This document shows positions 1-64,000 of a stretch of 64,000 bases of DNA, piece by piece (position 1 is the first letter of the stretch; each line of letters opens with the position of its first letter). Under the pieces are notes generated by a model. It saw nothing but the letters and a program-made list of their open reading frames with translations, was not told the DNA's origin and searched no databases. The translations under genes were made by a program, and so were the position numbers. Origin of the DNA: Humisphaera borealis. GTDB taxonomy: Bacteria; Planctomycetota; Phycisphaerae; Tepidisphaerales; Tepidisphaeraceae. Where the stretch lies: contig NZ_CP063458.1 of the NCBI RefSeq assembly GCF_015169395.1, positions 3,224,001-3,288,000 of the forward strand, written 5' to 3'.

Positions 1-149
1 CTCGGTTTTGACTCCGGGACCATCATGGACGCGCACTGACGCGCTGACCATTCGCACGGCGATTCTTCCGCATCGCGGGAAGAGGAACCGCCGGCCCGGC
101 AACCAATCGGGTGGTTCGGGTGCCCGCATCCACTTATGGAGACCTCGTG

Positions 150-1610
150 ATGCTTCGATCTTCCCTCGGCCGACTTTGTTCCTCCGCTGCCATTGCCGGC
201 GGCGTTCTGGCGATTCCGTGCGGGTTTCTTTTGGCGGCCGATGGGAACTGGCCTCAGTGGCGCGGGCCGCAGGCGACGGGTGCGGTTGCCGAGGCGTCGC
301 CGCCGACGACCTGGGGCGAGGGGAAGAACGTCAAGTGGAAGGTCGCCTTGCCCGGCGAGGGATCGTCAACGCCGATCGTCTGGGATAACAAGTTGTTCCT
401 GCTGGCGGCGGTCTCGACCGGCAAGGCCGGTCAGCCTGTCGCCGGGGCGGGTCCTGCGGCTCAGCCCGCTGGCGAACAGCCGCCTCCCCGCCCTGCTCCC
501 GGTCCGGGTGGACCGGGCGGGCCACCGGGACGACGGCCTGGGGGTCGGCCCGGCGGCTTTGGTGGTCCGGGCGGTGGTGGCGGTTTTGGCGGTGGTGCGG
601 CCCCCACCCAGGCCTACCAGTTCGCCGTCCTCTGCCTCGACCGCGTCACCGGCAAAACCCTCTGGCAGAAGAACGTCGCCGAGGTCGTCCCGCACGAAGG
701 CCATCACCGCGATAACAACTTTGCCTCCTACTCCCCCGTCACCGACGGCAAAGTGCTGATCGCGTTCTTCGGCTCGCGCGGGCTCCACTGCCTCGATCTC
801 GACGGCAACATCAAGTGGTCGAAGGAACTCGGCAAGATGCAGACCCGCAACAGCTTCGGCGAAGGGGGTTCGCCGGCGCTTTACGGCAACACCGTCGTCG
901 TGCAGTGGGACCATGAAGGCCAGGACGACTTTATCGCCGCGTTCGATAAGGACACCGGCAAGGAACTCTGGCGTGCCCCCCGCAACGAAGCCACCGGCTG
1001 GTCCACGCCGCTCATCGTCGAACACGAAGGCAAGCCGCAGGTCATCACCGCCAACACCAGCAAGGTCATCTCGTACGACCTGGCGACCGGGAAGCAGATC
1101 TGGGAAGTCGGCCCGCTGACGGCGAACGTGATCCCGTCGCCGGTCTACGCCAACGGCATGCTCTACGTAATGAGCGGCTTCCGCGGGGCGGAATGCTTCG
1201 CGATCAAGCTCGGCAAGACCGGCAATCTCACCGGCACCGACGCGATCGTCTGGCAGCACCGCAAGGGCACGCCTTACGTGCCATCGCCGCTGCTGTATCG
1301 CGACCGGCTCTATTTCTTCTCGGGGAACAACGCGGTGCTGTCGGCGCTGGACGCCAAGACCGGCAAGCCGCTGATCGACAGCGAACGGCTGGAAGAGATG
1401 CAGAACGTCTACGCGTCGCCGGTCGGGGCCGGCGACTATGTCTACCTCACCGCCCGCAACGGCGTCACGCAGGTGATCAAGGCGACCAGCGACAAGCTGG
1501 AGGTCGTCGCCACGAACCGCCTAGAAGAAGGCATCGACGCCTCGCCGGCGGTGGTGGGCAAGACGATGTACCTGCGGGGGACGAAGTCGCTGTATTGCAT
1601 TGGGGAGTGA
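150..1610 (+). CDS. Secreted PQQ-like beta-propeller protein
   Basis: A 486-residue exported protein with an eight-bladed quinoprotein-like fold. The N-terminus has a signal peptide (MLRSSLGRLCSSAAIAGG, ending near LLAADG), followed by NWPQWRGP, the usual opening of planctomycete PQQ-binding-like repeat proteins. Blade motifs of the type D-x-x-TGKxLW recur (DRVTGKTLWQ, DKDTGKELWR, DLATGKQIWE, DAKTGKPL). I chose the ATG at 150 because GGAGA lies 8 nt upstream and the signal peptide follows directly; an in-frame codon at 111 would add an unlikely leader. Residues about 96-152 are a Gly/Pro/Arg-rich low-complexity insert between the first and second blades, probably an extended surface loop. No catalytic residues for PQQ dehydrogenase activity are recognisable, so a structural or binding role is as likely as an enzymatic one. 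The family call is firm and the function is unknown. Confidence 0.88.
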   Translation: MLRSSLGRLCSSAAIAGGVLAIPCGFLLAADGNWPQWRGPQATGAVAEASPPTTWGEGKNVKWKVALPGEGSSTPIVWDNKLFLLAAVSTGKAGQPVAGAGPAAQPAGEQPPPRPAPGPGGPGGPPGRRPGGRPGGFGGPGGGGGFGGGAAPTQAYQFAVLCLDRVTGKTLWQKNVAEVVPHEGHHRDNNFASYSPVTDGKVLIAFFGSRGLHCLDLDGNIKWSKELGKMQTRNSFGEGGSPALYGNTVVVQWDHEGQDDFIAAFDKDTGKELWRAPRNEATGWSTPLIVEHEGKPQVITANTSKVISYDLATGKQIWEVGPLTANVIPSPVYANGMLYVMSGFRGAECFAIKLGKTGNLTGTDAIVWQHRKGTPYVPSPLLYRDRLYFFSGNNAVLSALDAKTGKPLIDSERLEEMQNVYASPVGAGDYVYLTARNGVTQVIKATSDKLEVVATNRLEEGIDASPAVVGKTMYLRGTKSLYCIGE

Positions 1611-1661
1611 GGGAGCGGGCGATCAGGAGTTCAGCAATCCGCGCCCCCCGGTGAACGCCAT

Positions 1662-2264
1662 TTAGACGGTGTCCATGAACCGCCGGAGCAGTGTTTCGGC
1701 TTCGCCAACGGTGGCTTGTTTCAATGTTTCAATCAGCTCCGGACCGCCACCAAGGCATTTCACCTCCGATATCAAACGTCCGCGCCAGACCGGCCAGCCA
1801 TATATGTCCAAGAATCGAGTTAACGAGATCAACGAGCTGACTGCCTCAATTTCGTTCCACGCGTCAAGGTAGCAACGTAGAAGTTCTTCTGATAGTGACT
1901 TCACGTCGCCTTCGTCGGGCGTCATAACCACCCAAAGTCCAAAGGAGAGGGTCGCAAGCCTGAACCACGGCATATGCAGACCGGTCCGAATCAGCTTGAT
2001 CTGATTCTGAGCGCAGGTGTTCATATCGCGTGTGCAGACTTCGAAGATTCCGTCCAGTACCGCCGCGAGCAGCACGTCCCCCGGTTGGTGGATGGGGCTA
2101 TTCGTCAAGAGAAAGCGGCTTGTCGGGCCGGGTTGCAACATCGGCACGGTCGACATTGCTTCGTCCCAGCTACCGCATTTCAGCACCTGCGATGCCAGCC
2201 GCTTCATGCTGCGCACGGCAGAGGGATACGTCGATTGCAGAGCAACTGGGAACTCAATGCTCAT
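1662..2264 (-). CDS. Hypothetical protein, about 200 residues
   Basis: I do not recognise this protein. The ATG at 2264 is preferred over upstream in-frame codons because GGGGA lies about 10 nt before it (cggggaaatcgtaccATG) and the protein then begins MSIEFPVALQSTYPSAVRSM. It is soluble and mixed alpha/beta in character, with no signal peptide or membrane segment. The C-terminal half is helix-rich (EGDVKSLSEELLRCYLDAWNEIEAVSSL is typical) and contains several Trp residues (YGWPVWRG). It stands alone, convergent with the propeller gene on its right strand side and divergent from the esterase-like gene. Size and context resemble immunity-like or DUF proteins, but that is only an impression. 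Confidence 0.6.
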   Translation of the reverse strand: MSIEFPVALQSTYPSAVRSMKRLASQVLKCGSWDEAMSTVPMLQPGPTSRFLLTNSPIHQPGDVLLAAVLDGIFEVCTRDMNTCAQNQIKLIRTGLHMPWFRLATLSFGLWVVMTPDEGDVKSLSEELLRCYLDAWNEIEAVSSLISLTRFLDIYGWPVWRGRLISEVKCLGGGPELIETLKQATVGEAETLLRRFMDTV

Positions 2265-2560
2265 GGTACGATTTCCCCGAAAGTGCCAGCCCGACGTCGC
2301 TGCGTTCACGGTCGCGTGACCGGGGGTCGATGCCTGATCACTTCGCTCAGTGTATCGGTCGGGGTCGAGGCGTCGTATTCGTATCGATCGCCCAAGACTG
2401 TATATCGCCGGAGTCGCGACGGCGACGCCTGAACTATTCCTTGGCGGCCTGGCGACTTGGCGTTCATCTCCTCCGATGTCGGCTGGCGATTGCCACATCA
2501 CCAGACGTGGTAGACTCCTCCGGCGGTCTTCCACGTTTACTCCCCTGGCACCGGTCGATC

Positions 2561-4534
2561 ATGAAACCCAATCCCACGCTCGCGTTCGCACTCCTGCTGC
2601 TCGCGCCGCTAGCCGTGCTGCACGGCGCTGATGTCCCTCAGTCCGTTAAGGAACTCTGGGCCGACTTTGACCCGCGGAAGGATCCGCTGGAGCCCGAGGT
2701 TCTCAAGGAGTGGGAGCAGGACGGCGTGGTCTGCCGGATCGTTCGGTACCAGGTGGGCACCTTCAAAGGTGCGCCATCGAAGGTCGCCGCGTTCTACGCC
2801 TTTGCCAAAGGGGGCGGCAAACGCCCTGCGATCCTCGACATCCATGGCGGCGGGCAGTCGGCTTCGCTCAGCACGGTCGTGACCTGCGCCCAGCGCGGGT
2901 ATGTGGGCATGTCGATCAATTGGGGCGGCAACAAGATGAGCCTTGGCCGGGATACCTGGGGCGGGCCGCAGACCGACTGGGACAAGCTCGACGCCACGCA
3001 TCCGCCGCAGCGGAACCCGTCAAACCACTTCGCCGGCCCGCTGACGCCCGACGACTACACGCTGGATGCCGTCGAATCGCCACGGAACAGCAACTGGTTC
3101 CTGGTGCTGATGGCGGCCCGTCGGGCGGTGACATTTCTGGAGCAGCAACCGGAGACCGACCCCGCCCGCATCGGGGCTCGCGGGCATTCGATGGGCGGCA
3201 AGCTCACCACGAACCTGGCCGGCATCGATCATCGCATCAAGGCGGCGGTCCCGTCGTGTGGCGGGTCGGGCGACATCGCCGAAACCCAGGCCGATCTGCC
3301 CGGCACCAGCCGAACCAAGAGCTCGGCGATGGAGCTGGCCTGCATCTCGGACAACGCGTACATCCCGCTGATTGCCTGCCCGGTGCTCTGGCTCTCGCCG
3401 ACGAACGACTTCCACGCCCATATCGACAACATGGCCTGGAACTGGCGCGACGTGCCCGACAGCCGCGTGCGCTTCAGCATTTCCCCGCACCTGAATCACC
3501 GTCACACCGACGAACACGCGATCACCGAATATCTGTGGTTCGAAGAGCACCTGAAGGGCGCATCGTTCCGAATGCCGCAAACGCCGGGGATCGTGCTGGA
3601 TCTCAAGACCACCGACGGCGTGCCACGAATCACCGTGACGCCTGACGATGCCAGGCCCGTCCGGCGGGTGGACGTCTACTACAGCATCGATCCGCACGCC
3701 CTGACGCGCTTCTGGCGCGACGCACGAGCCGTCAAAGCCGGCGCGCAATGGAAGGCCAGCGCGCCGGTGATGAGCCTGGACCGGCCGATCTTCGCCTATG
3801 CCAACGTGGTGTACGAGACGCCGGCCGAGTATCGAGCCTCGCCGCAGGCTGCCGGCCGCGACAACTCCGACACGCTTGCGATCAGTTCCCGCGTGCTATC
3901 GGTCGCCCCGGCGGGTTTGCAATCGGCGGGCGTGAAGGCCACCGACACGCGCGAAAGGCTCATCGACGACGGCACCCGCGGCTGGCACGACTGGTACCTG
4001 CTCAACTGGGGGCATGCCCCGCTCTGGACCGCGACCACCCGCAAGCTCAAAGACCCCAAATGGCGTGGCCCCGACGGCGCGACACTGCACTTTGACATCC
4101 AGTGCCAGACCGACAACACGCTCGTCGTAACGTTCAACTGCAACGCGTGGGGCGCGTTCATACCCGGCAAGCCCGCGGTCGATTACACCGTCGTCAAGTC
4201 GCTCAAAGCCTCGCGGGACTGGCAGACCGTATCCGTCAGCCTCGGCGAGCTGACCAGCACCGACCCCAAACAGCCGGCACCGCTCGCATCCTGGCAGTCG
4301 GTGACAGAGTTCACCATCAGCCCCAGCGGCACGGCGATGCGGGACGGGCAGAAGGTAAAGATCGACGGCAAACCCTGGCAGGGGCCGCGAAACATCCGCA
4401 ACCTCCGCTGGGAAGGCGGTACGTACGCCCCGCCAGCGAGCACGGACGGCGCACTGCGTTCGGAAGACTTCCAGAAGAACTTCAACGACGCGATTCGCAA
4501 ATCACTGGAGCAGGAGAAGCTGGACCGGAAGTGA
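2561..4534 (+). CDS. Secreted alpha/beta hydrolase, acetyl-xylan or glucuronoyl esterase-like
   Basis: A 657-residue exported two-part enzyme. MKPNPTLAFALLLLAPLAVLHGADV is a signal peptide, which fixes the ATG at 2561 although no strong ribosome site precedes it. Residues about 60-330 form an alpha/beta-hydrolase domain: an oxyanion-type segment (ILDIHGGGQS), the nucleophile elbow RGHSMGGK with Ser210, and a late histidine region HLNHRHTDEH near residues 310-319. Residues about 480-620 form a separate beta-rich region (LHFDIQCQTDNTLVVTFN) that looks like a carbohydrate-binding-type sandwich. The family includes dienelactone-hydrolase-like and acetyl-xylan or glucuronoyl esterases that remove substituents from plant polysaccharides. 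The exact substrate cannot be read from sequence. The pectate lyase and tagaturonate epimerase elsewhere in the window fit a polysaccharide role. Confidence 0.8.
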   Translation: MKPNPTLAFALLLLAPLAVLHGADVPQSVKELWADFDPRKDPLEPEVLKEWEQDGVVCRIVRYQVGTFKGAPSKVAAFYAFAKGGGKRPAILDIHGGGQSASLSTVVTCAQRGYVGMSINWGGNKMSLGRDTWGGPQTDWDKLDATHPPQRNPSNHFAGPLTPDDYTLDAVESPRNSNWFLVLMAARRAVTFLEQQPETDPARIGARGHSMGGKLTTNLAGIDHRIKAAVPSCGGSGDIAETQADLPGTSRTKSSAMELACISDNAYIPLIACPVLWLSPTNDFHAHIDNMAWNWRDVPDSRVRFSISPHLNHRHTDEHAITEYLWFEEHLKGASFRMPQTPGIVLDLKTTDGVPRITVTPDDARPVRRVDVYYSIDPHALTRFWRDARAVKAGAQWKASAPVMSLDRPIFAYANVVYETPAEYRASPQAAGRDNSDTLAISSRVLSVAPAGLQSAGVKATDTRERLIDDGTRGWHDWYLLNWGHAPLWTATTRKLKDPKWRGPDGATLHFDIQCQTDNTLVVTFNCNAWGAFIPGKPAVDYTVVKSLKASRDWQTVSVSLGELTSTDPKQPAPLASWQSVTEFTISPSGTAMRDGQKVKIDGKPWQGPRNIRNLRWEGGTYAPPASTDGALRSEDFQKNFNDAIRKSLEQEKLDRK

Positions 4535-4742
4535 TTTCCCTGCCGCCGCGAACGCTCGGCGGACCGAACGTGATGCGTCGGATACTGAGCCGCGAAGTTC
4601 TTCTACAGCATCCGTAGTCGACGGTGGCAGAGGTCGGCCCTTCGGGTAACATGTGCCCGTCCTTTGAGGGGTGTGGATATCGCGTCGACGGTTCTTCGCC
4701 AGCCAGGTCATTCGACGCCTTTGCGACAGGGAGGAACTTCAC

Positions 4743-5780
4743 GTGCAGACGATCAACCGTACCGATCAGGAGCGGGTGTTGCTCGCGAGACTAGCCGCCG
4801 CTGCGGGCCGTGCGATCACTATGGCCAGCCTTGCGCCGGTCAAGCCGACGAAGGCATTCCAGTCAGCTAAGCTCGGGGATCGGTCTGCCGTTATCGCCCT
4901 ATTGGATGACTTGGTCGGTCGAAGGCTGGTGTCCGAGGAGAAGACCGGTCGCACCGCCAAGTATGGGATTACAGATGCCGGGTCATCATACCTGAGCTCG
5001 CTTCCCGTTCCAGCCGAGACAACAGCGAGGCGTGCGGGCCGGAGGTCAAAGTCTGACTCGGCACCCATCATCGAGAATCCGAACCTCGTTCCGTTTCAAC
5101 GTGCGTTCCTGCTATTGCAGTTGCTGTCTGCCCCCGATCGAACGTTGACCGAAGGTCAGGCCAACAAGCTGCCGCTGGTGGCAAAAGAAGACCTGGAGTT
5201 GACCGGTCCGCTGGCGAGCCAACTCCGGCGGAAACTCACAGCGCATGGCTATCTGCAGGAACGCAAAGAAGGACGCAGTCTGTTCGTCACGATCACCGAA
5301 CGGGGGCTTGCATACCTCGCCACGCTCGAGCATCACCCGGCTGGGAAGTTCACCATGACCGGGGAGGCTTTGAACTCTCTGCTCGCGGCAAGAGGCAAAC
5401 GGCCCGCAGAACAGCAAGGCGACACTTCCGGCGACGATCGGCATGCGCGCCGCGATGGCGGCTCGGGTGTGCCATCGAACCTGGGGGCGGCCGCATTCGA
5501 AGTCTTCCGCGAATTGGCCCGCGAGCGATTCAGCCGTGACGGGATGGTACCCATCTTTGAGGTGCGGCGGGAGATGGCCGGCAGGTATGGGCCGGCCGCC
5601 GCCCGCCACGACACGCTGGACGGGCCGCTGCTGGAGCTGTGGAGAAACGGCAAGATCCGCCTGGTGTCCATCAGTGACACGCGAGGCGCGTCCGCGTCAG
5701 AGTTGGAAGAGTCGATCACAGACGCCTACGAAACCTTGTTCTACATGGAGGACGCCGATGGCCACTCCGGCACTCGCTGA
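4743..5780 (+). CDS. Triple winged-helix protein, first gene of FtsK module
   Basis: A 345-residue soluble protein starting at GTG 4743, supported by GGGAGG 8 nt upstream. I read three winged-helix-like units. Unit 1 is residues about 4-66 (QERVLLARLAAAAGRAIT, then a wing ending KTGRTAKYGITDAG). Unit 2 is about 100-195 (FQRAFLLLQLLSAPDRTLTE, then RSLFVTITERGLAYL). Unit 3 is about 250-325 (AFEVFRELARERFSRDGMV, then LLELWRNGKIRLVSISD). A charged, probably disordered linker (RGKRPAEQQGDTSGDDRHAR) separates units 2 and 3. Its 3' end overlaps the ATPase gene by 23 bp, so the two are translated as one unit. Such proteins usually bind DNA as regulators or as loading subunits for a partner ATPase. 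Here it could position the FtsK-like motor on DNA. I know no named family with this exact triple layout. Confidence 0.75.
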   Translation: MQTINRTDQERVLLARLAAAAGRAITMASLAPVKPTKAFQSAKLGDRSAVIALLDDLVGRRLVSEEKTGRTAKYGITDAGSSYLSSLPVPAETTARRAGRRSKSDSAPIIENPNLVPFQRAFLLLQLLSAPDRTLTEGQANKLPLVAKEDLELTGPLASQLRRKLTAHGYLQERKEGRSLFVTITERGLAYLATLEHHPAGKFTMTGEALNSLLAARGKRPAEQQGDTSGDDRHARRDGGSGVPSNLGAAAFEVFRELARERFSRDGMVPIFEVRREMAGRYGPAAARHDTLDGPLLELWRNGKIRLVSISDTRGASASELEESITDAYETLFYMEDADGHSGTR

Positions 5781-8700
5781 TTCATCATCATCCCCCGGTG
5801 TGTCCACAGCCTTCGCCGTCCGGTCGGAAGTTGCTTCCAAGGCGTCAAGAACCAGCAATCCGTTTGGAGAGGACCGGCTCAACGAGTCAGGCGATTTCCG
5901 GCCTGAGTGGGACGTGCCCTCGCTAAATGCGTCCGCCTCGGACTGGCTGCTGGAGCGCGTACGCGAGGTGCAGGCGTCGCCGGACGTGACTGCGGCCCGT
6001 AAGATCGCGGTGTTGCTGGCGGCAGCCGGTTACGGCAAAACACACCTGTTCGGACGCGTTGCCGACGCCCTCGGCGGCGACGTGCTCTTTGCGTTCGTCG
6101 GACCGATCTTTGAAGCGCAACTCGCTCGGCCGCTCCAGCACATCGTCTGGAACGTGGTCGAGGCTTTGTTCGACGCCCCGGCTGGCGGCGGCCCTCCCTG
6201 GATTGAGCAATTGCTGGCCCGGTTGTGTCGACCGTCGTTCGAGGCCTACTTCAAGCAGCTTCCAGACCTGCTGCGCACGAGGCATCAAACCTTGTGGCAG
6301 CGGCTGCAGACCGATCACCTGGCCGCGCTGGAGATCATCCGTTCCGTGGCCGAACCTTCGGCGTATCGACGGCTGGCCGAATCGATCGCCAGGGCGTTTC
6401 CCGGGCTGCGAAACGAGATTGTCCGCGCGCTGGCATTGGCCTGGTCGCCCGACGGAGCGGACGTTCGGCGCTGGCTCCGCGGCGACGACCTGCCGGAGCA
6501 GGAGTGCGCCCGCCTCGGGCTGTCGCAGACGCCGCCGGAACCCGAACGCGTGATCGAAGCAATCGCCACGATGTTGCAACGCATCGGCGTGCCACTCGTG
6601 ATCTGCTGCGACCAGTTGGAAGCGGTGCTTAAGGATCCCGAAGTCGGACCGATCAACCTGTCGAATGGCCTGGTCGCGCTGCTGCATTCCGTGCCCAACA
6701 CACTCATCGTGCTCGGATGCCTGGAAGACGCCTGGTCTGTTGTGATCGCGAACAAGGTACACGAGAGCTTCTTCGATCGCGTTCACAAGCCACAGAAGTT
6801 GGCAACGCTGTCGGCCGGCCATGCAGTCGATCTCGTGCGGCGTCGTGTCATGGCGTGGGACGGAAATCTGGCCAAGGGTGGTACCTGGCCGATCGCGGTG
6901 GAGTCGATTCAGGCATACGCCAACGCGCGGCCCCGCGCGCCCAGGGCGCTGCTGCAGGAATGTCGCAATGCGATCGACGAATGGCTGTCGACCGGCAAAG
7001 AGCCGGTCACCCTGGGTAACACGCCTCCGCCTCCCTTTCCTGAAGTGTTCATCCAGCACTGGAATACGGAACTGGCTGCCATGCAGAAGAAGGCGAAAAG
7101 CCCTGTCGACATTCAGGAAGCGCAGCTCTTTCAGAGCGTGAAGTACGCGATCGAAATCGCTCGCGTTGCAAATCACCTTCCGCCCGGAATGAGGGTCATC
7201 GACGCGATTGACGGTGCCATCAAACCCAGCGGCAACGACCCCCGTCCCAGTGTCGGCGTTCGCCTGGAAGCCGGCGGCAAGACGTTCAAAGTGATAGTCG
7301 CGGTGACCAAGCGCGACGCCGGTACGGCGTTCGGGTCGTACATGACCGCATTGACGGACGCCATAAAGCCCAAGGCCGTTGTCGGCGCGGTTGTCGTGCG
7401 GCCATACGCCGAGCTGAATGTCGGTCCGCACACCGCGGCCCGCAAGACCTACGACAAGGCGATCGCCGACGGCAAGCTGCGGCCTTTTGCGCTCGGGTCC
7501 GAGCGGTTCACTTTCGACCAGCTCGAGTGCCTATTCAGCATCCTGACCGACGCTGACGACGGGCTTCCGCTGGGCGGTCGGAATCTCAACCGCGATGACT
7601 GCGTGAAGTTGATCGCGGAGAATGGGCTCATCAAGGGGCTCAAGCTGCTCGACCACATTTTCGCGAACTGGGTGGAACTGAGTGCAGTGCAGCCGTCATC
7701 CGATACGCCCGCGATTGCGGTTGCAGTTCCTGCCGCGCCGGCAGTCGCGGGTACGCCACCAGCCGCAACGCCGCCCCCGCTGCCGGTCGCGGCCGGCCCG
7801 GCTCGTTCAGTAGCGACGGTGTCCGGCCCCCCCGCCGCCGCGGCAGCCGAACTCAAGCCGGCGGATATCAAGCCGGTCGATATCGCCAGCCTGGTCGACC
7901 AGCCGCAGGCCTGGGCCAATCGGATGCTTGCCGATATCACGGCCAAGCTTCTTCTGTACAAGCTTCCCGTCGAGCCGATCCGCGCGCAGGTCGGTCCGAC
8001 GTTCGCCAGGCTTATGGTTCGCCCCGCCGACACCACCGACATCAACAAGGTTCGTAACAAGGCGACCCAACTGCGGGTATCGCTCGGTCTGGCGGCTGCG
8101 CCACTGATCGACTTTCAGCCCGGGTTTATCAGCATCGACATCCAGCTTCCCAGGCGGCAGATCGTCGCGCTGGCACCTTTGCTTGGCACTCGCCCGGCAA
8201 ACCTCGTCGGCCAGACGGCATTCCCGGCGGGGCAGGATGTCGCCGGCCAGACCCACTGGCTGAACCTGGCCGACCCGTCGAGCTGCCACTTGCTGATCGC
8301 CGGCACCACCGGCAGCGGCAAGAGTGAGTTCCTCAAAGTGATGCTGGGCGCGATGGCGCACGGCATGACGCCGGAGCAGTTGCAGTTCATTCTGGTCGAC
8401 CCCAAGCGAGTGACTTTCAACCTCACCGGGCTCAGTCCGTACCTGCTCAAACCGATCGCGTATGACGACGAGGCGGTCATTCCACTGCTCACGGAATGCG
8501 CCGACGAGATGGAACGGCGTTACGAAAAGCTGGCATCAATGCATAAGTCACACGTCAGCGAGCTGACCGGGGCCGATTCGGTTCCGCGCATCGTCCTGAT
8601 GTTTGATGAGTTCGCCGACCTGATGCACGACCCGATCGCCAAGGCCGAGATGGAGCCGTTGCTGAAGCGACTTGGGGCCAAGGCGCGGGCGAGCGGTATC

Positions 8701-8949
8701 CACCTGGTGCTCGGCACTCAGCGGACGGAGGCCAGCGTGGTGACGCCATTGCTGCGGAGCAACCTGCCCGGCCGCGTGAGCCTTCGAGTCGCGAGCGAGA
8801 AGGACTCGATGTTGATCCTCGATGCCCCGGGCGCCGCAGAGTTGCTCGGCAAGGGAGACCTCCTCTGGAAACAAGGCGGAGACTTGCTGCGGCTGCAGTC
8901 GCCGTTCGTATCGAATGTGGAATTGGAAGAGCTATTGCGCGTGAGATAG
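5758..8949 (+). CDS. Soluble two-motor ATPase: N-terminal STAND/KAP-like P-loop plus C-terminal FtsK/SpoIIIE motor
   Basis: A 1063-residue protein. The ATG at 5758 has GGAGG 6 nt upstream and lies inside the preceding gene. Residues about 70-430 are a P-loop NTPase with Walker A AAAGYGKTHLF (about 89-98), Walker B VPLVICCDQLEAVL (about 278-291) and a helical tail with PRAPRALLQEC. Residues about 454-600 form an unassigned alpha/beta domain. A Pro/Ala-rich linker covers about 648-698. Residues about 730-815 match the FtsK alpha domain (VGPTFARLMVRPADTTDINK). The FtsK motor follows, with Walker A IAGTTGSGKSEF (about 847-858), VDPKRVTF, Walker B RIVLMFDEFADLM (about 944-956) and the typical GAAELLGKGDLLW end. 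There are no membrane helices and no gamma domain, so this is not the cell-division FtsK. It probably moves or clamps double-stranded DNA under control of the N-terminal NTPase. The winged-helix gene upstream is co-translated and a kinase gene converges 36 bp downstream. Confidence 0.85.
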   Translation: MATPALADSSSSPGVSTAFAVRSEVASKASRTSNPFGEDRLNESGDFRPEWDVPSLNASASDWLLERVREVQASPDVTAARKIAVLLAAAGYGKTHLFGRVADALGGDVLFAFVGPIFEAQLARPLQHIVWNVVEALFDAPAGGGPPWIEQLLARLCRPSFEAYFKQLPDLLRTRHQTLWQRLQTDHLAALEIIRSVAEPSAYRRLAESIARAFPGLRNEIVRALALAWSPDGADVRRWLRGDDLPEQECARLGLSQTPPEPERVIEAIATMLQRIGVPLVICCDQLEAVLKDPEVGPINLSNGLVALLHSVPNTLIVLGCLEDAWSVVIANKVHESFFDRVHKPQKLATLSAGHAVDLVRRRVMAWDGNLAKGGTWPIAVESIQAYANARPRAPRALLQECRNAIDEWLSTGKEPVTLGNTPPPPFPEVFIQHWNTELAAMQKKAKSPVDIQEAQLFQSVKYAIEIARVANHLPPGMRVIDAIDGAIKPSGNDPRPSVGVRLEAGGKTFKVIVAVTKRDAGTAFGSYMTALTDAIKPKAVVGAVVVRPYAELNVGPHTAARKTYDKAIADGKLRPFALGSERFTFDQLECLFSILTDADDGLPLGGRNLNRDDCVKLIAENGLIKGLKLLDHIFANWVELSAVQPSSDTPAIAVAVPAAPAVAGTPPAATPPPLPVAAGPARSVATVSGPPAAAAAELKPADIKPVDIASLVDQPQAWANRMLADITAKLLLYKLPVEPIRAQVGPTFARLMVRPADTTDINKVRNKATQLRVSLGLAAAPLIDFQPGFISIDIQLPRRQIVALAPLLGTRPANLVGQTAFPAGQDVAGQTHWLNLADPSSCHLLIAGTTGSGKSEFLKVMLGAMAHGMTPEQLQFILVDPKRVTFNLTGLSPYLLKPIAYDDEAVIPLLTECADEMERRYEKLASMHKSHVSELTGADSVPRIVLMFDEFADLMHDPIAKAEMEPLLKRLGAKARASGIHLVLGTQRTEASVVTPLLRSNLPGRVSLRVASEKDSMLILDAPGAAELLGKGDLLWKQGGDLLRLQSPFVSNVELEELLRVR

Positions 8950-8985
8950 GTCTGCTTCAGCCGATCCTTCGTGCCCGAGGGCTGC

Positions 8986-10314
8986 TCACCGCGCCTGCGC
9001 TGCAAGATACTCTCTCGCCAGCAGCCCGACATCGAAGCAACCCTCCGGCAGCGGCGGATCGCCGGACGGCAGGTATTCGATCGCCTGAAGCAACTCGCGG
9101 GCATCCTTGAAACGTCGTCCCGGGCCGGCCAGGCACTGCGACAGGATGCGGACCGTGTGGCTGTCGAGACCCTGGCCTTCGTCGCGCAGCCGTTCGGCAA
9201 AATCGTACGGCGGCCGCTCCAGCCGCTCGACCAGCAACTGATACCAGACCACGCCGATTGCGAATACGTCGTATTGCCCGAGGTTCGGTTCGGCGAACGG
9301 ACGCGACGCCTCCGGCGGACGATACATTGACGTGCCCGCCTGCCCCAAGTCCGGCCGGCTGGACGAGCCCGATCCTGACGCCTTCCCCGGTGCCGCCGCC
9401 GGCTCGGCAATTTCGCCAAGGCCGAAGTCGGTTACCTTCGCCTGCGCGTCAGGTGGTGGGGTTAAGAGAATGTTGCCCGGCTTCAAATCGCGGTGGTAGA
9501 TGCCCGCGCCGTGGGCGACGGCCATCGCGCGCACGATGTCGTAAATGACGTCGAACTTGTTTAGCGGCGAACGCTTCGTCTTGTCGTCGATAATCCAGTC
9601 TTCCAGCGACCGTCCAGCGACATACTCGAGTGTCATGAACGGATACTTCTGACCCGAAACAGTCACGTCGATCAATTCAACGATTCGCGGATCCTTACCC
9701 AGCGCCTCCTGGATACGGATAAGAGATTGGAACTCTCGCTTGATCCACTCTTGTGCGTCGGGCTGCGTAAAGAACTTGAATGCACGACGCATCCGCGTTT
9801 GACGATTCTGCCCGAGCCACACTTCGCCAAAGGTGCCCATGCCCAGAAACCGCACAAGCGTCCAATCCGGCTGCCCGTCGATCCTCTCGAATGGTCGCCG
9901 CTTCGTACCGAGCATGCGGGCGATTTGATCAAGGACGTCCTTTTGCCGAAGCACGTAGCTGTTGGCCGTCTCCTGGCTTGAGACGGTCCCGGACGCCCTG
10001 GTGAGGTTCAACAGCACTGACGCCAGCTCTTCCCGCTTGCGCGCGTCGTCTGGCGTCCTTCCAGGAACGGCTTGGCTGACGATGGACCAAACTTGGCGAT
10101 TGGAGAGTCGGCCCCACTCCTCAAGAACCATTCTCGCCTGCGGGGGCGGGAGCTCGCCCCGTAAGCCGGGCACCTTCAGAGCCTCCGGATCGGGCGTTCC
10201 GCCGCCCTTCCCGAAAGTACCGACCAGATAACGAAGCACCTTCGTGGCCACCACGCCACCGGCAGCACTTGCAGCGCCCATCGCGATCTGTAGCAGGATG
10301 GCATACGGGTTCAT
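8986..10314 (-). CDS. Membrane-anchored Hanks-type Ser/Thr protein kinase
   Basis: A 442-residue protein, ATG at 10314 with GGAG 6 nt upstream. One hydrophobic segment (residues about 5-33, AILLQIAMGAASAAGGVVAT) probably anchors or associates it with the membrane. Residues about 55-125 are a helical region (QARMVLEEWGRLSNRQVW) that I cannot assign. The kinase domain runs from about 148 to 420: glycine loop FLGMGTFGEVWLG, catalytic lysine in RAFKFF, catalytic loop HRDLKPGNILL near 267, DFG near 294, and an activation segment with a Gly/Ser-rich insert ending GTSMYRPPE. All catalytic residues are present, so it should be active. It has no C-terminal PASTA or beta-propeller sensor. Its stop lies 36 bp from the stop of the FtsK-like gene, convergently, which suggests but does not prove that it regulates that module. 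Confidence 0.92.
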   Translation of the reverse strand: MNPYAILLQIAMGAASAAGGVVATKVLRYLVGTFGKGGGTPDPEALKVPGLRGELPPPQARMVLEEWGRLSNRQVWSIVSQAVPGRTPDDARKREELASVLLNLTRASGTVSSQETANSYVLRQKDVLDQIARMLGTKRRPFERIDGQPDWTLVRFLGMGTFGEVWLGQNRQTRMRRAFKFFTQPDAQEWIKREFQSLIRIQEALGKDPRIVELIDVTVSGQKYPFMTLEYVAGRSLEDWIIDDKTKRSPLNKFDVIYDIVRAMAVAHGAGIYHRDLKPGNILLTPPPDAQAKVTDFGLGEIAEPAAAPGKASGSGSSSRPDLGQAGTSMYRPPEASRPFAEPNLGQYDVFAIGVVWYQLLVERLERPPYDFAERLRDEGQGLDSHTVRILSQCLAGPGRRFKDARELLQAIEYLPSGDPPLPEGCFDVGLLAREYLAAQAR

Positions 10315-10770
10315 GTGATGCTCCCCGATTTAGCAATGACGGTACCGCACTCTGAGTCACACCACCCCGGTTTGACATCGGTGCGCACCAGCGATTCACC
10401 GGGCATATCGTACAGAACAATCGCGATGACCGGTAATCCACGAAAACCCATTGGCGTTCGGCGATCAGAAGCTTCCCCCGCGCACTGCGCAAGTAGGAGC
10501 ATTGTTCCTTAACTGAGTCACCCGTGCTCGAATCAGATCGAGGGTGAAATCAGAGCGGGGCAGGGCGGACTCCTTTCTTCACACCATCAGAGGGTTCGTG
10601 CCTTAGCGGTACGACGATGACAATGGGCAAACCGTTTCCGGACGACGACTGTTCATCCCGACCTCACCTATCGAACGATGAAGCTCAACGCTCGTGCGTT
10701 TGAGTTGTCTACTCTTGCAGGCGCATCACCGTTTCCAGGAAACGAGCAACCGGCTTCAGGAAGTTTGGAC
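10315..10770 (+). other. Divergent intergenic region, kinase and XylR-like regulator
   Basis: 456 bp between two divergent start codons. I see no credible gene in it: reading frames here are short and lack a ribosome site. It should hold the promoters of both flanking genes. No clear -10/-35 pair, operator palindrome or terminator stands out. Confidence 0.5.
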
Positions 10771-11958
10771 ATGACACGAAAACCGCGTCGCGTCGCGCTG
10801 ATGCTCGACTTGCAGTGGCCTTACAAGCGGCACTCGCAGGTGTTCGCTGGCATCCAGCGGTACGCTGAGGCGCAGGGTTGGATCTCTGTCATCGACGAGT
10901 TCGTGCACAACACGCTTCCGGGTCGCTCCGGCCGTGCGGTGCCTTACGACGGCATTGTGGCGCGGGGGAATCATCGGCTTGCCACCCGCGCGGCACGGCT
11001 GGGCGTACCGGTGGTGAACGTCTGGTCGAGTTCGCCGGCGCGGCACCTGATACCGGGAGTCTTCCCGGATTCGACTGCGACCGGCCGTCTGATCGCCGAG
11101 CACCTGCTGTCGCGCGGGTTTCGAGCGTTCGCCACCCTGACGTCGCCCCAGAACGTTGTCCATGACCTTGAAGTGAAAGAGTTCGACCGGCTGGTCCGCG
11201 AGGCGGGGTTCAGTTGCGACAAGTCCTTCGTTCCGCAGGACCCGTATAAGGATATCGCCAGCTGGCGGAAGACCGAGCGGCTGCTTCAGCAGGCGGCAAA
11301 GCGATGGAAACCGCCGGTCGCGGTATACGTCGGCGAGGAGTTCTGCGCTCGGATGCTCATTGAAGAGGCGCATCGGCTCGGGTGGCGCATTCCGCAGGAC
11401 CTGGCGATCATCGCCGGCAAGAACGAAGAGACGCTTTGCGAGCAGCCGCGGCCATCGCTGACGAGCGTTGAGATCGGCTACGACCGGATTGGATTCGCGG
11501 CCGCCGAGCTATTGGACCGGTTGATGGACGGGGAACGGCCGCCGACCACGCCAATCCGAGTCCCGCCGCACGGACTGGTGGTTCGGGAGTCGACGGACTT
11601 CTACGCGGTCGACGACGGCGTTGTCGCATCGGCACTGGAGTACATTTCCGCGAATAGTCACCGGCCGATCGGCATTGCCGATGTCGCCCGGGCGGTGGGC
11701 GTCGAACGGCGGACGCTGCAGAACTACTTTCGCAAGTCGATCGACCGCCCGATCGCGACGGAGATCCGCCGGGTCCGGATCGAGCGCGCCAAGCGGGAGC
11801 TGGCGCAGGGGGATCGCCCGCTGTCCGAGATCGCCCGCGATGCCGGCTTCGGGACGATGCAGCGGCTGTACGAGGTCTTTCGACGCGAACTGGGCATGAG
11901 CCCGAGCGACTACCGCAAGCAGCGAACCCTCGATCCGGCCGCCGGGCGGAAACCGTAG
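10771..11958 (+). CDS. XylR-type regulator: periplasmic-binding-like domain plus AraC helix-turn-helix
   Basis: A 395-residue cytoplasmic transcription factor. ATG 10771 is chosen because AGGAAG lies 8 nt upstream and the protein then opens MTRKPRRVALMLDLQWPYKR, the usual start of this family; 31 extra in-frame codons upstream look non-coding. Residues about 8-275 are a LacI/periplasmic-binding-like sugar-sensing domain (YKRHSQVFAGIQRYAEAQGW). Residues about 285-385 are the AraC DNA-binding domain with its two helix-turn-helix motifs (IADVARAVGVERRTLQNYF and LSEIARDAGFGTMQRLYEVF, MSPSDYRK). The length matches E. coli XylR. Planctomycetes carry many paralogues that control sugar or polysaccharide genes, so xylose is not assured as ligand. 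The secreted PHP-domain gene lies downstream, after a 652-bp gap with an AT-rich palindrome that could be a target. Confidence 0.9.
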   Translation: MTRKPRRVALMLDLQWPYKRHSQVFAGIQRYAEAQGWISVIDEFVHNTLPGRSGRAVPYDGIVARGNHRLATRAARLGVPVVNVWSSSPARHLIPGVFPDSTATGRLIAEHLLSRGFRAFATLTSPQNVVHDLEVKEFDRLVREAGFSCDKSFVPQDPYKDIASWRKTERLLQQAAKRWKPPVAVYVGEEFCARMLIEEAHRLGWRIPQDLAIIAGKNEETLCEQPRPSLTSVEIGYDRIGFAAAELLDRLMDGERPPTTPIRVPPHGLVVRESTDFYAVDDGVVASALEYISANSHRPIGIADVARAVGVERRTLQNYFRKSIDRPIATEIRRVRIERAKRELAQGDRPLSEIARDAGFGTMQRLYEVFRRELGMSPSDYRKQRTLDPAAGRKP

Positions 11959-12081
11959 CCTTCCTGAACGGGGAGCCTGGATGCCCCCAAGAACCGCCGG
12001 CACCGATCGCACTCGCACCCGTTCTCGATGGACGGCGCGAACACGAAAACATCGCTTGCAAATTTCCTGTTGGCACCTAAC

Positions 12082-12094
12082 ATATACCGTATAT
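12082..12094. promoter_or_regulatory. AT-rich palindrome in XylR-like / PHP gene gap
   Basis: ATATAC-C-GTATAT is a perfect 6-bp inverted repeat around one base in a notably AT-rich patch of otherwise GC-rich DNA, 124 bp after the regulator gene. It could be an operator or part of a promoter for the region to its right. No experimental or comparative support is available. Confidence 0.3.
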
Positions 12095-12188
12095 ATTCGC
12101 TCCCCCCTCGGCGTGGTTCTGAGACGACTCGGAACCATGCTGAGTCTCTTTGCGCCATTGGCTGGGAATAGCGGTCCGAGGTCGCGCC

Positions 12189-12533
12189 GGGTTCGTTCGG
12201 CGGCTTGGGTTCGTTCGGCAATATCAACTCGGGTTCGTTTGGCAGTATCGGCTCGGGTTCGTTCGGCAGAAGCAAGTTGGCGGCGGCGGCGAATCGAGCG
12301 GCTATCGACGTGTGACGCACCTTGCACGGCTTGAAAAGCCGGATCATGGACGGTGGCGGCCTCGGGTTCGTTCGGCGATCTCGGGTTCGTTTGGCGGCTG
12401 GTTGAGCGGCTCGCGTCGCAAGTCCACGCGTGTCCTTGCCAGGGAACACCTGATGAGGGTCGGAGCGTCGGGTTCGTTCGGCGAAATCAGGTTCGTTCGG
12501 CCGCCACGCCGGCTGATCTCGGGTTCGTTTGGC
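12189..12533 (+). repeat. Cluster of nine GGGTTCGTTYGGC short repeats
   Basis: Nine copies of a 13-bp core, GGGTTCGTTCGGC or GGGTTCGTTTGGC, mostly preceded by TC, start at 12189, 12207, 12231, 12255, 12364, 12383, 12470, 12489 and 12521 (the copy at 12489 begins AGG). All point the same way. Spacings of 18-24 bp within groups are uneven and not always multiples of three. The remaining DNA between the regulator gene (ends 11958) and the PHP gene (starts 12611) has no credible gene. Reading frames through the array translate to GFVRR/GFVWR-like strings on one strand and NEPE/ERTQ-like strings on the other, which marks it as repetitive DNA, not a protein gene. The motif does not recur elsewhere in the window. 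Confidence 0.85.
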
Positions 12534-12610
12534 GGGCGCCGATGTGCGATGTTGGGGTGGGTTCGCCGCGCGTTCGATGGCCTGATAGCCTTTGCCGTCG
12601 GAGGAAAGAT

Positions 12611-14770
12611 ATGACGGTCCGCATGACCTTCTGTGGTGTCGCAGCCCTGCTGCTTGCCGGAAGTGTGTCAGCTGTGCCGCCGGCCCAGACGCTGGTGGGT
12701 GGCATGCATCACCTGCGGTGGGGAACGGTGCGCGAATGGGATGAGTTTCCGCTGAAGCCGGAGTCGACGGGGCTCGAGCTGACGTTCGATTCGACGCCGA
12801 ACCAGGCCGAGCGGACGCTGCGGCTCCGACACCGGGACCTGCGACAGGCCTGGGAGGTGTGGCTGAATGACAAGAAGCTGTTCACCCTGCCGCGCGATGA
12901 GCCCGAGTCGGTCACCTGCTGGGCGATCCCGCCGGGCTCGCTGCGCGAGAAAGCCAACACGCTGCGGATTGCATGTGCGGCCAAACCGCCCGACGCCGCC
13001 GCGACGGCTGCGGGCGCGCCGGTCTCCGATGACGTCATGATCGGCGATGTCGAAGTGATCGATCTGCCGCGCGCCGCCGTGTTAAGCGAAGCAGTCGTGT
13101 CGGTCTCGGTGCTCGCCGATGAAACGGGGCTGGCCTGCCCCAGCCGGATTACGGTGACAGACGAGCGCGGGGCGCTGGTCGACCTGGGCAACAAGAGCGA
13201 CAGTCACCATGCCGTCCGCACCGGCGTCGTCTATGCCGGTACGGGCAAGGCCGATCTGCTGCTCGCCGCGGGGCGTTATACGATTTATGCCGGGCGCGGC
13301 TTCGAATACAGCCTGCCATCGGCAACCCTGGACGTCCGCCCCGGCGACAAAGTCCAGCAGACGTTCCGGCTTCGGCGGGTGGTGCCGACCGAAGGCTGGG
13401 TCGCGTCCGATCCGCACGTGCACACCTTTACCTTCTCCCGTCATGGCGACGCGACGATTGAAGAACGCCTGCTCACCCTGGCCGGCGAAGGAATCGAGCT
13501 GCCGATCGCGACCGACCATAACCTGAATATCGACTACACCGACGCCGCCAGGGGTACGCAGACCGCGCCATACCTGACGCCGGTGACCGGCAACGAGGTG
13601 ACCACGCGCATCGGCCATTTCAACGCCTTTCCGATGGCGAAGGACGGTCCGCTGCCCGACTGGCGCGCCTCCACCTGGGGCAGGATTGCCGAGAGCGTTG
13701 CCAAAGCGCGCGTAGGCGAGCAGGCGGTCATCATTTTGAATCATGGCCGCGACATTCACGCCGGGTTTCGGCCGTTCGATCCGGTTCGGCATATCAGCCC
13801 CACCGGCGAGAACCTCGACGGCTGGGACCTGCCGGCCAACGCGATGGAGGTGATCAACTCCGGGGCCACGCTCAGTGAGCCGATGCAGCTTTACCGCGAC
13901 TGGTTCGGCCTGCTGAACCGCGGAAAGCAGATCACGCCGATCGGTTCCAGCGATTGCCACGATGTGAACCGGTTCATCGTCGGCCAGGCGCGGACCTATG
14001 TGAAGATGAGGGACGCCGACGCGGGCCGACTCTCGTCGGCCGACGCCGTTCACGCCTTCAATGAAGGGCGCGTCCTCGTGAGCTACGGGCTGATCGCCGA
14101 CCTGACGGTGGACGGCAAGTTCGGGCCGGGAGACCTCGTGCCGGCCGGCGCGGTGGACGATCTGAAGCTGTCGGTTCGCGTGCTCGGTCCGGAATGGACG
14201 CGCGCGGCACGGGTCACGCTGTTCGTCAATGGCGTGGCAGTTCGGACGGACCCGATCACTCAGCCGGCCGACAAACCCGAGCCAGCGGGGCTGAAGTACG
14301 CCGCGACCTGGACGCTGCCCCGGCCGAAGCACGACGTCTGGCTGACGGTGATCGCCGAGGGGCCCGGCGTCACCGGTGCGTACTGGCCGGCGGCGAAGCC
14401 CTACCAGGCGACGACGTCGGCGTGGACGCCTTACGTGATGGGTTCGTGCGGCGCGATCCGTATCGACGCCGACGAGTCGGGCACGTTCGACAGCGCGATG
14501 GCGCACGCGACGAAGATCGCGACCGCTGCCGGCGACGACACTGCCGCGGCGATCAAGGCGCTCAAGGCGATGGAAGCAACCGACGGCATCAGCACGCAGG
14601 CGGTCGCCGCCCAACTGGCGGGTCTTTGGCGGGCGCAGAACCCGGATACGTTCGTCGCCAGGATTGAATCGCAGCGAGCCGAGGCGAGTCCCGCGGCGAC
14701 GCGGGGATTTGACGAGTTTATTGCAGCATGGAACCAGAGCGCCCGGGCCAGAGCAGCCGCGAGGCAGTAA
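12611..14770 (+). CDS. Secreted PHP-domain metallohydrolase (CehA/McbA-like)
   Basis: A 719-residue exported protein starting at ATG 12611, with GGAGG 6 nt upstream and a signal peptide (MTVRMTFCGVAALLLAGSVSAVPP). Residues about 30-150 form an N-terminal beta-rich domain (LTFDSTPNQAERTLRLRHRD). The PHP domain begins near residue 263 with DPHVHTFTFSRHGD (His269, His271), then PIATDHNL, an ILNHGRD segment and GSSDCHD near 446, which together supply the usual metal ligands. Members with this layout, often called CehA/McbA family metallohydrolases, act on phosphoester or related bonds. The substrate here is unknown. The C-terminal part (about 500-640) looks like another beta domain. It follows the short-repeat cluster and is probably transcribed on its own. 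Confidence 0.85.
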   Translation: MTVRMTFCGVAALLLAGSVSAVPPAQTLVGGMHHLRWGTVREWDEFPLKPESTGLELTFDSTPNQAERTLRLRHRDLRQAWEVWLNDKKLFTLPRDEPESVTCWAIPPGSLREKANTLRIACAAKPPDAAATAAGAPVSDDVMIGDVEVIDLPRAAVLSEAVVSVSVLADETGLACPSRITVTDERGALVDLGNKSDSHHAVRTGVVYAGTGKADLLLAAGRYTIYAGRGFEYSLPSATLDVRPGDKVQQTFRLRRVVPTEGWVASDPHVHTFTFSRHGDATIEERLLTLAGEGIELPIATDHNLNIDYTDAARGTQTAPYLTPVTGNEVTTRIGHFNAFPMAKDGPLPDWRASTWGRIAESVAKARVGEQAVIILNHGRDIHAGFRPFDPVRHISPTGENLDGWDLPANAMEVINSGATLSEPMQLYRDWFGLLNRGKQITPIGSSDCHDVNRFIVGQARTYVKMRDADAGRLSSADAVHAFNEGRVLVSYGLIADLTVDGKFGPGDLVPAGAVDDLKLSVRVLGPEWTRAARVTLFVNGVAVRTDPITQPADKPEPAGLKYAATWTLPRPKHDVWLTVIAEGPGVTGAYWPAAKPYQATTSAWTPYVMGSCGAIRIDADESGTFDSAMAHATKIATAAGDDTAAAIKALKAMEATDGISTQAVAAQLAGLWRAQNPDTFVARIESQRAEASPAATRGFDEFIAAWNQSARARAAARQ

Positions 14771-14802
14771 GGACCGCAGGGCGTAGGCGGTGAGCGTCGG
14801 AC

Positions 14803-16155
14803 CTACACCGCTGCCTGTTCGCTGGTGCCCCGGGTTTGCAGCAGGGTTGTCTCGGTCGCGCCGCCGCGAGGCTTGACGACGTGCAGGCGGAACTTGCCGG
14901 TGATCAGGCGGGCTTCGCGGTTGTTCATGATGTAGTCATAGACCCAGCCGGCCATCACGAACAGCTTGGTCCTGAAGCTGATCAGGAACATAACGTGAAC
15001 GACGGACCACATGAGCCAGGCGACCAGGCCCGTGATGTGCCAGCCTTTGATGTCGGCGACGGCGCGTCGTTTGCCGATGGTCGCCATCGTGCCCTTGTCG
15101 TGATAGCTGAACCCGGGACGGGCCTTTACGTCGGCGCTTTGGCCGGAAAGCTCGGCTCGAAGGACCTTCGCGGCGAACTTGCCCATCTGCATCGCCGCGG
15201 GTGCCAATCCGGGCACGGGCTGGTTGGTTTTGGCGTCGGTGATGGCGCCGGCGTCGCCGAGGACGAAGACCTCCGGGTGACCGGGGATCGAAAGGTCCGG
15301 GCCGACGACGATGCGGCCGCTGCGGTCGGTCGGCACGCCAAGCGTTCTGAGCATGGCCGGCGCCTGCACGCCGGCGGCCCAGATGATGTTGTCGGCGGGG
15401 AGCTGTTCGTCGCCGACCCAGACGCCTGTCTCGTCGACCCCGGTGACGCGGCAGTTGAGGCGGACCTCGACGCCCATGTCCTGAAGGTCTTTGAGAGCGC
15501 GGGCGCTGAGCTTGGGATCCATCGACGGCAAGAGCCGATCGCCGCCCTGGAGGAGCATGATGCGGGACGTAGTGGTGTCGATGTTGCGGAAGTCTCTCTG
15601 GATATCGACGGCGGCGATCTCACGGAGCGCGCCGGCCATCTCGACGCCGGTCGGGCCCCCGCCGACGACGACGAAGGTCAGCTTCGCCCGGCGGCTGGCT
15701 TCGTCCTGTTCGAGCTCGGCGGCCTCGAATGCCAGGAGGACCTTTCGGCGGATTTCGGTGGCGTCGTCGATGCTCTTGAGACCCGGTGCCATCGGCTGCC
15801 ACTTTTCGTTGCCGAAGTAGCTGTGGGTGACGCCGACGCAGATCGCGAGGTAATCGTACGACACGCTCGCCTCGCCGCCGGAAACGGTCTTGTTGGCAAG
15901 GTCAATCCGCTCGACTTCGCCGAGCACGACGCGGACGTTCTTCTGATCGCGGAAGACCCGGCGGATGGGATAGGCAATGTCGGCGGGCGACAGGCCGGCG
16001 GTCGCGACCTGGTACAGCAGCGGCTGGAAGCAGTGATAGTTGTGCTTGTCGACGAGGATGATGTCGAGCGGCAGACCGCGAAGGCCCTTGACCAGGTTGA
16101 GGCCGGCAAAGCCGGCACCGATCACAATCAGGCGTTTACGAGGAGAGTCTGCCAT
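14803..16155 (-). CDS. ndh: Type II NADH dehydrogenase (NDH-2)
   Basis: A 450-residue FAD-dependent NADH:quinone oxidoreductase that passes electrons from NADH to the quinone pool without pumping protons. The FAD-binding Rossmann motif is at residues about 9-24 (LIVIGAGFAGLNLVKGL), followed by HNYHCFQPLLYQVATAGL, which is highly typical of NDH-2. The NAD-binding motif FVVVGGGPTGVEMAGAL lies near 162-178, and EVFVLGDAGAI is the second FAD contact. The C-terminus has an amphipathic or hydrophobic stretch (WLMWSVVHVMFLISFR) that would attach it to the membrane. Length fits the family. It is a single gene, convergent with the PHP gene; its upstream side carries a heptad repeat. Confidence 0.93.
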   Translation of the reverse strand: MADSPRKRLIVIGAGFAGLNLVKGLRGLPLDIILVDKHNYHCFQPLLYQVATAGLSPADIAYPIRRVFRDQKNVRVVLGEVERIDLANKTVSGGEASVSYDYLAICVGVTHSYFGNEKWQPMAPGLKSIDDATEIRRKVLLAFEAAELEQDEASRRAKLTFVVVGGGPTGVEMAGALREIAAVDIQRDFRNIDTTTSRIMLLQGGDRLLPSMDPKLSARALKDLQDMGVEVRLNCRVTGVDETGVWVGDEQLPADNIIWAAGVQAPAMLRTLGVPTDRSGRIVVGPDLSIPGHPEVFVLGDAGAITDAKTNQPVPGLAPAAMQMGKFAAKVLRAELSGQSADVKARPGFSYHDKGTMATIGKRRAVADIKGWHITGLVAWLMWSVVHVMFLISFRTKLFVMAGWVYDYIMNNREARLITGKFRLHVVKPRGGATETTLLQTRGTSEQAAV

Positions 16156-16175
16156 GCGGCAGATGGTAGTGGCGG

Positions 16176-16200
16176 AGTAGTCAGTAGTCAGTAGTCAGTA
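16176..16200. repeat. Tandem heptamer AGTAGTC x3.5
   Basis: Three perfect copies of AGTAGTC plus a partial fourth lie between the start of ndh (16155) and the stop of the SirB1-like gene (16221). A short complementary stretch (CTACTC near 16215-16220) follows. The unit length of seven matches the repeat inside dus and the one near 51.8 kb. Confidence 0.75.
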
Positions 16201-16220
16201 GGGAGCTTTACTGCCTACTC

Positions 16221-17057
16221 TCAAGCCGTAAGCACATTGCGAAGCTGAAGGAGGTCTTCGCGTTGCGGATCGTCGGGATTGTTTTCCAGATAGGCATCGA
16301 GCCACTGGCTCGCCGGGCCGGGCATGCCGCAGCGGGCGAGCACGAGGCCGAGATCGCGCTGGAGCTGGTTCTGATCCGGCCAGAGGAGCATTTCCATCTC
16401 CAAGATGGCGGCGACGTCGGTGTATTGGCTGCGGGCGCCGAAGACATTGAGGAGATTCTGCAGCATGCGCGTCAGCCAGTGGCGATTGCTGACGGGGCGA
16501 AGCAGTTCGTCGTCCCACTCGGTGTCGGGGCCGTGGATGTCCATGACCTTCTGGTGGGCTTCTTCCCGCGAGAGCAGGCGGCCCCCTTCAAAGCAGTCGA
16601 TGAGCATGGGCTCGCCGTCGGTGTGCACACTGACGACAAAATGCCCCGGCAACCCGACCCCATTGACGCGAAGGCCGAGGCGTTCGGCGATCAGCTTGTA
16701 AACGAGGCAGAGACTAATCGGCAAACCCCGCTTGGTTTCCAGCACGGCCGGCAAATAGCTGTTGACCGCGTTGTAGTAGTCGTCGCGATTGCCGACGAAG
16801 GCGAGCTCTTCGAAGAGGTATTCATGCAGGTGGGCGACCAGAACGTGCCGACGGCTGGAGCGGACCCGCGACCGAATCTTGTTCGCGTGCTCCTGGATGG
16901 CTTGGTCGACCGAGGCAAGATCGACATCGCGGAGCTGATGACTGGCGATCGCGACCGCACCATTGAGAAGCGCGTCGGAGGAACCGAGTGACGCCACCTG
17001 CGATTCGAGCAGCCTGTACGCCTGTGGGTTGCAGCAGATCGGCAATGCCTGGTTCAT
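16221..17057 (-). CDS. SirB1-family transglutaminase-like protein
   Basis: A 278-residue cytoplasmic protein. The ATG at 17057 is chosen because GGAG lies 6 nt upstream; a GTG four codons earlier is possible. Residues about 85-190 are a transglutaminase-like core characteristic of SirB1 proteins (NAVNSYLPAVLETKRGLPIS, then GVGLPGHFVVSV and LIDCFEGG). The C-terminal 80 residues form TPR-like helices (QLQRDLGLVLARCGMPGPAS). The family is widespread and poorly characterised; the canonical cysteine of active transglutaminases is not evident, so a structural or regulatory role is possible. It lies upstream of ndh on the same strand, separated by the heptamer repeat. Confidence 0.85.
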   Translation of the reverse strand: MNQALPICCNPQAYRLLESQVASLGSSDALLNGAVAIASHQLRDVDLASVDQAIQEHANKIRSRVRSSRRHVLVAHLHEYLFEELAFVGNRDDYYNAVNSYLPAVLETKRGLPISLCLVYKLIAERLGLRVNGVGLPGHFVVSVHTDGEPMLIDCFEGGRLLSREEAHQKVMDIHGPDTEWDDELLRPVSNRHWLTRMLQNLLNVFGARSQYTDVAAILEMEMLLWPDQNQLQRDLGLVLARCGMPGPASQWLDAYLENNPDDPQREDLLQLRNVLTA

Positions 17058-17254
17058 GGACGTCTCCACTGCTGGGCTAACGCGGCGGTCTACACGACGG
17101 ATATTATCGGTCAGCAGGCCGCATTACGTGAAGATTCTAGGACCTGAAGGGATCTCCTGTGAACGGTCCATCGCGGAAATACGGCGTGAAATGCGACTCA
17201 TCGGTGAAAGGCGACTCATCGTCCGGCCCGTCAGCGATTTGCTATGGGCCCGGT

Positions 17255-17563
17255 TCACACCGCCGGCACTGGCGAAACGTCGCTGGCGCTTTGGCGGTGC
17301 AGCGTCTGGCGCCAGAACCGGTGGATACACCGGGACAACTGCGACAGCTCCGATCGGCGGAGCCGACCGATCGCGACCGACCCGTCCAGTTCCAGCCAGG
17401 CGAGCGCTCGACCCGGAATAAGGTCACAGAAACTGTAGCGCGTCGCCAACTCCGCGAGCGCGACACCGATCGAAGAGTGAGGGCGGATGAATTGACGTTC
17501 CGACAAAGCCGCCAACAGTTCATCGGCGTCGTACGCGGGGACTCGGGCTTTCAATACCTTCAT
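17255..17563 (-). CDS. Small hypothetical protein, 102 residues
   Basis: I do not recognise a family. The start at ATG 17563 is well supported by AAGGAG 6 nt upstream. The protein begins MKVLKARVPAYDADELLAAL and continues with a helical, leucine-rich body (GVALAELATRYSFCDLIPGR) and a basic C-terminus (RFWRQTLHRQSAS). There is no signal peptide or membrane helix. It is divergent from nuoA, 120 bp away. The good ribosome site and codon use argue that it is real, but its size leaves doubt. Confidence 0.5.
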   Translation of the reverse strand: MKVLKARVPAYDADELLAALSERQFIRPHSSIGVALAELATRYSFCDLIPGRALAWLELDGSVAIGRLRRSELSQLSRCIHRFWRQTLHRQSASDVSPVPAV

Positions 17564-17655
17564 GCAGACTCCTTGGGCGTGAACCGGATATGGTAGGCCG
17601 CGAGGAGCTGATCCTGCACTCGTGCCGGCAGTGTCGCTGACTTTTGAAACCTCGC

Positions 17656-17661
17656 TATACT
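17656..17661 (+). promoter_or_regulatory. Possible -10 box upstream of nuoA
   Basis: TATACT lies 22 nt before the nuoA start codon. No good -35 box is seen at 17 bp, and nuoA has no Shine-Dalgarno sequence, so a short leader is likely if this box is used. Confidence 0.3.
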
Positions 17662-17683
17662 GCCCCGGCACCACCAGATTCAC

Positions 17684-18124
17684 ATGGCGATCCTTCTATC
17701 CATCACCCTCTTCGTGGCGTTCGCGACGGCGTTCGTCTTCTTGAACCTGCTCGCCGGCTCCCTTGCCCGGCCGAAGCTGCCGAATGCCGAGAAGCTGGAA
17801 GTCTACGAATGCGGGGAACCGACGATCGGCAGCAGCTGGGTGCAGTTCGACCTGCGGTTTTACATCGTCGCGCTGGTGTTCCTGGTGTTCGATGTGGAGG
17901 TGGCGCTGTTCTACCCGTGGGCGGTGGCGTACGGCGACGCCGCGGCAATCGCCGCCGAGATCGGCCAGGGCCTGACCGCAGCCGCGGTCCGTGCAGCGGC
18001 GCTGGTCGACCTGCTGTTCTTCTTCGGCGTGCTGATCGTGGGGTTCGCCTACCTGTGGCGGTTCGGCTACCTGGATTGGGTGCGGTCAGCGGCAACGACG
18101 AGTTTGAAACGCGACGCCAAGTGA
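17684..18124 (+). CDS. nuoA: NADH-quinone oxidoreductase subunit A, isolated
   Basis: A 146-residue subunit of the membrane arm of complex I with three transmembrane helices (residues about 3-24, 62-85 and 103-128). The diagnostic loop KLEVYECGEPTIGSSW and the acidic helix FYIVALVFLVFDVEVALFYPW are both present. Length is slightly above the usual 120-145. nuoA normally opens the nuoA-N operon, but here the next gene is upp on the opposite strand, so the remaining subunits must be elsewhere. A type II NADH dehydrogenase is encoded 1.5 kb away. No ribosome site precedes the ATG. Confidence 0.93.
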   Translation: MAILLSITLFVAFATAFVFLNLLAGSLARPKLPNAEKLEVYECGEPTIGSSWVQFDLRFYIVALVFLVFDVEVALFYPWAVAYGDAAAIAAEIGQGLTAAAVRAAALVDLLFFFGVLIVGFAYLWRFGYLDWVRSAATTSLKRDAK

Positions 18125-18131
18125 GCCTTGT

Positions 18132-18755
18132 TCACGTTCCGAAGATGCGATCACCGGCGTCGCCCAGCCCGGGCAGGATGTACCCCTTGTTGTTCAGTTC
18201 GCGATCGATCGCGGCTGTGTAGATGGGGACTTCGGGGTGCGTCCGGTGGATCGTTTGGATGCCTTCGGGCGAGGCCACCAGACACACGAACTTCATGCTC
18301 GTGACGCCGGCCTTCTTCAGGAACGACACCGCCGCCGACCCGCTGCCGCCGGTGGCGAGCATGGGGTCGATCAGCAGGACTTCCGTGCTGGCGATGTCAG
18401 GCGGGAGCTTCTGGTAGTAAGTCACCGGTTCGAGCGACTGCTCGTTGCGGTAGACACCCAGGTGCCCCATGCGGGCGTCAGGGAGCATTTTGAGTACGCC
18501 GTCGGCCATGCCCAGCCCGGCGCGAAGGATCGGCACCAGTGTGACGGGTCGCGACAGCACCCGCCCGGTCATGCGCTCCAGCGGCGTCTGGACGATCTTG
18601 GGCGTCGTCGGCCAGTCGCGGGTGACCTCATACACCATCAGCCCGGCGATCTCGTCGAGGAGGGTGCGGAACTTGCGATGGTCGGTGGTGAAATCCCGAA
18701 GCTCGGTGAGCTTCGTCTGGATGACGGGGTGGTCGATGAGGTTGACGTTGGTCAT
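18132..18755 (-). CDS. upp: Uracil phosphoribosyltransferase
   Basis: A 207-residue pyrimidine salvage enzyme that makes UMP from uracil and PRPP. ATG 18755 (MTNVNLIDHPVIQTKLTELR) is taken as the start because it matches the family length of about 208 residues and its usual N-terminus; a codon nine residues upstream is in frame but lies in repeat-like DNA. The PRPP-binding motif VLLIDPMLATGGS and the uracil-binding C-terminus YILPGLGDAGDRIFGT are intact, as is VPILRAGLGM. It is convergent with nuoA, with 7 bp between the stops. Confidence 0.94.
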   Translation of the reverse strand: MTNVNLIDHPVIQTKLTELRDFTTDHRKFRTLLDEIAGLMVYEVTRDWPTTPKIVQTPLERMTGRVLSRPVTLVPILRAGLGMADGVLKMLPDARMGHLGVYRNEQSLEPVTYYQKLPPDIASTEVLLIDPMLATGGSGSAAVSFLKKAGVTSMKFVCLVASPEGIQTIHRTHPEVPIYTAAIDRELNNKGYILPGLGDAGDRIFGT

Positions 18756-18759
18756 GGGA

Positions 18760-18858
18760 GCAGGCACGCAGGCAAGAGGCACGCGGGCACGAAGATCCGC
18801 TGAACCCTCTCACGGCATGAAGCCTTCGTGCCTACGCGCCTCAGTGCCTGCTTGCCTC
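18760..18858. repeat. Imperfect inverted repeat of the GAGGCACGC family
   Basis: The gap between upp and leuD is almost filled by two imperfect complementary arms, about 18760-18794 (rich in GGCACGC) and 18824-18858 (rich in GCGTGCC-like words, starting CTTCGTGCC). The same words make the hairpin downstream of osmC near 32.76 kb, so this is a repeat family with two copies in the window. Confidence 0.7.
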
Positions 18859-18863
18859 ATTCC

Positions 18864-19424
18864 TCACGCAATCATCCCCGCCTGCTTCGCATAGTTGAAT
18901 ACGCCCCCCGCTTCGATGATTGGCAGGACGTCTCCCAGCGGCCGCAGCTCGTGCCGCTGGCTCTTGGTCTTGTTCAGCAGGTAGCCGTCGAGCAGATGGA
19001 CTTCCAACTCGTCGCCGGTGTCGATCCTGTCGACAAGGCGGTGGACGCTTTCCAGCGGGACGAGGTAGCCGCCGTTGACGCTGTTGCGGAAGAAGATGCG
19101 GGCGTAGAACTCGGCGATCACGCAGTGGCAGCCGGCCTCGGCGATCGCGAGCGGGGCGTGTTCACGGCTGGAGCCGGAGCCGAAGTTCTTCCCGCCGATG
19201 ACGATCTGGAAATCACTCTTGAACTCGTTCTCGCGGACGAACGGGGTGTTGCCATCCGGCAACCCGCGCTGGCCGGGAGGAACGCTGCTCATGCAGTATT
19301 GGCCAAACCGCTTACGCTCGTCGGGGATCGACGGGTTGAACGAGAGGTAGATGGCCGGGATGATTTGGTCGGTGTCGACATTGTCGCCCAGCACATAGGC
19401 TCGGCCGGTGATCACGCTTTCCAT
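18864..19424 (-). CDS. leuD: 3-isopropylmalate dehydratase small subunit
   Basis: A 186-residue subunit of the leucine-pathway enzyme that isomerises 2- to 3-isopropylmalate. ATG 19424 gives the usual N-terminus MESVITGRAYVLGDNVDTDQ, with AGGA upstream. The swivelling-domain signature IGGKNFGSGSSREHAP and the segment FFRNSVNGGYLVPLES are intact. The short form and the sequence style resemble bacterial/archaeal LeuD-type homologues that can also serve homoaconitase-like reactions, so substrate is inferred from family only. The large subunit leuC is not in the window. The gene is divergent from galK. Confidence 0.9.
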   Translation of the reverse strand: MESVITGRAYVLGDNVDTDQIIPAIYLSFNPSIPDERKRFGQYCMSSVPPGQRGLPDGNTPFVRENEFKSDFQIVIGGKNFGSGSSREHAPLAIAEAGCHCVIAEFYARIFFRNSVNGGYLVPLESVHRLVDRIDTGDELEVHLLDGYLLNKTKSQRHELRPLGDVLPIIEAGGVFNYAKQAGMIA

Positions 19425-19579
19425 GGGTCGCTGACGTCCTTTCGTAAGGGGAAAGGTACAGGTTTGCCGGTGCGGATGGAAGTGTAGGCGTCCCGCTCCG
19501 ACTTTGACCGGACGCTTCGACCCGGCCGAACGCTGGCAGATTGTTGACCCCGCGCACCGGCGTTCATAGAGTCGTCCAC

Positions 19580-20800
19580 ATGCAGCCACCGCGCGGGCCG
19601 TCGTCCTCCGTAACCGACAACGCCGCCAGGCAGGCGGCGTTGCTGGGGGCGTTCGGCCGGCACTTTGGCAGCCCGACCGCAAACAGCCGCAGGGTTCGCA
19701 TCATTCGGGCTCCCGGCCGCGTGAACCTTATCGGCGAGCACACCGACTACAACGACGGCTTCGTCTTCCCGATGGCGATTGAGCCGCAGGCGCTGATCGC
19801 CTGCCGCAGCCGGGATGACGGCCTGGTCCGCCTCGCGTCGACCGCCTTCGAAGGACCGCTTGTGGAGTTTTCCGTCCAACGGCGGATCGAATCCGGCGAA
19901 CCGGGCTGGGCCAACTACAGCCGGGGCGTCGCCCAGCAACTGGTCAGTGCCGGGATCCCGCTGTGCGGGATGGATGCGGTGATCGACAGTTCCGTTCCTG
20001 TCGGCGGCGGCCTGTCCAGCTCGGCTGCGATCGAGGTGGCTACCGGACTGGCGCTGCTGACCCTCGCCGGCCTGGACATGGACCCTCAACGGCTGGCGCT
20101 GGTGTGCCAGCAGGCCGAGCATTTCTTTGCCGGCGTTCCGTGCGGCATCATGGACCAGACGATCGTCGCCGCCGGCCGCGCCGGGCACGCCATGCTCCTC
20201 GATTGCCGCGATCTCTCGAAGCAGTACATCCCGGTCGACGGGCGGGAATTGCAGGTTGTGATCATCAACAGCATGGTCCGCCATGCCCTGACCGGCGGCG
20301 AATACGCCGAGCGACGCGAGCAGTGCAATGCGGGCGTAAGGCACTTCAACCAGGGCAATCCGGGTGTGACGACGCTTCGCGACGTATCGCTCGAGACGCT
20401 TCGCGCCGCCGAGGACGTACTGCCGGCCGTCGTTTACCGTCGCTGTCGTCATGTCGTGACGGAGATCGCTCGAACGACCCGGGCCGCCGCCCTCCTCTTG
20501 CAGAACGACTACGACGAGCTGGGCCGGCTGATGCTGCAGAGCCATGAGTCGCTGCGCGGCGACTTTGAAGTCAGCACGCCCGAGCTCGACCTGCTGGTCG
20601 CCGAGGCGATGACCGTTCGAGGCGTCTACGGTGCGCGAATGACCGGTGCGGGTTTCGGCGGGTGTGTGATCGCAGTCGTTCAGCCCCGGGCGGTCGAGCC
20701 GCTCCGCCATCACATCCTGAAGGTCTACCCCGAAAAGACTGGCGTAACCCCCGACATCTACGTCACCACGGCAACGGCGGGCGCATCGGTTCTGGAATAG
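19580..20800 (+). CDS. galK: Galactokinase
   Basis: A 406-residue GHMP kinase that phosphorylates galactose at C1, the first step of the Leloir pathway. The galactokinase signature GRVNLIGEHTDYNDGFVFPM is near residues 45-64. The ATP-binding GHMP motif VPVGGGLSSSAAIEV lies near 135-149, and the C-terminal motif GARMTGAGFGGC is intact. The ATG at 19580 is chosen; it has no clear ribosome site. No galT or galE is adjacent. The gene is divergent from leuD with 155 bp between starts. Confidence 0.93.
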   Translation: MQPPRGPSSSVTDNAARQAALLGAFGRHFGSPTANSRRVRIIRAPGRVNLIGEHTDYNDGFVFPMAIEPQALIACRSRDDGLVRLASTAFEGPLVEFSVQRRIESGEPGWANYSRGVAQQLVSAGIPLCGMDAVIDSSVPVGGGLSSSAAIEVATGLALLTLAGLDMDPQRLALVCQQAEHFFAGVPCGIMDQTIVAAGRAGHAMLLDCRDLSKQYIPVDGRELQVVIINSMVRHALTGGEYAERREQCNAGVRHFNQGNPGVTTLRDVSLETLRAAEDVLPAVVYRRCRHVVTEIARTTRAAALLLQNDYDELGRLMLQSHESLRGDFEVSTPELDLLVAEAMTVRGVYGARMTGAGFGGCVIAVVQPRAVEPLRHHILKVYPEKTGVTPDIYVTTATAGASVLE

Positions 20801-20982
20801 GCAATGGTGTTGCGGGCTTCAGCATGCATCTCCGCAGCACAGACGCTGTTTGATCAAACCGCTTATCGCGTCGCCTGCAACTCCTGATCGCGACGCGCGT
20901 CTATCACAATAGTCGTGTTCGTCGTCGGCTGCCGATTGCAAACGCGACGTCTTCCCATCCACCCTGCCTCAGGAGATCACTC

Positions 20983-21708
20983 ATGCGCACGCCTTTCGCC
21001 ATCGCCTTACTACTGCTAACCGCCCTGCCGCTGTCGGCGCAGGAACAGAGCACGAAGCCCAGCATTTCCACCACCGGCGAGTCGGTGGTTTATGTGCGGC
21101 CGGATGAAGCGGTCCTCTCCTTCGGCGTCGAAACCTACGACGCCAGCCTCGACAAGGCCAAGCAGCAGAACGACGAGAAGTCGGCATCGCTGATCAAGGC
21201 GGTCATCGCGCTGGGGATCGAAGAAAAGCACGTCGCGACCGATCGCGTGGAGGTGGAATTGCGATACGCGGACCGCGGCAAACCCATCGCCGGGATCGAA
21301 GGGTACTACGCCAGGCGGGGTTACTCGGTAACGCTCAAGGACATCAGGCTGCTGGAGAAGCTGATCGACACGGTGCTCAAGTCGGGCGCGAACCGGCTGT
21401 CGGGTGTGGACTTCCGCACGACCGAACTGCGCAAACACCGCGATCAGGCCCGGCGCATGGCGATCAAGGCGGCGAAGGAGAAGGCCGAACTATTGGCCGG
21501 CGAGCTTGGCGCGACCGTTGGCGGACCTCGAACGATCAGCGAATCGTCCTACAACCTCTACGCCGGTAGTCGGCTCTTCAACGGGAACTCCTTCGCGCAG
21601 AACTCCGTCCAGATGATGCGCGGCGGCGACGGCAATGGCGGTGATTCGACACCGCTCGGTCAGATCGCCGTCAGCGCGAGTGTCGCCGTCACCTTCGACC
21701 TGAAGTGA
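20983..21708 (+). CDS. Secreted SIMPL-domain (DUF541) protein
   Basis: A 241-residue exported protein, ATG 20983 with AGGAG 7 nt upstream and a signal peptide (MRTPFAIALLLLTALPLSAQ). The SIMPL domain spans nearly the whole mature part: ISTTGESVVYVRPDEAVLSF, the GYYARRGYSVTLKDIRLLEK strand-helix, and the C-terminal ISVSASVAVTFDL-type strand. The family, which includes YggE, is linked to oxidative stress and envelope processes, with no known enzymatic activity. It is followed by an amidohydrolase gene on the same strand. Confidence 0.85.
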   Translation: MRTPFAIALLLLTALPLSAQEQSTKPSISTTGESVVYVRPDEAVLSFGVETYDASLDKAKQQNDEKSASLIKAVIALGIEEKHVATDRVEVELRYADRGKPIAGIEGYYARRGYSVTLKDIRLLEKLIDTVLKSGANRLSGVDFRTTELRKHRDQARRMAIKAAKEKAELLAGELGATVGGPRTISESSYNLYAGSRLFNGNSFAQNSVQMMRGGDGNGGDSTPLGQIAVSASVAVTFDLK

Positions 21709-21766
21709 CCGGCGAGCTTTGCAAGTCTCCGCCAACCGAATGTCCCGACCGGCGGTACAAGCCGTT

Positions 21767-23512
21767 ATGAACCGCACCTGCTGCGCCGCGCTGATCGGCT
21801 GTCTCGTGTTCGTGCTCGCCGGGAATGCCCCGGCGGCGGCCAATCCGCCAGACCTTATTCTGCACAACGGGAAGATTGTCACGGCCGACAAGGTGTTTTC
21901 CGTCGTGGCAGCGATCGCGGTGAGAGGGGGCAGGATCGTCGCAACCGGTGCCGATGCCGAGGTCCTCGCCGGCAAGGGCGACGCCACCAAAGTGGTGGAC
22001 CTCCGTGGCAAGATGGTCCTGCCCGGACTCATCGATTCGCACGTCCACCCGCGGGCGGCGATGTTCGAGTTCGACCATGACGTGCCCGATATGGAATCGA
22101 TCGCCGACGTACTGGCCTACGTCCGCGACCGTGCCGCGAAACTGGGCGACGGCAAATGGATTTCCGTGCAGCAGGTGTTCATCACCCGGCTGAAGGAGCA
22201 GCGCTATCCGGCGCGGGCAGAGCTGGACCAAGCCGCCCCGAAAAACCCCGTCCTGTTCTCGACCGGCCCGGACGCGTCGCTCAATTCCCTGGCGCTCAAG
22301 CTCAGCGACATCGACGAGAACTGGAAGGTGACGGATGGCGGTCCCGGCTACGCCGAGAAGGACCCGGCGACCGGCGAATTGACTGGCATCCTGCGTGGCT
22401 GCATGCGTTACGTGAAGAGCCAGTCGAGCTCGAAGAAGGCGACCGAAGACGACATCTACAGCCGTACGCTCGCCCTCTTCCGCGACTACAACGCCAACGG
22501 CATCACCGCCGTCGCCGACCGCTCGGCCGACCCGTCGGCTGTCACGCGGTACACGAAGATGCGCGACACCGGCGACCTGCCCGTGCGGATGTCGCTCTCG
22601 TTCAACATCGCCACCATCGGCGAATTGAGCGCGATCCAGGATCGCATCCGCAAACTCGCCGACCATCCGCTGCGTAAGGACGACCCGATGCTGAAGCTCG
22701 TCGGCATCAAGACATTCCTCGACGGCGGCATGCTCACCGGCAGCGCCTACATGCGGAAGCCCTGGGGCGTCAGCAAGATCTACTCGATCACCGATCCCGA
22801 CTACCGTGGCGTATTGCTCATCCCCAAAGAACGGGTCTACCCGCTGGTGAGAGCAGCGATCGAAACCGGCCTGCAGTTCACGGCCCACAGTGTCGGCGAT
22901 GGCGCGGTCGAAATCCTGATCGACGCCTACGAGCAAGCGGCGAAAGATCTCGGCGTCGAAAAGGTTCGTGCGACACGCCCCTGCATCACCCACAGCAACT
23001 TCATGGGCGACGACCTCGTCCGGCGCATGCCCGCACTCGGCATCGTCGCCGACATCCAACCCGTCTGGCTCTACCTCGACACGCGGACGCTGCAGGCCCA
23101 GTTCGGCTACGACCGGCTGCGTTACTTTCAGCCGCTCAAGTCGCTCTTCGACGCGGGCGCCATCGCCGGCGGCGGTTCCGACCATATGCAGAAGATCGGG
23201 GCGATGCGGGCCGTCAACCACTACGACCCGTTCCTGGGCATGTGGGTCACCGTCAGCCGAAAGGCCCGCTGGCACGACGGCCAGTTGCACCCCGAGGAAG
23301 CGCTCTCGCGCGAGCAGATGATCCGGTTCTATACGAACAACAACGCGCAGATCATTTTCCGCGACCATCAGATTGGATCGCTCGAAGCCGGCAAACTGGC
23401 CGACATGATCGTCGTCGATCGAAACCTGCTGACCTGCCCCGAAGACGACATTCGAGAAACGAAGGTGCTGCAGACGTACCTGGGTGGGAAGTTGGTGTAC
23501 GATCGGAAATGA
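21767..23512 (+). CDS. Secreted YtcJ-like amidohydrolase
   Basis: About 581 residues. The family is the amidohydrolase superfamily, YtcJ/AepA-like (amidohydrolase 3), which hydrolyses amides or related bonds in varied small molecules. The start is uncertain: MNRTCCAALIGCLVFVLAG gives a clean signal peptide, and an in-frame ATG at 21740 is the alternative. Metal-site motifs are seen: GLIDSHVHPRA (HxH), a Lys-containing segment GIKTFLDGGML, TAHSVGDGAVE, THSNFM and the late GGGSDHM. C-terminal GKLADMIVVDRN is the usual closing strand of the composite domain. Substrate unknown. Confidence 0.88.
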   Translation: MNRTCCAALIGCLVFVLAGNAPAAANPPDLILHNGKIVTADKVFSVVAAIAVRGGRIVATGADAEVLAGKGDATKVVDLRGKMVLPGLIDSHVHPRAAMFEFDHDVPDMESIADVLAYVRDRAAKLGDGKWISVQQVFITRLKEQRYPARAELDQAAPKNPVLFSTGPDASLNSLALKLSDIDENWKVTDGGPGYAEKDPATGELTGILRGCMRYVKSQSSSKKATEDDIYSRTLALFRDYNANGITAVADRSADPSAVTRYTKMRDTGDLPVRMSLSFNIATIGELSAIQDRIRKLADHPLRKDDPMLKLVGIKTFLDGGMLTGSAYMRKPWGVSKIYSITDPDYRGVLLIPKERVYPLVRAAIETGLQFTAHSVGDGAVEILIDAYEQAAKDLGVEKVRATRPCITHSNFMGDDLVRRMPALGIVADIQPVWLYLDTRTLQAQFGYDRLRYFQPLKSLFDAGAIAGGGSDHMQKIGAMRAVNHYDPFLGMWVTVSRKARWHDGQLHPEEALSREQMIRFYTNNNAQIIFRDHQIGSLEAGKLADMIVVDRNLLTCPEDDIRETKVLQTYLGGKLVYDRK

Positions 23513-23605
23513 TTGTTCGCGCCGGACTGCCTTCCTGAACCAAGTGAGGGATGACACCGGGCGCACCCCGTTTCAAAGGTCGTTCATCACGGAGCGGTTC
23601 CACCG

Positions 23606-24184
23606 ATGCCCATGCACATTCGTATCGTTGCCGTCGCCCTTCTCTTTTCCGCGCTTCCGGCCTTCGCCCAATCAACGTCCACCGCCGCCCCGACGTCTTC
23701 GCCGGTTCACGACTTTACCGAAGGCGTCTGGACGTTTTCGCTTTACACGGGCTACAACCGCGAATGCTCGACCGACCCGCAGATGGGATATGTCTCGGCA
23801 GGCGTGGGCTATTTCTTCCACAACGATTTCGCCATCAATGCCGAGTTCCGCACCTACGGCGTCGAACAGGAAGGCGACGAGGCGGCGATGTTCGAGCTCG
23901 ATCTGCTCCTGCGGCATCACGTCATCAAGCGAGACCGATGGACGCTGTTTTTCGACATCGGCGCGGGCATCACGCAGGCGACCCGCGACGTGCCGACCGG
24001 TGGAACGCATTTCAACTTCATCGAAGAGGCCGGGGTCGGTATCACTTACAAGCTCGATGAACGCGTCCATCTCATCGCCGGCGCTCGGTACTGGCATCTG
24101 TCCAACGCACGCATCCATGGCGAAGACCAGAACCCCGGGCTCAACGGGTATGGCGGCTATGTCGGGCTGATGTGGAAGCTGTGA
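23606..24184 (+). CDS. PagL-like acyloxyacyl hydrolase / outer-membrane beta-barrel
   Basis: A 192-residue exported protein with a signal peptide (MPMHIRIVAVALLFSALPAFAQ). The mature part alternates polar and hydrophobic residues as in an eight-stranded outer-membrane barrel (GVGYFFHNDFAINAEF, WTLFFDIGAGIT, VHLIAGARYWHLSNA). The HLSNA motif, with His164 and Ser166, matches the H-x-S-N active site of PagL-type lipid A 3-O-deacylases, and the NPGLNGYGGYVGL end is also typical. I infer lipid A or a similar acyl ester as substrate. The stop codon overlaps the first bases of an inverted repeat. Confidence 0.75.
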   Translation: MPMHIRIVAVALLFSALPAFAQSTSTAAPTSSPVHDFTEGVWTFSLYTGYNRECSTDPQMGYVSAGVGYFFHNDFAINAEFRTYGVEQEGDEAAMFELDLLLRHHVIKRDRWTLFFDIGAGITQATRDVPTGGTHFNFIEEAGVGITYKLDERVHLIAGARYWHLSNARIHGEDQNPGLNGYGGYVGLMWKL

Positions 24185-24260
24185 TTAGCGGTCGCACCGC
24201 AGGTGCACCTCTTTTCTCCCCCTCGATTCTCGAAGTGCACCTTCGGTGCGACCGCTAATC
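24183..24260. repeat. Inverted repeat, copy 1 of GCGGTCGCACCGC family
   Basis: Two 26-bp arms (24183-24208 and 24235-24260) are complementary at 25 of 26 positions, around a 26-nt loop. The left arm begins inside the stop codon of the PagL-like gene and the right arm ends 18 nt before the next start codon. A second copy lies at 25514-25570. Confidence 0.9.
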
Positions 24261-24278
24261 AGGTCACGCGTAAATCCC

Positions 24279-25541
24279 ATGGCCTCTTCCGATGTCACCA
24301 TTCTCCGCGCCGACTGGGTTGCCCCGATGTCGGACCCGGTGATCGCCAACGGCGCGATCGCAATCACGTCTGGAATCATCTCCGACCTCGGGCCGGCGGA
24401 AGGTGTCGTCGCCCGATTTCCTTTGGCGCACCGGCAGGACCTCGGCTCGGCCGTCCTGATGCCGGGGCTGGTCAACGCGCATGTTCATCTGGAGCTCTCC
24501 GACCTCACGCCCGGGGAGCGGCCGGCGTCGTTCGTGGACTGGCTGTTGTCGGTGATGTCGAAGGGCCCGCCACCCACCCCCGAAGGCGAAGCCCGCGTCG
24601 CCGCCGCCACGCGTGCAGGCGTCGCGCAGTGCCTGCGATTCGGCGTTACGACCGTGGGCGACATCAGCCGATTCCCGGGGGTAACGCGGCAGGCGCTGGC
24701 GGAGAGCCCACTTCGCGCGGTCAGTTTCGGCGAAGTGACGGCGATGGGATCACGGCGAAACCTCCTGGAACAACGCCTTTCCGCGGCGATGACGCCTTCC
24801 CCCGCGCCAGGCCGCGTGATCTCGGCGGTATCGCCGCACGCGCCGTACTCGATCGAGCCCGTCGGCTACGAGCGGTGTCTATCCGCCGCCGTCGCTGCCG
24901 GGGTACCGATCGCAACTCACCTGGCCGAAACCGTGGAAGAGTCGGAGTTCATCACCCGCCACAGCGGCCCGTTCCGGCGACTGTGGAACACCATTGGCGG
25001 ATGGGACAGCGACATCCCCCGCCAGCACGAGCGCACAACGCCGGAAGCTCTCATGAAGCGCATCGGCTTCCTCTCTTACAAGCGGGCGATTCTGGTTCAC
25101 GCCAATTACCTGGCCGACGACATCTCACAGGGCAAGGCGAGCGTCGTCTATTGTCCGCGTACCCATGCGTACTTCGGCCACAAGCCACACGATTGGCAGC
25201 GGATGCTCGCCGACGGGATCAACGTCGCCGTCGGCACCGACAGCGCAGCGTCGTCGCCGGACCTGAACCTGGTGGACGACCTGCGACTCATGCATCGGCA
25301 AGCGCCGAGCGTATCGCCGGAAACGCTTTGGAGAATGGCGACCGTCAACGCCGCAAAAGCCCTCGGGATGCAGGGACGGGTTGGGGAGTTGTCCATCGGT
25401 GCGGCGGCCGATGTCATCGCGTTCGCTGTTCGCGGTCGCGACCCGCTGCGGGAAGTTCTCGATGCCGGCTACAGTCCAACCCATGTTTGGATCGCGGGCA
25501 CTCGTACCGATGAGCGGTCGCACCGCAGGTGCACACCCTGA
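24279..25541 (+). CDS. Amidohydrolase / deaminase (MtaD or aminofutalosine-deaminase-like)
   Basis: A 420-residue cytoplasmic metal-dependent hydrolase, ATG 24279 (MASSDVTILRADWVAPM). Motifs are those of the deaminase branch of the amidohydrolase superfamily: GLVNAHVHLELS (HxH), SPHAPYSI, ATHLAETVEESEF (the H-x-A-E-T signature), LVHANYL and VGTDSAASSPDLNLVDDLR. This branch holds S-adenosylhomocysteine, methylthioadenosine, guanine and aminofutalosine deaminases, and I cannot choose between them. The last nine or so codons (ERSHRRCTP) and the stop are read from an inverted repeat, so the native C-terminus has been replaced or extended by repeat DNA. Confidence 0.85.
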   Translation: MASSDVTILRADWVAPMSDPVIANGAIAITSGIISDLGPAEGVVARFPLAHRQDLGSAVLMPGLVNAHVHLELSDLTPGERPASFVDWLLSVMSKGPPPTPEGEARVAAATRAGVAQCLRFGVTTVGDISRFPGVTRQALAESPLRAVSFGEVTAMGSRRNLLEQRLSAAMTPSPAPGRVISAVSPHAPYSIEPVGYERCLSAAVAAGVPIATHLAETVEESEFITRHSGPFRRLWNTIGGWDSDIPRQHERTTPEALMKRIGFLSYKRAILVHANYLADDISQGKASVVYCPRTHAYFGHKPHDWQRMLADGINVAVGTDSAASSPDLNLVDDLRLMHRQAPSVSPETLWRMATVNAAKALGMQGRVGELSIGAAADVIAFAVRGRDPLREVLDAGYSPTHVWIAGTRTDERSHRRCTP

Positions 25542-25570
25542 AGAGTGGACCTGCGGTCCGACCGCTAATC
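25514..25570. repeat. Inverted repeat, copy 2 of GCGGTCGCACCGC family
   Basis: Arms 25514-25534 and 25545-25565 are complementary at 19 of 21 positions around a 10-nt loop, and TAATC follows as in copy 1. It spans the convergent stops of the amidohydrolase (25541) and DedA (25565) genes and contains both stop codons. It could act as a two-way terminator. Confidence 0.88.
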
Positions 25571-26371
25571 GGCAGCGCCGGACGGCGAACCGCTTACAGG
25601 GGCGGGATCCTCCGCGACGGCGATCGGCTTTCGTCCCCACAATTTGCCGACGCGATTCAGCAGTTTCGCCCGGCCGGCTTCCGTCGCGAGCAGCATCGCC
25701 AGGCGAACGATCAGATACATTGCGACGATCGCCAGGGCGACCGGCTTCCATCCCCCGCCAATGAAACGCTCGAACGGCGCGACGAACACGTCGCCGAAGA
25801 GGACCACCAGGCCAATCAGCCCAGGCGTCCAGACGAAAGCGAAGAAGCAGGTCCACCAGAAAAAGGCTCGGGTGCGTTTCGTCAGTGCCCCGACGGCCAG
25901 GTACAGCGGTACCCGGATGCCGGGCATGACACGGCACATCGCGATCGCCGCCCAGGGTCGGCGGTCGAACCAGGCCCCGAACGCCTGAAGCCGTTCGGGG
26001 CTCAGCCGACGTGTGAAGAACTTCCACCGCAGCACGCCCATGCCGCCGAGCCGGCCAATGGCAAAGAACAGCAGGTCGCCGATGTAGATGCCCAGGAAAC
26101 ATCCCAGTCCGCCGATCCAGGGGGAAATCTGTTCACGCCGGATCAGCATGCCGACCGCGATGCATACGAGATCTTCAGAGATGAGGGTGCCGAGGATGAT
26201 GGCGCCAATTTGTGCCGCGGCGGGCATGTCGCGCAGCGTCGCGTCATTGGGCAGGAGCGAACCCGAACCGATCGCTGCCGCGACCGCCGGCATCGCGACG
26301 TGCAATGAAACCAAGCCGGCTCCGAGAAGCACGATTGAAGCGATGACTTTTCGGAATGGAGATTGACGCAT
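25565..26371 (-). CDS. DedA-family membrane protein
   Basis: A 268-residue integral membrane protein with about five to six hydrophobic segments. The SNARE-associated/DedA domain is seen in SEDLVCIAVGMLIRREQISP, then GCFLGIYIGDLLFFAIGRLG, and CRVMPGIRVPLYLAVGAL, where the acidic and Arg-Pro-Gly residues are the conserved family set. DedA proteins act in lipid carrier recycling, envelope homeostasis and proton-dependent transport. ATG 26371 is taken as start; a GTG seven codons upstream is possible and neither has a strong ribosome site. The stop codon is part of the flanking inverted repeat. Confidence 0.88.
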   Translation of the reverse strand: MRQSPFRKVIASIVLLGAGLVSLHVAMPAVAAAIGSGSLLPNDATLRDMPAAAQIGAIILGTLISEDLVCIAVGMLIRREQISPWIGGLGCFLGIYIGDLLFFAIGRLGGMGVLRWKFFTRRLSPERLQAFGAWFDRRPWAAIAMCRVMPGIRVPLYLAVGALTKRTRAFFWWTCFFAFVWTPGLIGLVVLFGDVFVAPFERFIGGGWKPVALAIVAMYLIVRLAMLLATEAGRAKLLNRVGKLWGRKPIAVAEDPAPVSGSPSGAAD

Positions 26372-26427
26372 CGACGGGTGAAGTTTAGCCACGGAATCTC
26401 AGCGCCACCACGCTTTGGCATATTACG

Positions 26428-26850
26428 ATGGCGGACATGGCCACGCCGCACCATTACGAGATCGATGTTCCCGCCTCGGCGATCGACGCCAACGGTCACG
26501 CCAACAACGTGGAGTTCGTCCGCTGGATGCAGGAGGCGGCGATCTCTCACGCCGACGCCTCGGGCTGCACGAAGCTGACGACGGATGCCGGTGCCACCTG
26601 GGTAGCGCGGTCGCACCACATCGAATACCGGCGGCCGGCGATGCTGGGCGATCGGGTTCGGGTGGTAACCTGGGTGGAAAACATCCGCCGGTCATTTTCG
26701 CTGCGGAAGTATCGGTTCGAACGGGTCGCCGACGGCACCGTGCTCGCCGAAGGACAGACGGACTGGGTGCATGTCGATGTTGCGACGGGCCGGCCCAAAT
26801 CGGTGCCGGCGGAGATTGTCGGCCTGTTCGATCTGAAATCTGAGGCCTGA
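26428..26850 (+). CDS. Acyl-CoA thioesterase, hotdog fold
   Basis: A 140-residue single-domain hotdog enzyme of the 4-hydroxybenzoyl-CoA/YbgC type. The active-site segment AIDANGHANNVEFVRWMQEA carries the conserved Asp and the GHxNN pattern. It continues with IEYRRPAMLGDRVRVVTWVE and a final strand LAEGQTDWVHVDVATGRP. It should release free acid and CoA from an acyl-CoA; the acyl chain is unknown. An ATG at 26437 is an alternative start. It is divergent from the DedA gene. Confidence 0.88.
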   Translation: MADMATPHHYEIDVPASAIDANGHANNVEFVRWMQEAAISHADASGCTKLTTDAGATWVARSHHIEYRRPAMLGDRVRVVTWVENIRRSFSLRKYRFERVADGTVLAEGQTDWVHVDVATGRPKSVPAEIVGLFDLKSEA

Positions 26851-27007
26851 AAGCCCTGCGTTGAGATTTGCGGGTTTGTAAACGCAATCGCCCGGCGAGA
26901 CCTCGTGAGGTCGCGTCGGGCGTGCATGGGCTTTGGTCTCGTCGCCGGGCTTGTGTCCGCCGGAGTCAATTCTCCGGTCGGCCTTGCCGGGCGAGAGTTT
27001 GTTTTCG

Positions 27008-27607
27008 TTAACCGACGCGAACGCGTTCGGTGCGGTATTCCCAGTGGCCTTCGCAGACCAGCTCCTGCCGTTCGATGGTCTCGAAACGGCCTTCGCGAAC
27101 GCACACTTTCTTGTGCACTTCCTGGAAACCGCCCTCGCGGACGCATACACGAGTATGCACTTCTTCGAAGTGGCCCGGCGCGACACAAACGCGCTCGGCG
27201 ACTTCGACGAATCGGCCGCAGGCTCGGTCGAAGCGGCGGGTCTGGCGGTACTCGTACCGCTCGGGGATCCATACCTTCTCGCACCGCATCTCGTACACCG
27301 GTTCGATGTACACGCGCTCGCAGCGCGTCTCATACACCGGCTCGATCCACCGGCGGTCGCACACGGTGCGGTACTGGGCCGGAACCCAGACCTTGACGGT
27401 GCGTTCCTGGTACACCGGTTCGCAACGACGGCTGTCGTGGTCGTGCCGGTCGCCGATACGGATGTCGAAATTGAAGTCAAACTTCGGGCGGTCGCCGGCC
27501 TGGGCCGTTGGAGCCATGCCCAGCCCTGCGAAAGCCGCCGCCGACAGAGTCAGCAAAGTCGCCTTCTTGCCCAGGTTCCTCCCGATCTTGTTCAAAATGC
27601 CGAACAT
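27008..27607 (-). CDS. Secreted Cys/Tyr-rich short-repeat protein
   Basis: A 199-residue exported protein of unknown function. ATG 27607 has GGAGG 6 nt upstream. The signal region runs to about residue 37 (LLTLSAAAFAGLGMAPTAQAG). From about residue 62 to the end the chain is a series of degenerate 13-17-residue units: WVPAQYRTVCDRR, WIEPVYETRCER, VYIEPVYEMRCEK and VWIPERYEYRQ form one subtype, and APGHFEEVHTRVCVREG, GFQEVHKKVCVREG and RFETIERQELVCEG a second. Each unit has an aromatic, an acidic residue and usually one Cys, suggesting stacked beta-hairpins with disulfides or metal binding. I recall similar proteins in planctomycetes but no function. Confidence 0.8.
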   Translation of the reverse strand: MFGILNKIGRNLGKKATLLTLSAAAFAGLGMAPTAQAGDRPKFDFNFDIRIGDRHDHDSRRCEPVYQERTVKVWVPAQYRTVCDRRWIEPVYETRCERVYIEPVYEMRCEKVWIPERYEYRQTRRFDRACGRFVEVAERVCVAPGHFEEVHTRVCVREGGFQEVHKKVCVREGRFETIERQELVCEGHWEYRTERVRVG

Positions 27608-27841
27608 AAAGAGCCTCCGATCGTCAATGTCGCACAGCGTTTCTGCAGGCCCGACCGGCTATCGAAATCGTGCCGTCGTCAGGCTTTGTGGCAGTCGCTT
27701 TGTGCGTCACTGGAACTGACAGGAAGGGGTAGGCGGGGTTAGCGATGCCCTGGACAGGGCATGTGATTATCGACCGACCGGCGATGCAGGCCGGCGGCGG
27801 GCAGCAACGCACAAGCGCGTCCGATAAGGAGTGCTGTAACG

Positions 27842-27879
27842 CGAACGGCCCGGAGCAATGAAATGCTCCGGGCCGTTCG
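27842..27879. terminator. Strong stem-loop downstream of secreted-protein gene
   Basis: A perfect 16-bp GC-rich stem (27842-27857 with 27864-27879) around the loop ATGAAA. It lies about 77 nt beyond the stop of the leftward gene ending at 27956. There is no T-tract, so it may stop transcription poorly on its own or protect the mRNA 3' end. Confidence 0.65.
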
Positions 27880-27911
27880 TGGGTTCGATGTTCGGATCTG
27901 GCATATCTGGT

Positions 27912-27934
27912 ATCTCAAATATCAGATTTGAGAT
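27912..27934. repeat. Small hairpin ATCTCAAAT/ATTTGAGAT
   Basis: A 9-bp perfect stem with a 5-nt loop (ATCAG), 22 nt beyond the stop of the gene ending at 27956. Its AT-rich sequence contrasts with its surroundings. With the neighbouring GC-rich stem-loop it is the only structure I see in the 348-bp gap 27608-27955. Confidence 0.55.
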
Positions 27935-27955
27935 GCCACAATCCTGGAAGCGTTC

Positions 27956-28885
27956 TCAGTCCGCCCAGTCCCACCAGGCGTGGACGTCGCTGACGCCGAG
28001 GTTCTCGCCGCCGAGCTTCCACTTGAGCGCCTTGCCGTCGGCCTTCACCTGGATCTCGGCGAGGTAGTCGGTGACGTTCTTGAAGTCCTTGCCGTCCTTC
28101 TTGATCATCTCGGTGTCGAGCATCTTCACGCGAATGGCGTTTTCGTCGTCATTCAGCATCAGCATTTCTTCTTCGTACCATTCGCCGGCGTCGTCCTTCA
28201 TCATGACGTTGCGGCGGGTCCGCTTGATCTTGGTGTAAGTCTTGACGTCAATGCCGGCGTGCTCGCCGAAGGTCAGGCCGACGGGGTCGAGCCGCTTGAC
28301 GATCTTGCCGCCGTTGTTCCAAAGCATCAGCGTGAACTGCCCGCCGTAGTGGTCGGTCTTCTTCTCGCTGCCACCGACGATCTTCTTCACGTCCTTGACC
28401 AACGCTTTGTGGGCCTTCAGCGTGTCGGCGGCAATCTTCTTGGCCTCGTCGGCGGTCGCCTTGGCGGCAGAACGACCGGCAACGGCCTTTTCAGCCTCGG
28501 CCTTCTTGGCGACGAACGCCTTGACCGTCGCGTCATCACCCTTGCCCTGGAACAGGGTGACGGTCAGCAGTGCGAACTGGCCGTCGGCCAATTCACCCTT
28601 CCAGACGCCCAGCGGCTTGGCCGGCTCGACGGCAGGTGTGCGGGGGCCGATCTTCCAGCTTCCGTTGATCGGCAGCTTCTGCATGTCCAGTTCCTTGCCG
28701 GCGGCGACGCCGGTCAGGATCGCAAAGGCCTCGTCATCGGCCTTGTCCTCGATCGCATAGGTCTGGATCGCCATCAGGCGGGTGAGATCGACAGTGACGG
28801 CGGCCGCGCGAACCTGGCTGGCCGGCAATCCCAGGCCGAGCAGGAGAGCGAGCGACGCCACGAAACGGCTCAAACGAGCATTCAT
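27956..28885 (-). CDS. Secreted hypothetical protein, 309 residues
   Basis: Family not recognised. ATG 28885 is preceded by GGAG at 9 nt and opens a signal peptide (MNARLSRFVASLALLLGLGL, cleavage near VRAAA). The mature protein has an N-terminal alpha/beta part, a central Lys/Ala-rich helical stretch (about 125-180, AEAEKAVAGRSAAKATADEA) likely to be a coiled coil, and a C-terminal beta-rich part (HYGGQFTLMLWNNGGKIVKR, then EEEMLMLNDDENAIRVKMLD) ending in an aromatic tail, HAWWDWAD. No catalytic motif is visible. It is followed by a strong stem-loop. Confidence 0.75.
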   Translation of the reverse strand: MNARLSRFVASLALLLGLGLPASQVRAAAVTVDLTRLMAIQTYAIEDKADDEAFAILTGVAAGKELDMQKLPINGSWKIGPRTPAVEPAKPLGVWKGELADGQFALLTVTLFQGKGDDATVKAFVAKKAEAEKAVAGRSAAKATADEAKKIAADTLKAHKALVKDVKKIVGGSEKKTDHYGGQFTLMLWNNGGKIVKRLDPVGLTFGEHAGIDVKTYTKIKRTRRNVMMKDDAGEWYEEEMLMLNDDENAIRVKMLDTEMIKKDGKDFKNVTDYLAEIQVKADGKALKWKLGGENLGVSDVHAWWDWAD

Positions 28886-29121
28886 CCGAAAACTCCGAAG
28901 GTAGAGATTGGTCATACAACAGGAAACCGATGGCACGACCCGCCGATGCCGATCCCTTTCGACCGTTCGGTCGAAGGCTTGGCCGCAGCGGTTACCCTCC
29001 GCCCGCAAGAACGTCACGGCGAAACTGCCACATCCCCGAAACTAATACGTCGGAGCCGGCAAGCCGTTTCGCTGCTGAACGGAATCGGGGATTATGAAGC
29101 GGGAAAGCCACCCACGCAACC

Positions 29122-29127
29122 TATAAT
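29122..29127 (+). promoter_or_regulatory. Possible -10 box TATAAT before lipoprotein gene
   Basis: A perfect TATAAT hexamer 34 nt before the chosen start codon at 29162 (and 16 nt before an alternative ATG at 29144). No -35 match is obvious at 16-18 bp. Confidence 0.35.
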
Positions 29128-29161
29128 GTCGCCCTGCCAAACCATGGACTTATCCCGAATC

Positions 29162-29563
29162 ATGTTCCGCACCCTGACGGCCCGAGTGCTCCGCACGGCT
29201 TGCTGCCTGGGCCCCGCTGCCGCCGTTGGGTGTTCGACCGATTTTGCTCAGCGGGCCGAGCAGAGAGCGCCGGATCGGCTTCGCGGCGTGAATGTGAGTT
29301 ACGACGTCGCCGGGATGGGCGCCCCGGATCCTGTCCGGCCGCAGGAACCCGTACAGTCCCCCTATGCTTCGGTAAAGCCAGCGACAATGCTCGTCTGGTG
29401 GCAAACCGCCGACGGCGTGGTCCATCAGAAGGAAGTCGAGACGCGCGGCGGGACGATCAACCCCGAGCGGTTCGCCGGTTCGCTCTGGGTGGAAGTGACG
29501 GCGGTCGGTTCCCGGCCGAAGCGGCTGACGACGATGCCCTCGACGACGCCGGTCACGGACTGA
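29162..29563 (+). CDS. Small putative lipoprotein
   Basis: A 133-residue protein, family not recognised. The N-terminus (MFRTLTARVLRTACCLGPAA) is hydrophobic and followed by AVGCS, a possible lipobox with Cys25. The mature part has a Pro-rich segment (PDPVRPQEPVQSP) and a beta-rich end (ATMLVWWQTADGVVHQKEVE, then SLWVEVTAVGSRPKRL). The start could also be ATG 29144. It is probably attached to the membrane and exposed to the periplasm. Confidence 0.6.
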   Translation: MFRTLTARVLRTACCLGPAAAVGCSTDFAQRAEQRAPDRLRGVNVSYDVAGMGAPDPVRPQEPVQSPYASVKPATMLVWWQTADGVVHQKEVETRGGTINPERFAGSLWVEVTAVGSRPKRLTTMPSTTPVTD

Positions 29564-29682
29564 ATTGAGCCGAGCCGAACCTCGACGTTTGCGGGGGCGT
29601 TCGGCGCGTAACAGCTACGAGCCCTCGCGGTATCATCCTTGAAGTCATTTTGTGCCTTTCACGTCATCGTCCCGGAGGCCCC

Positions 29683-31149
29683 ATGCTGCGATCGCTGCCG
29701 ACGCTGTGCGCGTTGATGCTCGTGATGACTCCCACCGTTCGCGCCGCCGACGCCCCGCTGCAAGACCAGGCCGCCGCCGCGATGGAGAAAGCCGTCAAGT
29801 TCTTCCACGGTTCGGTCTCGAGCCATGGCGGGTATCTCTACAAGTACAGTGCGGACCTGGCGAAGCGCGAAGGGGAAGGCGTCGCCGACATCGACACGGT
29901 CTGGGTGCAGCCGCCCGGCACGCCTGCCGTCGGGATGGCTTATCTCGACGCGTGGGAGCGGACCAAGGCCCCCTACTTGCTCGCCGCGGCCAAAGACGCC
30001 GGCATGTGCCTGGTCAACGGGCAGCTTCGTTCCGGCGGATGGACCGGCTGGATCCACTTCGGCGACGCCGACCGCAAGAAGTTCGCCTACCGCGTTGACC
30101 CTGCCCCCAAGGCCGGCGGGAAGAAGGCGTTCAATGTTTCGACGTTTGACGACGATAAAACGCAGTCCGGCGTCCGCTTTCTCGCCCGGCTCGACAAGGC
30201 ACTCGACTTCAAGGACCCGAAGATCCACGAATGCGTCACGACAGCGCTCGATGCGATTCTGAAGGCACAGTTCCCCAACGGGGCCTGGGCACAGGGGTGG
30301 GAAGCCTTCCCCGATGCCGCCGACCATCCCGTCAAACCGGCCGCCTATCCCGCCGACTGGCCGCGGAAGTATCCCGGCGGTTCGTATTGGTGGTGGTACA
30401 CCTTTAACGACAACACGGTCCACGACACGATCAACACGCTGCTACTGGCGACTGAAATCTACGGCGATACGAAGTACCGTGAATCGGCGATTCGTGCCGG
30501 AAAGTTCATGGTCCTGGCTCAGCTCCCCGACCCGCAACCGGCCTGGGCACAGCAGTACAACTTCAACATGGAACCCGCCTGGGCCAGAAAGTTCGAGCCG
30601 GCGGCGATTACGGGCGGCGAATCACAAGGGGTCATCGAATCACTGATGAAGCTTTACGTCGAGACCGGCGACCGGGCCTTTCTCGCACCGATTCCCAAGG
30701 CACTGGAGTATCTCAAGAAGTCCCGCCTGCCCGACGGCCAACTCGCACGGTTCTATGAACTTAAGACAAACAAGCCGCTCTATTTCACGAAGACATACGA
30801 GCTGACCTACGACGACGGCGACCTGCCGACGCACTATGGTTTCAAAGTGTCGAGCAAGCTGGAATCGCTGCAGAAGAGGTTCGACGAGGTGTCGAAGTTG
30901 TCGCCTGAAAAGCTCGCCGCAAAACGGACAAAGAAGCGCGATTCGGCGACCCCGCCTCTGGCTTTGGAGAAGGCTGTAAAGGAGGTTATTGCCGGCCAGG
31001 ACGACCGCGGCGCGTGGGTCACTGACGGGTCGCTGAAGTATCACAAGAACGACGGCACCCGCCGGGTCATAGAAAGTGAGACGTTTATCAAGAATCTTGC
31101 AACATTGAGCCTTTATCTCGACCAACGGGCTCATCAGAAAGCGGAATAG
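29683..31149 (+). CDS. Secreted pectate lyase, PL10-type
   Basis: A 488-residue exported enzyme, ATG 29683 with GGAGG 4 nt upstream and a signal peptide (MLRSLPTLCALMLVMTPTVRAAD). PL10 lyases cleave polygalacturonate by beta-elimination, with an alpha-helical barrel fold. Matching segments are STFDDDKTQSGVRFLARL, LKAQFPNGAWAQGWEAFPD, WWWYTFNDNTVHDTINTLLL and the helical-repeat end. A GGESQGVIESLMKLYVETGD segment is also typical. Product oligogalacturonides would feed hexuronate catabolism, to which the tagaturonate epimerase at 51.9 kb belongs. A small hairpin follows the stop. Confidence 0.8.
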   Translation: MLRSLPTLCALMLVMTPTVRAADAPLQDQAAAAMEKAVKFFHGSVSSHGGYLYKYSADLAKREGEGVADIDTVWVQPPGTPAVGMAYLDAWERTKAPYLLAAAKDAGMCLVNGQLRSGGWTGWIHFGDADRKKFAYRVDPAPKAGGKKAFNVSTFDDDKTQSGVRFLARLDKALDFKDPKIHECVTTALDAILKAQFPNGAWAQGWEAFPDAADHPVKPAAYPADWPRKYPGGSYWWWYTFNDNTVHDTINTLLLATEIYGDTKYRESAIRAGKFMVLAQLPDPQPAWAQQYNFNMEPAWARKFEPAAITGGESQGVIESLMKLYVETGDRAFLAPIPKALEYLKKSRLPDGQLARFYELKTNKPLYFTKTYELTYDDGDLPTHYGFKVSSKLESLQKRFDEVSKLSPEKLAAKRTKKRDSATPPLALEKAVKEVIAGQDDRGAWVTDGSLKYHKNDGTRRVIESETFIKNLATLSLYLDQRAHQKAE

Positions 31150-31191
31150 ACAGGGTGTATGCAGAACTCAACTCCTGTTGCGACTGCCTGC

Positions 31192-31214
31192 ACCCGCAGT
31201 TTTGAGCTGCGGGT
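31192..31214. terminator. Hairpin after pectate lyase gene
   Basis: An 8-bp perfect stem ACCCGCAG/CTGCGGGT with loop TTTTGAG, 42 nt after the stop codon. No T-run follows directly, so a termination role is tentative. Confidence 0.4.
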
Positions 31215-31330
31215 TCCAAAATTGGCCTGCACGATTTGTCGGACATCGCGTAGACTAGGATGATCCCCTGTAGCCTCAGGCGCAAGCTGGGAGCCGAACT
31301 GGGGCTCACTTAGTCGTTCGAGTACCTCCT

Positions 31331-32191
31331 ATGTCAAGTCGTCGTTTGATTCGTCGTCGTTCGAGCCGCCAGGCGTTCACGCTGGTCGAACTCCTGGTTG
31401 TGATCGGCATCATCGGGCTGCTGGTCTCGATTCTGCTGCCGGCAGTCAATCGAGCCCGCGAGGCCGCCAAGACCACGGTTTGCGCGAGCAACCTGCGGCA
31501 GATCGGCGTCGCGATGAACGCGTACATCCTGGATCAGCGGACACTTCCGCCCGGGAAGGCCGACGCCGGCGGCACCATCTGGCCCAAGGGAATCTTCTGG
31601 TCCAGTCACCTGGTTGCCACCAAGTTCATCTCGGCACCGACGGGTCCGGGCGCTTCCAAGGACCACATTTTCCATTGCCCCAGCGGCAGCGATGAAGACT
31701 TCACCTTCAGTGGCTTCAGCGCAACCTCGCCGAGAGACCCGCAGAACCGAGGTTTTATCCGGGTACCCGAACCGTCGGCCGCGGCGGCCGTTCAAACCTG
31801 GTACGCCCTGAATTGCCAGGTCGCCGAGAACGGCGGGGGCAAGACGTCAGCGTCGAACGCCGTTCCGTTTATCTGGGTGAAGCCCACCGACAACGCCAAC
31901 TTTGCCGACGGTGCTTACACGCGCGGCCGTGGCGTCATCAAATACGCCGACCGCCTGGTCATGGCGTTCGACGGCAACGCCTACAACTGGAACCAGATCG
32001 CAGGCTCTGTCGGCCAGATCTCGCGCGTCAGCGCCCGACACGGCAGCGCGACCAACAACGGCCTCGACGGCTTCTTCAATTGCCTGTTCTTTGACGGCCA
32101 CGTGGCACTGCTTCCGTCCGAACCGTACACCCTGCGCGGACTTCGCGCCGAACCGGGCGTGACGATTTTCCATCTCAACGATCAGAAGTAG
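31331..32191 (+). CDS. Pseudopilin-like DUF1559 protein (H-x9-DG type)
   Basis: A 286-residue protein with a type IV prepilin/pseudopilin N-terminus: [20 protein letters not shown], with the cleavage/methylation site before Phe16 and the conserved Glu20. The following hydrophobic helix and the [20 protein letters not shown] segment are standard for the planctomycete DUF1559 group. Near the C-terminus, [16 protein letters not shown] is the H-x9-DG motif region. Planctomycetes have many paralogues, whose functions are largely unknown. It would need the prepilin peptidase and perhaps the pilBCMNO machinery encoded 3 kb away on the other strand. No ribosome site is evident before ATG 31331. Confidence 0.88.
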
Positions 32192-32260
32192 CGATCACCA
32201 CAGGCGGTGCGGTGGGCGAAGACAGTTTGCCCTGCTGGGCCTATCATGCGGTTGTCATTT

Positions 32261-32291
32261 CCGGCCAGGATTTACTGGCCGGTTTCTTTTT
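32261..32291 (+). terminator. Rho-independent terminator after pseudopilin gene
   Basis: CCGGCCAG-GATTTA-CTGGCCGG forms an 8-bp perfect stem followed directly by TTTCTTTTT. It lies 70 nt after the DUF1559 stop and 24 nt before the osmC start, so it should end transcription of the former. Confidence 0.75.
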
Positions 32292-32314
32292 CGGTACTCA
32301 TTGAAGGAGACATC

Positions 32315-32743
32315 ATGCCCACACGCACAGCCGACGCCGTTTGGAATGGGGGCCTCGTCGAAGGCACCGGGACGCTCAAGACCGGCAGCGGCGCCCTGAA
32401 CCTGCCCTATACCTGGAAGGCCCGCGCCGAGGACGGTGCCGGCACCAACCCCGAAGAACTCATCGCCGCCGCCCACGCCGGCTGCTATTCGATGGCGTTC
32501 TCGCACATCCTCGGTGGCGCGGGGTTCAAATCGAAGACCATCCAGACGACCGCAAAGGTTGCATTCGAGAAGCAGGGAGACGGCTTTGCGATCACCAAAA
32601 TCGACCTGGTGACGACCGCCGAGATCCCCGGTATCGACGATGCCACCTTCCAGAAGCTCGCGACGATGGCCAAGGAAGGCTGCCCCGTCTCCAAAGCCCT
32701 GTCGGCAACGCCGATCTCGCTGAGCGCGACGCTGAAGAAGTGA
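32315..32743 (+). CDS. osmC: OsmC-family peroxiredoxin
   Basis: A 142-residue enzyme that reduces organic hydroperoxides with two redox cysteines. ATG 32315 has AAGGAG 5 nt upstream. The N-terminus MPTRTADAVWNGGLVEGTGT is typical. The peroxidatic cysteine is in AAAHAGCYSMAFSH and the resolving cysteine in AKEGCPVSKALS. Length and motif spacing fit OsmC itself, not Ohr. It is likely induced by osmotic or oxidative stress. It is followed by a hairpin with a T-tract. Confidence 0.93.
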   Translation: MPTRTADAVWNGGLVEGTGTLKTGSGALNLPYTWKARAEDGAGTNPEELIAAAHAGCYSMAFSHILGGAGFKSKTIQTTAKVAFEKQGDGFAITKIDLVTTAEIPGIDDATFQKLATMAKEGCPVSKALSATPISLSATLKK

Positions 32744-32764
32744 AGCAGCAGGCACGAACGCAGT

Positions 32765-32820
32765 GAGGCACGCAGGTACAAAGGGAAACGCCCCTGGTGC
32801 CTGCGTGCCTCTTTGTTTTT
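32765..32820 (+). terminator. Hairpin with T-tract after osmC, GAGGCACGC repeat family
   Basis: GAGGCACGCAGG (32765-32776) pairs perfectly with 32800-32811, followed by TTTGTTTTT. It lies 22 nt after the osmC stop and before the convergent gpmI stop at 32846. The same words occur in the inverted repeat between upp and leuD, so it is both a repeat copy and a good terminator. Confidence 0.7.
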
Positions 32821-32845
32821 CGGTGCCTTCCGTGCCTTCCTTGCC

Positions 32846-34465
32846 TCAAGCGATCAGCGACACACCGGTCATCTCCGCCGGCTTGGGCAGTCCCATCATG
32901 TCGAGCACGGTCGGTGCGACGTCGGCGAGCCGGCCGCCTTCGCGGAGTTTCTTGCCCTTGGCCCGGTCATCGACCACGACCAGCTCAACGGGGTAGGTCG
33001 TGTGGGCCGTGTGGGGGCCACCGGTGGCGGGGTCGATCATCTGCTCGGCGTTGCCATGGTCGGCCAGCACGATCGCCACGCCGTCCTGCTTTTTGACCGC
33101 ATCGAGGATGCGACCGACGCACACATCGACGTGCTCGCACGCCTTGATGGCCGCCGCCAGCACGCCGGTATGGCCGACCATATCGCCGTTGGCGAAGTTC
33201 ACCACGACCAGGTCGTAGACCCCGCTGTTGATGCGGCTGACGACTTCATCGCAGATGCCGTAGGCGCTCATCTCCGGCTTCTGGTCGTACGTGCTGACGT
33301 CCGTGGCGCTCGGCACGATCTGCCGGTCTTCGCCGGGAAACGGTTCGTTGCGGTAGTCGTTGAAGAAGAAGGTGACGTGCGGAAACTTCTCGGTCTCGGC
33401 ACAACGGAACTGCTTGAGGCCGAGGTTCGAGAGGTACTCCGCCAGGATGTTGTTCATCTTCGGCGGCTTGGGGTAGGCCACGTGCACCGGCAGGCCGGAC
33501 TCGTACGCGGTCATCGTGGCGAAGTAAACATTCAGCTTGCCGCCTCGATCAAACCCCATGGTCTTGCCTTCCGCTTCGAACGGAAACTGCTCGAGCACGA
33601 ACGCCTTGCTGATCTCGCGCGGGCGGTCGCCGCGGTAGTTGTAAAAGATGACGGCGTCACCGTCAGAGACCTTGGCGAGCGGTTTGTCGCCATGCGTGCC
33701 GGTGATAACCGACGGCGTAATGAACTCGTCGCCGGTCATGTTGGCTTCGGTGGGGTTCGCGTAGTAATGCCTGATCGCTTCGTCGGCAGAGAGGAATTTG
33801 GGGCCTTCGCCGAAAACAATCGCACGGTATGCCTTTTCGACGCGTGCCCAGCGGTTGTCACGGTCCATCGCCCAGTAACGGCCGGACACCGTCGCCACTC
33901 GTCCGACACCGATCTCGGCCATCTTCGCCTCGATCTGCTGAACGTACCCGACACCGCTGTTGGGTGAAGTGTCGCGGCCGTCGGTGAACGCGTGCAGGAA
34001 GACGCGGTCGCCGGACAACCCCCGACGCTTGCACAGTTCCAGGCAACCGTAGAGGTGCTCGAGCAGGCCATGAACCCCGGCATCGGAAACGATGCCGAAG
34101 AGATGAACACGGCCGGCGTTATCGACGGCGAAGTCGAGCGCCTCGTTCAGGACGTGATTGCTGAAGAACTCCCCGTTGCGAACCTGCTTGGTGATCCGGA
34201 CGGACTCCTGGTCCACGATGCGCCCGGCACCGATGTTCTGATGTCCCACCTCGCTGTTGCCCATGGTGCCCTCGGGCAGGCCAACGTCAAAACCGCTGGT
34301 GGCGATGAGCGTGCTGGGGTACTCGGCGAGGATTCGGTCGGCGACGGGGTGCCTCGCGAGAAAAACGGCGTTGGAATCGTTCCACTGCGGGAACGGATTA
34401 CGACCCCAGCCGTCGCGGATGACCAGGACAGCGGGACGCTTGGCAACCTGAGTTACGGGGGGCAC
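32846..34465 (-). CDS. gpmI: 2,3-bisphosphoglycerate-independent phosphoglycerate mutase
   Basis: A 539-residue glycolytic enzyme that interconverts 3- and 2-phosphoglycerate with two metal ions. The start is GTG 34465 with AGGA 8 nt upstream. Metal and active-site motifs: RDGWG near 17-21, GNSEVGHQNIGAGR with the phosphoserine-forming Ser, HAFTDGRDT, NYRGDRPRE, and near the end VNFANGDMVGHTG and LADHGNAEQM. Length is slightly above the usual 510-515 residues. It is convergent with osmC and is followed upstream by the leftward pil operon's end, about 155 bp away. Confidence 0.95.
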   Translation of the reverse strand: MPPVTQVAKRPAVLVIRDGWGRNPFPQWNDSNAVFLARHPVADRILAEYPSTLIATSGFDVGLPEGTMGNSEVGHQNIGAGRIVDQESVRITKQVRNGEFFSNHVLNEALDFAVDNAGRVHLFGIVSDAGVHGLLEHLYGCLELCKRRGLSGDRVFLHAFTDGRDTSPNSGVGYVQQIEAKMAEIGVGRVATVSGRYWAMDRDNRWARVEKAYRAIVFGEGPKFLSADEAIRHYYANPTEANMTGDEFITPSVITGTHGDKPLAKVSDGDAVIFYNYRGDRPREISKAFVLEQFPFEAEGKTMGFDRGGKLNVYFATMTAYESGLPVHVAYPKPPKMNNILAEYLSNLGLKQFRCAETEKFPHVTFFFNDYRNEPFPGEDRQIVPSATDVSTYDQKPEMSAYGICDEVVSRINSGVYDLVVVNFANGDMVGHTGVLAAAIKACEHVDVCVGRILDAVKKQDGVAIVLADHGNAEQMIDPATGGPHTAHTTYPVELVVVDDRAKGKKLREGGRLADVAPTVLDMMGLPKPAEMTGVSLIA

Positions 34466-34619
34466 GAGTCAGTCCTTTCGTACGGAAGATTCCCATTCAA
34501 ACGAGCGGCGAATCTTACGCAGGAAGGCCGGGGAGAGGTAGTGGGTGATTGGGTGGTGCGGTGGTGGACAAAAACTTACCTGCCTTGTGCCACATTCCAC
34601 GCTACCCCATCACCGCATT

Positions 34620-35201
34620 CTATTTCCCCGCCGGGCTTGTGTGCCAGGCGAGTTCCATTCGGAAGGTGGCGACGTTGGCATCGCGGGAGGGGGCGGCGTT
34701 CTGCAGATCGAAGGACTGAACGGTGGTGTCCGGGAATCGCTCGCGCAGGGCGTGCAGGAATGCGGCGCACGCGGGATAACTCCCGGCGCCGACGACCCGA
34801 ATGGGGACGGTCTGGTAGTGCTGGCCGTCAACGGCCGACTGTGGCTGGATCTCGTTGAGCGTGACCTTTGCCTCCCCCGCGACACCCGCCAGCAGATTGA
34901 TCCGGCGATTGACCGCCGAGGCCGGTTCCAGCCGCAGCGGCAGCTCGGCCAGTTCCTTGTTGGCCGCGACGAGCCGCTGTCGCGTGTCACGGAGTTCGGT
35001 CGCGAGCTCGGCAGATCGCGTCTTGCGGTCGGCCAGTTCGCGCTCCTGGCCCCGGCGTTCGACGAGTCCGGCCAATGCCGGGGCGATGCCAACAAAGTAC
35101 CCACCGGCCGAGATCGCGACGCAGACTGTGATACCAATCGCAATCGCCTTGCGGGAATACGAACGCTGCTCGGGGTTGAGAGGAGACTTTTCGGTGCTCA
35201 T
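34620..35201 (-). CDS. pilO: PilO-like inner-membrane platform protein
   Basis: A 193-residue bitopic membrane protein: short cytoplasmic N-terminus, one transmembrane helix (AIAIGITVCVAISAGGYFVG, about 20-39), a coiled-coil segment (about 48-95) and a ferredoxin-like periplasmic domain (YQTVPIRVVGAGSYPACAAF). This layout is that of PilO/GspM, which joins PilN in the alignment complex. Its ATG overlaps the PilN-like stop by 4 bp (ATGA), and AGGAG is 4 nt upstream. It is the last gene of the operon. Sequence conservation in this family is weak, so the call rests on layout and order. Confidence 0.8.
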   Translation of the reverse strand: MSTEKSPLNPEQRSYSRKAIAIGITVCVAISAGGYFVGIAPALAGLVERRGQERELADRKTRSAELATELRDTRQRLVAANKELAELPLRLEPASAVNRRINLLAGVAGEAKVTLNEIQPQSAVDGQHYQTVPIRVVGAGSYPACAAFLHALRERFPDTTVQSFDLQNAAPSRDANVATFRMELAWHTSPAGK

Positions 35202-35893
35202 CGATCTCCTCCGGCGATGTTGGCGGTGCTGTCGGTCGGCCTGGCGGCGGCGGGCTTACCGGGCTCGGCCAGCGTGCACTCAATGCGGAACGAAACCAGC
35301 TGCTTGTCGGCGAACGGTTCCCGCGTCGTATCGAGCAGCGTCACCCGCCCGAACAGACCGGTCCCCTCCAACCGCAGCGCGAACTGCGACACGGCCGCCT
35401 GAGACGCACCCAGCCCCGCGACGTTCACCAGCAGCGTCGGATCGATGGCCGCCGGCTTGACCGACTTCGGTGACGACGGTGACGCCGGTTTTGGCACCCC
35501 CGCGGTAGGGGACGGCACTTGCCGCGGCCGCACGGAGCAACCCTTTAGCGTGACGTCCTGCCCTGCCTTGGTTGCCATCAGTGCCAGGAGTGAACTCCAG
35601 TCGGGCTGCTCGGCAATGGCGCGACTGGATCGAAGCAGGGATTGCACGCGATCCAGTTCGGTTCTGAAGCCTGCCACCTCGGCCGAGGCGCGGTCCACTT
35701 CGGTGCCCGCCGTCTGCAAGCGGGCCTGAAGGTCGGAACCGGAATGGGTATCGATCGCCAGCGCCGCCGCCCCGGCGGCGGCGACCAGCGCGCCGTAACA
35801 GGCGCACCCAACGACCCAGCCGCGGCGCAGGGAGCGCCGGCGACGGCTTTCCAGCCGATGGAAGGGAATGAGGTTCAATGCCTGCATGGTCAC
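35198..35893 (-). CDS. pilN: PilN-like inner-membrane platform protein
   Basis: A 231-residue bitopic membrane protein. The N-terminal MQALNLIPFHRLESRRRR contains the LNLIP motif that PilN uses to bind PilM. A transmembrane helix follows (GCACYGALVAAAGAAALAI, about 30-48), then a coiled coil (about 55-95) and a periplasmic domain interrupted by a Pro/Lys-rich linker (about 122-150). GTG 35893 is preferred because GGAG lies 7 nt upstream; ATG 35887 is an alternative. It overlaps pilO by 4 bp and follows pilM by 21 bp. Confidence 0.82.
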   Translation of the reverse strand: MTMQALNLIPFHRLESRRRRSLRRGWVVGCACYGALVAAAGAAALAIDTHSGSDLQARLQTAGTEVDRASAEVAGFRTELDRVQSLLRSSRAIAEQPDWSSLLALMATKAGQDVTLKGCSVRPRQVPSPTAGVPKPASPSSPKSVKPAAIDPTLLVNVAGLGASQAAVSQFALRLEGTGLFGRVTLLDTTREPFADKQLVSFRIECTLAEPGKPAAARPTDSTANIAGGDR

Positions 35894-35914
35894 GCGTCTG
35901 CTCCGCTCCGTCCC

Positions 35915-37015
35915 TTAAGCCGGCTCCCGCATCGCCAGTCCCAACGCCAGCGTCATCGCCGGCGACGAACAGACCGACAGGAGGCCGGGATCACATGTCA
36001 CCAGCGTGGCCGGCGCAACTCGCCTGACCTCAACCGACAACGCAGCCGAAAGCTTTTCCACCAGGCCGGCCATTGCCGCACCGCCACCCGTCAGCAGCAA
36101 TCGGCTGACAGGGGCATCGGGATAAAGGTGGCCGGCATAGTCGAAAGAGAGTGCGAGCTCTTTCGTCATGGCGTCGACAAACCCGTTGACCTCCCGACGT
36201 CCCTCGTCCGGAAGTTCGACGGCATCGTCGGCGTCGCCCGACTGCGCACGCGGGCCGGTACCCACACCGATCTCCGCCAGAAGAAACTCAGCGACGTCCG
36301 CCTCGATCGCCAGTCGGCGGCACAATTCTTCCTGAAGTGCCCCGGCGGCCACTTCGGGGAGTCGGCGATTGAACGTGATGGTCCGGCCGTGCACGAGCGT
36401 GAGGGTCGCGGGCCCGTTGCCCAGATCGAGGATCGCCGTGATCCCTGTGGGGCTTAGAGCGGTCGCGCAGGCCCGCGACAGTGCGGTCGGTTCCAGGTCA
36501 AGCGCGGCAACGTCGAAACCGCCGGGCTCGACCGTATCCAGCAGGCTATCGGCCTTGGCGTGCGGAACGGCAACCGCCATCGCGTGCGTGCCCCGGCTGT
36601 TTCTCGCGCCGGGGGGCATTTCCCACCAGGCCAGTTCGAAGGAATCCGGCGCGATTCGCGTATTGCGCGCCATTTCCATTCGGGCAAGCTGATCGAGCGG
36701 TGCATTGCTGCTGCGCGGCGGAAGCTCGATCGTGCTGATGATCGCATCGGCAGGCGGTGCCGCGAAAACGGCCGAGCTGCCAACGAACCCCGCCTGCCGC
36801 ACGGCATCGGCAAGGCCGACAACCTCGTCCGCGGTCAGCGGGCCGATCGCGCCGCGCGGCCGGCACATCGCCGCGACGACCTTTGCAATTCCGTTGGCAC
36901 CCCGTTCGACCTGGACGGCCTTGATTGACTTCGTACCGACGTCGACCCCGATCGCAAGCCTGGCGGCCGCGCGACCGGGAAGTCCGCCGAGGGTGGTGAA
37001 GAATGATGCGAACAT
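35915..37015 (-). CDS. pilM: PilM-like actin-fold protein
   Basis: A 366-residue cytoplasmic ATPase-fold protein that binds the N-terminus of PilN and links the pilus motor to the membrane platform. The actin-like phosphate motifs are seen: AIGVDVGTKSIKAVQVER near 21-38, AILDLGNGPATLTLV near 195-209, and LLLTGGGAAMAGLVEKLS near 305-322. The start ATG overlaps the PilC stop by one base (TGATG). Length matches PilM (about 350). Confidence 0.9.
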   Translation of the reverse strand: MFASFFTTLGGLPGRAAARLAIGVDVGTKSIKAVQVERGANGIAKVVAAMCRPRGAIGPLTADEVVGLADAVRQAGFVGSSAVFAAPPADAIISTIELPPRSSNAPLDQLARMEMARNTRIAPDSFELAWWEMPPGARNSRGTHAMAVAVPHAKADSLLDTVEPGGFDVAALDLEPTALSRACATALSPTGITAILDLGNGPATLTLVHGRTITFNRRLPEVAAGALQEELCRRLAIEADVAEFLLAEIGVGTGPRAQSGDADDAVELPDEGRREVNGFVDAMTKELALSFDYAGHLYPDAPVSRLLLTGGGAAMAGLVEKLSAALSVEVRRVAPATLVTCDPGLLSVCSSPAMTLALGLAMREPA

Positions 37016-38256
37016 CAGTGGCCTCCCTGTGCGGCGCTGGTGAGGTCGAACAGAGGCAGGAACATGCTGATCGCGATGAAGCCGACAAGGATGCCCAGGC
37101 CGATCAGGATGACCGGCTCGAGAATGCTCGTGAGCGACTTGACGACCACCTCATTCTCCTCGTCAAGGAAGTCGGAGATGTTGAGCATCAAGGTCGCGAC
37201 CTGTCCGCTGGCCTCGCCGCTGCGCATGGATTCGACAATCGACGGCGTGACCAGGTCGCTCTCGGCGAAGGCACTGCTCATCGGCGACCCGCGCGTGACC
37301 GCCTCTTCGGCTCTGGCCACCAGATCGGCGAAGTGAACGTTCGAACAGCTCTGGCGGGCCAAGGCCAGCGCTTCGAGCATCGGAACGCGGCCGTTGAGCA
37401 GTGTTCCGAGCACCCGGGTGATGCGTGCGATCGCGAAAGACCGGGTGACATTGTTGATCATCGGCGCCCGCACCAGTGCGCCATGGAAGATGCGCTTGCC
37501 GGAAGGCGTTCGAATCCAGTAACGGGCGCTGAAGAACGCGCCGACCACTACGAGAATCAGCACCCACCAGTAGTTCCGCAGCGCCTCGCTGATGTGCATG
37601 AGCATCTTCGTCGTCGACGGAAGCGGCGCGTCGAGCGACTCGAACAGCCCGGTGAATCGGGGCAGCACGAACAGCAGCATGAGGCACAGGACGTTGATCG
37701 AGATGAAGATCAGGAGCGTAGGGTAGATGAGCGCGCCGACAACTGCCTGTCGGACGTGCAGGGACTTCTTGCTCAGCACCGCCAGCCGATCGAGCATGAC
37801 ATCGAAGATTCCACCGGCCTCGCCAGCGGCGATCAGGCTGCGTGCGACGGCGTCAAAAATGTGGGGATAGGCAGCCATTGCCTCCGAGAGCGGCGTACCC
37901 TCTTCCACCTTGGCCCGCAGCGACGACACGACGCTCCGCCAGGCGGCGTCCTTGCTCTGACGTTCCAATGCGCCCAGCGCATCGACCAGCGCGGTGCCCG
38001 AAGCAACCAGCACCGCCAGCTGCCGCGTGAACATCGCCAGGTTCTTGAGCTTCCGCCCCGTGCCCATGCGGATCCTGCCGCTGGCCGGCGCGGAACTCGT
38101 CATCGGACCCGCACTGCCGGACGAGGCCGGTGCGATCGTCGCGACGAACAGTCCCTGCCGGCGAAGGCTTTCCGTCGCGTCCAGGATTGACGCGGCCTCG
38201 ACGGTGCCGCTGAGCTTCTTGCCGCCGTTATCGAAGGCTTCGTAAGCGAGCTTCAT
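37015..38256 (-). CDS. pilC: PilC/GspF-type inner-membrane protein
   Basis: A 413-residue polytopic membrane protein with two GspF domains and three or four hydrophobic segments. The first domain has FTRQLAVLVASGTALVDAL and the second RVLGTLLNGRVPMLEALALA. The conserved segment EAGGIFDVMLDRLAVL lies between, and the ending EPVILIGLGILVGFIAISMF is the last membrane helix. It forms the rotating platform for the PilB motor. AGGAGG lies 4 nt before the ATG, which overlaps the pilB stop by 4 bp. Confidence 0.94.
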   Translation of the reverse strand: MKLAYEAFDNGGKKLSGTVEAASILDATESLRRQGLFVATIAPASSGSAGPMTSSAPASGRIRMGTGRKLKNLAMFTRQLAVLVASGTALVDALGALERQSKDAAWRSVVSSLRAKVEEGTPLSEAMAAYPHIFDAVARSLIAAGEAGGIFDVMLDRLAVLSKKSLHVRQAVVGALIYPTLLIFISINVLCLMLLFVLPRFTGLFESLDAPLPSTTKMLMHISEALRNYWWVLILVVVGAFFSARYWIRTPSGKRIFHGALVRAPMINNVTRSFAIARITRVLGTLLNGRVPMLEALALARQSCSNVHFADLVARAEEAVTRGSPMSSAFAESDLVTPSIVESMRSGEASGQVATLMLNISDFLDEENEVVVKSLTSILEPVILIGLGILVGFIAISMFLPLFDLTSAAQGGH

Positions 38257-40121
38257 GCGGCCTCCTTGAGAACAGCGGCGGCGGCAGTCGCGGCGTCTTT
38301 GGCGATCTTGTCCTTGGCCGCGCCCTCTTCGTGGGCATCGGCGTCTTCGTTGGTTGTCACGCGGAGGACTTCCTCAAGGCTGCTTTGCCCGTCGAGCGCC
38401 GCGGCGACGCCTTCCTCTCGCAGTGTCCTTCCGCCCCACTTGCGGAACTCGGCCCGAAGCTCGTGCGACGGGCAGGCCTTGTGCACCATCCGGCGAAGTT
38501 CCGGGGTGACTTCCATCACCTCGTACACGCCAAACCGGCTCTGGAACCCACTGTCATGGCACGACTGACAACCGCCACCTTTACGGAACGCGCGGCCGAC
38601 CTTGTCGGCCAGTCCTGCGTCTGCGAGTTCCTTCTCGCTCGGGTAGTACTTGGTGGCGCAGGACGGACAGATGCTGCGGGCCAGTCGCTGCGCGACGACG
38701 CCGTTGAGCGCGCTGCTAAGCAGGTAGGGTTCAATGCCCATGTCGAGCAGTCGCGCCACGGCACCGACGGCATCGTTCGTGTGCAGCGTCGCGAGCACGA
38801 GGTGCCCGGTCAGCGCGGCCTGAACGGCCACATGCGCCGTCTCCTGATCGCGGATTTCGCCGACCATGATGACATCCGGGTCCTGCCGTAGAATGCTGCG
38901 CAGCGCCTTGGCGAACGACAAACCAATCTGGTCGTGGACGTGGGTCTGGTTGACAAGGTCGAGCTGGTATTCGACGGGGTCTTCGATCGTGACGATGTTG
39001 AGTTCCGGACTGCGGACAAGGTCGAGTGCGCTGTAGAGCGTCGTCGTCTTGCCGCTGCCGGTCGGGCCCGTCACCAGCACCAGGCCGTGCGGCTTTTCGA
39101 GCATTCGGCGGAATGACGCCAGCGCCTCGGGTCGGAAGCCCAGTTCATCCAGGCGTACCTTCAGGTTGGCCTTGTCGAGAATGCGCAGCACGAGCTTCTC
39201 GCCGAGCAGCGTGGGCATCGAACTGACGCGCAGGTCGATTTCCCGCCCCTCGGCGACGATGTGCACCCGGCCTTCCTGCGGCAGGCGCTTCTCGGCGACA
39301 TCCATCTTCCCGATGACCTTGATGCGCGACACGATCGCCGCGTGCATGCCGGCCGGCGGCTTCATGAGGTCGCGCAGAACGCCGTCGATCCGGTAGCGAA
39401 TCCGACTTCCCTTCTTGTCGGGCTCGATATGGATATCGCTCGCCTTGTCGCGAATCGCGGTCAGCAGCGCGACGTTCACCAGGTTGATGATCGGCGAGCC
39501 GGCGACCATCTTGTCGAGGTCTGTGGTCGGCCCTTCATCCACGCTCTCGCGGTCCACGACTTCGACGTCCTGCTCACTGAGGCTCGTCAGGAACGCGTCG
39601 ATGCTGGTTTCGCCGGCCGCGTACTTCTTGATGAACTCCTTGATGTTGGCTTCGATCGCCAGCACCGTTCGAACGCGGCAATTGGTGAGTTGCCGGATGC
39701 GGTCGATTTTCGGCAGATTCTGCGGATCTGTCATCGCGACGGTCAGGGTGCCGTGCACCTTGAACATCGGGATCGCCAGCAGTCGCTCGGCCTCTTCAGC
39801 GCCGAAGAGCTTGAACAACGTCGGGTCGATCAGCCCGTGGCGAAGCTGCACGCCTTTGACACCGAGCGTTCGGGCCAGAACCTGCACGAGGTGCGCGCCG
39901 CTGATGACGTTCTGCTCGACGAGCATTTCCCCGAGCAGGCGACCGCTGTTCTTCTGCTGGGCTAGAGCCCTGGCCAGCTGCTCCTGGGTCAGCACCCCTT
40001 CAAGTACGAGTGCTTCGCCGAGGCGCACACGGCGGCCGGGCGTTCCGGGACTTGGCGCGCCGCCGCCGGCCGCCGCCGAGGCGGGTGTGACAGGTGAAGA
40101 TTGGGGAGCCGATTGGGACAC
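38253..40121 (-). CDS. pilB: PilB/GspE-type assembly ATPase with MshEN domain
   Basis: A 622-residue cytoplasmic hexameric ATPase that drives pilin polymerisation or type II secretion. It starts at GTG 40121. After a Pro/Ala-rich leader, residues about 31-95 form an MshEN domain (RVRLGEALVLEGVLTQEQLA), a fold known to bind cyclic di-GMP in some PilB proteins. The motor domain has Walker A GPTGSGKTTT near 350, the Asp box (VTIEDPVEYQ), Walker B (IMVGEIRDQETA) and the His box (VLATLHTND). Two CxxC pairs (CPSCATKYY and CQSCHDSG) form the tetracysteine zinc site. A Lys/Ala-rich tail follows. It opens the pilBCMNO block, 20 bp after the STAS gene. Confidence 0.94.
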   Translation of the reverse strand: MSQSAPQSSPVTPASAAAGGGAPSPGTPGRRVRLGEALVLEGVLTQEQLARALAQQKNSGRLLGEMLVEQNVISGAHLVQVLARTLGVKGVQLRHGLIDPTLFKLFGAEEAERLLAIPMFKVHGTLTVAMTDPQNLPKIDRIRQLTNCRVRTVLAIEANIKEFIKKYAAGETSIDAFLTSLSEQDVEVVDRESVDEGPTTDLDKMVAGSPIINLVNVALLTAIRDKASDIHIEPDKKGSRIRYRIDGVLRDLMKPPAGMHAAIVSRIKVIGKMDVAEKRLPQEGRVHIVAEGREIDLRVSSMPTLLGEKLVLRILDKANLKVRLDELGFRPEALASFRRMLEKPHGLVLVTGPTGSGKTTTLYSALDLVRSPELNIVTIEDPVEYQLDLVNQTHVHDQIGLSFAKALRSILRQDPDVIMVGEIRDQETAHVAVQAALTGHLVLATLHTNDAVGAVARLLDMGIEPYLLSSALNGVVAQRLARSICPSCATKYYPSEKELADAGLADKVGRAFRKGGGCQSCHDSGFQSRFGVYEVMEVTPELRRMVHKACPSHELRAEFRKWGGRTLREEGVAAALDGQSSLEEVLRVTTNEDADAHEEGAAKDKIAKDAATAAAAVLKEAA

Positions 40122-40141
40122 AGTTGTTTTGTGACAAGGTG

Positions 40142-40477
40142 CTACAGGAAGCTTCGAACCGCCGTGTTGGCATCCTCAAAATGCTCGAACAGCGGCGTCA
40201 GTTCGGTCAGTTCGAGCACTTCGCGGATCGTCTTGTTGGCCGAGCAAAGTCGAAGAGCCTGGCCGGACTTGCCGAGCTCTTCCGTCAGTTCCACCAGCGT
40301 CTCCAGGCCCTTGCTGTCGACGAAAGGAACGGCCGACATGTCGACCACAAAGCGCCCGAGGCTGGTCGTCATCGCCTCGTTCATGCGGCCGCGAAACAGG
40401 GCGCAGTCCTGCTCCACCAAAGCCCCATCGGGCTTGAGGACAATGACGGCACCCTGGCGTTGTTCGGAGATCTTCAT
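40142..40477 (-). CDS. STAS-domain protein (anti-sigma factor antagonist-like)
   Basis: A 111-residue single STAS domain starting at ATG 40477 (MKISEQRQGAVIVLKPDGAL). The central strand-loop-helix FVVDMSAVPFVDSKGLETLV carries the Ser of the D-x-K/S-x-G-type phosphorylation site, as in SpoIIAA-like switch proteins. A short second helix LRLCSANKTIREVLELTEL follows. It sits between the histidine kinase and pilB, 20 bp from the latter, so it is likely a regulator of the pilus or of the kinase. No ribosome site precedes it: the upstream sequence is an inverted repeat. Confidence 0.88.
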   Translation of the reverse strand: MKISEQRQGAVIVLKPDGALVEQDCALFRGRMNEAMTTSLGRFVVDMSAVPFVDSKGLETLVELTEELGKSGQALRLCSANKTIREVLELTELTPLFEHFEDANTAVRSFL

Positions 40478-40481
40478 TTTT

Positions 40482-40548
40482 TGTAGGGGCACACGGCGTG
40501 TGCCTGTAACTGCGATCGCCGACGGGCACACGGCCGTGTGCCCCTACA
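40482..40548. repeat. Inverted repeat TGTAGGGGCACACGGC between kinase and STAS genes
   Basis: Perfect 16-bp arms at 40482-40497 and 40533-40548. Each arm also extends into its own palindrome: 40488-40504 (GGCACAC-GGC-GTGTGCC) and 40524-40543, a perfect 20-bp palindrome. It fills the gap between the kinase stop (40549) and the STAS start codon (40477), and would form alternative cruciform or hairpin structures in the operon mRNA. Confidence 0.9.
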
Positions 40549-42126
40549 TCACGCCGCCGTCTTCAGCGGCAGTGCCAGCGTGAACGTGCTGCCCTTGTTC
40601 AGTTGCGACTCGACGGTGATATCGCCCCCGTGCAGACGGGCGACTTCCCGGGCGATGGTCAGCCCCAGGCCGGTTCCGGTGATCTTGTCCACGCGATTGT
40701 CGTTCGCCCGGTAGAACCGCTCGAAGATCTTCTGGCAGTCTTCTTCCGAGATGCCAATCCCGGTGTCGGCGACCGCTACCGCCAACTGCTTGTCGTCTGC
40801 GTCGACACGCACCGTTACGCTTCCGCCGGCGGGCGTGTACTTCAGAGCATTGCCGACAAGGTTGTGCAGCGCGACGGCGACCTTCTCGCGATCTGCCTGC
40901 AGTACCGGAAGCTTCGGCGGAAGCACGAATACCAACGCGATCTTCTTTTCCATCGCCTGCTGCTGGTAATCCTGCTTCAGGCCATCGAACAACTGATCCA
41001 GCCGGACATCGTCGCTTTTGAGCTTGAACGCGCCGGCTTCGATCTCGGCGACTGAGAGCATTTCTCCGACGATTCGCTCGAGCCGGCGGGATTCGCTGTT
41101 GATGACGTTCAACGCCTGCACGCGGATGCTCGGATCGGCCTCCCCGTCCTCGATCGCCGTCTCGACATAGAGCCTGATGTTGGTCAGCGGCGTGCGGAGC
41201 TCGTGCGTCGCCTGGGCGACAAACGCGTGGCGGGCCTCTTCGGCGGCTTTTTGTTGGGTGATGTCCTCGATCACGATCATCGCCGAGGCCGCGTCTTCCC
41301 GGCGGACCGGCCGAACGCTGAACCGCAGCACGCCCGCCGTCGAGTCCGTCCCCTTTGACTCGGCCTTGCGGTCGACGTCGATCACGCTGCGGCGACGGCT
41401 CGTACCGGCGACCACCTGCCGGACGGCGGCGACGACCGAATCGACCTTGATCGCGACGCCGACGTCGGCGTTGACCATCTTCTCTCGATCGACCCGGAGG
41501 AACGTCGCGGCTGCGCCGTTGGCGTATTTGATCTGGCCCTGATCGTCGAACAGGATCAACCCCTGGCTCATCGCGTCGCACGCGGCGTCGAGATCACCCC
41601 GGGCCTGGCGGCGACGGCCGAGGGCTTCGCGGGCTTTCTCGGCCAGCGCTTCGCGACGGACCTGGTCGCGCTCGGCGACCAGCAGGTTCCACGCCTGGGC
41701 TTCGGGTCCGAGCGCAGGATTGACGGGCATCACGGCCCCCGGCGCGGCTGTGCCTCCCGATAGACTCGACGACAGCAAGGCGTCGCGAACGGCCATCAAC
41801 CCGCTCAAACGACGCCGCAGCGATCGGTAAAGGAAAAGCAGCGCGAGCATTGCCGTCGAGCCGATTCCGCCGACAGCGGCCATCAGGGTCAGGCCGTAGT
41901 TACTGGGGCTGACATGGTCGGCCGACCAGTAGGCCGCGCCGGCAACAATCACGAACAGGACGGCCGCAAGGGCCAGGCCGCCCGAGGCGACCAACGATTC
42001 CTGCCGCACGTAGCGACGGGTAGCGGTAGCACTGGCAGTGTCTGCCGTTGCAAGACCCCCAGCGGCAGCGCCGGCAGCACCGTTCATTGAATTGGCGGGA
42101 AGATTGGAACGCACGTCGACTTCCAT
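40549..42126 (-). CDS. Membrane histidine kinase with PAS domain
   Basis: A 525-residue sensor kinase. After a Ser/Ala-rich N-terminus there are two membrane helices (about 47-67, GLALAAVLFVIVAGAAYW, and 79-99), a coiled linker, a PAS domain (about 180-290, LDAACDAMSQGLILFDDQGQ), then a HisKA dimerisation box (VAQATHELRTPLTNIRLYVE, phospho-His near residue 308) and an HATPase domain with N box (ALHNLVGNALKYTPAGG), G1 (VADTGIGIS) and G2 (GTGLGLTIA). No receiver domain or response regulator is adjacent. It is the first gene of the leftward operon with STAS and pilBCMNO, so it may tune pilus assembly. ATG 42126 is chosen; the ribosome site is weak. Confidence 0.9.
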   Translation of the reverse strand: MEVDVRSNLPANSMNGAAGAAAGGLATADTASATATRRYVRQESLVASGGLALAAVLFVIVAGAAYWSADHVSPSNYGLTLMAAVGGIGSTAMLALLFLYRSLRRRLSGLMAVRDALLSSSLSGGTAAPGAVMPVNPALGPEAQAWNLLVAERDQVRREALAEKAREALGRRRQARGDLDAACDAMSQGLILFDDQGQIKYANGAAATFLRVDREKMVNADVGVAIKVDSVVAAVRQVVAGTSRRRSVIDVDRKAESKGTDSTAGVLRFSVRPVRREDAASAMIVIEDITQQKAAEEARHAFVAQATHELRTPLTNIRLYVETAIEDGEADPSIRVQALNVINSESRRLERIVGEMLSVAEIEAGAFKLKSDDVRLDQLFDGLKQDYQQQAMEKKIALVFVLPPKLPVLQADREKVAVALHNLVGNALKYTPAGGSVTVRVDADDKQLAVAVADTGIGISEEDCQKIFERFYRANDNRVDKITGTGLGLTIAREVARLHGGDITVESQLNKGSTFTLALPLKTAA

Positions 42127-42332
42127 ATCGCACCACAACAACCCGCAAGACCGTTTCGCCGCATTCCGGTTCAATCCGGCATCCTCTCTATCGGATGGGG
42201 ATGGAGGGACTTGACGGAAGAGGTGCCCGGGTGATGAGGTGGGCGCACTTTCGCGAGGGCAGTCGCCTGGGTGTCGCTCGTCCGGGAGACGACGGCCAGA
42301 CGTAGCGTGCATCTATCCACCCCGACACCTCC

Positions 42333-42338
42333 TATAAT
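42333..42338 (+). promoter_or_regulatory. Possible -10 box TATAAT before dus
   Basis: A perfect TATAAT ends 13 nt before the dus start codon, which has no Shine-Dalgarno sequence. If used, the mRNA would start within a few bases of the ATG. No consensus -35 box is seen 17 bp upstream. Confidence 0.4.
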
Positions 42339-42351
42339 CGCCCCCGTCACA

Positions 42352-43491
42352 ATGCCATCCATCGGACCCCTCCAACTTCAGCAGCCCTTCTGTCAGGCCG
42401 GACTGGCCGGCTACAGCGACCGCGCAATGCGCGTGGTCGCCCGACGACGGGGTTGCGCGTATGCACTGACCGAAGCCTTGCTCGACGTCATTCTCTGCAA
42501 CGGGGGGGAAGGATTGCGGAAAAGCATCGATATCAACGACGAAGACCATCCGGTGGCCGGCCAGGTTATCGGGTCTGATGCCGACACGATGAGTCGTGCC
42601 GCCCTGCTCCTGCACCGCGCCGGTTACGACGCGATCGATCTCAACTACGCCTGCCCGGTGAAGAAGATCAAGAACAAGGCCCGGGGCGGCCACATGCTGA
42701 AGGACCTGCCCCGGGCGATCGACATCCTCAAGTCCGTGCGCGATGCCTTACCCCCCTCGGCGGTCACCACCGTAAGCCTGCGCAAGAGCTTTGACGATTC
42801 GCCGCAATCCGAAGAAACGTTCTTTCAGATTGCCGACGCGGCCTGGTCGCTGGGCTACTCGGCGATTCGCGTTCATGGCCGGACTGTCGAACAGAAGTAC
42901 CAGGGCCAGGCAGACTGGGCGTTCATCCGGAAGGTGAAGCAGCGGTATCCGAATCGCACCATCCTCGGCAGCGGCGATGTCTTCACCGCAGAGGATGCCG
43001 TGCGAATGCTCCGGGAGACGGGCGTCGATATCGCCTGGATCGCCCGGGGCGCGATCGGCAACCCGTGGATCTTCGGGCACGCCGCAGCTCTGTTGGCCAC
43101 GGAACGCAGTGGATCGACGATGGAGGCTGGAAGATCGAACCAAGTGTGTGCGCCATCGTCCATCGTCAATCCGCCATCCTCTATATTCTCTCCTCCCACC
43201 ATCCACGCGCAGCGCGACGCCCTCGAAGAACACTTCGCGCTGGCGATGCAGATTCACGGCGAATCTCTCGCCGGCCGACGGATGCGCAAGATGGGGATCA
43301 AGTACAGCCGATTCCACCCCCAGGCGGATCAGGTCAAAAAGCAGTTCATCGCGGTGCAAAGCCTGCGTGACTGGAGTGAAGTCCTGCAACGCTGGTATGC
43401 CACCGAAGGCCCCGGTGTCTGGCCCGCCGCGACGGCGGCCGACGAAGTAAACAACGACACGTCGATGCAGAGTTGCGAAGCGGTGGCTTAA
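42352..43491 (+). CDS. dus: tRNA-dihydrouridine synthase with repeat-derived insert
   Basis: A 379-residue FMN-dependent enzyme that reduces uridines in tRNA D-loops. ATG 42352 opens MPSIGPLQLQQPFCQAGLAG, the FMN-binding strand. The catalytic cysteine is Cys101 in LNYACPVKKIKNKARGG. Further family motifs are IRVHGRTVEQKYQGQADW and ILGSGDVFTAEDAV, then WIARGAIGNPWIF. Residues about 252-285 (ERSGSTMEAGRSNQVCAPSS and on to the Ser/Pro-rich SSIVNPPSSIFSPP) have no counterpart in the family and are encoded by a heptad repeat inserted in frame between the barrel and the C-terminal helical domain. The C-terminal domain (MRKMGIKYSRFHPQADQVKK) is intact, so the enzyme is probably active. Confidence 0.92.
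   Translation: MPSIGPLQLQQPFCQAGLAGYSDRAMRVVARRRGCAYALTEALLDVILCNGGEGLRKSIDINDEDHPVAGQVIGSDADTMSRAALLLHRAGYDAIDLNYACPVKKIKNKARGGHMLKDLPRAIDILKSVRDALPPSAVTTVSLRKSFDDSPQSEETFFQIADAAWSLGYSAIRVHGRTVEQKYQGQADWAFIRKVKQRYPNRTILGSGDVFTAEDAVRMLRETGVDIAWIARGAIGNPWIFGHAAALLATERSGSTMEAGRSNQVCAPSSIVNPPSSIFSPPTIHAQRDALEEHFALAMQIHGESLAGRRMRKMGIKYSRFHPQADQVKKQFIAVQSLRDWSEVLQRWYATEGPGVWPAATAADEVNNDTSMQSCEAVA
43112..43187. repeat. Heptad-repeat insertion inside dus
   Basis: Heptads of the form GATCGAC, GATGGAG, GCTGGAA, GATCGAA run from 43112 to 43139. After a spacer, the roughly complementary heptads CCATCGT, CCATCGT, CAATCCG, CCATCCT, CTATATT run from 43153 to 43187. The whole block is an inverted pair of degenerate 7-bp tandem repeats and is read in frame in the dus coding sequence. 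Confidence 0.75.
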
Positions 43492-43516
43492 TACTGAGGA
43501 CTAGCGTCCGAATCCC

Positions 43517-43786
43517 ATGCACTCCAAGACCCCTCCCCGTAATCGCCTGGCCAAGCTGCTTCCGCTCGAATGGCGCGAGTTCCTTGTCGCCAACGGCGTT
43601 CCGAAGCGTAAGTACACCGCCGTCGTTCGCGCGACCTTCACCGACGGCACGATTCTCGACGATATCATCATCGAGCAAGGGTGGATCATCGCGACCGACC
43701 GCAACGGCCTGGGCGGCATCTTCGAGCAGCGGATCGGCTTCGATCCGCGAAAAATCACCGCCATCGAGATCGTTCAGGTGGTGTAG
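43517..43786 (+). CDS. Small conserved-looking hypothetical protein, 89 residues
   Basis: Family not recognised. The protein is alpha/beta with a helical, basic start (NRLAKLLPLEWREFLVANGV) and a beta-rich body (YTAVVRATFTDGTILDDIII, then GWIIATDRNGLGGIFEQRIG) that resembles a small SH3- or PASTA-like barrel. It lies 25 bp after dus on the same strand and 163 bp before serS, so it may share the dus transcript. No ribosome site is visible. Its regular strand pattern and codon use suggest a real gene. Confidence 0.6.
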   Translation: MHSKTPPRNRLAKLLPLEWREFLVANGVPKRKYTAVVRATFTDGTILDDIIIEQGWIIATDRNGLGGIFEQRIGFDPRKITAIEIVQVV

Positions 43787-43851
43787 GGATTCGCTCCTGA
43801 CGCGCTCAGCCGCAACTGCGGGTCGCAAACACCAGCAGTGCTGCCGTCGGA

Positions 43852-43870
43852 CCCACCGCGACTCGGTGGG
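43852..43870. terminator. Short hairpin between small gene and serS
   Basis: CCCACCG-CGACT-CGGTGGG forms a 7-bp perfect stem 66 nt after the 89-residue gene and 80 nt before serS. No T-tract follows. Confidence 0.35.
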
Positions 43871-43949
43871 CGCGCCCGGTTCGAAACGCGCTTACCCGAC
43901 CGCGCCTCCCTGTCCTCCACAATCGCATTCGTGTAAAACCGCGGCCCTT

Positions 43950-45266
43950 ATGATCGACCTGAAGGACCTCCGCGACAACCCCGACAAGTACCGCGACGGC
44001 GCCAAGAAGAAGAACATGGGCGTCGATATCGACGCCGTGCTCGCCCTCGACGGCAAACATCGGCAGGCACAGGTGGAGTTCGACCGGCTCAAGGCGGAGC
44101 AGAACCTGCTCAGCCAGAAGATCGGCAAGGCCAAAGACCCCGCCGAGCGTGAGACCATCAAGCAGCAGGCGGCGGCGATGAAGCCGCGGCTGAAGGAACT
44201 CGAAGACGCAGGCCGCGAAACGAGAGTGCAGCTCGACCAGCTCCTCTGGTCGATCCCGCAGCCGCCAGACGCCGATGTTCCGGTCGGCCGCGATGCCACT
44301 GACAACGTTGTCGTCCGCCACTGGGGTGAGCCGCGGACCTTCGATTTTAAGCCGCTGTCGCACATTGAAATCGGCAAGAAGCTGGGGCTGATGGATTTCG
44401 AGGCCGGCGCGAAGATCGCCGGCAGCCGCAGCTACTTCCTGAAAGCCGGCGGCGCGGAACTGCACTGGGCGGTGATCCGCCTGGCGCTCGACATGATGAC
44501 CCGCGAGAAGGGTTTCACGCTGCTGTCAGTCCCGGTGATGGTTCGAGACAATGCGATGCGCGGCACCGGCTTCTTCCCCGCCGGGCGGGAGCAGGCGTAC
44601 CGCGTTGGTGAGACGACCGAGGAAGGGGATGAAGTCCGCTTCCTGACCGGCACCGCCGAGGTGGCGCTGACGGCGTACGCCGCCCCCGAGACCGACTCGG
44701 TCACGCTCACCGAAGCAGACCTGCCGCTGAAGCTGACTGCCGCCAGCACCTGCTTTCGTCGTGAGGCGGGCACCTACGGCAAGGACACCGCCGGCCTCTA
44801 CCGGGTGCATCAGTTCGACAAGGTCGAACAGGTGGTCATCTGCCGCAACGACATCGAAGAGAGCAAAAAGTGGCACGCCGAGATGCTCGGCTACAGCGAA
44901 GAGCTGCTGAAGCGGCTGAATCTGCCACACCGCGTCATTCAGTGCTGCACCGGCGACATCGGCGTGAAGAACGCTAGCATGCTCGACGTCGAAACCTGGA
45001 TGCCCAGCCGTTTCGACGGCAAGAATCCCGCCAGCGGCTATGGCGAAACCCACAGCGCCAGCCGGCTGTACGAGTTCCAGGCCCGCCGGCTGAACCTGCG
45101 TTACAAGGACAAGGACGGCAAGACGCGGTTCTGCCACACGCTCAACAACACGGTGGTCGCGAGTCCGCGGATTCTGATTCCCATCATCGAGAACTACCAG
45201 AACGCCGACGGCAGCGTGACGGTGCCGGAGGCGCTGCGGGGCTATATCGGAAGGGAAACGCTGTAG
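43950..45266 (+). CDS. serS: Seryl-tRNA synthetase
   Basis: A 438-residue class II aminoacyl-tRNA synthetase that charges tRNA-Ser. MIDLKDLRDNPDKYRDGAKK begins the N-terminal coiled-coil arm (about 1-110, helix HRQAQVEFDRLKAEQNLLSQ) that grips the tRNA variable arm. The catalytic core has motif 2 (STCFRREAGTYGKDTAGLYR, then VHQFDKVEQV) and motif 3 (NNTVVASPRILIPIIENYQN), plus FLTGTAEVAL. Length is normal. No ribosome site lies before ATG 43950. It is convergent with the aminotransferase gene, 21 bp away. Confidence 0.96.
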   Translation: MIDLKDLRDNPDKYRDGAKKKNMGVDIDAVLALDGKHRQAQVEFDRLKAEQNLLSQKIGKAKDPAERETIKQQAAAMKPRLKELEDAGRETRVQLDQLLWSIPQPPDADVPVGRDATDNVVVRHWGEPRTFDFKPLSHIEIGKKLGLMDFEAGAKIAGSRSYFLKAGGAELHWAVIRLALDMMTREKGFTLLSVPVMVRDNAMRGTGFFPAGREQAYRVGETTEEGDEVRFLTGTAEVALTAYAAPETDSVTLTEADLPLKLTAASTCFRREAGTYGKDTAGLYRVHQFDKVEQVVICRNDIEESKKWHAEMLGYSEELLKRLNLPHRVIQCCTGDIGVKNASMLDVETWMPSRFDGKNPASGYGETHSASRLYEFQARRLNLRYKDKDGKTRFCHTLNNTVVASPRILIPIIENYQNADGSVTVPEALRGYIGRETL

Positions 45267-45287
45267 TACCGCCGCCGGGCCCGGCGG

Positions 45288-46460
45288 CTAAATCAACGCC
45301 CCGAGTCCTTTCACCAGTCGCCCGATACCTTCGGTGACGGTCTCCGCCGCCAGCGCGCCATACGCTGCGCGCAGATAGCAATGCTCGGTCAGGCCGAACG
45401 TCGAACCGGGCATGACGGCGACGCCGAAATCACTGATCAACGCCTCGACCAGGCGCATGTCTTCAATCCGCTTGTTGACCCGCATCAGCCCGTAGAACGC
45501 GCCGCCCGGCCTGGGCAGATGAATGCGATCGCCGAGCGTCGCCAGTTCATTTAGCACGGTGTCGCGGACTTTCTCGAATCCGGAAATCTGCGATCTGCAC
45601 CAGGCCTGTCCGGCCTTGAGGGCACCGGCACCGGCAAACTGGGTCATGATCGCCGGGCAGATCAGGTTCGTGTCCTGGATTTTCTTGACCGCTTCTTCCA
45701 GCAGCATCGGCAACACCATGTATCCCACCCGCCAGCCCGCCATGCCGTAGGCCTTGGAAAGGGTGTAGCACGCGATCGTGTGGGGCTCGCTCCCTTCGAT
45801 CGAGGCCGGCGAAAAGTGGGTGCCACCGTCGTAGACGAAGTATTCGTATGCCTCGTCACTGACGTGGAAGATGCCGTGGTCGCGGCACAACGCGTTGATC
45901 GCCCGCAGCGTCGCTTCCGGGTAGACGGCACCGCTGGGGTTGTTCGGAGAGACGGTCACCACGGCACGCGTTCGCGGCGTGACAGCCGCCGCGATCGACG
46001 CAACATCCGGCTGGTATTCGCCGTCCGTCGCGACCACGACAGGCTTACACCCGGCGATGCGGATCGCCATCTCGTGATTGAAGTAATAAGGGGACAGCAG
46101 GATCACTTCGTCGCCCGGGTCGGCAATCGCAAGCACGGCATTGACGAACGCCATGTTCGAGCCCGCCGTCACGGCGATCCGTCTTTCCACACCGATACGA
46201 ACCCCGTTCTCGTTCCGCAGCTTTGCTCGAATGGGGTCCAGCAGTTCTGGAATCCCGAACGCCAGGCCGTACCTGTACGTGCGCGGGTCGTCCGCCGCCG
46301 CGGCGACCGCCTGCGCCACGGTAGGCGGCGGCGCGTAGTGAACCACCCCCTGGCCCAGAGAGATTGTCCCCGGATGACGCGCGATCATCTCCCCGATCAC
46401 TGGAATGACGGGCGTCTGCACGCGGCTGATACGAGCGGATTGGCACGGAATCTTTTGCAT
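45288..46460 (-). CDS. PLP-dependent class I/II aminotransferase
   Basis: A 390-residue fold-type I aminotransferase of the aspartate aminotransferase group. Motifs are GTISLGQGVVHYAPPPTV near the N-terminus, YRYGLAFGIPELLDPI, TAGSNMAFVNAV (phosphate-binding turn), VTVSPNNPSGAVYP, SDEAYEYFVYDG, and the PLP lysine in ACYTLSKAYGMAGWRVGYMV near residue 235. The substrate-binding Arg lies in the C-terminal HCYLRAAYG. The amino donor and acceptor cannot be told. ATG 46460 is taken; the preceding EamA gene ends 23 bp upstream on the same strand, so the two probably form an operon. Confidence 0.9.
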   Translation of the reverse strand: MQKIPCQSARISRVQTPVIPVIGEMIARHPGTISLGQGVVHYAPPPTVAQAVAAAADDPRTYRYGLAFGIPELLDPIRAKLRNENGVRIGVERRIAVTAGSNMAFVNAVLAIADPGDEVILLSPYYFNHEMAIRIAGCKPVVVATDGEYQPDVASIAAAVTPRTRAVVTVSPNNPSGAVYPEATLRAINALCRDHGIFHVSDEAYEYFVYDGGTHFSPASIEGSEPHTIACYTLSKAYGMAGWRVGYMVLPMLLEEAVKKIQDTNLICPAIMTQFAGAGALKAGQAWCRSQISGFEKVRDTVLNELATLGDRIHLPRPGGAFYGLMRVNKRIEDMRLVEALISDFGVAVMPGSTFGLTEHCYLRAAYGALAAETVTEGIGRLVKGLGALI

Positions 46461-46483
46461 GACGGCGACACCCGTAACCAAAG

Positions 46484-46921
46484 TCAGGCCTTCGACGGCA
46501 TCGACGCGAGATAGACGCCCACCAGCGCCAGACCGATCCCCAGCCAGTTAATGCCGCTGGGCCGCTCGCCGAGCACCAGCACGGCCAGCAGAATTCCCAA
46601 CGGTACGCTGAGCTTATCGACCGGCGCGACCTGCGACAGTTCGCCCGCCTGCAGCGCCCGGAAGTAAAACAGCCACGAAGCCGCCCCGGCGATTCCGGAC
46701 AACGCGATCATGAGCAGGGCGCGGCCGTCGAGTTCGCCCAGCCGGGACGTCAGCCCGGTCGTGAAGCAGACCGTCACGAGAAGAACCGCCATGATGACGC
46801 TTCGGACAGCCGTCGCCAGGGTCGGGTCGACATGGCGAAGGCCGAGCTTGCCGAAGATCCCCACCGCGGCCGCCGACACCGCCGACAGCAGCGCGTACTG
46901 GAACCACCGTTGTTGCAACAT
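46484..46921 (-). CDS. Single-domain EamA (DMT) transporter
   Basis: A 145-residue membrane protein with about five hydrophobic helices and one EamA domain. Typical segments are YALLSAVSAAAVGIFGKLGL at the start, GIAGAASWLFYFRALQAGEL in the middle, and VAPVDKLSVPLGILLAVLVL near the end. Full-length family members carry two such domains in tandem; this half-size form would act as a dimer, as small multidrug-resistance-like proteins do. It lies upstream of the aminotransferase gene, which hints at amino-acid or metabolite export. Confidence 0.88.
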   Translation of the reverse strand: MLQQRWFQYALLSAVSAAAVGIFGKLGLRHVDPTLATAVRSVIMAVLLVTVCFTTGLTSRLGELDGRALLMIALSGIAGAASWLFYFRALQAGELSQVAPVDKLSVPLGILLAVLVLGERPSGINWLGIGLALVGVYLASMPSKA

Positions 46922-46999
46922 GCGGCCGATTCTGACCCATGACTGCGTCGGCGTCGAATAAGCGGCCTTACCGATCCCGACCGGCCGCGTGTCCCTCGC

Positions 47000-47030
47000 T
47001 TGACACTCCGGCGCGACCGTACTCTTATAG
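47000..47030 (+). promoter_or_regulatory. Possible promoter of Sua5-phosphatase fusion gene
   Basis: TTGACA (47000-47005) and TTATAG (47025-47030) are separated by 19 bp, and the ATG follows 7 nt later at 47038. The spacing is longer than optimal. The gene has no Shine-Dalgarno sequence, so a leaderless transcript is possible. Confidence 0.4.
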
Positions 47031-47037
47031 CGCAACC

Positions 47038-48174
47038 ATGAGCGTGCCCGTGATCTCCATCCTCGCCGCCCCCGACTTTGAGCATCAGGTCGGGCGGGCC
47101 GCCGAAGCGCTGGGGCAGGGCAAGCTCGTCGTGCTACCGACGGAAACCGTCTATGGCGCGGCGGGCGTACTGACGCAACCCGCTTCGCTGCAACAACTAA
47201 GGAGCCTCCGCGGCAGCGCCGCCGACGCCCCGTTTACCATCCACCTCGCGACGCCCGAAGCGGCCCGCCAATACACCGGCGACCTCAGTGACCTCGGCAA
47301 TCGTATGCTGAAGAAGCTGTGGCCGGGCCCGGTCGGTCTGGTGTTTGATGTGCCCGCCGAGCGCCGGGCCGCGGTTAGCCGCGAACTGGGCGTCGCCGAA
47401 CCCGATCTTTATGGGACCGACGGCTCGATTACCCTGCGCTGCCCGGACGAAGTCGTCGCCCAGGCGGTACTCGGCAAGGTCGCCGGCCCGGTCGCTCTGA
47501 CGGCGGTCGGCGGGGCGTCCAGCCAGTCGCCAGCCGCCGGCCTGGCGAGCGATCTCGACGGCCGTGTCGCCCTTATTCTTGATGCGGGCCCCACACGGTA
47601 TCATCAGCCGTCGACGATCATCCGCGTCAACGGTGACGGCTACCAGATCGTCCGTAAGGGCGTGTACGACGAACGGATCATCGAGCGGCTGTTGCGCACG
47701 ACGATCCTCTTCGTCTGCAGCGGGAACACCTGCCGTAGCCCGATGGCCGAGGCAATCGCCCGTCATCTGCTGGCCGATGCCAGCGGTGTGGCTGACGCGG
47801 ACCTGGACAAAAAAGGCATCAGCGTCCTCTCCGCCGGTGCCTTTGCCAGTCCCGGCATGCGAGCCACGCCTCAGGGCGTCGAGGCGGTCCGGGCGATGGG
47901 TGCCGACCTGACCCAGCACCGCTCCCGGCAACTGACGCCGGAACTGATCCACCAGGCCGACGCCATCTTTACGATGGGTCGAGGCCACGCGATGGCGGCA
48001 TTGTCGATGGTGCCGTCGGCGAAACAGAAAGTGACAACGCTCGACCCGACCGGCGATATTGAAGACCCGATCGGCGGCAGTCTGGAACTGTACCGCGACC
48101 TGGCCGGTGAACTGCGACGTCTGATCGAGAACCGTCTGAAGGAACGCGATCTGTTGCCCGAGCGACGACCCTGA
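47038..48174 (+). CDS. Sua5/YrdC threonylcarbamoyl-AMP synthase fused to YwlE-like phosphatase
   Basis: A 378-residue fusion. Residues about 10-205 are a YrdC/Sua5 domain (GKLVVLPTETVYGAAG, KLWPGPVGLVF, SITLRCPDE), which makes threonylcarbamoyl-AMP for the t6A base of tRNA. Residues about 222-370 are a low-molecular-weight phosphatase: P-loop CSGNTCRSPMAEA with nucleophile Cys227 and Arg233, the segment SAGAFASPGMRATPQGVEAV, and the general acid Asp343 in DIEDPIGGS. Thr231 sits where tyrosine phosphatases usually have Ile. In Bacillus YwlE a Thr at this place gives protein-arginine phosphatase specificity, and the overall match to YwlE is close. In B. subtilis ywlC (Sua5), ywlE and rpiB lie in this order, and here rpiB is the next gene, 36 bp downstream. 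The fusion thus joins two neighbours of a known gene cluster. Confidence 0.9.
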   Translation: MSVPVISILAAPDFEHQVGRAAEALGQGKLVVLPTETVYGAAGVLTQPASLQQLRSLRGSAADAPFTIHLATPEAARQYTGDLSDLGNRMLKKLWPGPVGLVFDVPAERRAAVSRELGVAEPDLYGTDGSITLRCPDEVVAQAVLGKVAGPVALTAVGGASSQSPAAGLASDLDGRVALILDAGPTRYHQPSTIIRVNGDGYQIVRKGVYDERIIERLLRTTILFVCSGNTCRSPMAEAIARHLLADASGVADADLDKKGISVLSAGAFASPGMRATPQGVEAVRAMGADLTQHRSRQLTPELIHQADAIFTMGRGHAMAALSMVPSAKQKVTTLDPTGDIEDPIGGSLELYRDLAGELRRLIENRLKERDLLPERRP

Positions 48175-48210
48175 TCGAAAGACCGTAGACCCAAGAATCG
48201 AGTAGCGTTT

Positions 48211-48678
48211 ATGCGGATAGCCGTGGCGTGCGACCATCGCGGATACGAAGCCAAGCGCCGGCTACTACCGGTACTTAAATCGGCGGGGCATCAGGTCGAA
48301 GACCTCGGCTGCGACAGCACCTCCGCCGTTGACTACCCCGACTTCGCCGCCCCCGTCGCCCGCGCCGTCGCCCGCGGCGACGCCGACGTCGGCATCCTCA
48401 TGGACGGCAGCGGCATCGGCATGTCTGTCGTGGCCAATAAGATTCATGGCGTCCGAGCGGCGCTCGTCCACGACCATGTCACGTCCCGCCGCGCCCGCGA
48501 ACACAACCACTGCAACGTCCTGTGCCTCGGCACCGACCTGCTCGGCGAAGACCAGATCCGTCAGATCGTTGACATCTTTCTGAGCACGGGATTCACCGAC
48601 GGACGGCACGTCCGCCGGCTCGAAAAGGTCACACAGGTTGAGATGGAAGAATGCCGCCGCGCCGCCGACCCCAAGTAG
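48211..48678 (+). CDS. rpiB: Ribose-5-phosphate isomerase B
   Basis: A 155-residue isomerase linking ribose-5-phosphate and ribulose-5-phosphate; LacA/RpiB homologues also act on other sugars such as galactose-6-phosphate or allose-6-phosphate. Typical segments are AVACDHRGYEAKRRL, DYPDFAAPVARAVA, GSGIGMSVVANKIHGVRAAL, ARAREHNHCNVLCLGT-like and GRHVRRLEKV. The position of the E. coli catalytic cysteine (LIC before GTG) is Asp here (LMDGSGIG), as Cys is also missing in some actinobacterial RpiB enzymes that use a Glu instead. It follows the Sua5-phosphatase fusion by 36 bp. Confidence 0.92.
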   Translation: MRIAVACDHRGYEAKRRLLPVLKSAGHQVEDLGCDSTSAVDYPDFAAPVARAVARGDADVGILMDGSGIGMSVVANKIHGVRAALVHDHVTSRRAREHNHCNVLCLGTDLLGEDQIRQIVDIFLSTGFTDGRHVRRLEKVTQVEMEECRRAADPK

Positions 48679-48735
48679 CCCGGAATCACCGCTTAGCCCG
48701 CGAGCTCCCCGCCCCTGCATCCCGGAATCTGATAT

Positions 48736-49083
48736 TCAGAACGTCTGGTTCGGCGCATCGGACCGGTTGATCACGATCATCCGGGGAATGCCGTTGCTGG
48801 CTTTCAGTTGCGCCGGCGAGGTGGGGTACATCAGCACGTACGCCGTATCGGTGATGACAATCTTCTCCGGCTTGCCCCAATCGACATTGTTGTTGAGCTG
48901 GAACGAGATGGATGCCTGCTGAACCCAGGCCGGCAGGCTGCCCAGGATGTCGGCGGTCATCTTCGTGGCCTCGATCGCCGTGACGGCCGACGCCGTCTCG
49001 GCGCAGCCACAGAGCGATGCCGAGATGCCTGCCAGGCCGGCGACGGCAAAAAGCTGAACGATCGATCGATTGAGAAGCTGCAT
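48736..49083 (-). CDS. Small putative lipoprotein
   Basis: A 115-residue exported protein of unknown function. ATG 49083 opens a signal peptide (MQLLNRSIVQLFAVAGLAGI) ending in SASLCGCAE, where LCGC is a fair lipobox. The mature part has a short helix (AIEATKMTADILGSLPAWVQ) and a beta-rich end (PEKIVITDTAYVLMYPTSP, then PRMIVINRSDAPNQTF). It is convergent with rpiB and divergent from the Uma2 gene. Confidence 0.6.
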   Translation of the reverse strand: MQLLNRSIVQLFAVAGLAGISASLCGCAETASAVTAIEATKMTADILGSLPAWVQQASISFQLNNNVDWGKPEKIVITDTAYVLMYPTSPAQLKASNGIPRMIVINRSDAPNQTF

Positions 49084-49218
49084 CACAGATCCGCCGCAAC
49101 AAATCCGAACCCCAACCGAACACGCCGGGGGTTCCAGTCGTTGCAGGATACCGGGGAGGGTGCCAATCACCAAAGCTAATTGATTGCCGCCGCCCGGTCG
49201 TCGGCTAAACTCAGGTCT

Positions 49219-49872
49219 GTGACCGCGACCCTGCTTTCATCGCCGACCGACACCGCAACCGTCGCCGACCTGCTCGAACGGCTCGGCGACATTCCGGCAC
49301 ACCGGGTCCGGCTCCACCCTTCGCCGGGGTCGGCCACCGAGCAGGATGTTATCGATATTGAAGCCCGGGAGGGCCGGCTGTTCGAGCTGGTGGACGGAAC
49401 CCTGGTGGAGAAGGGCATGGGGTACTGGGAATCGATTCTGGGGGTCGCGATCAGCGCCGCGCTGCACGCGTTCGTTCGCCCGCGCAAGCTCGGCTATGTC
49501 GCGATGTCGGATGGGATGATGCGCATTCTGCCCGGCCAGGTGCGGATGCCGGATGTTTCCTTTACGTCTCGCGAACGGTTCCCCGCCGGGGCGTTTCCGA
49601 GGGAGCCCATTCCCACTGCGTCGCCGGACCTCGCCGTGGGAATACTCAGCGAGAGCAATACGCCCAAGGAGATGGCCCGCAAACGGCAGGAGTATTTCCA
49701 AAGCGGTACGAAGCTGGTCTGGATGGTCGACCCGGCGCTGCGGCAGGTCGCGGTTTACACCGATGCCGATACCTTCAAGGTGTATGACACTACCCAGACG
49801 ATCGATGGTGGCGACGTGCTGCCGGGGTTTGCGCTTGAGTTGGGGACGCTGTTTTCGCAGTTGGACGAGTGA
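49219..49872 (+). CDS. Uma2-family (DUF820) putative endonuclease
   Basis: A 217-residue protein of the PD-(D/E)XK-like Uma2 family, abundant in planctomycetes and cyanobacteria. It starts at GTG 49219. Typical segments are REGRLFELVDGTLVEKGMGY, GYVAMSDGMMRILPGQVRMP, DVSF, PDLAVGILSESNTPKEMARK (with the catalytic-type Asp and Glu) and YFQSGTKLVWMVDP. Only the fold and putative nuclease residues are known for the family, and its role is not established. Confidence 0.88.
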   Translation: MTATLLSSPTDTATVADLLERLGDIPAHRVRLHPSPGSATEQDVIDIEAREGRLFELVDGTLVEKGMGYWESILGVAISAALHAFVRPRKLGYVAMSDGMMRILPGQVRMPDVSFTSRERFPAGAFPREPIPTASPDLAVGILSESNTPKEMARKRQEYFQSGTKLVWMVDPALRQVAVYTDADTFKVYDTTQTIDGGDVLPGFALELGTLFSQLDE

Positions 49873-49971
49873 CTTTTGCTCGTCAACGCAGTGGATTTCC
49901 GGCGGCGCTTCAAAAATGGCCGGCCTGCCATCCGTGCTGAATTGATTTTAAAGTGATCGCTCGAGGCAGTC

Positions 49972-50436
49972 GTGTCAGACACACCTATCGCAAAGCTCAC
50001 CGCGACACTCGATGATCACCAGCGATGGGTCCGTCTTGCCTCACGGTTCAGCCTATCGTGCATGAGCAATACCAAGTGGCGAAAGGTGTTCGCCGCGATC
50101 GATGAATCCGGCATCTCGATCCGGCGGTGCGAGTTCAAATGTATTGATTCGGACTACATCACCATGGAGCCCCGCCCGCCGCTAACGCGTGAACTAATGG
50201 AGACGCGGTTCGCGGACAGCATTTGGCAGCCGTTCGAATACAAGTGGATCGAGTGGTTCCGCTTTCCACGGGAGTTCAAACCGTACCCCGGCGTGGGCCT
50301 GGCCGTGTACCAAGACCTCGAGGCCCTGAGAGACGCGATCATGGCGGCCGCGGCGGCGTGTCTGGAATTGGACGCAGACTATCTCTGGCTTTATGGCTAC
50401 CGCCGCGCTACTTATGTCAAAACGCCTCGCTCGTAA
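49972..50436 (+). CDS. Hypothetical protein, 154 residues
   Basis: A soluble protein starting at GTG 49972, with GAGG 5 nt upstream. The segment CMSNTKWRKVFAAIDESGI, followed by aromatic-rich IWQPFEYKWIEWFRFPREFK, recalls small proteins of the DUF6678 type, but I am not sure of the match. It has no signal peptide or catalytic motif. Its 3' end overlaps the 3' end of the convergent acetyltransferase gene by 20 bp. Confidence 0.6.
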   Translation: MSDTPIAKLTATLDDHQRWVRLASRFSLSCMSNTKWRKVFAAIDESGISIRRCEFKCIDSDYITMEPRPPLTRELMETRFADSIWQPFEYKWIEWFRFPREFKPYPGVGLAVYQDLEALRDAIMAAAAACLELDADYLWLYGYRRATYVKTPRS

Positions 50437-51652
50437 ACGGCATCGGCCCCACCGCCAGCGCGTCGAGCATCCCAACCGCCCCGGTTGATCCTGTTGCGAG
50501 ACCGTATCTCACCGCCTGTGACGCCGGGGTCTCGCCGCAGGCGATGGACGCCCACGTCGCACTGTTACATTCGAACTGCGGCGACTGGTCCGATGGCGTG
50601 ACCGTCATTCGGCCGTCGGCGAGGTCGACCAGGAACTTGCCTGTGTCGCCTTCGACCTCGTGCACCGCCACCACCGCCCGGCCGCGCTGGTCGGGGGGCA
50701 GCGCTACCATCGATTCCAGGAACGCCTTGTGGTCGAGGATGCGCATCATCATGCGCGTCTGCATGCGGCACTCGGCGGCGGCGTGGGGGACGATGCGGTG
50801 CGGGACCTGTGATTCCTTCAGCAGCCGTTGCAGCGGCAGATCGACCGGCAGCAGCATGTGGCAGGTGGCGTACTGGTCCTTGAGGCTGCCGAGCATACGC
50901 AGGATTCTCAATAGTGCGGGCGCGTCTTCGTAGCCCAGCTCTTCAACAACCAGTTGCCAGCGGCCGTCGGGGCGGACGACCGTTTCGAAATAGACGTAAC
51001 CGCGAATCGGGCCATTGGATTCGGGGCGGTCGACGAAAAAATGCCCGTCTTCGAACTGGCCGATCAGGTTGATCCAACTTTCTTTCGTCCGCTTGATGTC
51101 GCACTGACCGCGGCAGACCTGCTTTTGGCGGCAGACGGCGAGGGCTTCCAGATCCGTCGAGCGGTAGTGTCGCAGGCCGTCGGTATCGCCGGCGGGCAGC
51201 AGCGGCGTGGGGATGACCCAGTCGTGCCGGCGTTCGACGACGCCGTAGCCGAACCGCTCGTAGAACGAGTTTCGAAAGGGCATGAGCGCTGAGACCGACT
51301 GGTTCCGCTCCCGGGCCCGACGGAGCGTTTCGTTCATGATCCGCGTGGCGATGCCCGGCTGATCGGCCGAGCCGCCCCGGCGGTGCGAGCGGATCGTGCC
51401 CACATACGCCACCCCCTGGCACCAGGCCGCCCCGCCGCGCACCCAGGTGGTCAGCGACAGGCTGGTGGAGGTGCCGACGGGTTCGCCGTCGAGCTCGGCC
51501 AGGAGGAAGTCGCCGGCCTTGACGCGGGGATCGGTGCGAATGCGTTCCTGGAAGCGTGGAAGATCCTTGGACGCCGGCGCGTAGGCCCGCATTCGCGTCA
51601 CGGCGACGCGGTCGCGTTCATCGTCTTCGACCCAGCGGAACGTCAGAGGCAT
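50417..51652 (-). CDS. Eis-like GNAT acetyltransferase
   Basis: A 411-residue protein whose length and plan match the Eis family: an N-terminal GNAT domain (about 1-150), a second GNAT-like domain (about 150-290) and a C-terminal sterol-carrier-like domain (about 300-411). The acetyl-CoA loop region IRSHRRGGSADQPGIATRIM shows the Arg/Gly-x-Gly type sequence, and LMPFRNSFYERFGYGVVERR is the characteristic Eis segment. Family members acetylate amines, including aminoglycosides, and lysines of proteins; the substrate here is unknown. The start at ATG 51652 is likely but the ribosome site is weak. Confidence 0.87.
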   Translation of the reverse strand: MPLTFRWVEDDERDRVAVTRMRAYAPASKDLPRFQERIRTDPRVKAGDFLLAELDGEPVGTSTSLSLTTWVRGGAAWCQGVAYVGTIRSHRRGGSADQPGIATRIMNETLRRARERNQSVSALMPFRNSFYERFGYGVVERRHDWVIPTPLLPAGDTDGLRHYRSTDLEALAVCRQKQVCRGQCDIKRTKESWINLIGQFEDGHFFVDRPESNGPIRGYVYFETVVRPDGRWQLVVEELGYEDAPALLRILRMLGSLKDQYATCHMLLPVDLPLQRLLKESQVPHRIVPHAAAECRMQTRMMMRILDHKAFLESMVALPPDQRGRAVVAVHEVEGDTGKFLVDLADGRMTVTPSDQSPQFECNSATWASIACGETPASQAVRYGLATGSTGAVGMLDALAVGPMPFTSEAF

Positions 51653-51806
51653 AAGAGTAAGGATGAAAGCAGAAGCTCGAAGGATGAACAAGAGGCCAAT
51701 GAACAACGAGCCCATGGCACGACCGGGATCGCGGCGCGCGTCCCCACATCTCTACTTCGGCCGTCCGGGCGTGGAACTTCGGACGGGAGGGAAGAATGAA
51801 TGACGA

Positions 51807-51866
51807 ATGAAGAATGAAGAACGGGGAATGGCTCAGGCGTCATTCCCTGTTCTTCATTCTTCATTC
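51807..51866. repeat. Inverted heptad repeat (AATGAAG family)
   Basis: Arms 51807-51831 and 51842-51866 are complementary at 24 of 25 positions around a 10-nt loop. Each arm is built of 7-bp units (AATGAAG, AATGAAG, AACGGGG, AATG), and further copies trail on both sides. It lies between the Eis-like gene start and the UxaE-like stop, so it would form the 3' end of the latter's mRNA. Confidence 0.88.
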
Positions 51867-51924
51867 TTGATTCTTCATTGCGTTGGATGCGGCAACCAAC
51901 TCGCCACGGCTGGAAGTGCTCGTC

Positions 51925-53217
51925 CTACATGCCATCATTCAGCGCTTCCAGGTGCTTGGCGAAGTGCTCCGAAAGCACTTCTTCGTACGTCGCCGGGTGG
52001 CCGGTGAGAACACCGAAAACTTCGCCCTTGAGGGTCGGGTCGGTCAGAACCGAGCCAAACGTGCAGTGCAGGATCTGGCGGCCCGGCTCGGTGAAACCGA
52101 GACCCGCCGGCGTCTGGCTCCAGATGCCGAGATAAATCTGTTCCAGCTTGCGGGCGTCTGCCACATCGCTCTGTGGCGGGGCGCTGTCGAGGGTCGCCGA
52201 GACGTGGTAGGTCGCTTTGTCGGTGTCGTATCGGCCGCGGCTGAAATCGATGATCTTGCGGAACAGCCGTTCATCGTGCCGGGCGACGACGCGGAGGGCC
52301 TCAAGGTAGCTGGTGCCGGCGGTCTTCACGTGGAACTTGCCCTTGGTCGCCCGCGCCAGCGGCGCGTAGATGCTCAACTTATCGGACCCCGAGTGCAGGC
52401 TGAGCTTGTACGGGCCGAGCAGTTCGGCGATCGCCGCGTGATCGGCGACCGACTTTTCGAACAACGCCACTTCACCCTTGTAATCGACGCCCTTCTCCAG
52501 TTCGCCGATAAACCGGGGCGCGAGGCTGACCAGCTTCAGGCCGGCCTTGAGCATCTGGTCGGCGATGATGTAGTGCTCGGCGAGCGTCGTCGGCTGGGGG
52601 GTTTCGTCCACGGACAGCTCGATCTCGTGCGGCTGACCGAGCTTGGCGGTCGTCGCGGCGATGTGCTTGCCGAGGTCGATCGCCAGCTTGATAGCCCGGC
52701 CGTACTTAACCGCCGCACGCTTGCAGGCGACTTCGCTGAGGCTGATGCGGGTACCGTTGGGCAGCGTGACCGATTTATCCTGATACTGCGTGATCCAGGG
52801 GATCTGCGGCCCGACAGTCGAGAACTTGCTTACGAGCACGTCCGGCGCGTAGCTGTCGGCCTGCTCGTCCACTTCCGCCGAGGGGTCGATGGTAAAGAAG
52901 GTAAAGCCGGCGGCGGCGGTGCGCTCAATGTCCTGAGGGGTCTTGAGGTGGTCGGCATCGGCACCGTGAACCCCGAAGAACTTGGTCGCCGCCAGGGCCG
53001 CCAGGGCGTCGTTCATGACGCCATCGGGCGTGCGGTTGGTACGGCCCATTTCGCGGATCGACTGCTGGGCGAAGATCGGCTGGATCGAACCGCCCGCCCG
53101 GCGGAGCGCCGCGACATGGCCCGGCGTTGCCAGGCCGGTGCGATCACCGAAGCCGAAGCTCGGCGCCATGCCCAGGAGAGACGCTTTCTGCACGCTGTTG
53201 GAGAGGGTCGCGGTCAT
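51925..53217 (-). CDS. uxaE: UxaE-type tagaturonate epimerase
   Basis: A 430-residue TIM-barrel-like enzyme of the tagaturonate epimerase family, which converts D-tagaturonate to D-fructuronate in hexuronate catabolism. Segments I associate with the family are FGFGDRTGLATPGHVAAL at the start, ATKFFGVHGADADHLKTPQD, IELSVDETPQPTTLAEH, and LSLHSGSDKLSIYAPLARA, which carries the His and Asp of the metal site, then HVKTAGTSYLEALR. Length fits. ATG 53217 is taken; GTG two codons upstream is possible. With the PL10 pectate lyase at 29.7 kb it suggests galacturonate use. Confidence 0.85.
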   Translation of the reverse strand: MTATLSNSVQKASLLGMAPSFGFGDRTGLATPGHVAALRRAGGSIQPIFAQQSIREMGRTNRTPDGVMNDALAALAATKFFGVHGADADHLKTPQDIERTAAAGFTFFTIDPSAEVDEQADSYAPDVLVSKFSTVGPQIPWITQYQDKSVTLPNGTRISLSEVACKRAAVKYGRAIKLAIDLGKHIAATTAKLGQPHEIELSVDETPQPTTLAEHYIIADQMLKAGLKLVSLAPRFIGELEKGVDYKGEVALFEKSVADHAAIAELLGPYKLSLHSGSDKLSIYAPLARATKGKFHVKTAGTSYLEALRVVARHDERLFRKIIDFSRGRYDTDKATYHVSATLDSAPPQSDVADARKLEQIYLGIWSQTPAGLGFTEPGRQILHCTFGSVLTDPTLKGEVFGVLTGHPATYEEVLSEHFAKHLEALNDGM

Positions 53218-53410
53218 GGACACAGTCTAGAGGCTGCCGCCAGACAGGGGAAGGAAATGGCCCCCTTACTGTCGCGAGTTGAACATCCGGGAAGGAAATT
53301 GACGTGGCTTCAGAGAGCAGTTCCGGCCGCCTCGCTTCCGCCAATCGGTCCGCCCGCGGGCCAAAACGGTCTCTTTGGTGACGGGTCCTCGATATTCGCG
53401 CATTCGCAGC

Positions 53411-53472
53411 CTGGGACCGCCAAGCGCTTGCTCGGCATGTCGAAGAGCCGAGCAGGCGCTCGGCGGTCCCAG
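53411..53472. repeat. Inverted repeat CTGGGACCGCC family
   Basis: Arms 53411-53436 and 53447-53472 form a 26-bp stem, complementary except at two positions that can form G-U pairs, around a 10-nt loop. It lies in the 384-bp gap between the uxaE start and the ECF sigma gene; I see no gene in the rest of the gap. The words GCGGTCCCAG and GCCGAGC look like those of dispersed extragenic repeats I recall from planctomycete and verrucomicrobial genomes. Confidence 0.85.
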
Positions 53473-53601
53473 GACGCAAAACTTGCCCAATCCGCCCGGC
53501 CCGTAAACAACAGACCAGAAGAAAGACTGCCTGAGGATTTTTCTTGTCCGGTTTTCCGTCCTCGTGTGGGATAGGAGCGGCAGGAGAAAACTCCGCCGAC
53601 G

Positions 53602-54147
53602 ATGAAACTATCGGAAGCCAAGGCAGCACAAGCATTTCTGGCCCATCACGGGTTCGTGAAGGGGCTGGCGCTCCGTCACGCGCCCCTGCCAGGCATCGCC
53701 GACGACATCCTTCAGCAGGTTTTTGTCGAGTTCCTTGCCAAAGCCGACCAGTGGGATCTCGATCGCGACGTTAAACCGTTACTCGCGACCATGACGCGTA
53801 CCGTTGCGCTGCGACACTGGCGTGACAAAACCCGCGACATGCCTGAGGTGGTGCAGAAGCTCGCCGAGCATGTGCGAATGCTGGCCGAAGAGCGGTCTGC
53901 CGCGCCAAGGTACGCCGATGAGATCGCTGTCCTTCGAAGCTGCGTCGAGAAGCTGCCGGACAAGAGCCGGGCGCTGATCGACCTCTATTACTACGACGAC
54001 ATCTCAACCCCGCAGATCGCCGACCGCCTCGGAATGAAGGCCGACACCGTCTGCCGGGCGATGGGACGGCTGCGGGAGAAGCTTCGGGAGTGCATCGACC
54101 GCGGGCTGAAGTCCGCCCTTCCGGAAGGCGGGGTGGCCCATGGATGA
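53602..54147 (+). CDS. ECF-type RNA polymerase sigma factor
   Basis: A 181-residue sigma-70-family regulator of the Rhodopirellula/Verrucomicrobium ECF group. Region 2 lies at about 10-80 (GIADDILQQVFVEFLAKADQ, then LATMTRTVALRHWRDKTRD) and region 4 at about 105-165 (LPDKSRALIDLYYYDDISTP, then the helix-turn-helix IADRLGMKADTVCRAMGRLR). It directs RNA polymerase to a small regulon. Its 3' end overlaps the next gene by 8 bp, and that gene encodes a FecR-like membrane protein, the usual partner arrangement in which the partner controls sigma activity. Confidence 0.92.
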   Translation: MKLSEAKAAQAFLAHHGFVKGLALRHAPLPGIADDILQQVFVEFLAKADQWDLDRDVKPLLATMTRTVALRHWRDKTRDMPEVVQKLAEHVRMLAEERSAAPRYADEIAVLRSCVEKLPDKSRALIDLYYYDDISTPQIADRLGMKADTVCRAMGRLREKLRECIDRGLKSALPEGGVAHG

Positions 54148-55849
54148 CCGCGACGACCTCGACCTGCTCATCGAACAGTATCTGTCCGGCAAGCTGACGG
54201 ATGCCGAAGCCGCTGCGCTGCTGTCGCGGCTCGACCGTGATCCGTCGGCCGGACATCGGCTGCTGGACCAGTTGCACCTCGACACGATGCTGCACGAGGT
54301 CGCCGACACGCCGAGCCATGCCGTCGTGCCCGAGCCTTCGCCTGCGGATCATGGCATGGGCGTGTTGCCCCTGTTGAACCACGGGCGGGACGACCGTGCC
54401 ACGGTCTACCGCCGACCCCTGCACCGATGGGTTGCCGTTGCGGCATCGCTTCTGGTCGTGATCGGTGTGACCTGGTGGGCCATCCGCACGCCTTCCAGGT
54501 CCAACCAGGCCGCCTTGCCCTCAAACCCGGCCACCCAGCCCGCCGAGGCGATCACGGCATCAATCGCCGTTTTGACCCGAACGGTCGATGCTCGCTGGCG
54601 TGTCGAGCACGAAGCAACGGAACAGGGTTCAGCCCCCGCCGCCCCGCCTCGGGTGGGCACCGCGCTGGAACCCGGCTGGCTGCGGCTCGACGCCGGTCTG
54701 GCGCAGATCGAGTTCTTCAACGGCGCACAGGTCGTGCTGGAAGGCCCCGCCGAGTTGCAACTGGTCTCGGCGTCTGAAGCGTTCTGCCTTTCCGGAAAGC
54801 TGCGGGCGGAAGTCCCCATGCAGGCCCGCGGGTTTCGCATCACCACGCCGCAGATCAATGTGGTCGATCGCGGGACATCATTCGGCGTTGAAGTCTCACA
54901 GGCGTCGGCGAACGTGCATGTCTTCAAGGGCTTGGTCGAACTGCACGACCGGCAGGAAACAAGCTCGGTCCCACCAGCAGCCGTCACCCCGGCGATGCGC
55001 GACCTGACCGCAGGCCAGGCGGCCTCGGTCGATCAGGCCGGCAGCATCCGCCGGCTGGCCGCCGACGCGACGGCGTTCGCGACGCCGGACGACATCGACC
55101 GCCGGCTCAACGAATCACATCGCCGCTGGCTCGTCCGCTGGCAGGACGCGAGCGTGTTCGCCAACGCCGACCCGTCCCTACTCGTCCGATTCGATTTCGA
55201 GAACGCCGGCCAGGCCGATCGCATTCTCACCAACGTCGCCGCCGGCGCGATGACCGATGCAGCAATCGTCGGGTGCGGCTGGTCGGAAGGGCGCTGGCCG
55301 GGCAAGGGCGCACTCGAATACCGCGGCGTCGGCGACCGGGTGCGGATCGAACTCCCCGGCGAGCTGCAATCGATCACCTTCGCCGCCTGGGTGCGGGTTC
55401 ACGGGCTGGATCGCAGCTTCAATTCGCTGTTCATGTCTGATGCGTTCGGCCCCGGGTCAACCCACTGGCAGATCCTTCGCGACGGCAGGGTTCGCCTGGG
55501 CATCGGCAGCGGCAAGCCACAAGACACCGACAGCCCGCTCGTCTTCACGCCCGAACGACTCGGCCAATGGATCCACCTGGCGGTGGTCTACGACGCCGAT
55601 GCAAAACAGATCACCCATTACGTTGACGGCCGAGCGGTCAGCCGGTCTTCCATCCAGCCGCGCAAGCTGACCATCGGCCGAGCGGAGCTGGGCAACTGGA
55701 ACCCGGCAACGCGTGCCGACGGCGCGGCGATCCGCCATTTCAGTGGCCGGATCGACGAGTTCTCGGCGTACGCCCGAGCCTTGGCCGACGAGGAAATCGC
55801 GGCGATGTACGCGGTCGGCGCGGGGCTGACCGAAACGGCCTCGCCCTGA
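54140..55849 (+). CDS. FecR-like membrane protein with LamG domain
   Basis: A 569-residue single-pass membrane protein. The cytoplasmic N-terminus (about 1-90) is acidic and helical, with LIEQYLSGKLTDAEAAALLS as in anti-sigma-type zinc-less domains. A transmembrane helix follows (WVAVAASLLVVIGVTWWAI, about 96-114). The FecR domain is at about 140-310 (WLRLDAGLAQIEFFNGAQVV, then TTPQINVVDRGTSFGVEV). The C-terminus (about 345-560) is a concanavalin-like LamG domain (SITFAAWVRVHGLDRSFNSL, then GRIDEFSAYARALADEEIAA), likely to bind sugars or proteins outside the membrane. It overlaps the sigma gene by 8 bp and should control it in response to an extracytoplasmic ligand. The gene after it starts 30 bp downstream. 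Confidence 0.9.
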   Translation: MDDRDDLDLLIEQYLSGKLTDAEAAALLSRLDRDPSAGHRLLDQLHLDTMLHEVADTPSHAVVPEPSPADHGMGVLPLLNHGRDDRATVYRRPLHRWVAVAASLLVVIGVTWWAIRTPSRSNQAALPSNPATQPAEAITASIAVLTRTVDARWRVEHEATEQGSAPAAPPRVGTALEPGWLRLDAGLAQIEFFNGAQVVLEGPAELQLVSASEAFCLSGKLRAEVPMQARGFRITTPQINVVDRGTSFGVEVSQASANVHVFKGLVELHDRQETSSVPPAAVTPAMRDLTAGQAASVDQAGSIRRLAADATAFATPDDIDRRLNESHRRWLVRWQDASVFANADPSLLVRFDFENAGQADRILTNVAAGAMTDAAIVGCGWSEGRWPGKGALEYRGVGDRVRIELPGELQSITFAAWVRVHGLDRSFNSLFMSDAFGPGSTHWQILRDGRVRLGIGSGKPQDTDSPLVFTPERLGQWIHLAVVYDADAKQITHYVDGRAVSRSSIQPRKLTIGRAELGNWNPATRADGAAIRHFSGRIDEFSAYARALADEEIAAMYAVGAGLTETASP

Positions 55850-55878
55850 TCGAGCAGGTTTTTTACTTCGAGGAAACT

Positions 55879-58800
55879 TTGAACCCGATTCGACGCAGAA
55901 AGACGATTGTCGGCGGCATTGCCGCATCGCTGGTGGCAGGCCTGCTCGTCAGCGGCTACGCCGCCGACGCGCCCAAGACGCCCGCCAAGCCCTCGGCCCC
56001 CAAGGCGGCCGCTCCCAAGCCGGGCGAAGCAGCCCCACCGCCGAAGGTTCCGCCCCTGGGCGGCGCGGCGGCGGAGTTTCTGACCGTTCCCCCGCGCCCG
56101 GCCAAGCCGCCGCTCCCGCCGAGCAAGCTGCCGCTGGAGTTCGTTAAGAACGAACGGGTCGCGTTCGTCGGCGCGTCGCTCGCCGAGCGCATGAACCTGA
56201 CCGGCAGCTTCGAAGCGATGCTCCACGCCCGGTTCCCCAAGCAGGAACTGGTCATCCGCAACTTTGCCCGTCCCGCCGACGAAGTGTCGATCCGCCAACG
56301 GTCCAGCGGCTACACCGGCCTGGGCGACCCGATCTACGCCTTCGGTGCCGACACCTACATCTGCTTCTTCGGGTTCAACGAATCGTTCGGCGGCCCGGCA
56401 GGAGTGGACAAGTTCAAGGCCGACTACGAATCGTTCATCGACACCTTCGGCGCCCAGTACCCGCGCGACGACACCGGCTCAAAGCCGCGCTTCGTCATCG
56501 TCACGCCTGCCGCGTTCGAAGCCAGCGGCAACCCGGATCTGCCGTCGGGCAAAACCGAAAACGACAATCTGCGCCTGTACGCCGAGGCCGCGGCGGAAGT
56601 GGCCAAGAAGCGCAATATCGCGTTCGTCGATCTCTTCGTCCCGACGCGCGCCGCGTTCGACGCGGAGCCCGGCCTTCAGTTCACCACCAACAGCGTGCAT
56701 CTCAATCACGCCGGCGATCTGAAAGTCGCGCAACTGCTCGACGTGGCGCTGTTCAACAGCCCTGGGCAGGCCGCGCCCGGCTCTCCGGCGTTCGAGCAGC
56801 TTCGTGCCGCAGTCGTCGACAAGGCGTGGACCAATCTCCAGGACTACCGGATGCTCAACGGCTGGTACGTCTTCGGCGGACGTCGAACGTTTGACACTGA
56901 TACCTTCCCCCGCGAGATCGCCAAGATCCGCAACATGGTCGCCGTCCGCGACCGGTACGTCTGGGACATCGCCCAGGGTAAGCAGGTCCCGCCGCAGCCG
57001 GACGACAGCAAGACCGGCGAACTGATCACCCCCGCGCCCGGCTTCGGCCGCTGGCCGAACAAGGAACCCAAGCAGCTCAAGTACCCGACGCCGGAGGAAA
57101 GCATCGCCACGATGCAGGTTCCCCCGGGTTATGAGGTACAGCTTGTCGCGTCCGAGCGCGAGTTCCCCGAGCTGACGAAGGTCAACCAGATCAACTTCGA
57201 CAACAAGGGCCGGCTATGGGCCTCCTGCATGCCGACCTACCCCCAGTGGAAGCCCGGCGACCCCAGGCCCAACGACAAGCTCGTCATCCTCAGCGACTTC
57301 GACGAAAAGGGAAAAGCCCGCAAGCACAAGGTCTTCTACGACAAGCTCATCTGCCCGACCGGCTTCGAGTTCTGGAACGGCGGCGTCATCGTCGTGGACG
57401 AGCCCCGCCTGCTCTGGCTCAAAGACACCAACAACGACGACGTCGCCGACCAGGTGGTCGAGCTGTCCGACGGCTGGGGCACCGACGACACCCACCACAC
57501 CATCGGCGCGTTCGAATGGTCGCCGGGCGGACTGCTGCACATGCTCGAAGGCGTCAGCATGAGCACCGCCGTCGAAACCCCGTGGGGCCCGCTGCGCAAG
57601 AGCGGCGCTCCAGGCTGCTACGTGCTCGATCCGCGCTCGCAGAAGATCCGGCACTTCGTCACGCCCGGTTACGGCAACCCCTGGTGCTACGTCTTTAACT
57701 GGTGGGGCCAGGGCATCGTCGGCGACGGCACCACGCCCCAGCAACACTGGGATACGCCGCTCAGCACCGCCCCGTATTCGGGACGCAAGGGCATGAACAC
57801 CGTCTTCGACGGCGAAGGCATGCGGCCGAACGTTGGCACCGAGTTCCTCTACACCCGTCAGTTCCCCGACAACATCCAGGGCAACTTCATCTTCGCCTGC
57901 GTCATCAACATGAACGGCCTGACCACGTTCGAGGTCCGCGACGACGGCGCCGGCTACAAGGGCAACCGCCGAAAGAAGCCCGGTCCCGACGGCAAGCCCG
58001 CCGCCGACGACCTGCTGTCGGCGAAGGACAACATGACGTTCCGCCCGACCGACCCGCAGATCGGGCCCGACGGCGCCCTCTACTTCGGCGACTGGTGCGC
58101 CGCCCTGATCGGCCACATGCAGTACTCGCAGCGCGACCCCGGCCGCGACAAGGCCCACGGCCGGGTCTTCCGCCTGGTCTACACGGGCAAGCCGCTGCTG
58201 ACCCCCGTCACGCAATTCGGCAAGCCGGTTCCGGAACTGCTCGAGCAGCTGAAGGAGTACGAACCCCGCACGCGCTACCGCGCCCGCCGCGAGCTGCGCG
58301 ACCGCCCCACGCCGGAAGTGCTCGCCGCGATCAAGAGCTGGGTGGCGAAACTCGACCCGGCCGACAAAGAGTTCGACCGCCTGCGGCTCGAAGCGCTCTG
58401 GGTCCAGCAGGGTCACCACGCGGTGGACCCGGCGTTCCTGAAGGAAGTCCTGCGAGCCAAAACCCCCGAAGCCCGCGCCGGCGCCACCCGCGTGCTGGCC
58501 GACGAGTGGGAACGCATCCCCAACGCCATGGAACTGATCGCCCCGCAGGCTTCTGACGAGTTCGCCCGGACGCGCGTCGAAGCGATCCGCGCCCTGAGCT
58601 TCGTTCGCACCAAGGCGTCGGTCGAGACAATCCTGAAGGCCGCCGCCCTGCCGCGCGACTACTGGATCGACTACACCCTGCAGATGTCGCTGGGCGCGCT
58701 CGACCCGGTCTGGAAGCCGGAGTTCGCCGCAAAGACCATCGCCCAGGACAACCCCAAGGGCTTGGAACTGCTGACCGAACTTGAGGCGCTTTCAAAGCCG

Positions 58801-59337
58801 TCGGGGGCGGCGACGGCGGCGATCAAGAAGTTCCTGTCCGATCCGGAAATGCCTCAGAAACAGCGCGACGCCATCCACGCCGAGATCGCCAAGGCCAAGG
58901 GCAATGCCGACAACGGCAAGGCCGTCTTCCGCCGGGTCTGCTCATCGTGTCATAAGGCGTTGAACGAAGGCGTCGACTACGGCCCGGACATGACCGGCGT
59001 CGCCACCCGGCTCAAGAAGCCGGAACTGGTCGAGTCGATCCTCGAACCCAACGCCAAGCTCGACCCCAAGTACGCCACGACCAACGTGGACACCAAGGAA
59101 GGCGACTCCTACACCGGGTTCATCGTGTCGGAGACGCCGGAGGTGCTGACGCTCCGCATCGGCGGTGGCGTGAACCAGCCGATCAAGAAGTCCGACATCG
59201 CCAAGAAGGTGACGCTCAAGCAAAGCAGCATGCCCGAAGGCTTGGCCGCCGGGATGAGTGCCGAGGAGTTCATCGACCTGGTCGAGTTCCTGGCCTCCCA
59301 GAAGCAGGGAGCGCCAAAACCGCCAGCCAAGAAGTAG
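55879..59337 (+). CDS. Secreted SGNH hydrolase / PVC-type heme propeller / cytochrome c protein
   Basis: An 1152-residue exported protein starting at TTG 55879, with GAGGA 5 nt upstream and a signal peptide (MNPIRRRKTIVGGIAASLVA). A Pro/Ala/Lys-rich linker (about 30-85) leads to an SGNH/GDSL domain (about 90-300: VAFVGASLAERM, CFFGFNESF and SVHLNHAG for Ser, Asn and His). Next is a PVC-type six-bladed propeller (about 410-770, VPPGYEVQLVASEREFPELT), then HEAT-like helices (about 780-990) and a C-terminal cytochrome c with CSSCH (Cys1021, Cys1024, His1025) and the axial-Met region PDMTG. It follows the sigma/FecR pair by 29 bp and may belong to that regulon. The enzyme's substrate is unknown; heme suggests a redox role in the periplasm. 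The next gene is a paralogue. Confidence 0.88.
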   Translation: MNPIRRRKTIVGGIAASLVAGLLVSGYAADAPKTPAKPSAPKAAAPKPGEAAPPPKVPPLGGAAAEFLTVPPRPAKPPLPPSKLPLEFVKNERVAFVGASLAERMNLTGSFEAMLHARFPKQELVIRNFARPADEVSIRQRSSGYTGLGDPIYAFGADTYICFFGFNESFGGPAGVDKFKADYESFIDTFGAQYPRDDTGSKPRFVIVTPAAFEASGNPDLPSGKTENDNLRLYAEAAAEVAKKRNIAFVDLFVPTRAAFDAEPGLQFTTNSVHLNHAGDLKVAQLLDVALFNSPGQAAPGSPAFEQLRAAVVDKAWTNLQDYRMLNGWYVFGGRRTFDTDTFPREIAKIRNMVAVRDRYVWDIAQGKQVPPQPDDSKTGELITPAPGFGRWPNKEPKQLKYPTPEESIATMQVPPGYEVQLVASEREFPELTKVNQINFDNKGRLWASCMPTYPQWKPGDPRPNDKLVILSDFDEKGKARKHKVFYDKLICPTGFEFWNGGVIVVDEPRLLWLKDTNNDDVADQVVELSDGWGTDDTHHTIGAFEWSPGGLLHMLEGVSMSTAVETPWGPLRKSGAPGCYVLDPRSQKIRHFVTPGYGNPWCYVFNWWGQGIVGDGTTPQQHWDTPLSTAPYSGRKGMNTVFDGEGMRPNVGTEFLYTRQFPDNIQGNFIFACVINMNGLTTFEVRDDGAGYKGNRRKKPGPDGKPAADDLLSAKDNMTFRPTDPQIGPDGALYFGDWCAALIGHMQYSQRDPGRDKAHGRVFRLVYTGKPLLTPVTQFGKPVPELLEQLKEYEPRTRYRARRELRDRPTPEVLAAIKSWVAKLDPADKEFDRLRLEALWVQQGHHAVDPAFLKEVLRAKTPEARAGATRVLADEWERIPNAMELIAPQASDEFARTRVEAIRALSFVRTKASVETILKAAALPRDYWIDYTLQMSLGALDPVWKPEFAAKTIAQDNPKGLELLTELEALSKPSGAATAAIKKFLSDPEMPQKQRDAIHAEIAKAKGNADNGKAVFRRVCSSCHKALNEGVDYGPDMTGVATRLKKPELVESILEPNAKLDPKYATTNVDTKEGDSYTGFIVSETPEVLTLRIGGGVNQPIKKSDIAKKVTLKQSSMPEGLAAGMSAEEFIDLVEFLASQKQGAPKPPAKK

Positions 59338-59361
59338 TGGAGGCCGTGTCGGCCAAGACCC

Positions 59362-59620
59362 GGAGAACGCGAAGGCACGAAGAAGTCGCGAAGGTGTTTG
59401 CTCTGATAGCAAGCGACAGTCGCGCTCGAGCATCGCTGCTCCACGCCAGGAACGCCAGAAAGCCGAGGTAGCCAGGAAGGAACGGTGTTTCCTTGGCACC
59501 TCGGCTTCTTGGCGCTCTTGGCTTCTTGGCGCTCTTGGCACAAAGCCGCAAGCAATGGTAGACCGCAGACTCAGTTTCTTCGCGTTTCCTTCGTGCCTTC
59601 GCGCCTTCGCGTTCTCTTGG
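59362..59620. repeat. Nested inverted repeats between the two SGNH-propeller genes
   Basis: The 388-bp gap (59338-59725) is mostly repeat. Outer arms at about 59362-59394 (GAGAACGCGAAGGCACGAAG) and 59572-59617 (reading TTCGTGCCTTCGCGCCTTCG) are imperfect complements. Inner arms lie at about 59445-59484 (GCCAGGAACGCCAGAAAG) and 59491-59522. A 17-bp unit, CTTCTTGGCGCTCTTGG, is tandemly duplicated at 59505-59521 and 59522-59538. I see no gene here. Confidence 0.8.
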
Positions 59621-59725
59621 GTTTTGGTGGCGGCGCAACCGCCAGGCACCACCCAGCCAATGACAACAATGTCCTGCCGAACCCGGTAATCCAGTAGCAT
59701 TCGCATCAACCAACACAGGAGCCTC

Positions 59726-62700
59726 ATGACCCAACGCACTCACCACCGGCAGTCCCGACTGGGAACTGCTGCCATCCTCGCCCTGGCCGTGTCGGCCGGC
59801 GGGGTGGCCTCTTTGTTCCCGACGTTCTTCGTCGCCGCCCCAGCCCAGGCCGCCCAGGCGCCGGCGCAAGCTGCCGCGCCGGCCGCCGCCCCGCTGCAAC
59901 TGAAGAAGGGGGACCACATCGCGATCATCGGCAATTCGCTCGCCGATCGCATGCAACACGACAACTGGTTTGAAACCCTGCTTTACGCCCGCTACCCCGA
60001 CTACGACCTGGTCGTGCGGAACCTGGCCGTCTCGGGTGACGAAGTCGCCACCCGCGCGCGGTCCGACAACTTCGGCTCCCCCGATGAGTGGCTCACCAAG
60101 ACCAAGGCCGACGTCATCGTCGCGTTCTTCGGCTTCAACGAGTCGTTTGCCGGGCAGGCTGGAATTGATGCGTTCAAGGCTGACCTGGACAAGTACCTGA
60201 AGGAGACCAAGGCCAAGAACTACAGCGGCAAGGGTTCGCCCCGCATCGTGCTGGTGTCCCCCATCGCCGCCGAAAAGCACCAGGACCCCAACTTCGCCGA
60301 TCCGACCGAATCCAACAAGCGCGTCGCGATGTACGCCGCCGCGATGAAGGAAGTCGCCGCCGCCAACGGTGTGCAGTTCGTCGACCTCTTCAGCACGTCG
60401 CAGGAGGCCTACGCCGCGGCCGCGAAGAACAACGCCTCGCTCACCATCAACGGCATCCATCTGAATGACGCCGGCGGCAAGGCGATCGCGCCTTCGCTGT
60501 TCCGCGGCATCTTCGACGAAAGCGCCCCCGAACTGGACGGCGACAAGATCACCAACCTGCGCTCGGCGATCGCCGAGAAGAACCGCCAGTGGCACGGCCG
60601 CTACCGCACCGTCGACGGCTACAACGTCTACGGCGGTCGTTCGCAGCTTGCGTTCCCGTCGGGCAAGCCCGGCGAGAAGATCAAGAATTACGACGTGATG
60701 CAGGAAGAGATGTCGCAGCGCGACGTCCTGACCGCCAACCGCGATCCGGTCATCTGGGCCGCCGCCCAAGGCAAGAAGGCCGAACCCAATGACGAAAATC
60801 TCCCCCCGGTCACACAGGTGCCGACGAACAAGGTCGGCCCGCTGGAGGCCGGCGCCTGGCCGTTCCTTTCCGGTGAAGACGCCATCGCCCGCATGGAAGT
60901 CCATGCCGGCCTGAAGGTGCAGCTCTTCGCCGACGAAAAGCAGTTCCCGGAGCTGGTCAACCCCGTGCAAATGGCGTGGGACCAGAAGGGCCGACTGTGG
61001 GTCGCCAACTGGCGCACCTACCCCGAACGCCGCCCGACCGACAAAGTCGGCGACAGCCTTCTGGTGTTCGAAGATGTCAACCACGACGGCAAGGCCGACA
61101 AGGTCACCCACTTCGCGTCCGACCTCAACTGCCCGACCGGCTTCCAGTTCTATAAAGACGGCGTCCTGCTCATGCAGGCCCCGGACCTCTGGTTCATCCG
61201 CGACACCGACGGCGACGGCAAGGCCGACTGGAAAGAGCGCGTCCTGATGGGCATCGACTCGGCCGACAGCCATCACACCACCAACGCGATGGCCCTCGAC
61301 CCCGGCGGCGCAACCTACCTCTCCGACGGCGTCTTCCACCGCAGCCAGATCGAGACCGCCGCCGGCGTCGTCCGCAACACCGACGGCGCGATCTACCGCT
61401 TCGAACCTCGCTCCGGCAAGTTCGACCGCTACATCGCCTACGGCTTTGCCAACCCGCACGGCAAGGTCTTCGACTACTGGGGCAACGACCTGATCACCGA
61501 CGCCACCGGTAATGCGACCTACTTCGGGCCGGCGATCAGCGGTCACATCGACTTCCCCAAGAAGCACCCCGGCATGAAGCAGTTCTGGGCCCGCCCGTCG
61601 CGCCCCTGCCCCGGCACCGGATTGCTCACCAGCAACCACTTCCCGAAAGAGTTCTGGGGCAACTTCCTCAACATCAACGTCATCGGCTTTCAGGGCATCT
61701 ACAACGTCAAGGTCAGCGAAGACGGTTCCGGCCTTAAAGGCGAAACCGAGCCCCACCTGATCTCCTCGACCGATCCCAACTTCCGCCCCACCGCCGTCAG
61801 CACCGGCCCGGATGGCGCGATCTACTTCGTGGACTGGCACAACCCGATCATCGGGCACATGCAGCACCACATCCGCGATCCGAACCGCGACGACAAGCAC
61901 GGCCGCATCTACCGCATCACCGCCGAAGGCCGTCCGCTCAACACCCCGCCGAAGATCGCTGGCGAGCCGATCCCCGCGTTGCTGGAACTCCTGAAAGATC
62001 CGCAGAACCAGGTCCGCGAATGGGCCAAGCTCGAACTGGGCACCCGCGACAGCTCGCAGGTCTGTTCCGAGGCCAAGAAGTGGGCCGCGGCGCTCGATGC
62101 CAAAGACCCCGCGTACGAACACCACATGATGGAAGCGCTCTGGGTTCACCAGTGGCACAACATCGTGGACGTCGATCTGCTCAAGCGCATGCTCGCCAGC
62201 CCCGTGCCGCAGGCGCGGGCCGCGGCGACCCGCGTGGCGCTTTACTGGCGCGACCGCGTGCCGGGCGTGCTCGGCCTGCTCAAGAAGAGCGCCGAGGACG
62301 AACACCCCCGCGTACGGCTCGAGGCCGTCCGCGCCGCCAGCTACTTCGACACCGCCGAGGCGGTTGATGTCGCACTGACCGCCGTCAAGCGGCCGACCGA
62401 CTACTACATTGAGTACACGCTCACCGAGACGATGAAGCAGCTCCAGCCGGTCTGGAAGAAGGCGCTTCAGGATGGCACCCCGATCGCCGTCGATAACCCG
62501 ATGGGCGTTCACTATCTCGTCGGCTCGGCGACCAGTGCCGAGCTGCGAGCCCTGCCCCGCGTGCCGGCCGTTCTGCAAATGATCCTGACCAAGGCCGACT
62601 TCTCCGATGCCGACCGCCTGTCGGCCCTGCAGGGGATCGCCGACGCCACCAGCAAGAACCGCGCCCAGATCCTGATCGACACGCTGGCGACCTCCGCTTC

Positions 62701-64000
62701 CAGTGGCCCCGGCGGACCGGTCGTCGCCCGGCTGCTGGCAATGCTTCCGCCGGACGACCTCAAGCCCCTGCGGGCCGAACTGGTGAAGATCACCAAGTCC
62801 AAGGCCGTGCCGGCCGTTCGCCGGCCCGCCTGGGCCGCGATCGTCGCCGCCGACGGCAACTTCGACGCCATCTGGCCCGAGGCCGCCAAGAGCACCGGCA
62901 GCCTCACCGAGCTGCTCGAAGGCATTCCGATGATCCTCAACGCCGAACTCCGCGCCGCGGCGTACGACAAGGTGATGCCCCTGATCACCGCCGCCCCCAC
63001 GGCCGACCCCAAGGCCAGCCGCAGCCCGTCTGGCAAGTTCGTCCGCATCGAACTGGCCGGTGCCGGCGTCCTGACGCTCGCCGAAGTGCAGATCTTCAGC
63101 GGCGGCAAGAACATCGCCCTCGGCGGCAAGGCCACCCAGTCGAGCACCGACCACTCCGGCGACGCCTCCCGCGCGATCGACGGCAAGACCGACGGGTCGT
63201 TCGGCAGCGGCACCCAGACCCACACCAAGGGCGACAGCAAACCCTGGTGGGAAGTCGAACTGCCCGCCGAAACCCCGATCGATTCGATCGTGGTCTGGAA
63301 CCGCTCCGAGGACAACGGCAAATACGCCGGCCGCCTCGACGGCTTCAAGATCAGCGTGCTGGACGCCAGCCGTAAGGAACTGTTCGCCAAGGCGGGCAAC
63401 CCGGCCCCGAAGGAAAGCGCCAAGTTCGACATCGGTGCCGGTTCGATCAACGCCGACGACATCCGCACCGCCGCGATCGCGGCCGCCGTCAGCATGAACC
63501 ACGAGCACAAGGCCGTTGCGACGGTGCTCGCCGGGCTGATCAACAAGGGAGACCTGATCTCCGCCTCGGCCCGCGGCCTTAAGACCCTGCCCCGCAAGAT
63601 GTGGGACAAGGACCTGGGCGCCGCCGTCGCCGGCGACCTGATCGCCTGGGGCAAGAAGCTGTCGGTCGCCGGCCGCAGCGATCCGGAGAACATCGGCGTG
63701 CTGCAGCTCGCCGGCGAGTTGGTCGGCATGCTGCCGGCTGACAAGCAGGAAGCCGCCCGGGCCGACCTTAAGTCTCTCCGCGTTGCGGTGTTCGTTCTGA
63801 ACACCGTCCGCGAGCAGATGCGCTACGACACCACCCGCCTGGTGGTTGAAGCGGGCAAGCCGTTCCAGATCATCCTGATCAACGACGACTTCATGCCGCA
63901 CAACCTGGCGGTGGTCGCGCCGGGCGCACGCGAGAAGGTCGGCACCGCCGTCATCGAGATGCGGCCCGACCAGCTCGACAAGCAGGGCCGGGCGTTCATG
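59726..64000 (+). CDS. Paralogous SGNH / propeller / HEAT / F5-8C / cupredoxin protein, 3' end outside window
   Basis: At least 1425 residues; the frame is still open at the window edge. ATG 59726 has AGGAG 4 nt upstream, and a signal peptide follows (GTAAILALAVSAGGVASLF). The order is an Ala/Gln-rich linker, SGNH domain (about 60-270: IAIIGNSLADRM, AFFGFNESF, GIHLNDAGG), PVC-type propeller (about 390-740, HAGLKVQLFADEKQFPEL), HEAT-like helices (about 755-1090), an F5/8 type C domain (about 1105-1215, LTLAEVQIFSGGKNIALGGK) and the start of a plastocyanin/azurin-like domain (from about 1350, RLVVEAGKPFQIILINDDFM, then PHN). SGNH and propeller parts are clearly related to the gene before it, but the F5/8C and cupredoxin parts are extra. 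A C-terminal cytochrome c may lie beyond 64000. Probable periplasmic redox or polysaccharide-binding enzyme. Confidence 0.9.
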   Translation, partial: MTQRTHHRQSRLGTAAILALAVSAGGVASLFPTFFVAAPAQAAQAPAQAAAPAAAPLQLKKGDHIAIIGNSLADRMQHDNWFETLLYARYPDYDLVVRNLAVSGDEVATRARSDNFGSPDEWLTKTKADVIVAFFGFNESFAGQAGIDAFKADLDKYLKETKAKNYSGKGSPRIVLVSPIAAEKHQDPNFADPTESNKRVAMYAAAMKEVAAANGVQFVDLFSTSQEAYAAAAKNNASLTINGIHLNDAGGKAIAPSLFRGIFDESAPELDGDKITNLRSAIAEKNRQWHGRYRTVDGYNVYGGRSQLAFPSGKPGEKIKNYDVMQEEMSQRDVLTANRDPVIWAAAQGKKAEPNDENLPPVTQVPTNKVGPLEAGAWPFLSGEDAIARMEVHAGLKVQLFADEKQFPELVNPVQMAWDQKGRLWVANWRTYPERRPTDKVGDSLLVFEDVNHDGKADKVTHFASDLNCPTGFQFYKDGVLLMQAPDLWFIRDTDGDGKADWKERVLMGIDSADSHHTTNAMALDPGGATYLSDGVFHRSQIETAAGVVRNTDGAIYRFEPRSGKFDRYIAYGFANPHGKVFDYWGNDLITDATGNATYFGPAISGHIDFPKKHPGMKQFWARPSRPCPGTGLLTSNHFPKEFWGNFLNINVIGFQGIYNVKVSEDGSGLKGETEPHLISSTDPNFRPTAVSTGPDGAIYFVDWHNPIIGHMQHHIRDPNRDDKHGRIYRITAEGRPLNTPPKIAGEPIPALLELLKDPQNQVREWAKLELGTRDSSQVCSEAKKWAAALDAKDPAYEHHMMEALWVHQWHNIVDVDLLKRMLASPVPQARAAATRVALYWRDRVPGVLGLLKKSAEDEHPRVRLEAVRAASYFDTAEAVDVALTAVKRPTDYYIEYTLTETMKQLQPVWKKALQDGTPIAVDNPMGVHYLVGSATSAELRALPRVPAVLQMILTKADFSDADRLSALQGIADATSKNRAQILIDTLATSASSGPGGPVVARLLAMLPPDDLKPLRAELVKITKSKAVPAVRRPAWAAIVAADGNFDAIWPEAAKSTGSLTELLEGIPMILNAELRAAAYDKVMPLITAAPTADPKASRSPSGKFVRIELAGAGVLTLAEVQIFSGGKNIALGGKATQSSTDHSGDASRAIDGKTDGSFGSGTQTHTKGDSKPWWEVELPAETPIDSIVVWNRSEDNGKYAGRLDGFKISVLDASRKELFAKAGNPAPKESAKFDIGAGSINADDIRTAAIAAAVSMNHEHKAVATVLAGLINKGDLISASARGLKTLPRKMWDKDLGAAVAGDLIAWGKKLSVAGRSDPENIGVLQLAGELVGMLPADKQEAARADLKSLRVAVFVLNTVREQMRYDTTRLVVEAGKPFQIILINDDFMPHNLAVVAPGAREKVGTAVIEMRPDQLDKQGRAFM

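Follow-up and report, generated by a model that had tools for sequence, protein, structure and literature searches.

The window analysed here (64,000 nucleotides of Humisphaera borealis DNA) contains three adjacent genes, encoding a triple winged-helix protein, a two-motor ATPase and a Ser/Thr kinase, that form a real unit. On balance, we consider that this unit is probably a three-protein accessory DNA-capture module, namely a nuclease-less, ORC-FtsK-fused and kinase-bearing variant of the Orc/CDC6-HerA/FtsK capture systems. We observed the anatomy of the three proteins, their strict three-way association, the loss of the nuclease, kinship to the capture systems, and intact residues in the kinase and the motor. 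We propose more tentatively that a Ser/Thr kinase took the place of the nuclease in an Orc/CDC6-FtsK capture system, which would make the module a DNA-sensing kinase signalling device with phosphorylation as its output.

Organization of the locus

The genes, and the domains of the ATPase, are as follows (window positions).

4743-5780, + strand: triple winged-helix gene (P0002), 345 aa; predicted DNA-reading subunit
5758-8949, + strand: two-motor ATPase, 1063 aa; in order ORC/Cdc6 AAA+, inactive REase-like domain, linker, FtsK alpha, FtsK motor
5848-7032, + strand: ORC/Cdc6-type AAA+ domain, residues 31-425 (VIA-align, homologue alignment)
7036-7557, + strand: REase-like domain without catalytic acids, residues 427-600 (model topology, alignment)
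7684-7896, + strand: disordered Pro/Ala-rich linker, residues 643-713 (pLDDT below 50)
7903-8946, + strand: FtsK alpha and RecA-like motor, residues 716-1063 (Pfam, structure comparison)
8986-10314, - strand: Ser/Thr kinase, 442 aa; kinase domain at about residues 150-416 (Pfam Pkinase, 1.2e-29)

The winged-helix open reading frame starts with the GTG at 4743, with GGGAGGAAC upstream of the start, and stops at 5780. The ATG of the ATPase gene (5758), preceded by GGAGG, lies inside the winged-helix gene, giving an overlap of 23 nt, and the ATPase frame ends at 8949, where it converges with the kinase gene with 36 nt between the two stops. The preliminary description of this DNA had given the gene coordinates, the overlap and the convergent gap exactly.

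It was found that the AlphaFold2 model of P0002 (pLDDT 75) contains three helix-helix-helix-hairpin units, that is, three wHTH, in keeping with the earlier reading of a triple winged-helix protein. Units 1 and 2 resembled MarR/PadR-type winged helices in structure comparison (Z of about 10), and unit 3 is assigned as a winged helix from its secondary structure. P0002 is similar in layout to DndG/SspB, and AspA of the pNOB8 partition system (E 8e-4) is among the best matches of a winged-helix profile, all of which are weak.

The two-motor ATPase

Residues 31-425 of the ATPase matched ORC2, Cdc6 and ORC1 at Z values of 14 to 16.6 in VIA-align. A STAND/KAP-like P-loop had been proposed for this region; an N-terminal P-loop ATPase domain is indeed present, but it is of the ORC/Cdc6 type, and the KAP NTPase identity was rejected because there was no KAP match and the fold in structure comparison was that of ORC/Cdc6. 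The ORC/Cdc6 and STAND proteins are related clades. The Walker A (G91xGKTH) and Walker B (D285-Q286) motifs of this domain were invariant across 10 homologues, and the DQ form of Walker B was also present in the nuclease-type relatives that were aligned (see below). With DQ as its Walker B, the ORC domain may be incapable of ATP hydrolysis.

The REase-like domain sits between the AAA+ domain and a short C-terminal wHTH-like part (residues about 583-642), and some of the ORC structure matches to the ATPase jump from residue 425 to residues 601-625. Read within the ATPase model, the order of its elements, over residues about 454-578, appears to be alpha-beta-beta-beta-alpha-beta. Among 10 homologues, no acid was conserved at the (D/E)xK position before K518, whereas K518 itself was mostly kept. 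The suggestion that an effector might be a domain inside the ATPase is therefore not supported. Capture-type Orc/CDC6 proteins, in the consulted part of PMC10853773, always carry an inactive REase that separates the AAA+ core from the C-terminal wHTH, and the position and modelled topology of the domain described here appear to be the same.

The disordered linker, 38-76 aa long among the homologues, joins the ORC half to the motor half. The motor half matched Pfam FtsK_SpoIIIE at 5e-30, and model residues 712-1063 matched FtsK motors at Z 34-36 and the DndH C-domain at Z 18.6, as expected from the full FtsK alpha-motor described previously. The Walker A (GTTGSGKSE), the Walker B (DE) and the sensor Q988 of the motor were conserved in the homologues. 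A sequence search of solved structures with the ATPase returned FtsK-type matches only, and the sequence is consistent with a soluble protein, as had been stated.

The Ser/Thr kinase

Residues K180, E194, D276 and the DFG motif at 296-298 were invariant in an alignment across 11 homologues, and the module kinase is therefore predicted to be active. The N-terminal residues, about 130 in number, had no Pfam match, and a sequence search of solved structures returned generic kinases only. The module kinases form one clade, separate from the other kinases in these loci. The kinase had been described as membrane-anchored, a claim that did not survive comparison with its homologues: the best 19-residue hydropathy was 1.8 in the window kinase and ranged from 0.6 to 2.1 over 12 homologues, and the hydrophobic N terminus was absent from the called open reading frame in two of them. 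A membrane anchor was thus rejected as marginal here and not conserved.

Individual kinase genes showed other features. In L132 (G527 C9, 11724-14172), the module kinase gene has an IS630-like transposase pair within its 3' end, and this copy is interrupted. In L058 (G473 C29, 3476-4711), the homology of the kinase N terminus runs upstream through a TAA and the called reading frame is shortened; the TAA would reflect either a nonsense mutation or a fault in the assembly. Outside the module, the kinase most similar to the module kinase was a larger one with an open frame of 904 aa in L162 (G110 C155), the match being confined to the kinase domain (E 7.5e-53).

Association and distribution of the three genes

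The homologues came from 392 genomes of the phylum, a scan of GTDB contigs, and searches at order and phylum level. The N-terminal half of the ATPase was used as the query for the module; the FtsK alpha-motor alone matches cellular FtsK in nearly all genomes. Kinases were called module-type at E <= 1e-130. As a result, 12 loci with a fused ORC-FtsK ATPase were obtained (the window, L041, L042, L043, L055, L056, L057, L058, L059, L061, L132 and L133), among them those of the named strains Thalassoglobus neptunius KOR42 (L042) and Singulisphaera sp. GP187 (L057). The winged-helix gene was directly upstream of the ATPase gene, and a module-type kinase was adjacent, in 12 of 12. An ATPase gene lacking its winged-helix partner was never found among these loci, and the kinase is not a neighbour peculiar to this genome; the preliminary description had named either outcome as one that would count against the grouping. 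A 13th instance, L054, from the same genus as the window, is a 3-kb contig carrying the convergent end of the ATPase gene and the kinase.

The kinase gene was convergent in eight of the 12 fused loci, downstream and co-directional in three, and upstream in one. The flanks of these loci were unrelated, except for one neighbour common to the close relatives L041 and L042 and a common sulfatase-type family. The ATPase was present in 7 of 102 Gemmatales genomes and in 4 of the 392 genomes of the phylum sample, and the kinase used as a query recovered the same 7 and the same 4, plus the match in G110 to the kinase domain only. The co-occurrence of ATPase and kinase in Gemmatales gave a Fisher p of 5e-11, which is indicative because the genomes are not phylogenetically independent. 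The fused, kinase-bearing form has so far been found only in Planctomycetota. An accessory role is argued for by this patchy presence, and the locus is not a housekeeping one, the other outcome for which a check had been advised: besides its rarity in the phylum, the genome has a separate cellular FtsK.

A scan of 62 neighbour proteins with PADLOC and Pfam did not reveal the enrichment in defence genes that had been suggested as a test, and the neighbourhoods thus lend the defence role no support. Among the best 25 of 52 neighbour families, the PADLOC matches were to kinase-type models and, in two members, to the 'mad3' model, and the Pfam matches were to ordinary metabolic and transport families. 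Two scans of viral contigs found no relative of the module. In a plasmid collection there were matches to 834 records, but in no case did the match span more than 80% of the query; of three that were inspected, two were cellular-type FtsK loci and one was a nuclease-type capture locus (Pseudanabaena).

Elsewhere in the window, a type II/IV secretion ATPase gene (T2SSE + MshEN) stands beside a PAS histidine kinase gene at 38253-42312, an arrangement resembling a type IV pilus/T2SS-type locus. A pectic acid lyase family gene (29650-31149) and a gene for a regulator with a sugar-binding-type sensor and an AraC-type HTH (10678-11958) suggest that the organism may use plant polysaccharides.

Relationship to Orc/CDC6-HerA/FtsK capture systems

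Orc/CDC6-HerA/FtsK capture systems, according to the part of PMC10853773 consulted, comprise an ORC/CDC6 protein with an inactive REase insert, a HerA/FtsK motor (with FtsK alpha in one set), a nuclease and, in a subset, a further gene with two to four wHTH. The weaker homologues of the ATPase N-terminal half led to 11 loci in which an ORC protein is encoded beside a separate PD-(D/E)XK-FtsK/HerA protein (L045, L062, L063, L065 and L176-L181, plus L047 with a HerA-like motor), and these nuclease-type loci fit the systems as described there. The module kinase was near the motor in none of the 11, and a profile made from five nuclease-type loci gave no PD-(D/E)XK match across the 12 fused loci. 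The kinase was present in 12 of 12 fused loci versus 0 of 11 nuclease-type loci (p 7e-7).

The module shares with the capture systems the ORC/Cdc6 AAA+ domain, the multi-wHTH partner gene, an FtsK alpha-motor of the same FtsK clade and, in the relatives aligned, the DQ Walker B; its REase-like domain without catalytic acids may correspond to their inactive REase insert. It differs in that the motor is fused to the ORC protein, a Ser/Thr kinase is present and there is no PD-(D/E)XK nuclease. Because the module lacks the active nuclease of these systems, we call it a variant of the capture systems and not a member of them.

In an IQ-TREE analysis of the FtsK motor domain, the fused and nuclease-type motors formed one clade (98/88), separate from cellular FtsK (99/96). 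Within it, the fused motors were themselves a clade (100/98), with the nuclease-type L065 and L045 as nearest neighbours (98/89). Kinship of the fused form to the capture systems is thus well supported. Descent of the kinase form from the nuclease form is favoured but not proven, because a tree that joined all nuclease types into one group was not rejected (AU p 0.12).

The preliminary description knew of no named system with this set of genes. This holds for PADLOC, NCBIfam and the parts of the literature examined, but the class to which the module is related has been described, with a nuclease (PMC10853773, PMC12839542). In the consulted parts of these two papers, kinases appear in DndF or PglW contexts only, and we came across no account, in the literature covered, supplements aside, of a fused form that bears a kinase and lacks a nuclease. 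The Orc/CDC6 capture class is itself predicted from sequence, and we found no experimental test of it in the literature.

Other ORC-family genes were seen in planctomycetes. In L049 (G142 C217, 3971-12678), a winged-helix gene and an ORC-family gene share 4 nt, and next after them on the same strand come two large kinase genes, encoding proteins of 1024 and 879 aa with generic kinase scores; there is no FtsK at this locus, which is possibly another ORC-kinase pairing. Further ORC-family ATPases of 550-1300 aa (L044 in G115, 7160-10871; L050-L053; L134-L149) were mostly without nearby FtsK or PD-(D/E)XK matches.

Comparison with other known systems

The best PADLOC match to the ATPase was SspH (3e-60), which aligned residues 715-1060 with positions 1401-1762 of 1766 in SspH, that is, with the motor only. 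DndFGH/SspFGH resemble the module in having a triple-wHTH subunit (DndG) and a HerA/FtsK motor, and DndF is sometimes fused to S/T/Y kinase domains (PMC10853773, part consulted). The module lacks the DndH N-terminal domains, an active REase, a P-loop nucleotide kinase and a link to PT modification. Membership was rejected given the motor-only match and the occurrence of DndC in just one of the 12 carrier genomes, which is not this one. The BREX-related capture (BRC) system likewise combines a HerA/FtsK protein, an ORC/Cdc6 ATPase and a tripartite wHTH protein, but it has PglZ, DUF6079 and a STAND NTPase, and a kinase is absent from its seven components in the consulted part of PMC12839542.

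Like the module, MADS has a kinase (mad6) and an FtsK-like ATPase (mad8) in one system; membership was rejected because the kinase scored 102.8 bits against the MADS6 (MAD6) cut-off of 460, the mad8 match covered the motor alone, and there is no methyltransferase here. Type 2 BREX also includes a Ser/Thr kinase (PglW) alongside an AAA+ ATPase; the module kinase reached 68.4 bits against the PglW cut-off of 990, so membership was rejected and the parallel with BREX drawn in the preliminary description is weak. A housekeeping FtsK was likewise rejected, the module motor being outside the cellular clade.

Discussion

In the working that we propose, recognition of particular DNA, and loading on it, would fall to the triple winged-helix protein together with the ORC/Cdc6 AAA+ domain and its dead REase-like and winged-helix parts. 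The FtsK ring, the motor motifs of which are intact, would then translocate the captured DNA. DNA engagement would switch the kinase on, and phosphorylation of invader or host proteins would halt the infection or the cell. The defence role itself would follow from the patchy distribution and from the relationship to a class of predicted defence systems.

That the kinase is the effector is our best guess, and is favoured because it stands where the nuclease is missing. Close behind is the possibility that the module is a capture system in which the kinase is a regulator that phosphorylates the ATPase or the winged-helix protein, thereby holding the motor off or releasing it, while DNA pumping or stripping alone does the work. 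Such motors can be under phospho-control, as DndFGH and HerA systems lose their activity when phosphorylated by a phage kinase (PMC12345140), and there is no other effector in the module. Most often the kinase gene lies on the other strand, apparently as its own convergent transcription unit, which is consistent with regulation and counts against a typical operon-borne effector. However, the nuclease-type relatives do without such a kinase, and its presence exactly where the nuclease is absent fits effector replacement better than an added control.

The remaining explanations are weaker. A segregation or replication-control module of a chromosome, plasmid or mobile element, with an ORC-like loader, centromere-binding-like winged helices, an FtsK motor and a kinase for timing, would account for the ORC/Cdc6 and FtsK folds, the AspA match and the ordinary neighbourhoods; it is unlikely, since the module is rare and patchy in a phylum sample, the scans of viral contigs and plasmids revealed no carrier, a cellular FtsK is encoded elsewhere in the genome, and in the tree the FtsK domain falls with the nuclease-fused capture motors and not with cellular FtsK. 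A phosphorothioate-linked restriction module of the SspFGH/DndFGH type is very unlikely: SspH is the best PADLOC match, but no nuclease partner is present and 11 of the 12 carrier genomes have no DndC. Planctomycetes have many Ser/Thr kinases, so an unrelated kinase might have come to lie beside the ATPase pair by chance, but this is refuted by the counts, namely adjacency in 12 of 12 loci in three gene orders, a single kinase clade and exact co-occurrence in genomes.

If the kinase is indeed the effector of a DNA-capture module, a motor-based DNA-capture scaffold can swap its nuclease for a kinase, in the way that effectors are exchanged in CBASS or STAND systems, and DNA translocation in bacteria can be tied to kinase output. 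The module would be a compact three-gene system that can be tested, and its nuclease-type relatives would provide a natural comparison pair for the roles of the ORC and FtsK motors in capture systems.
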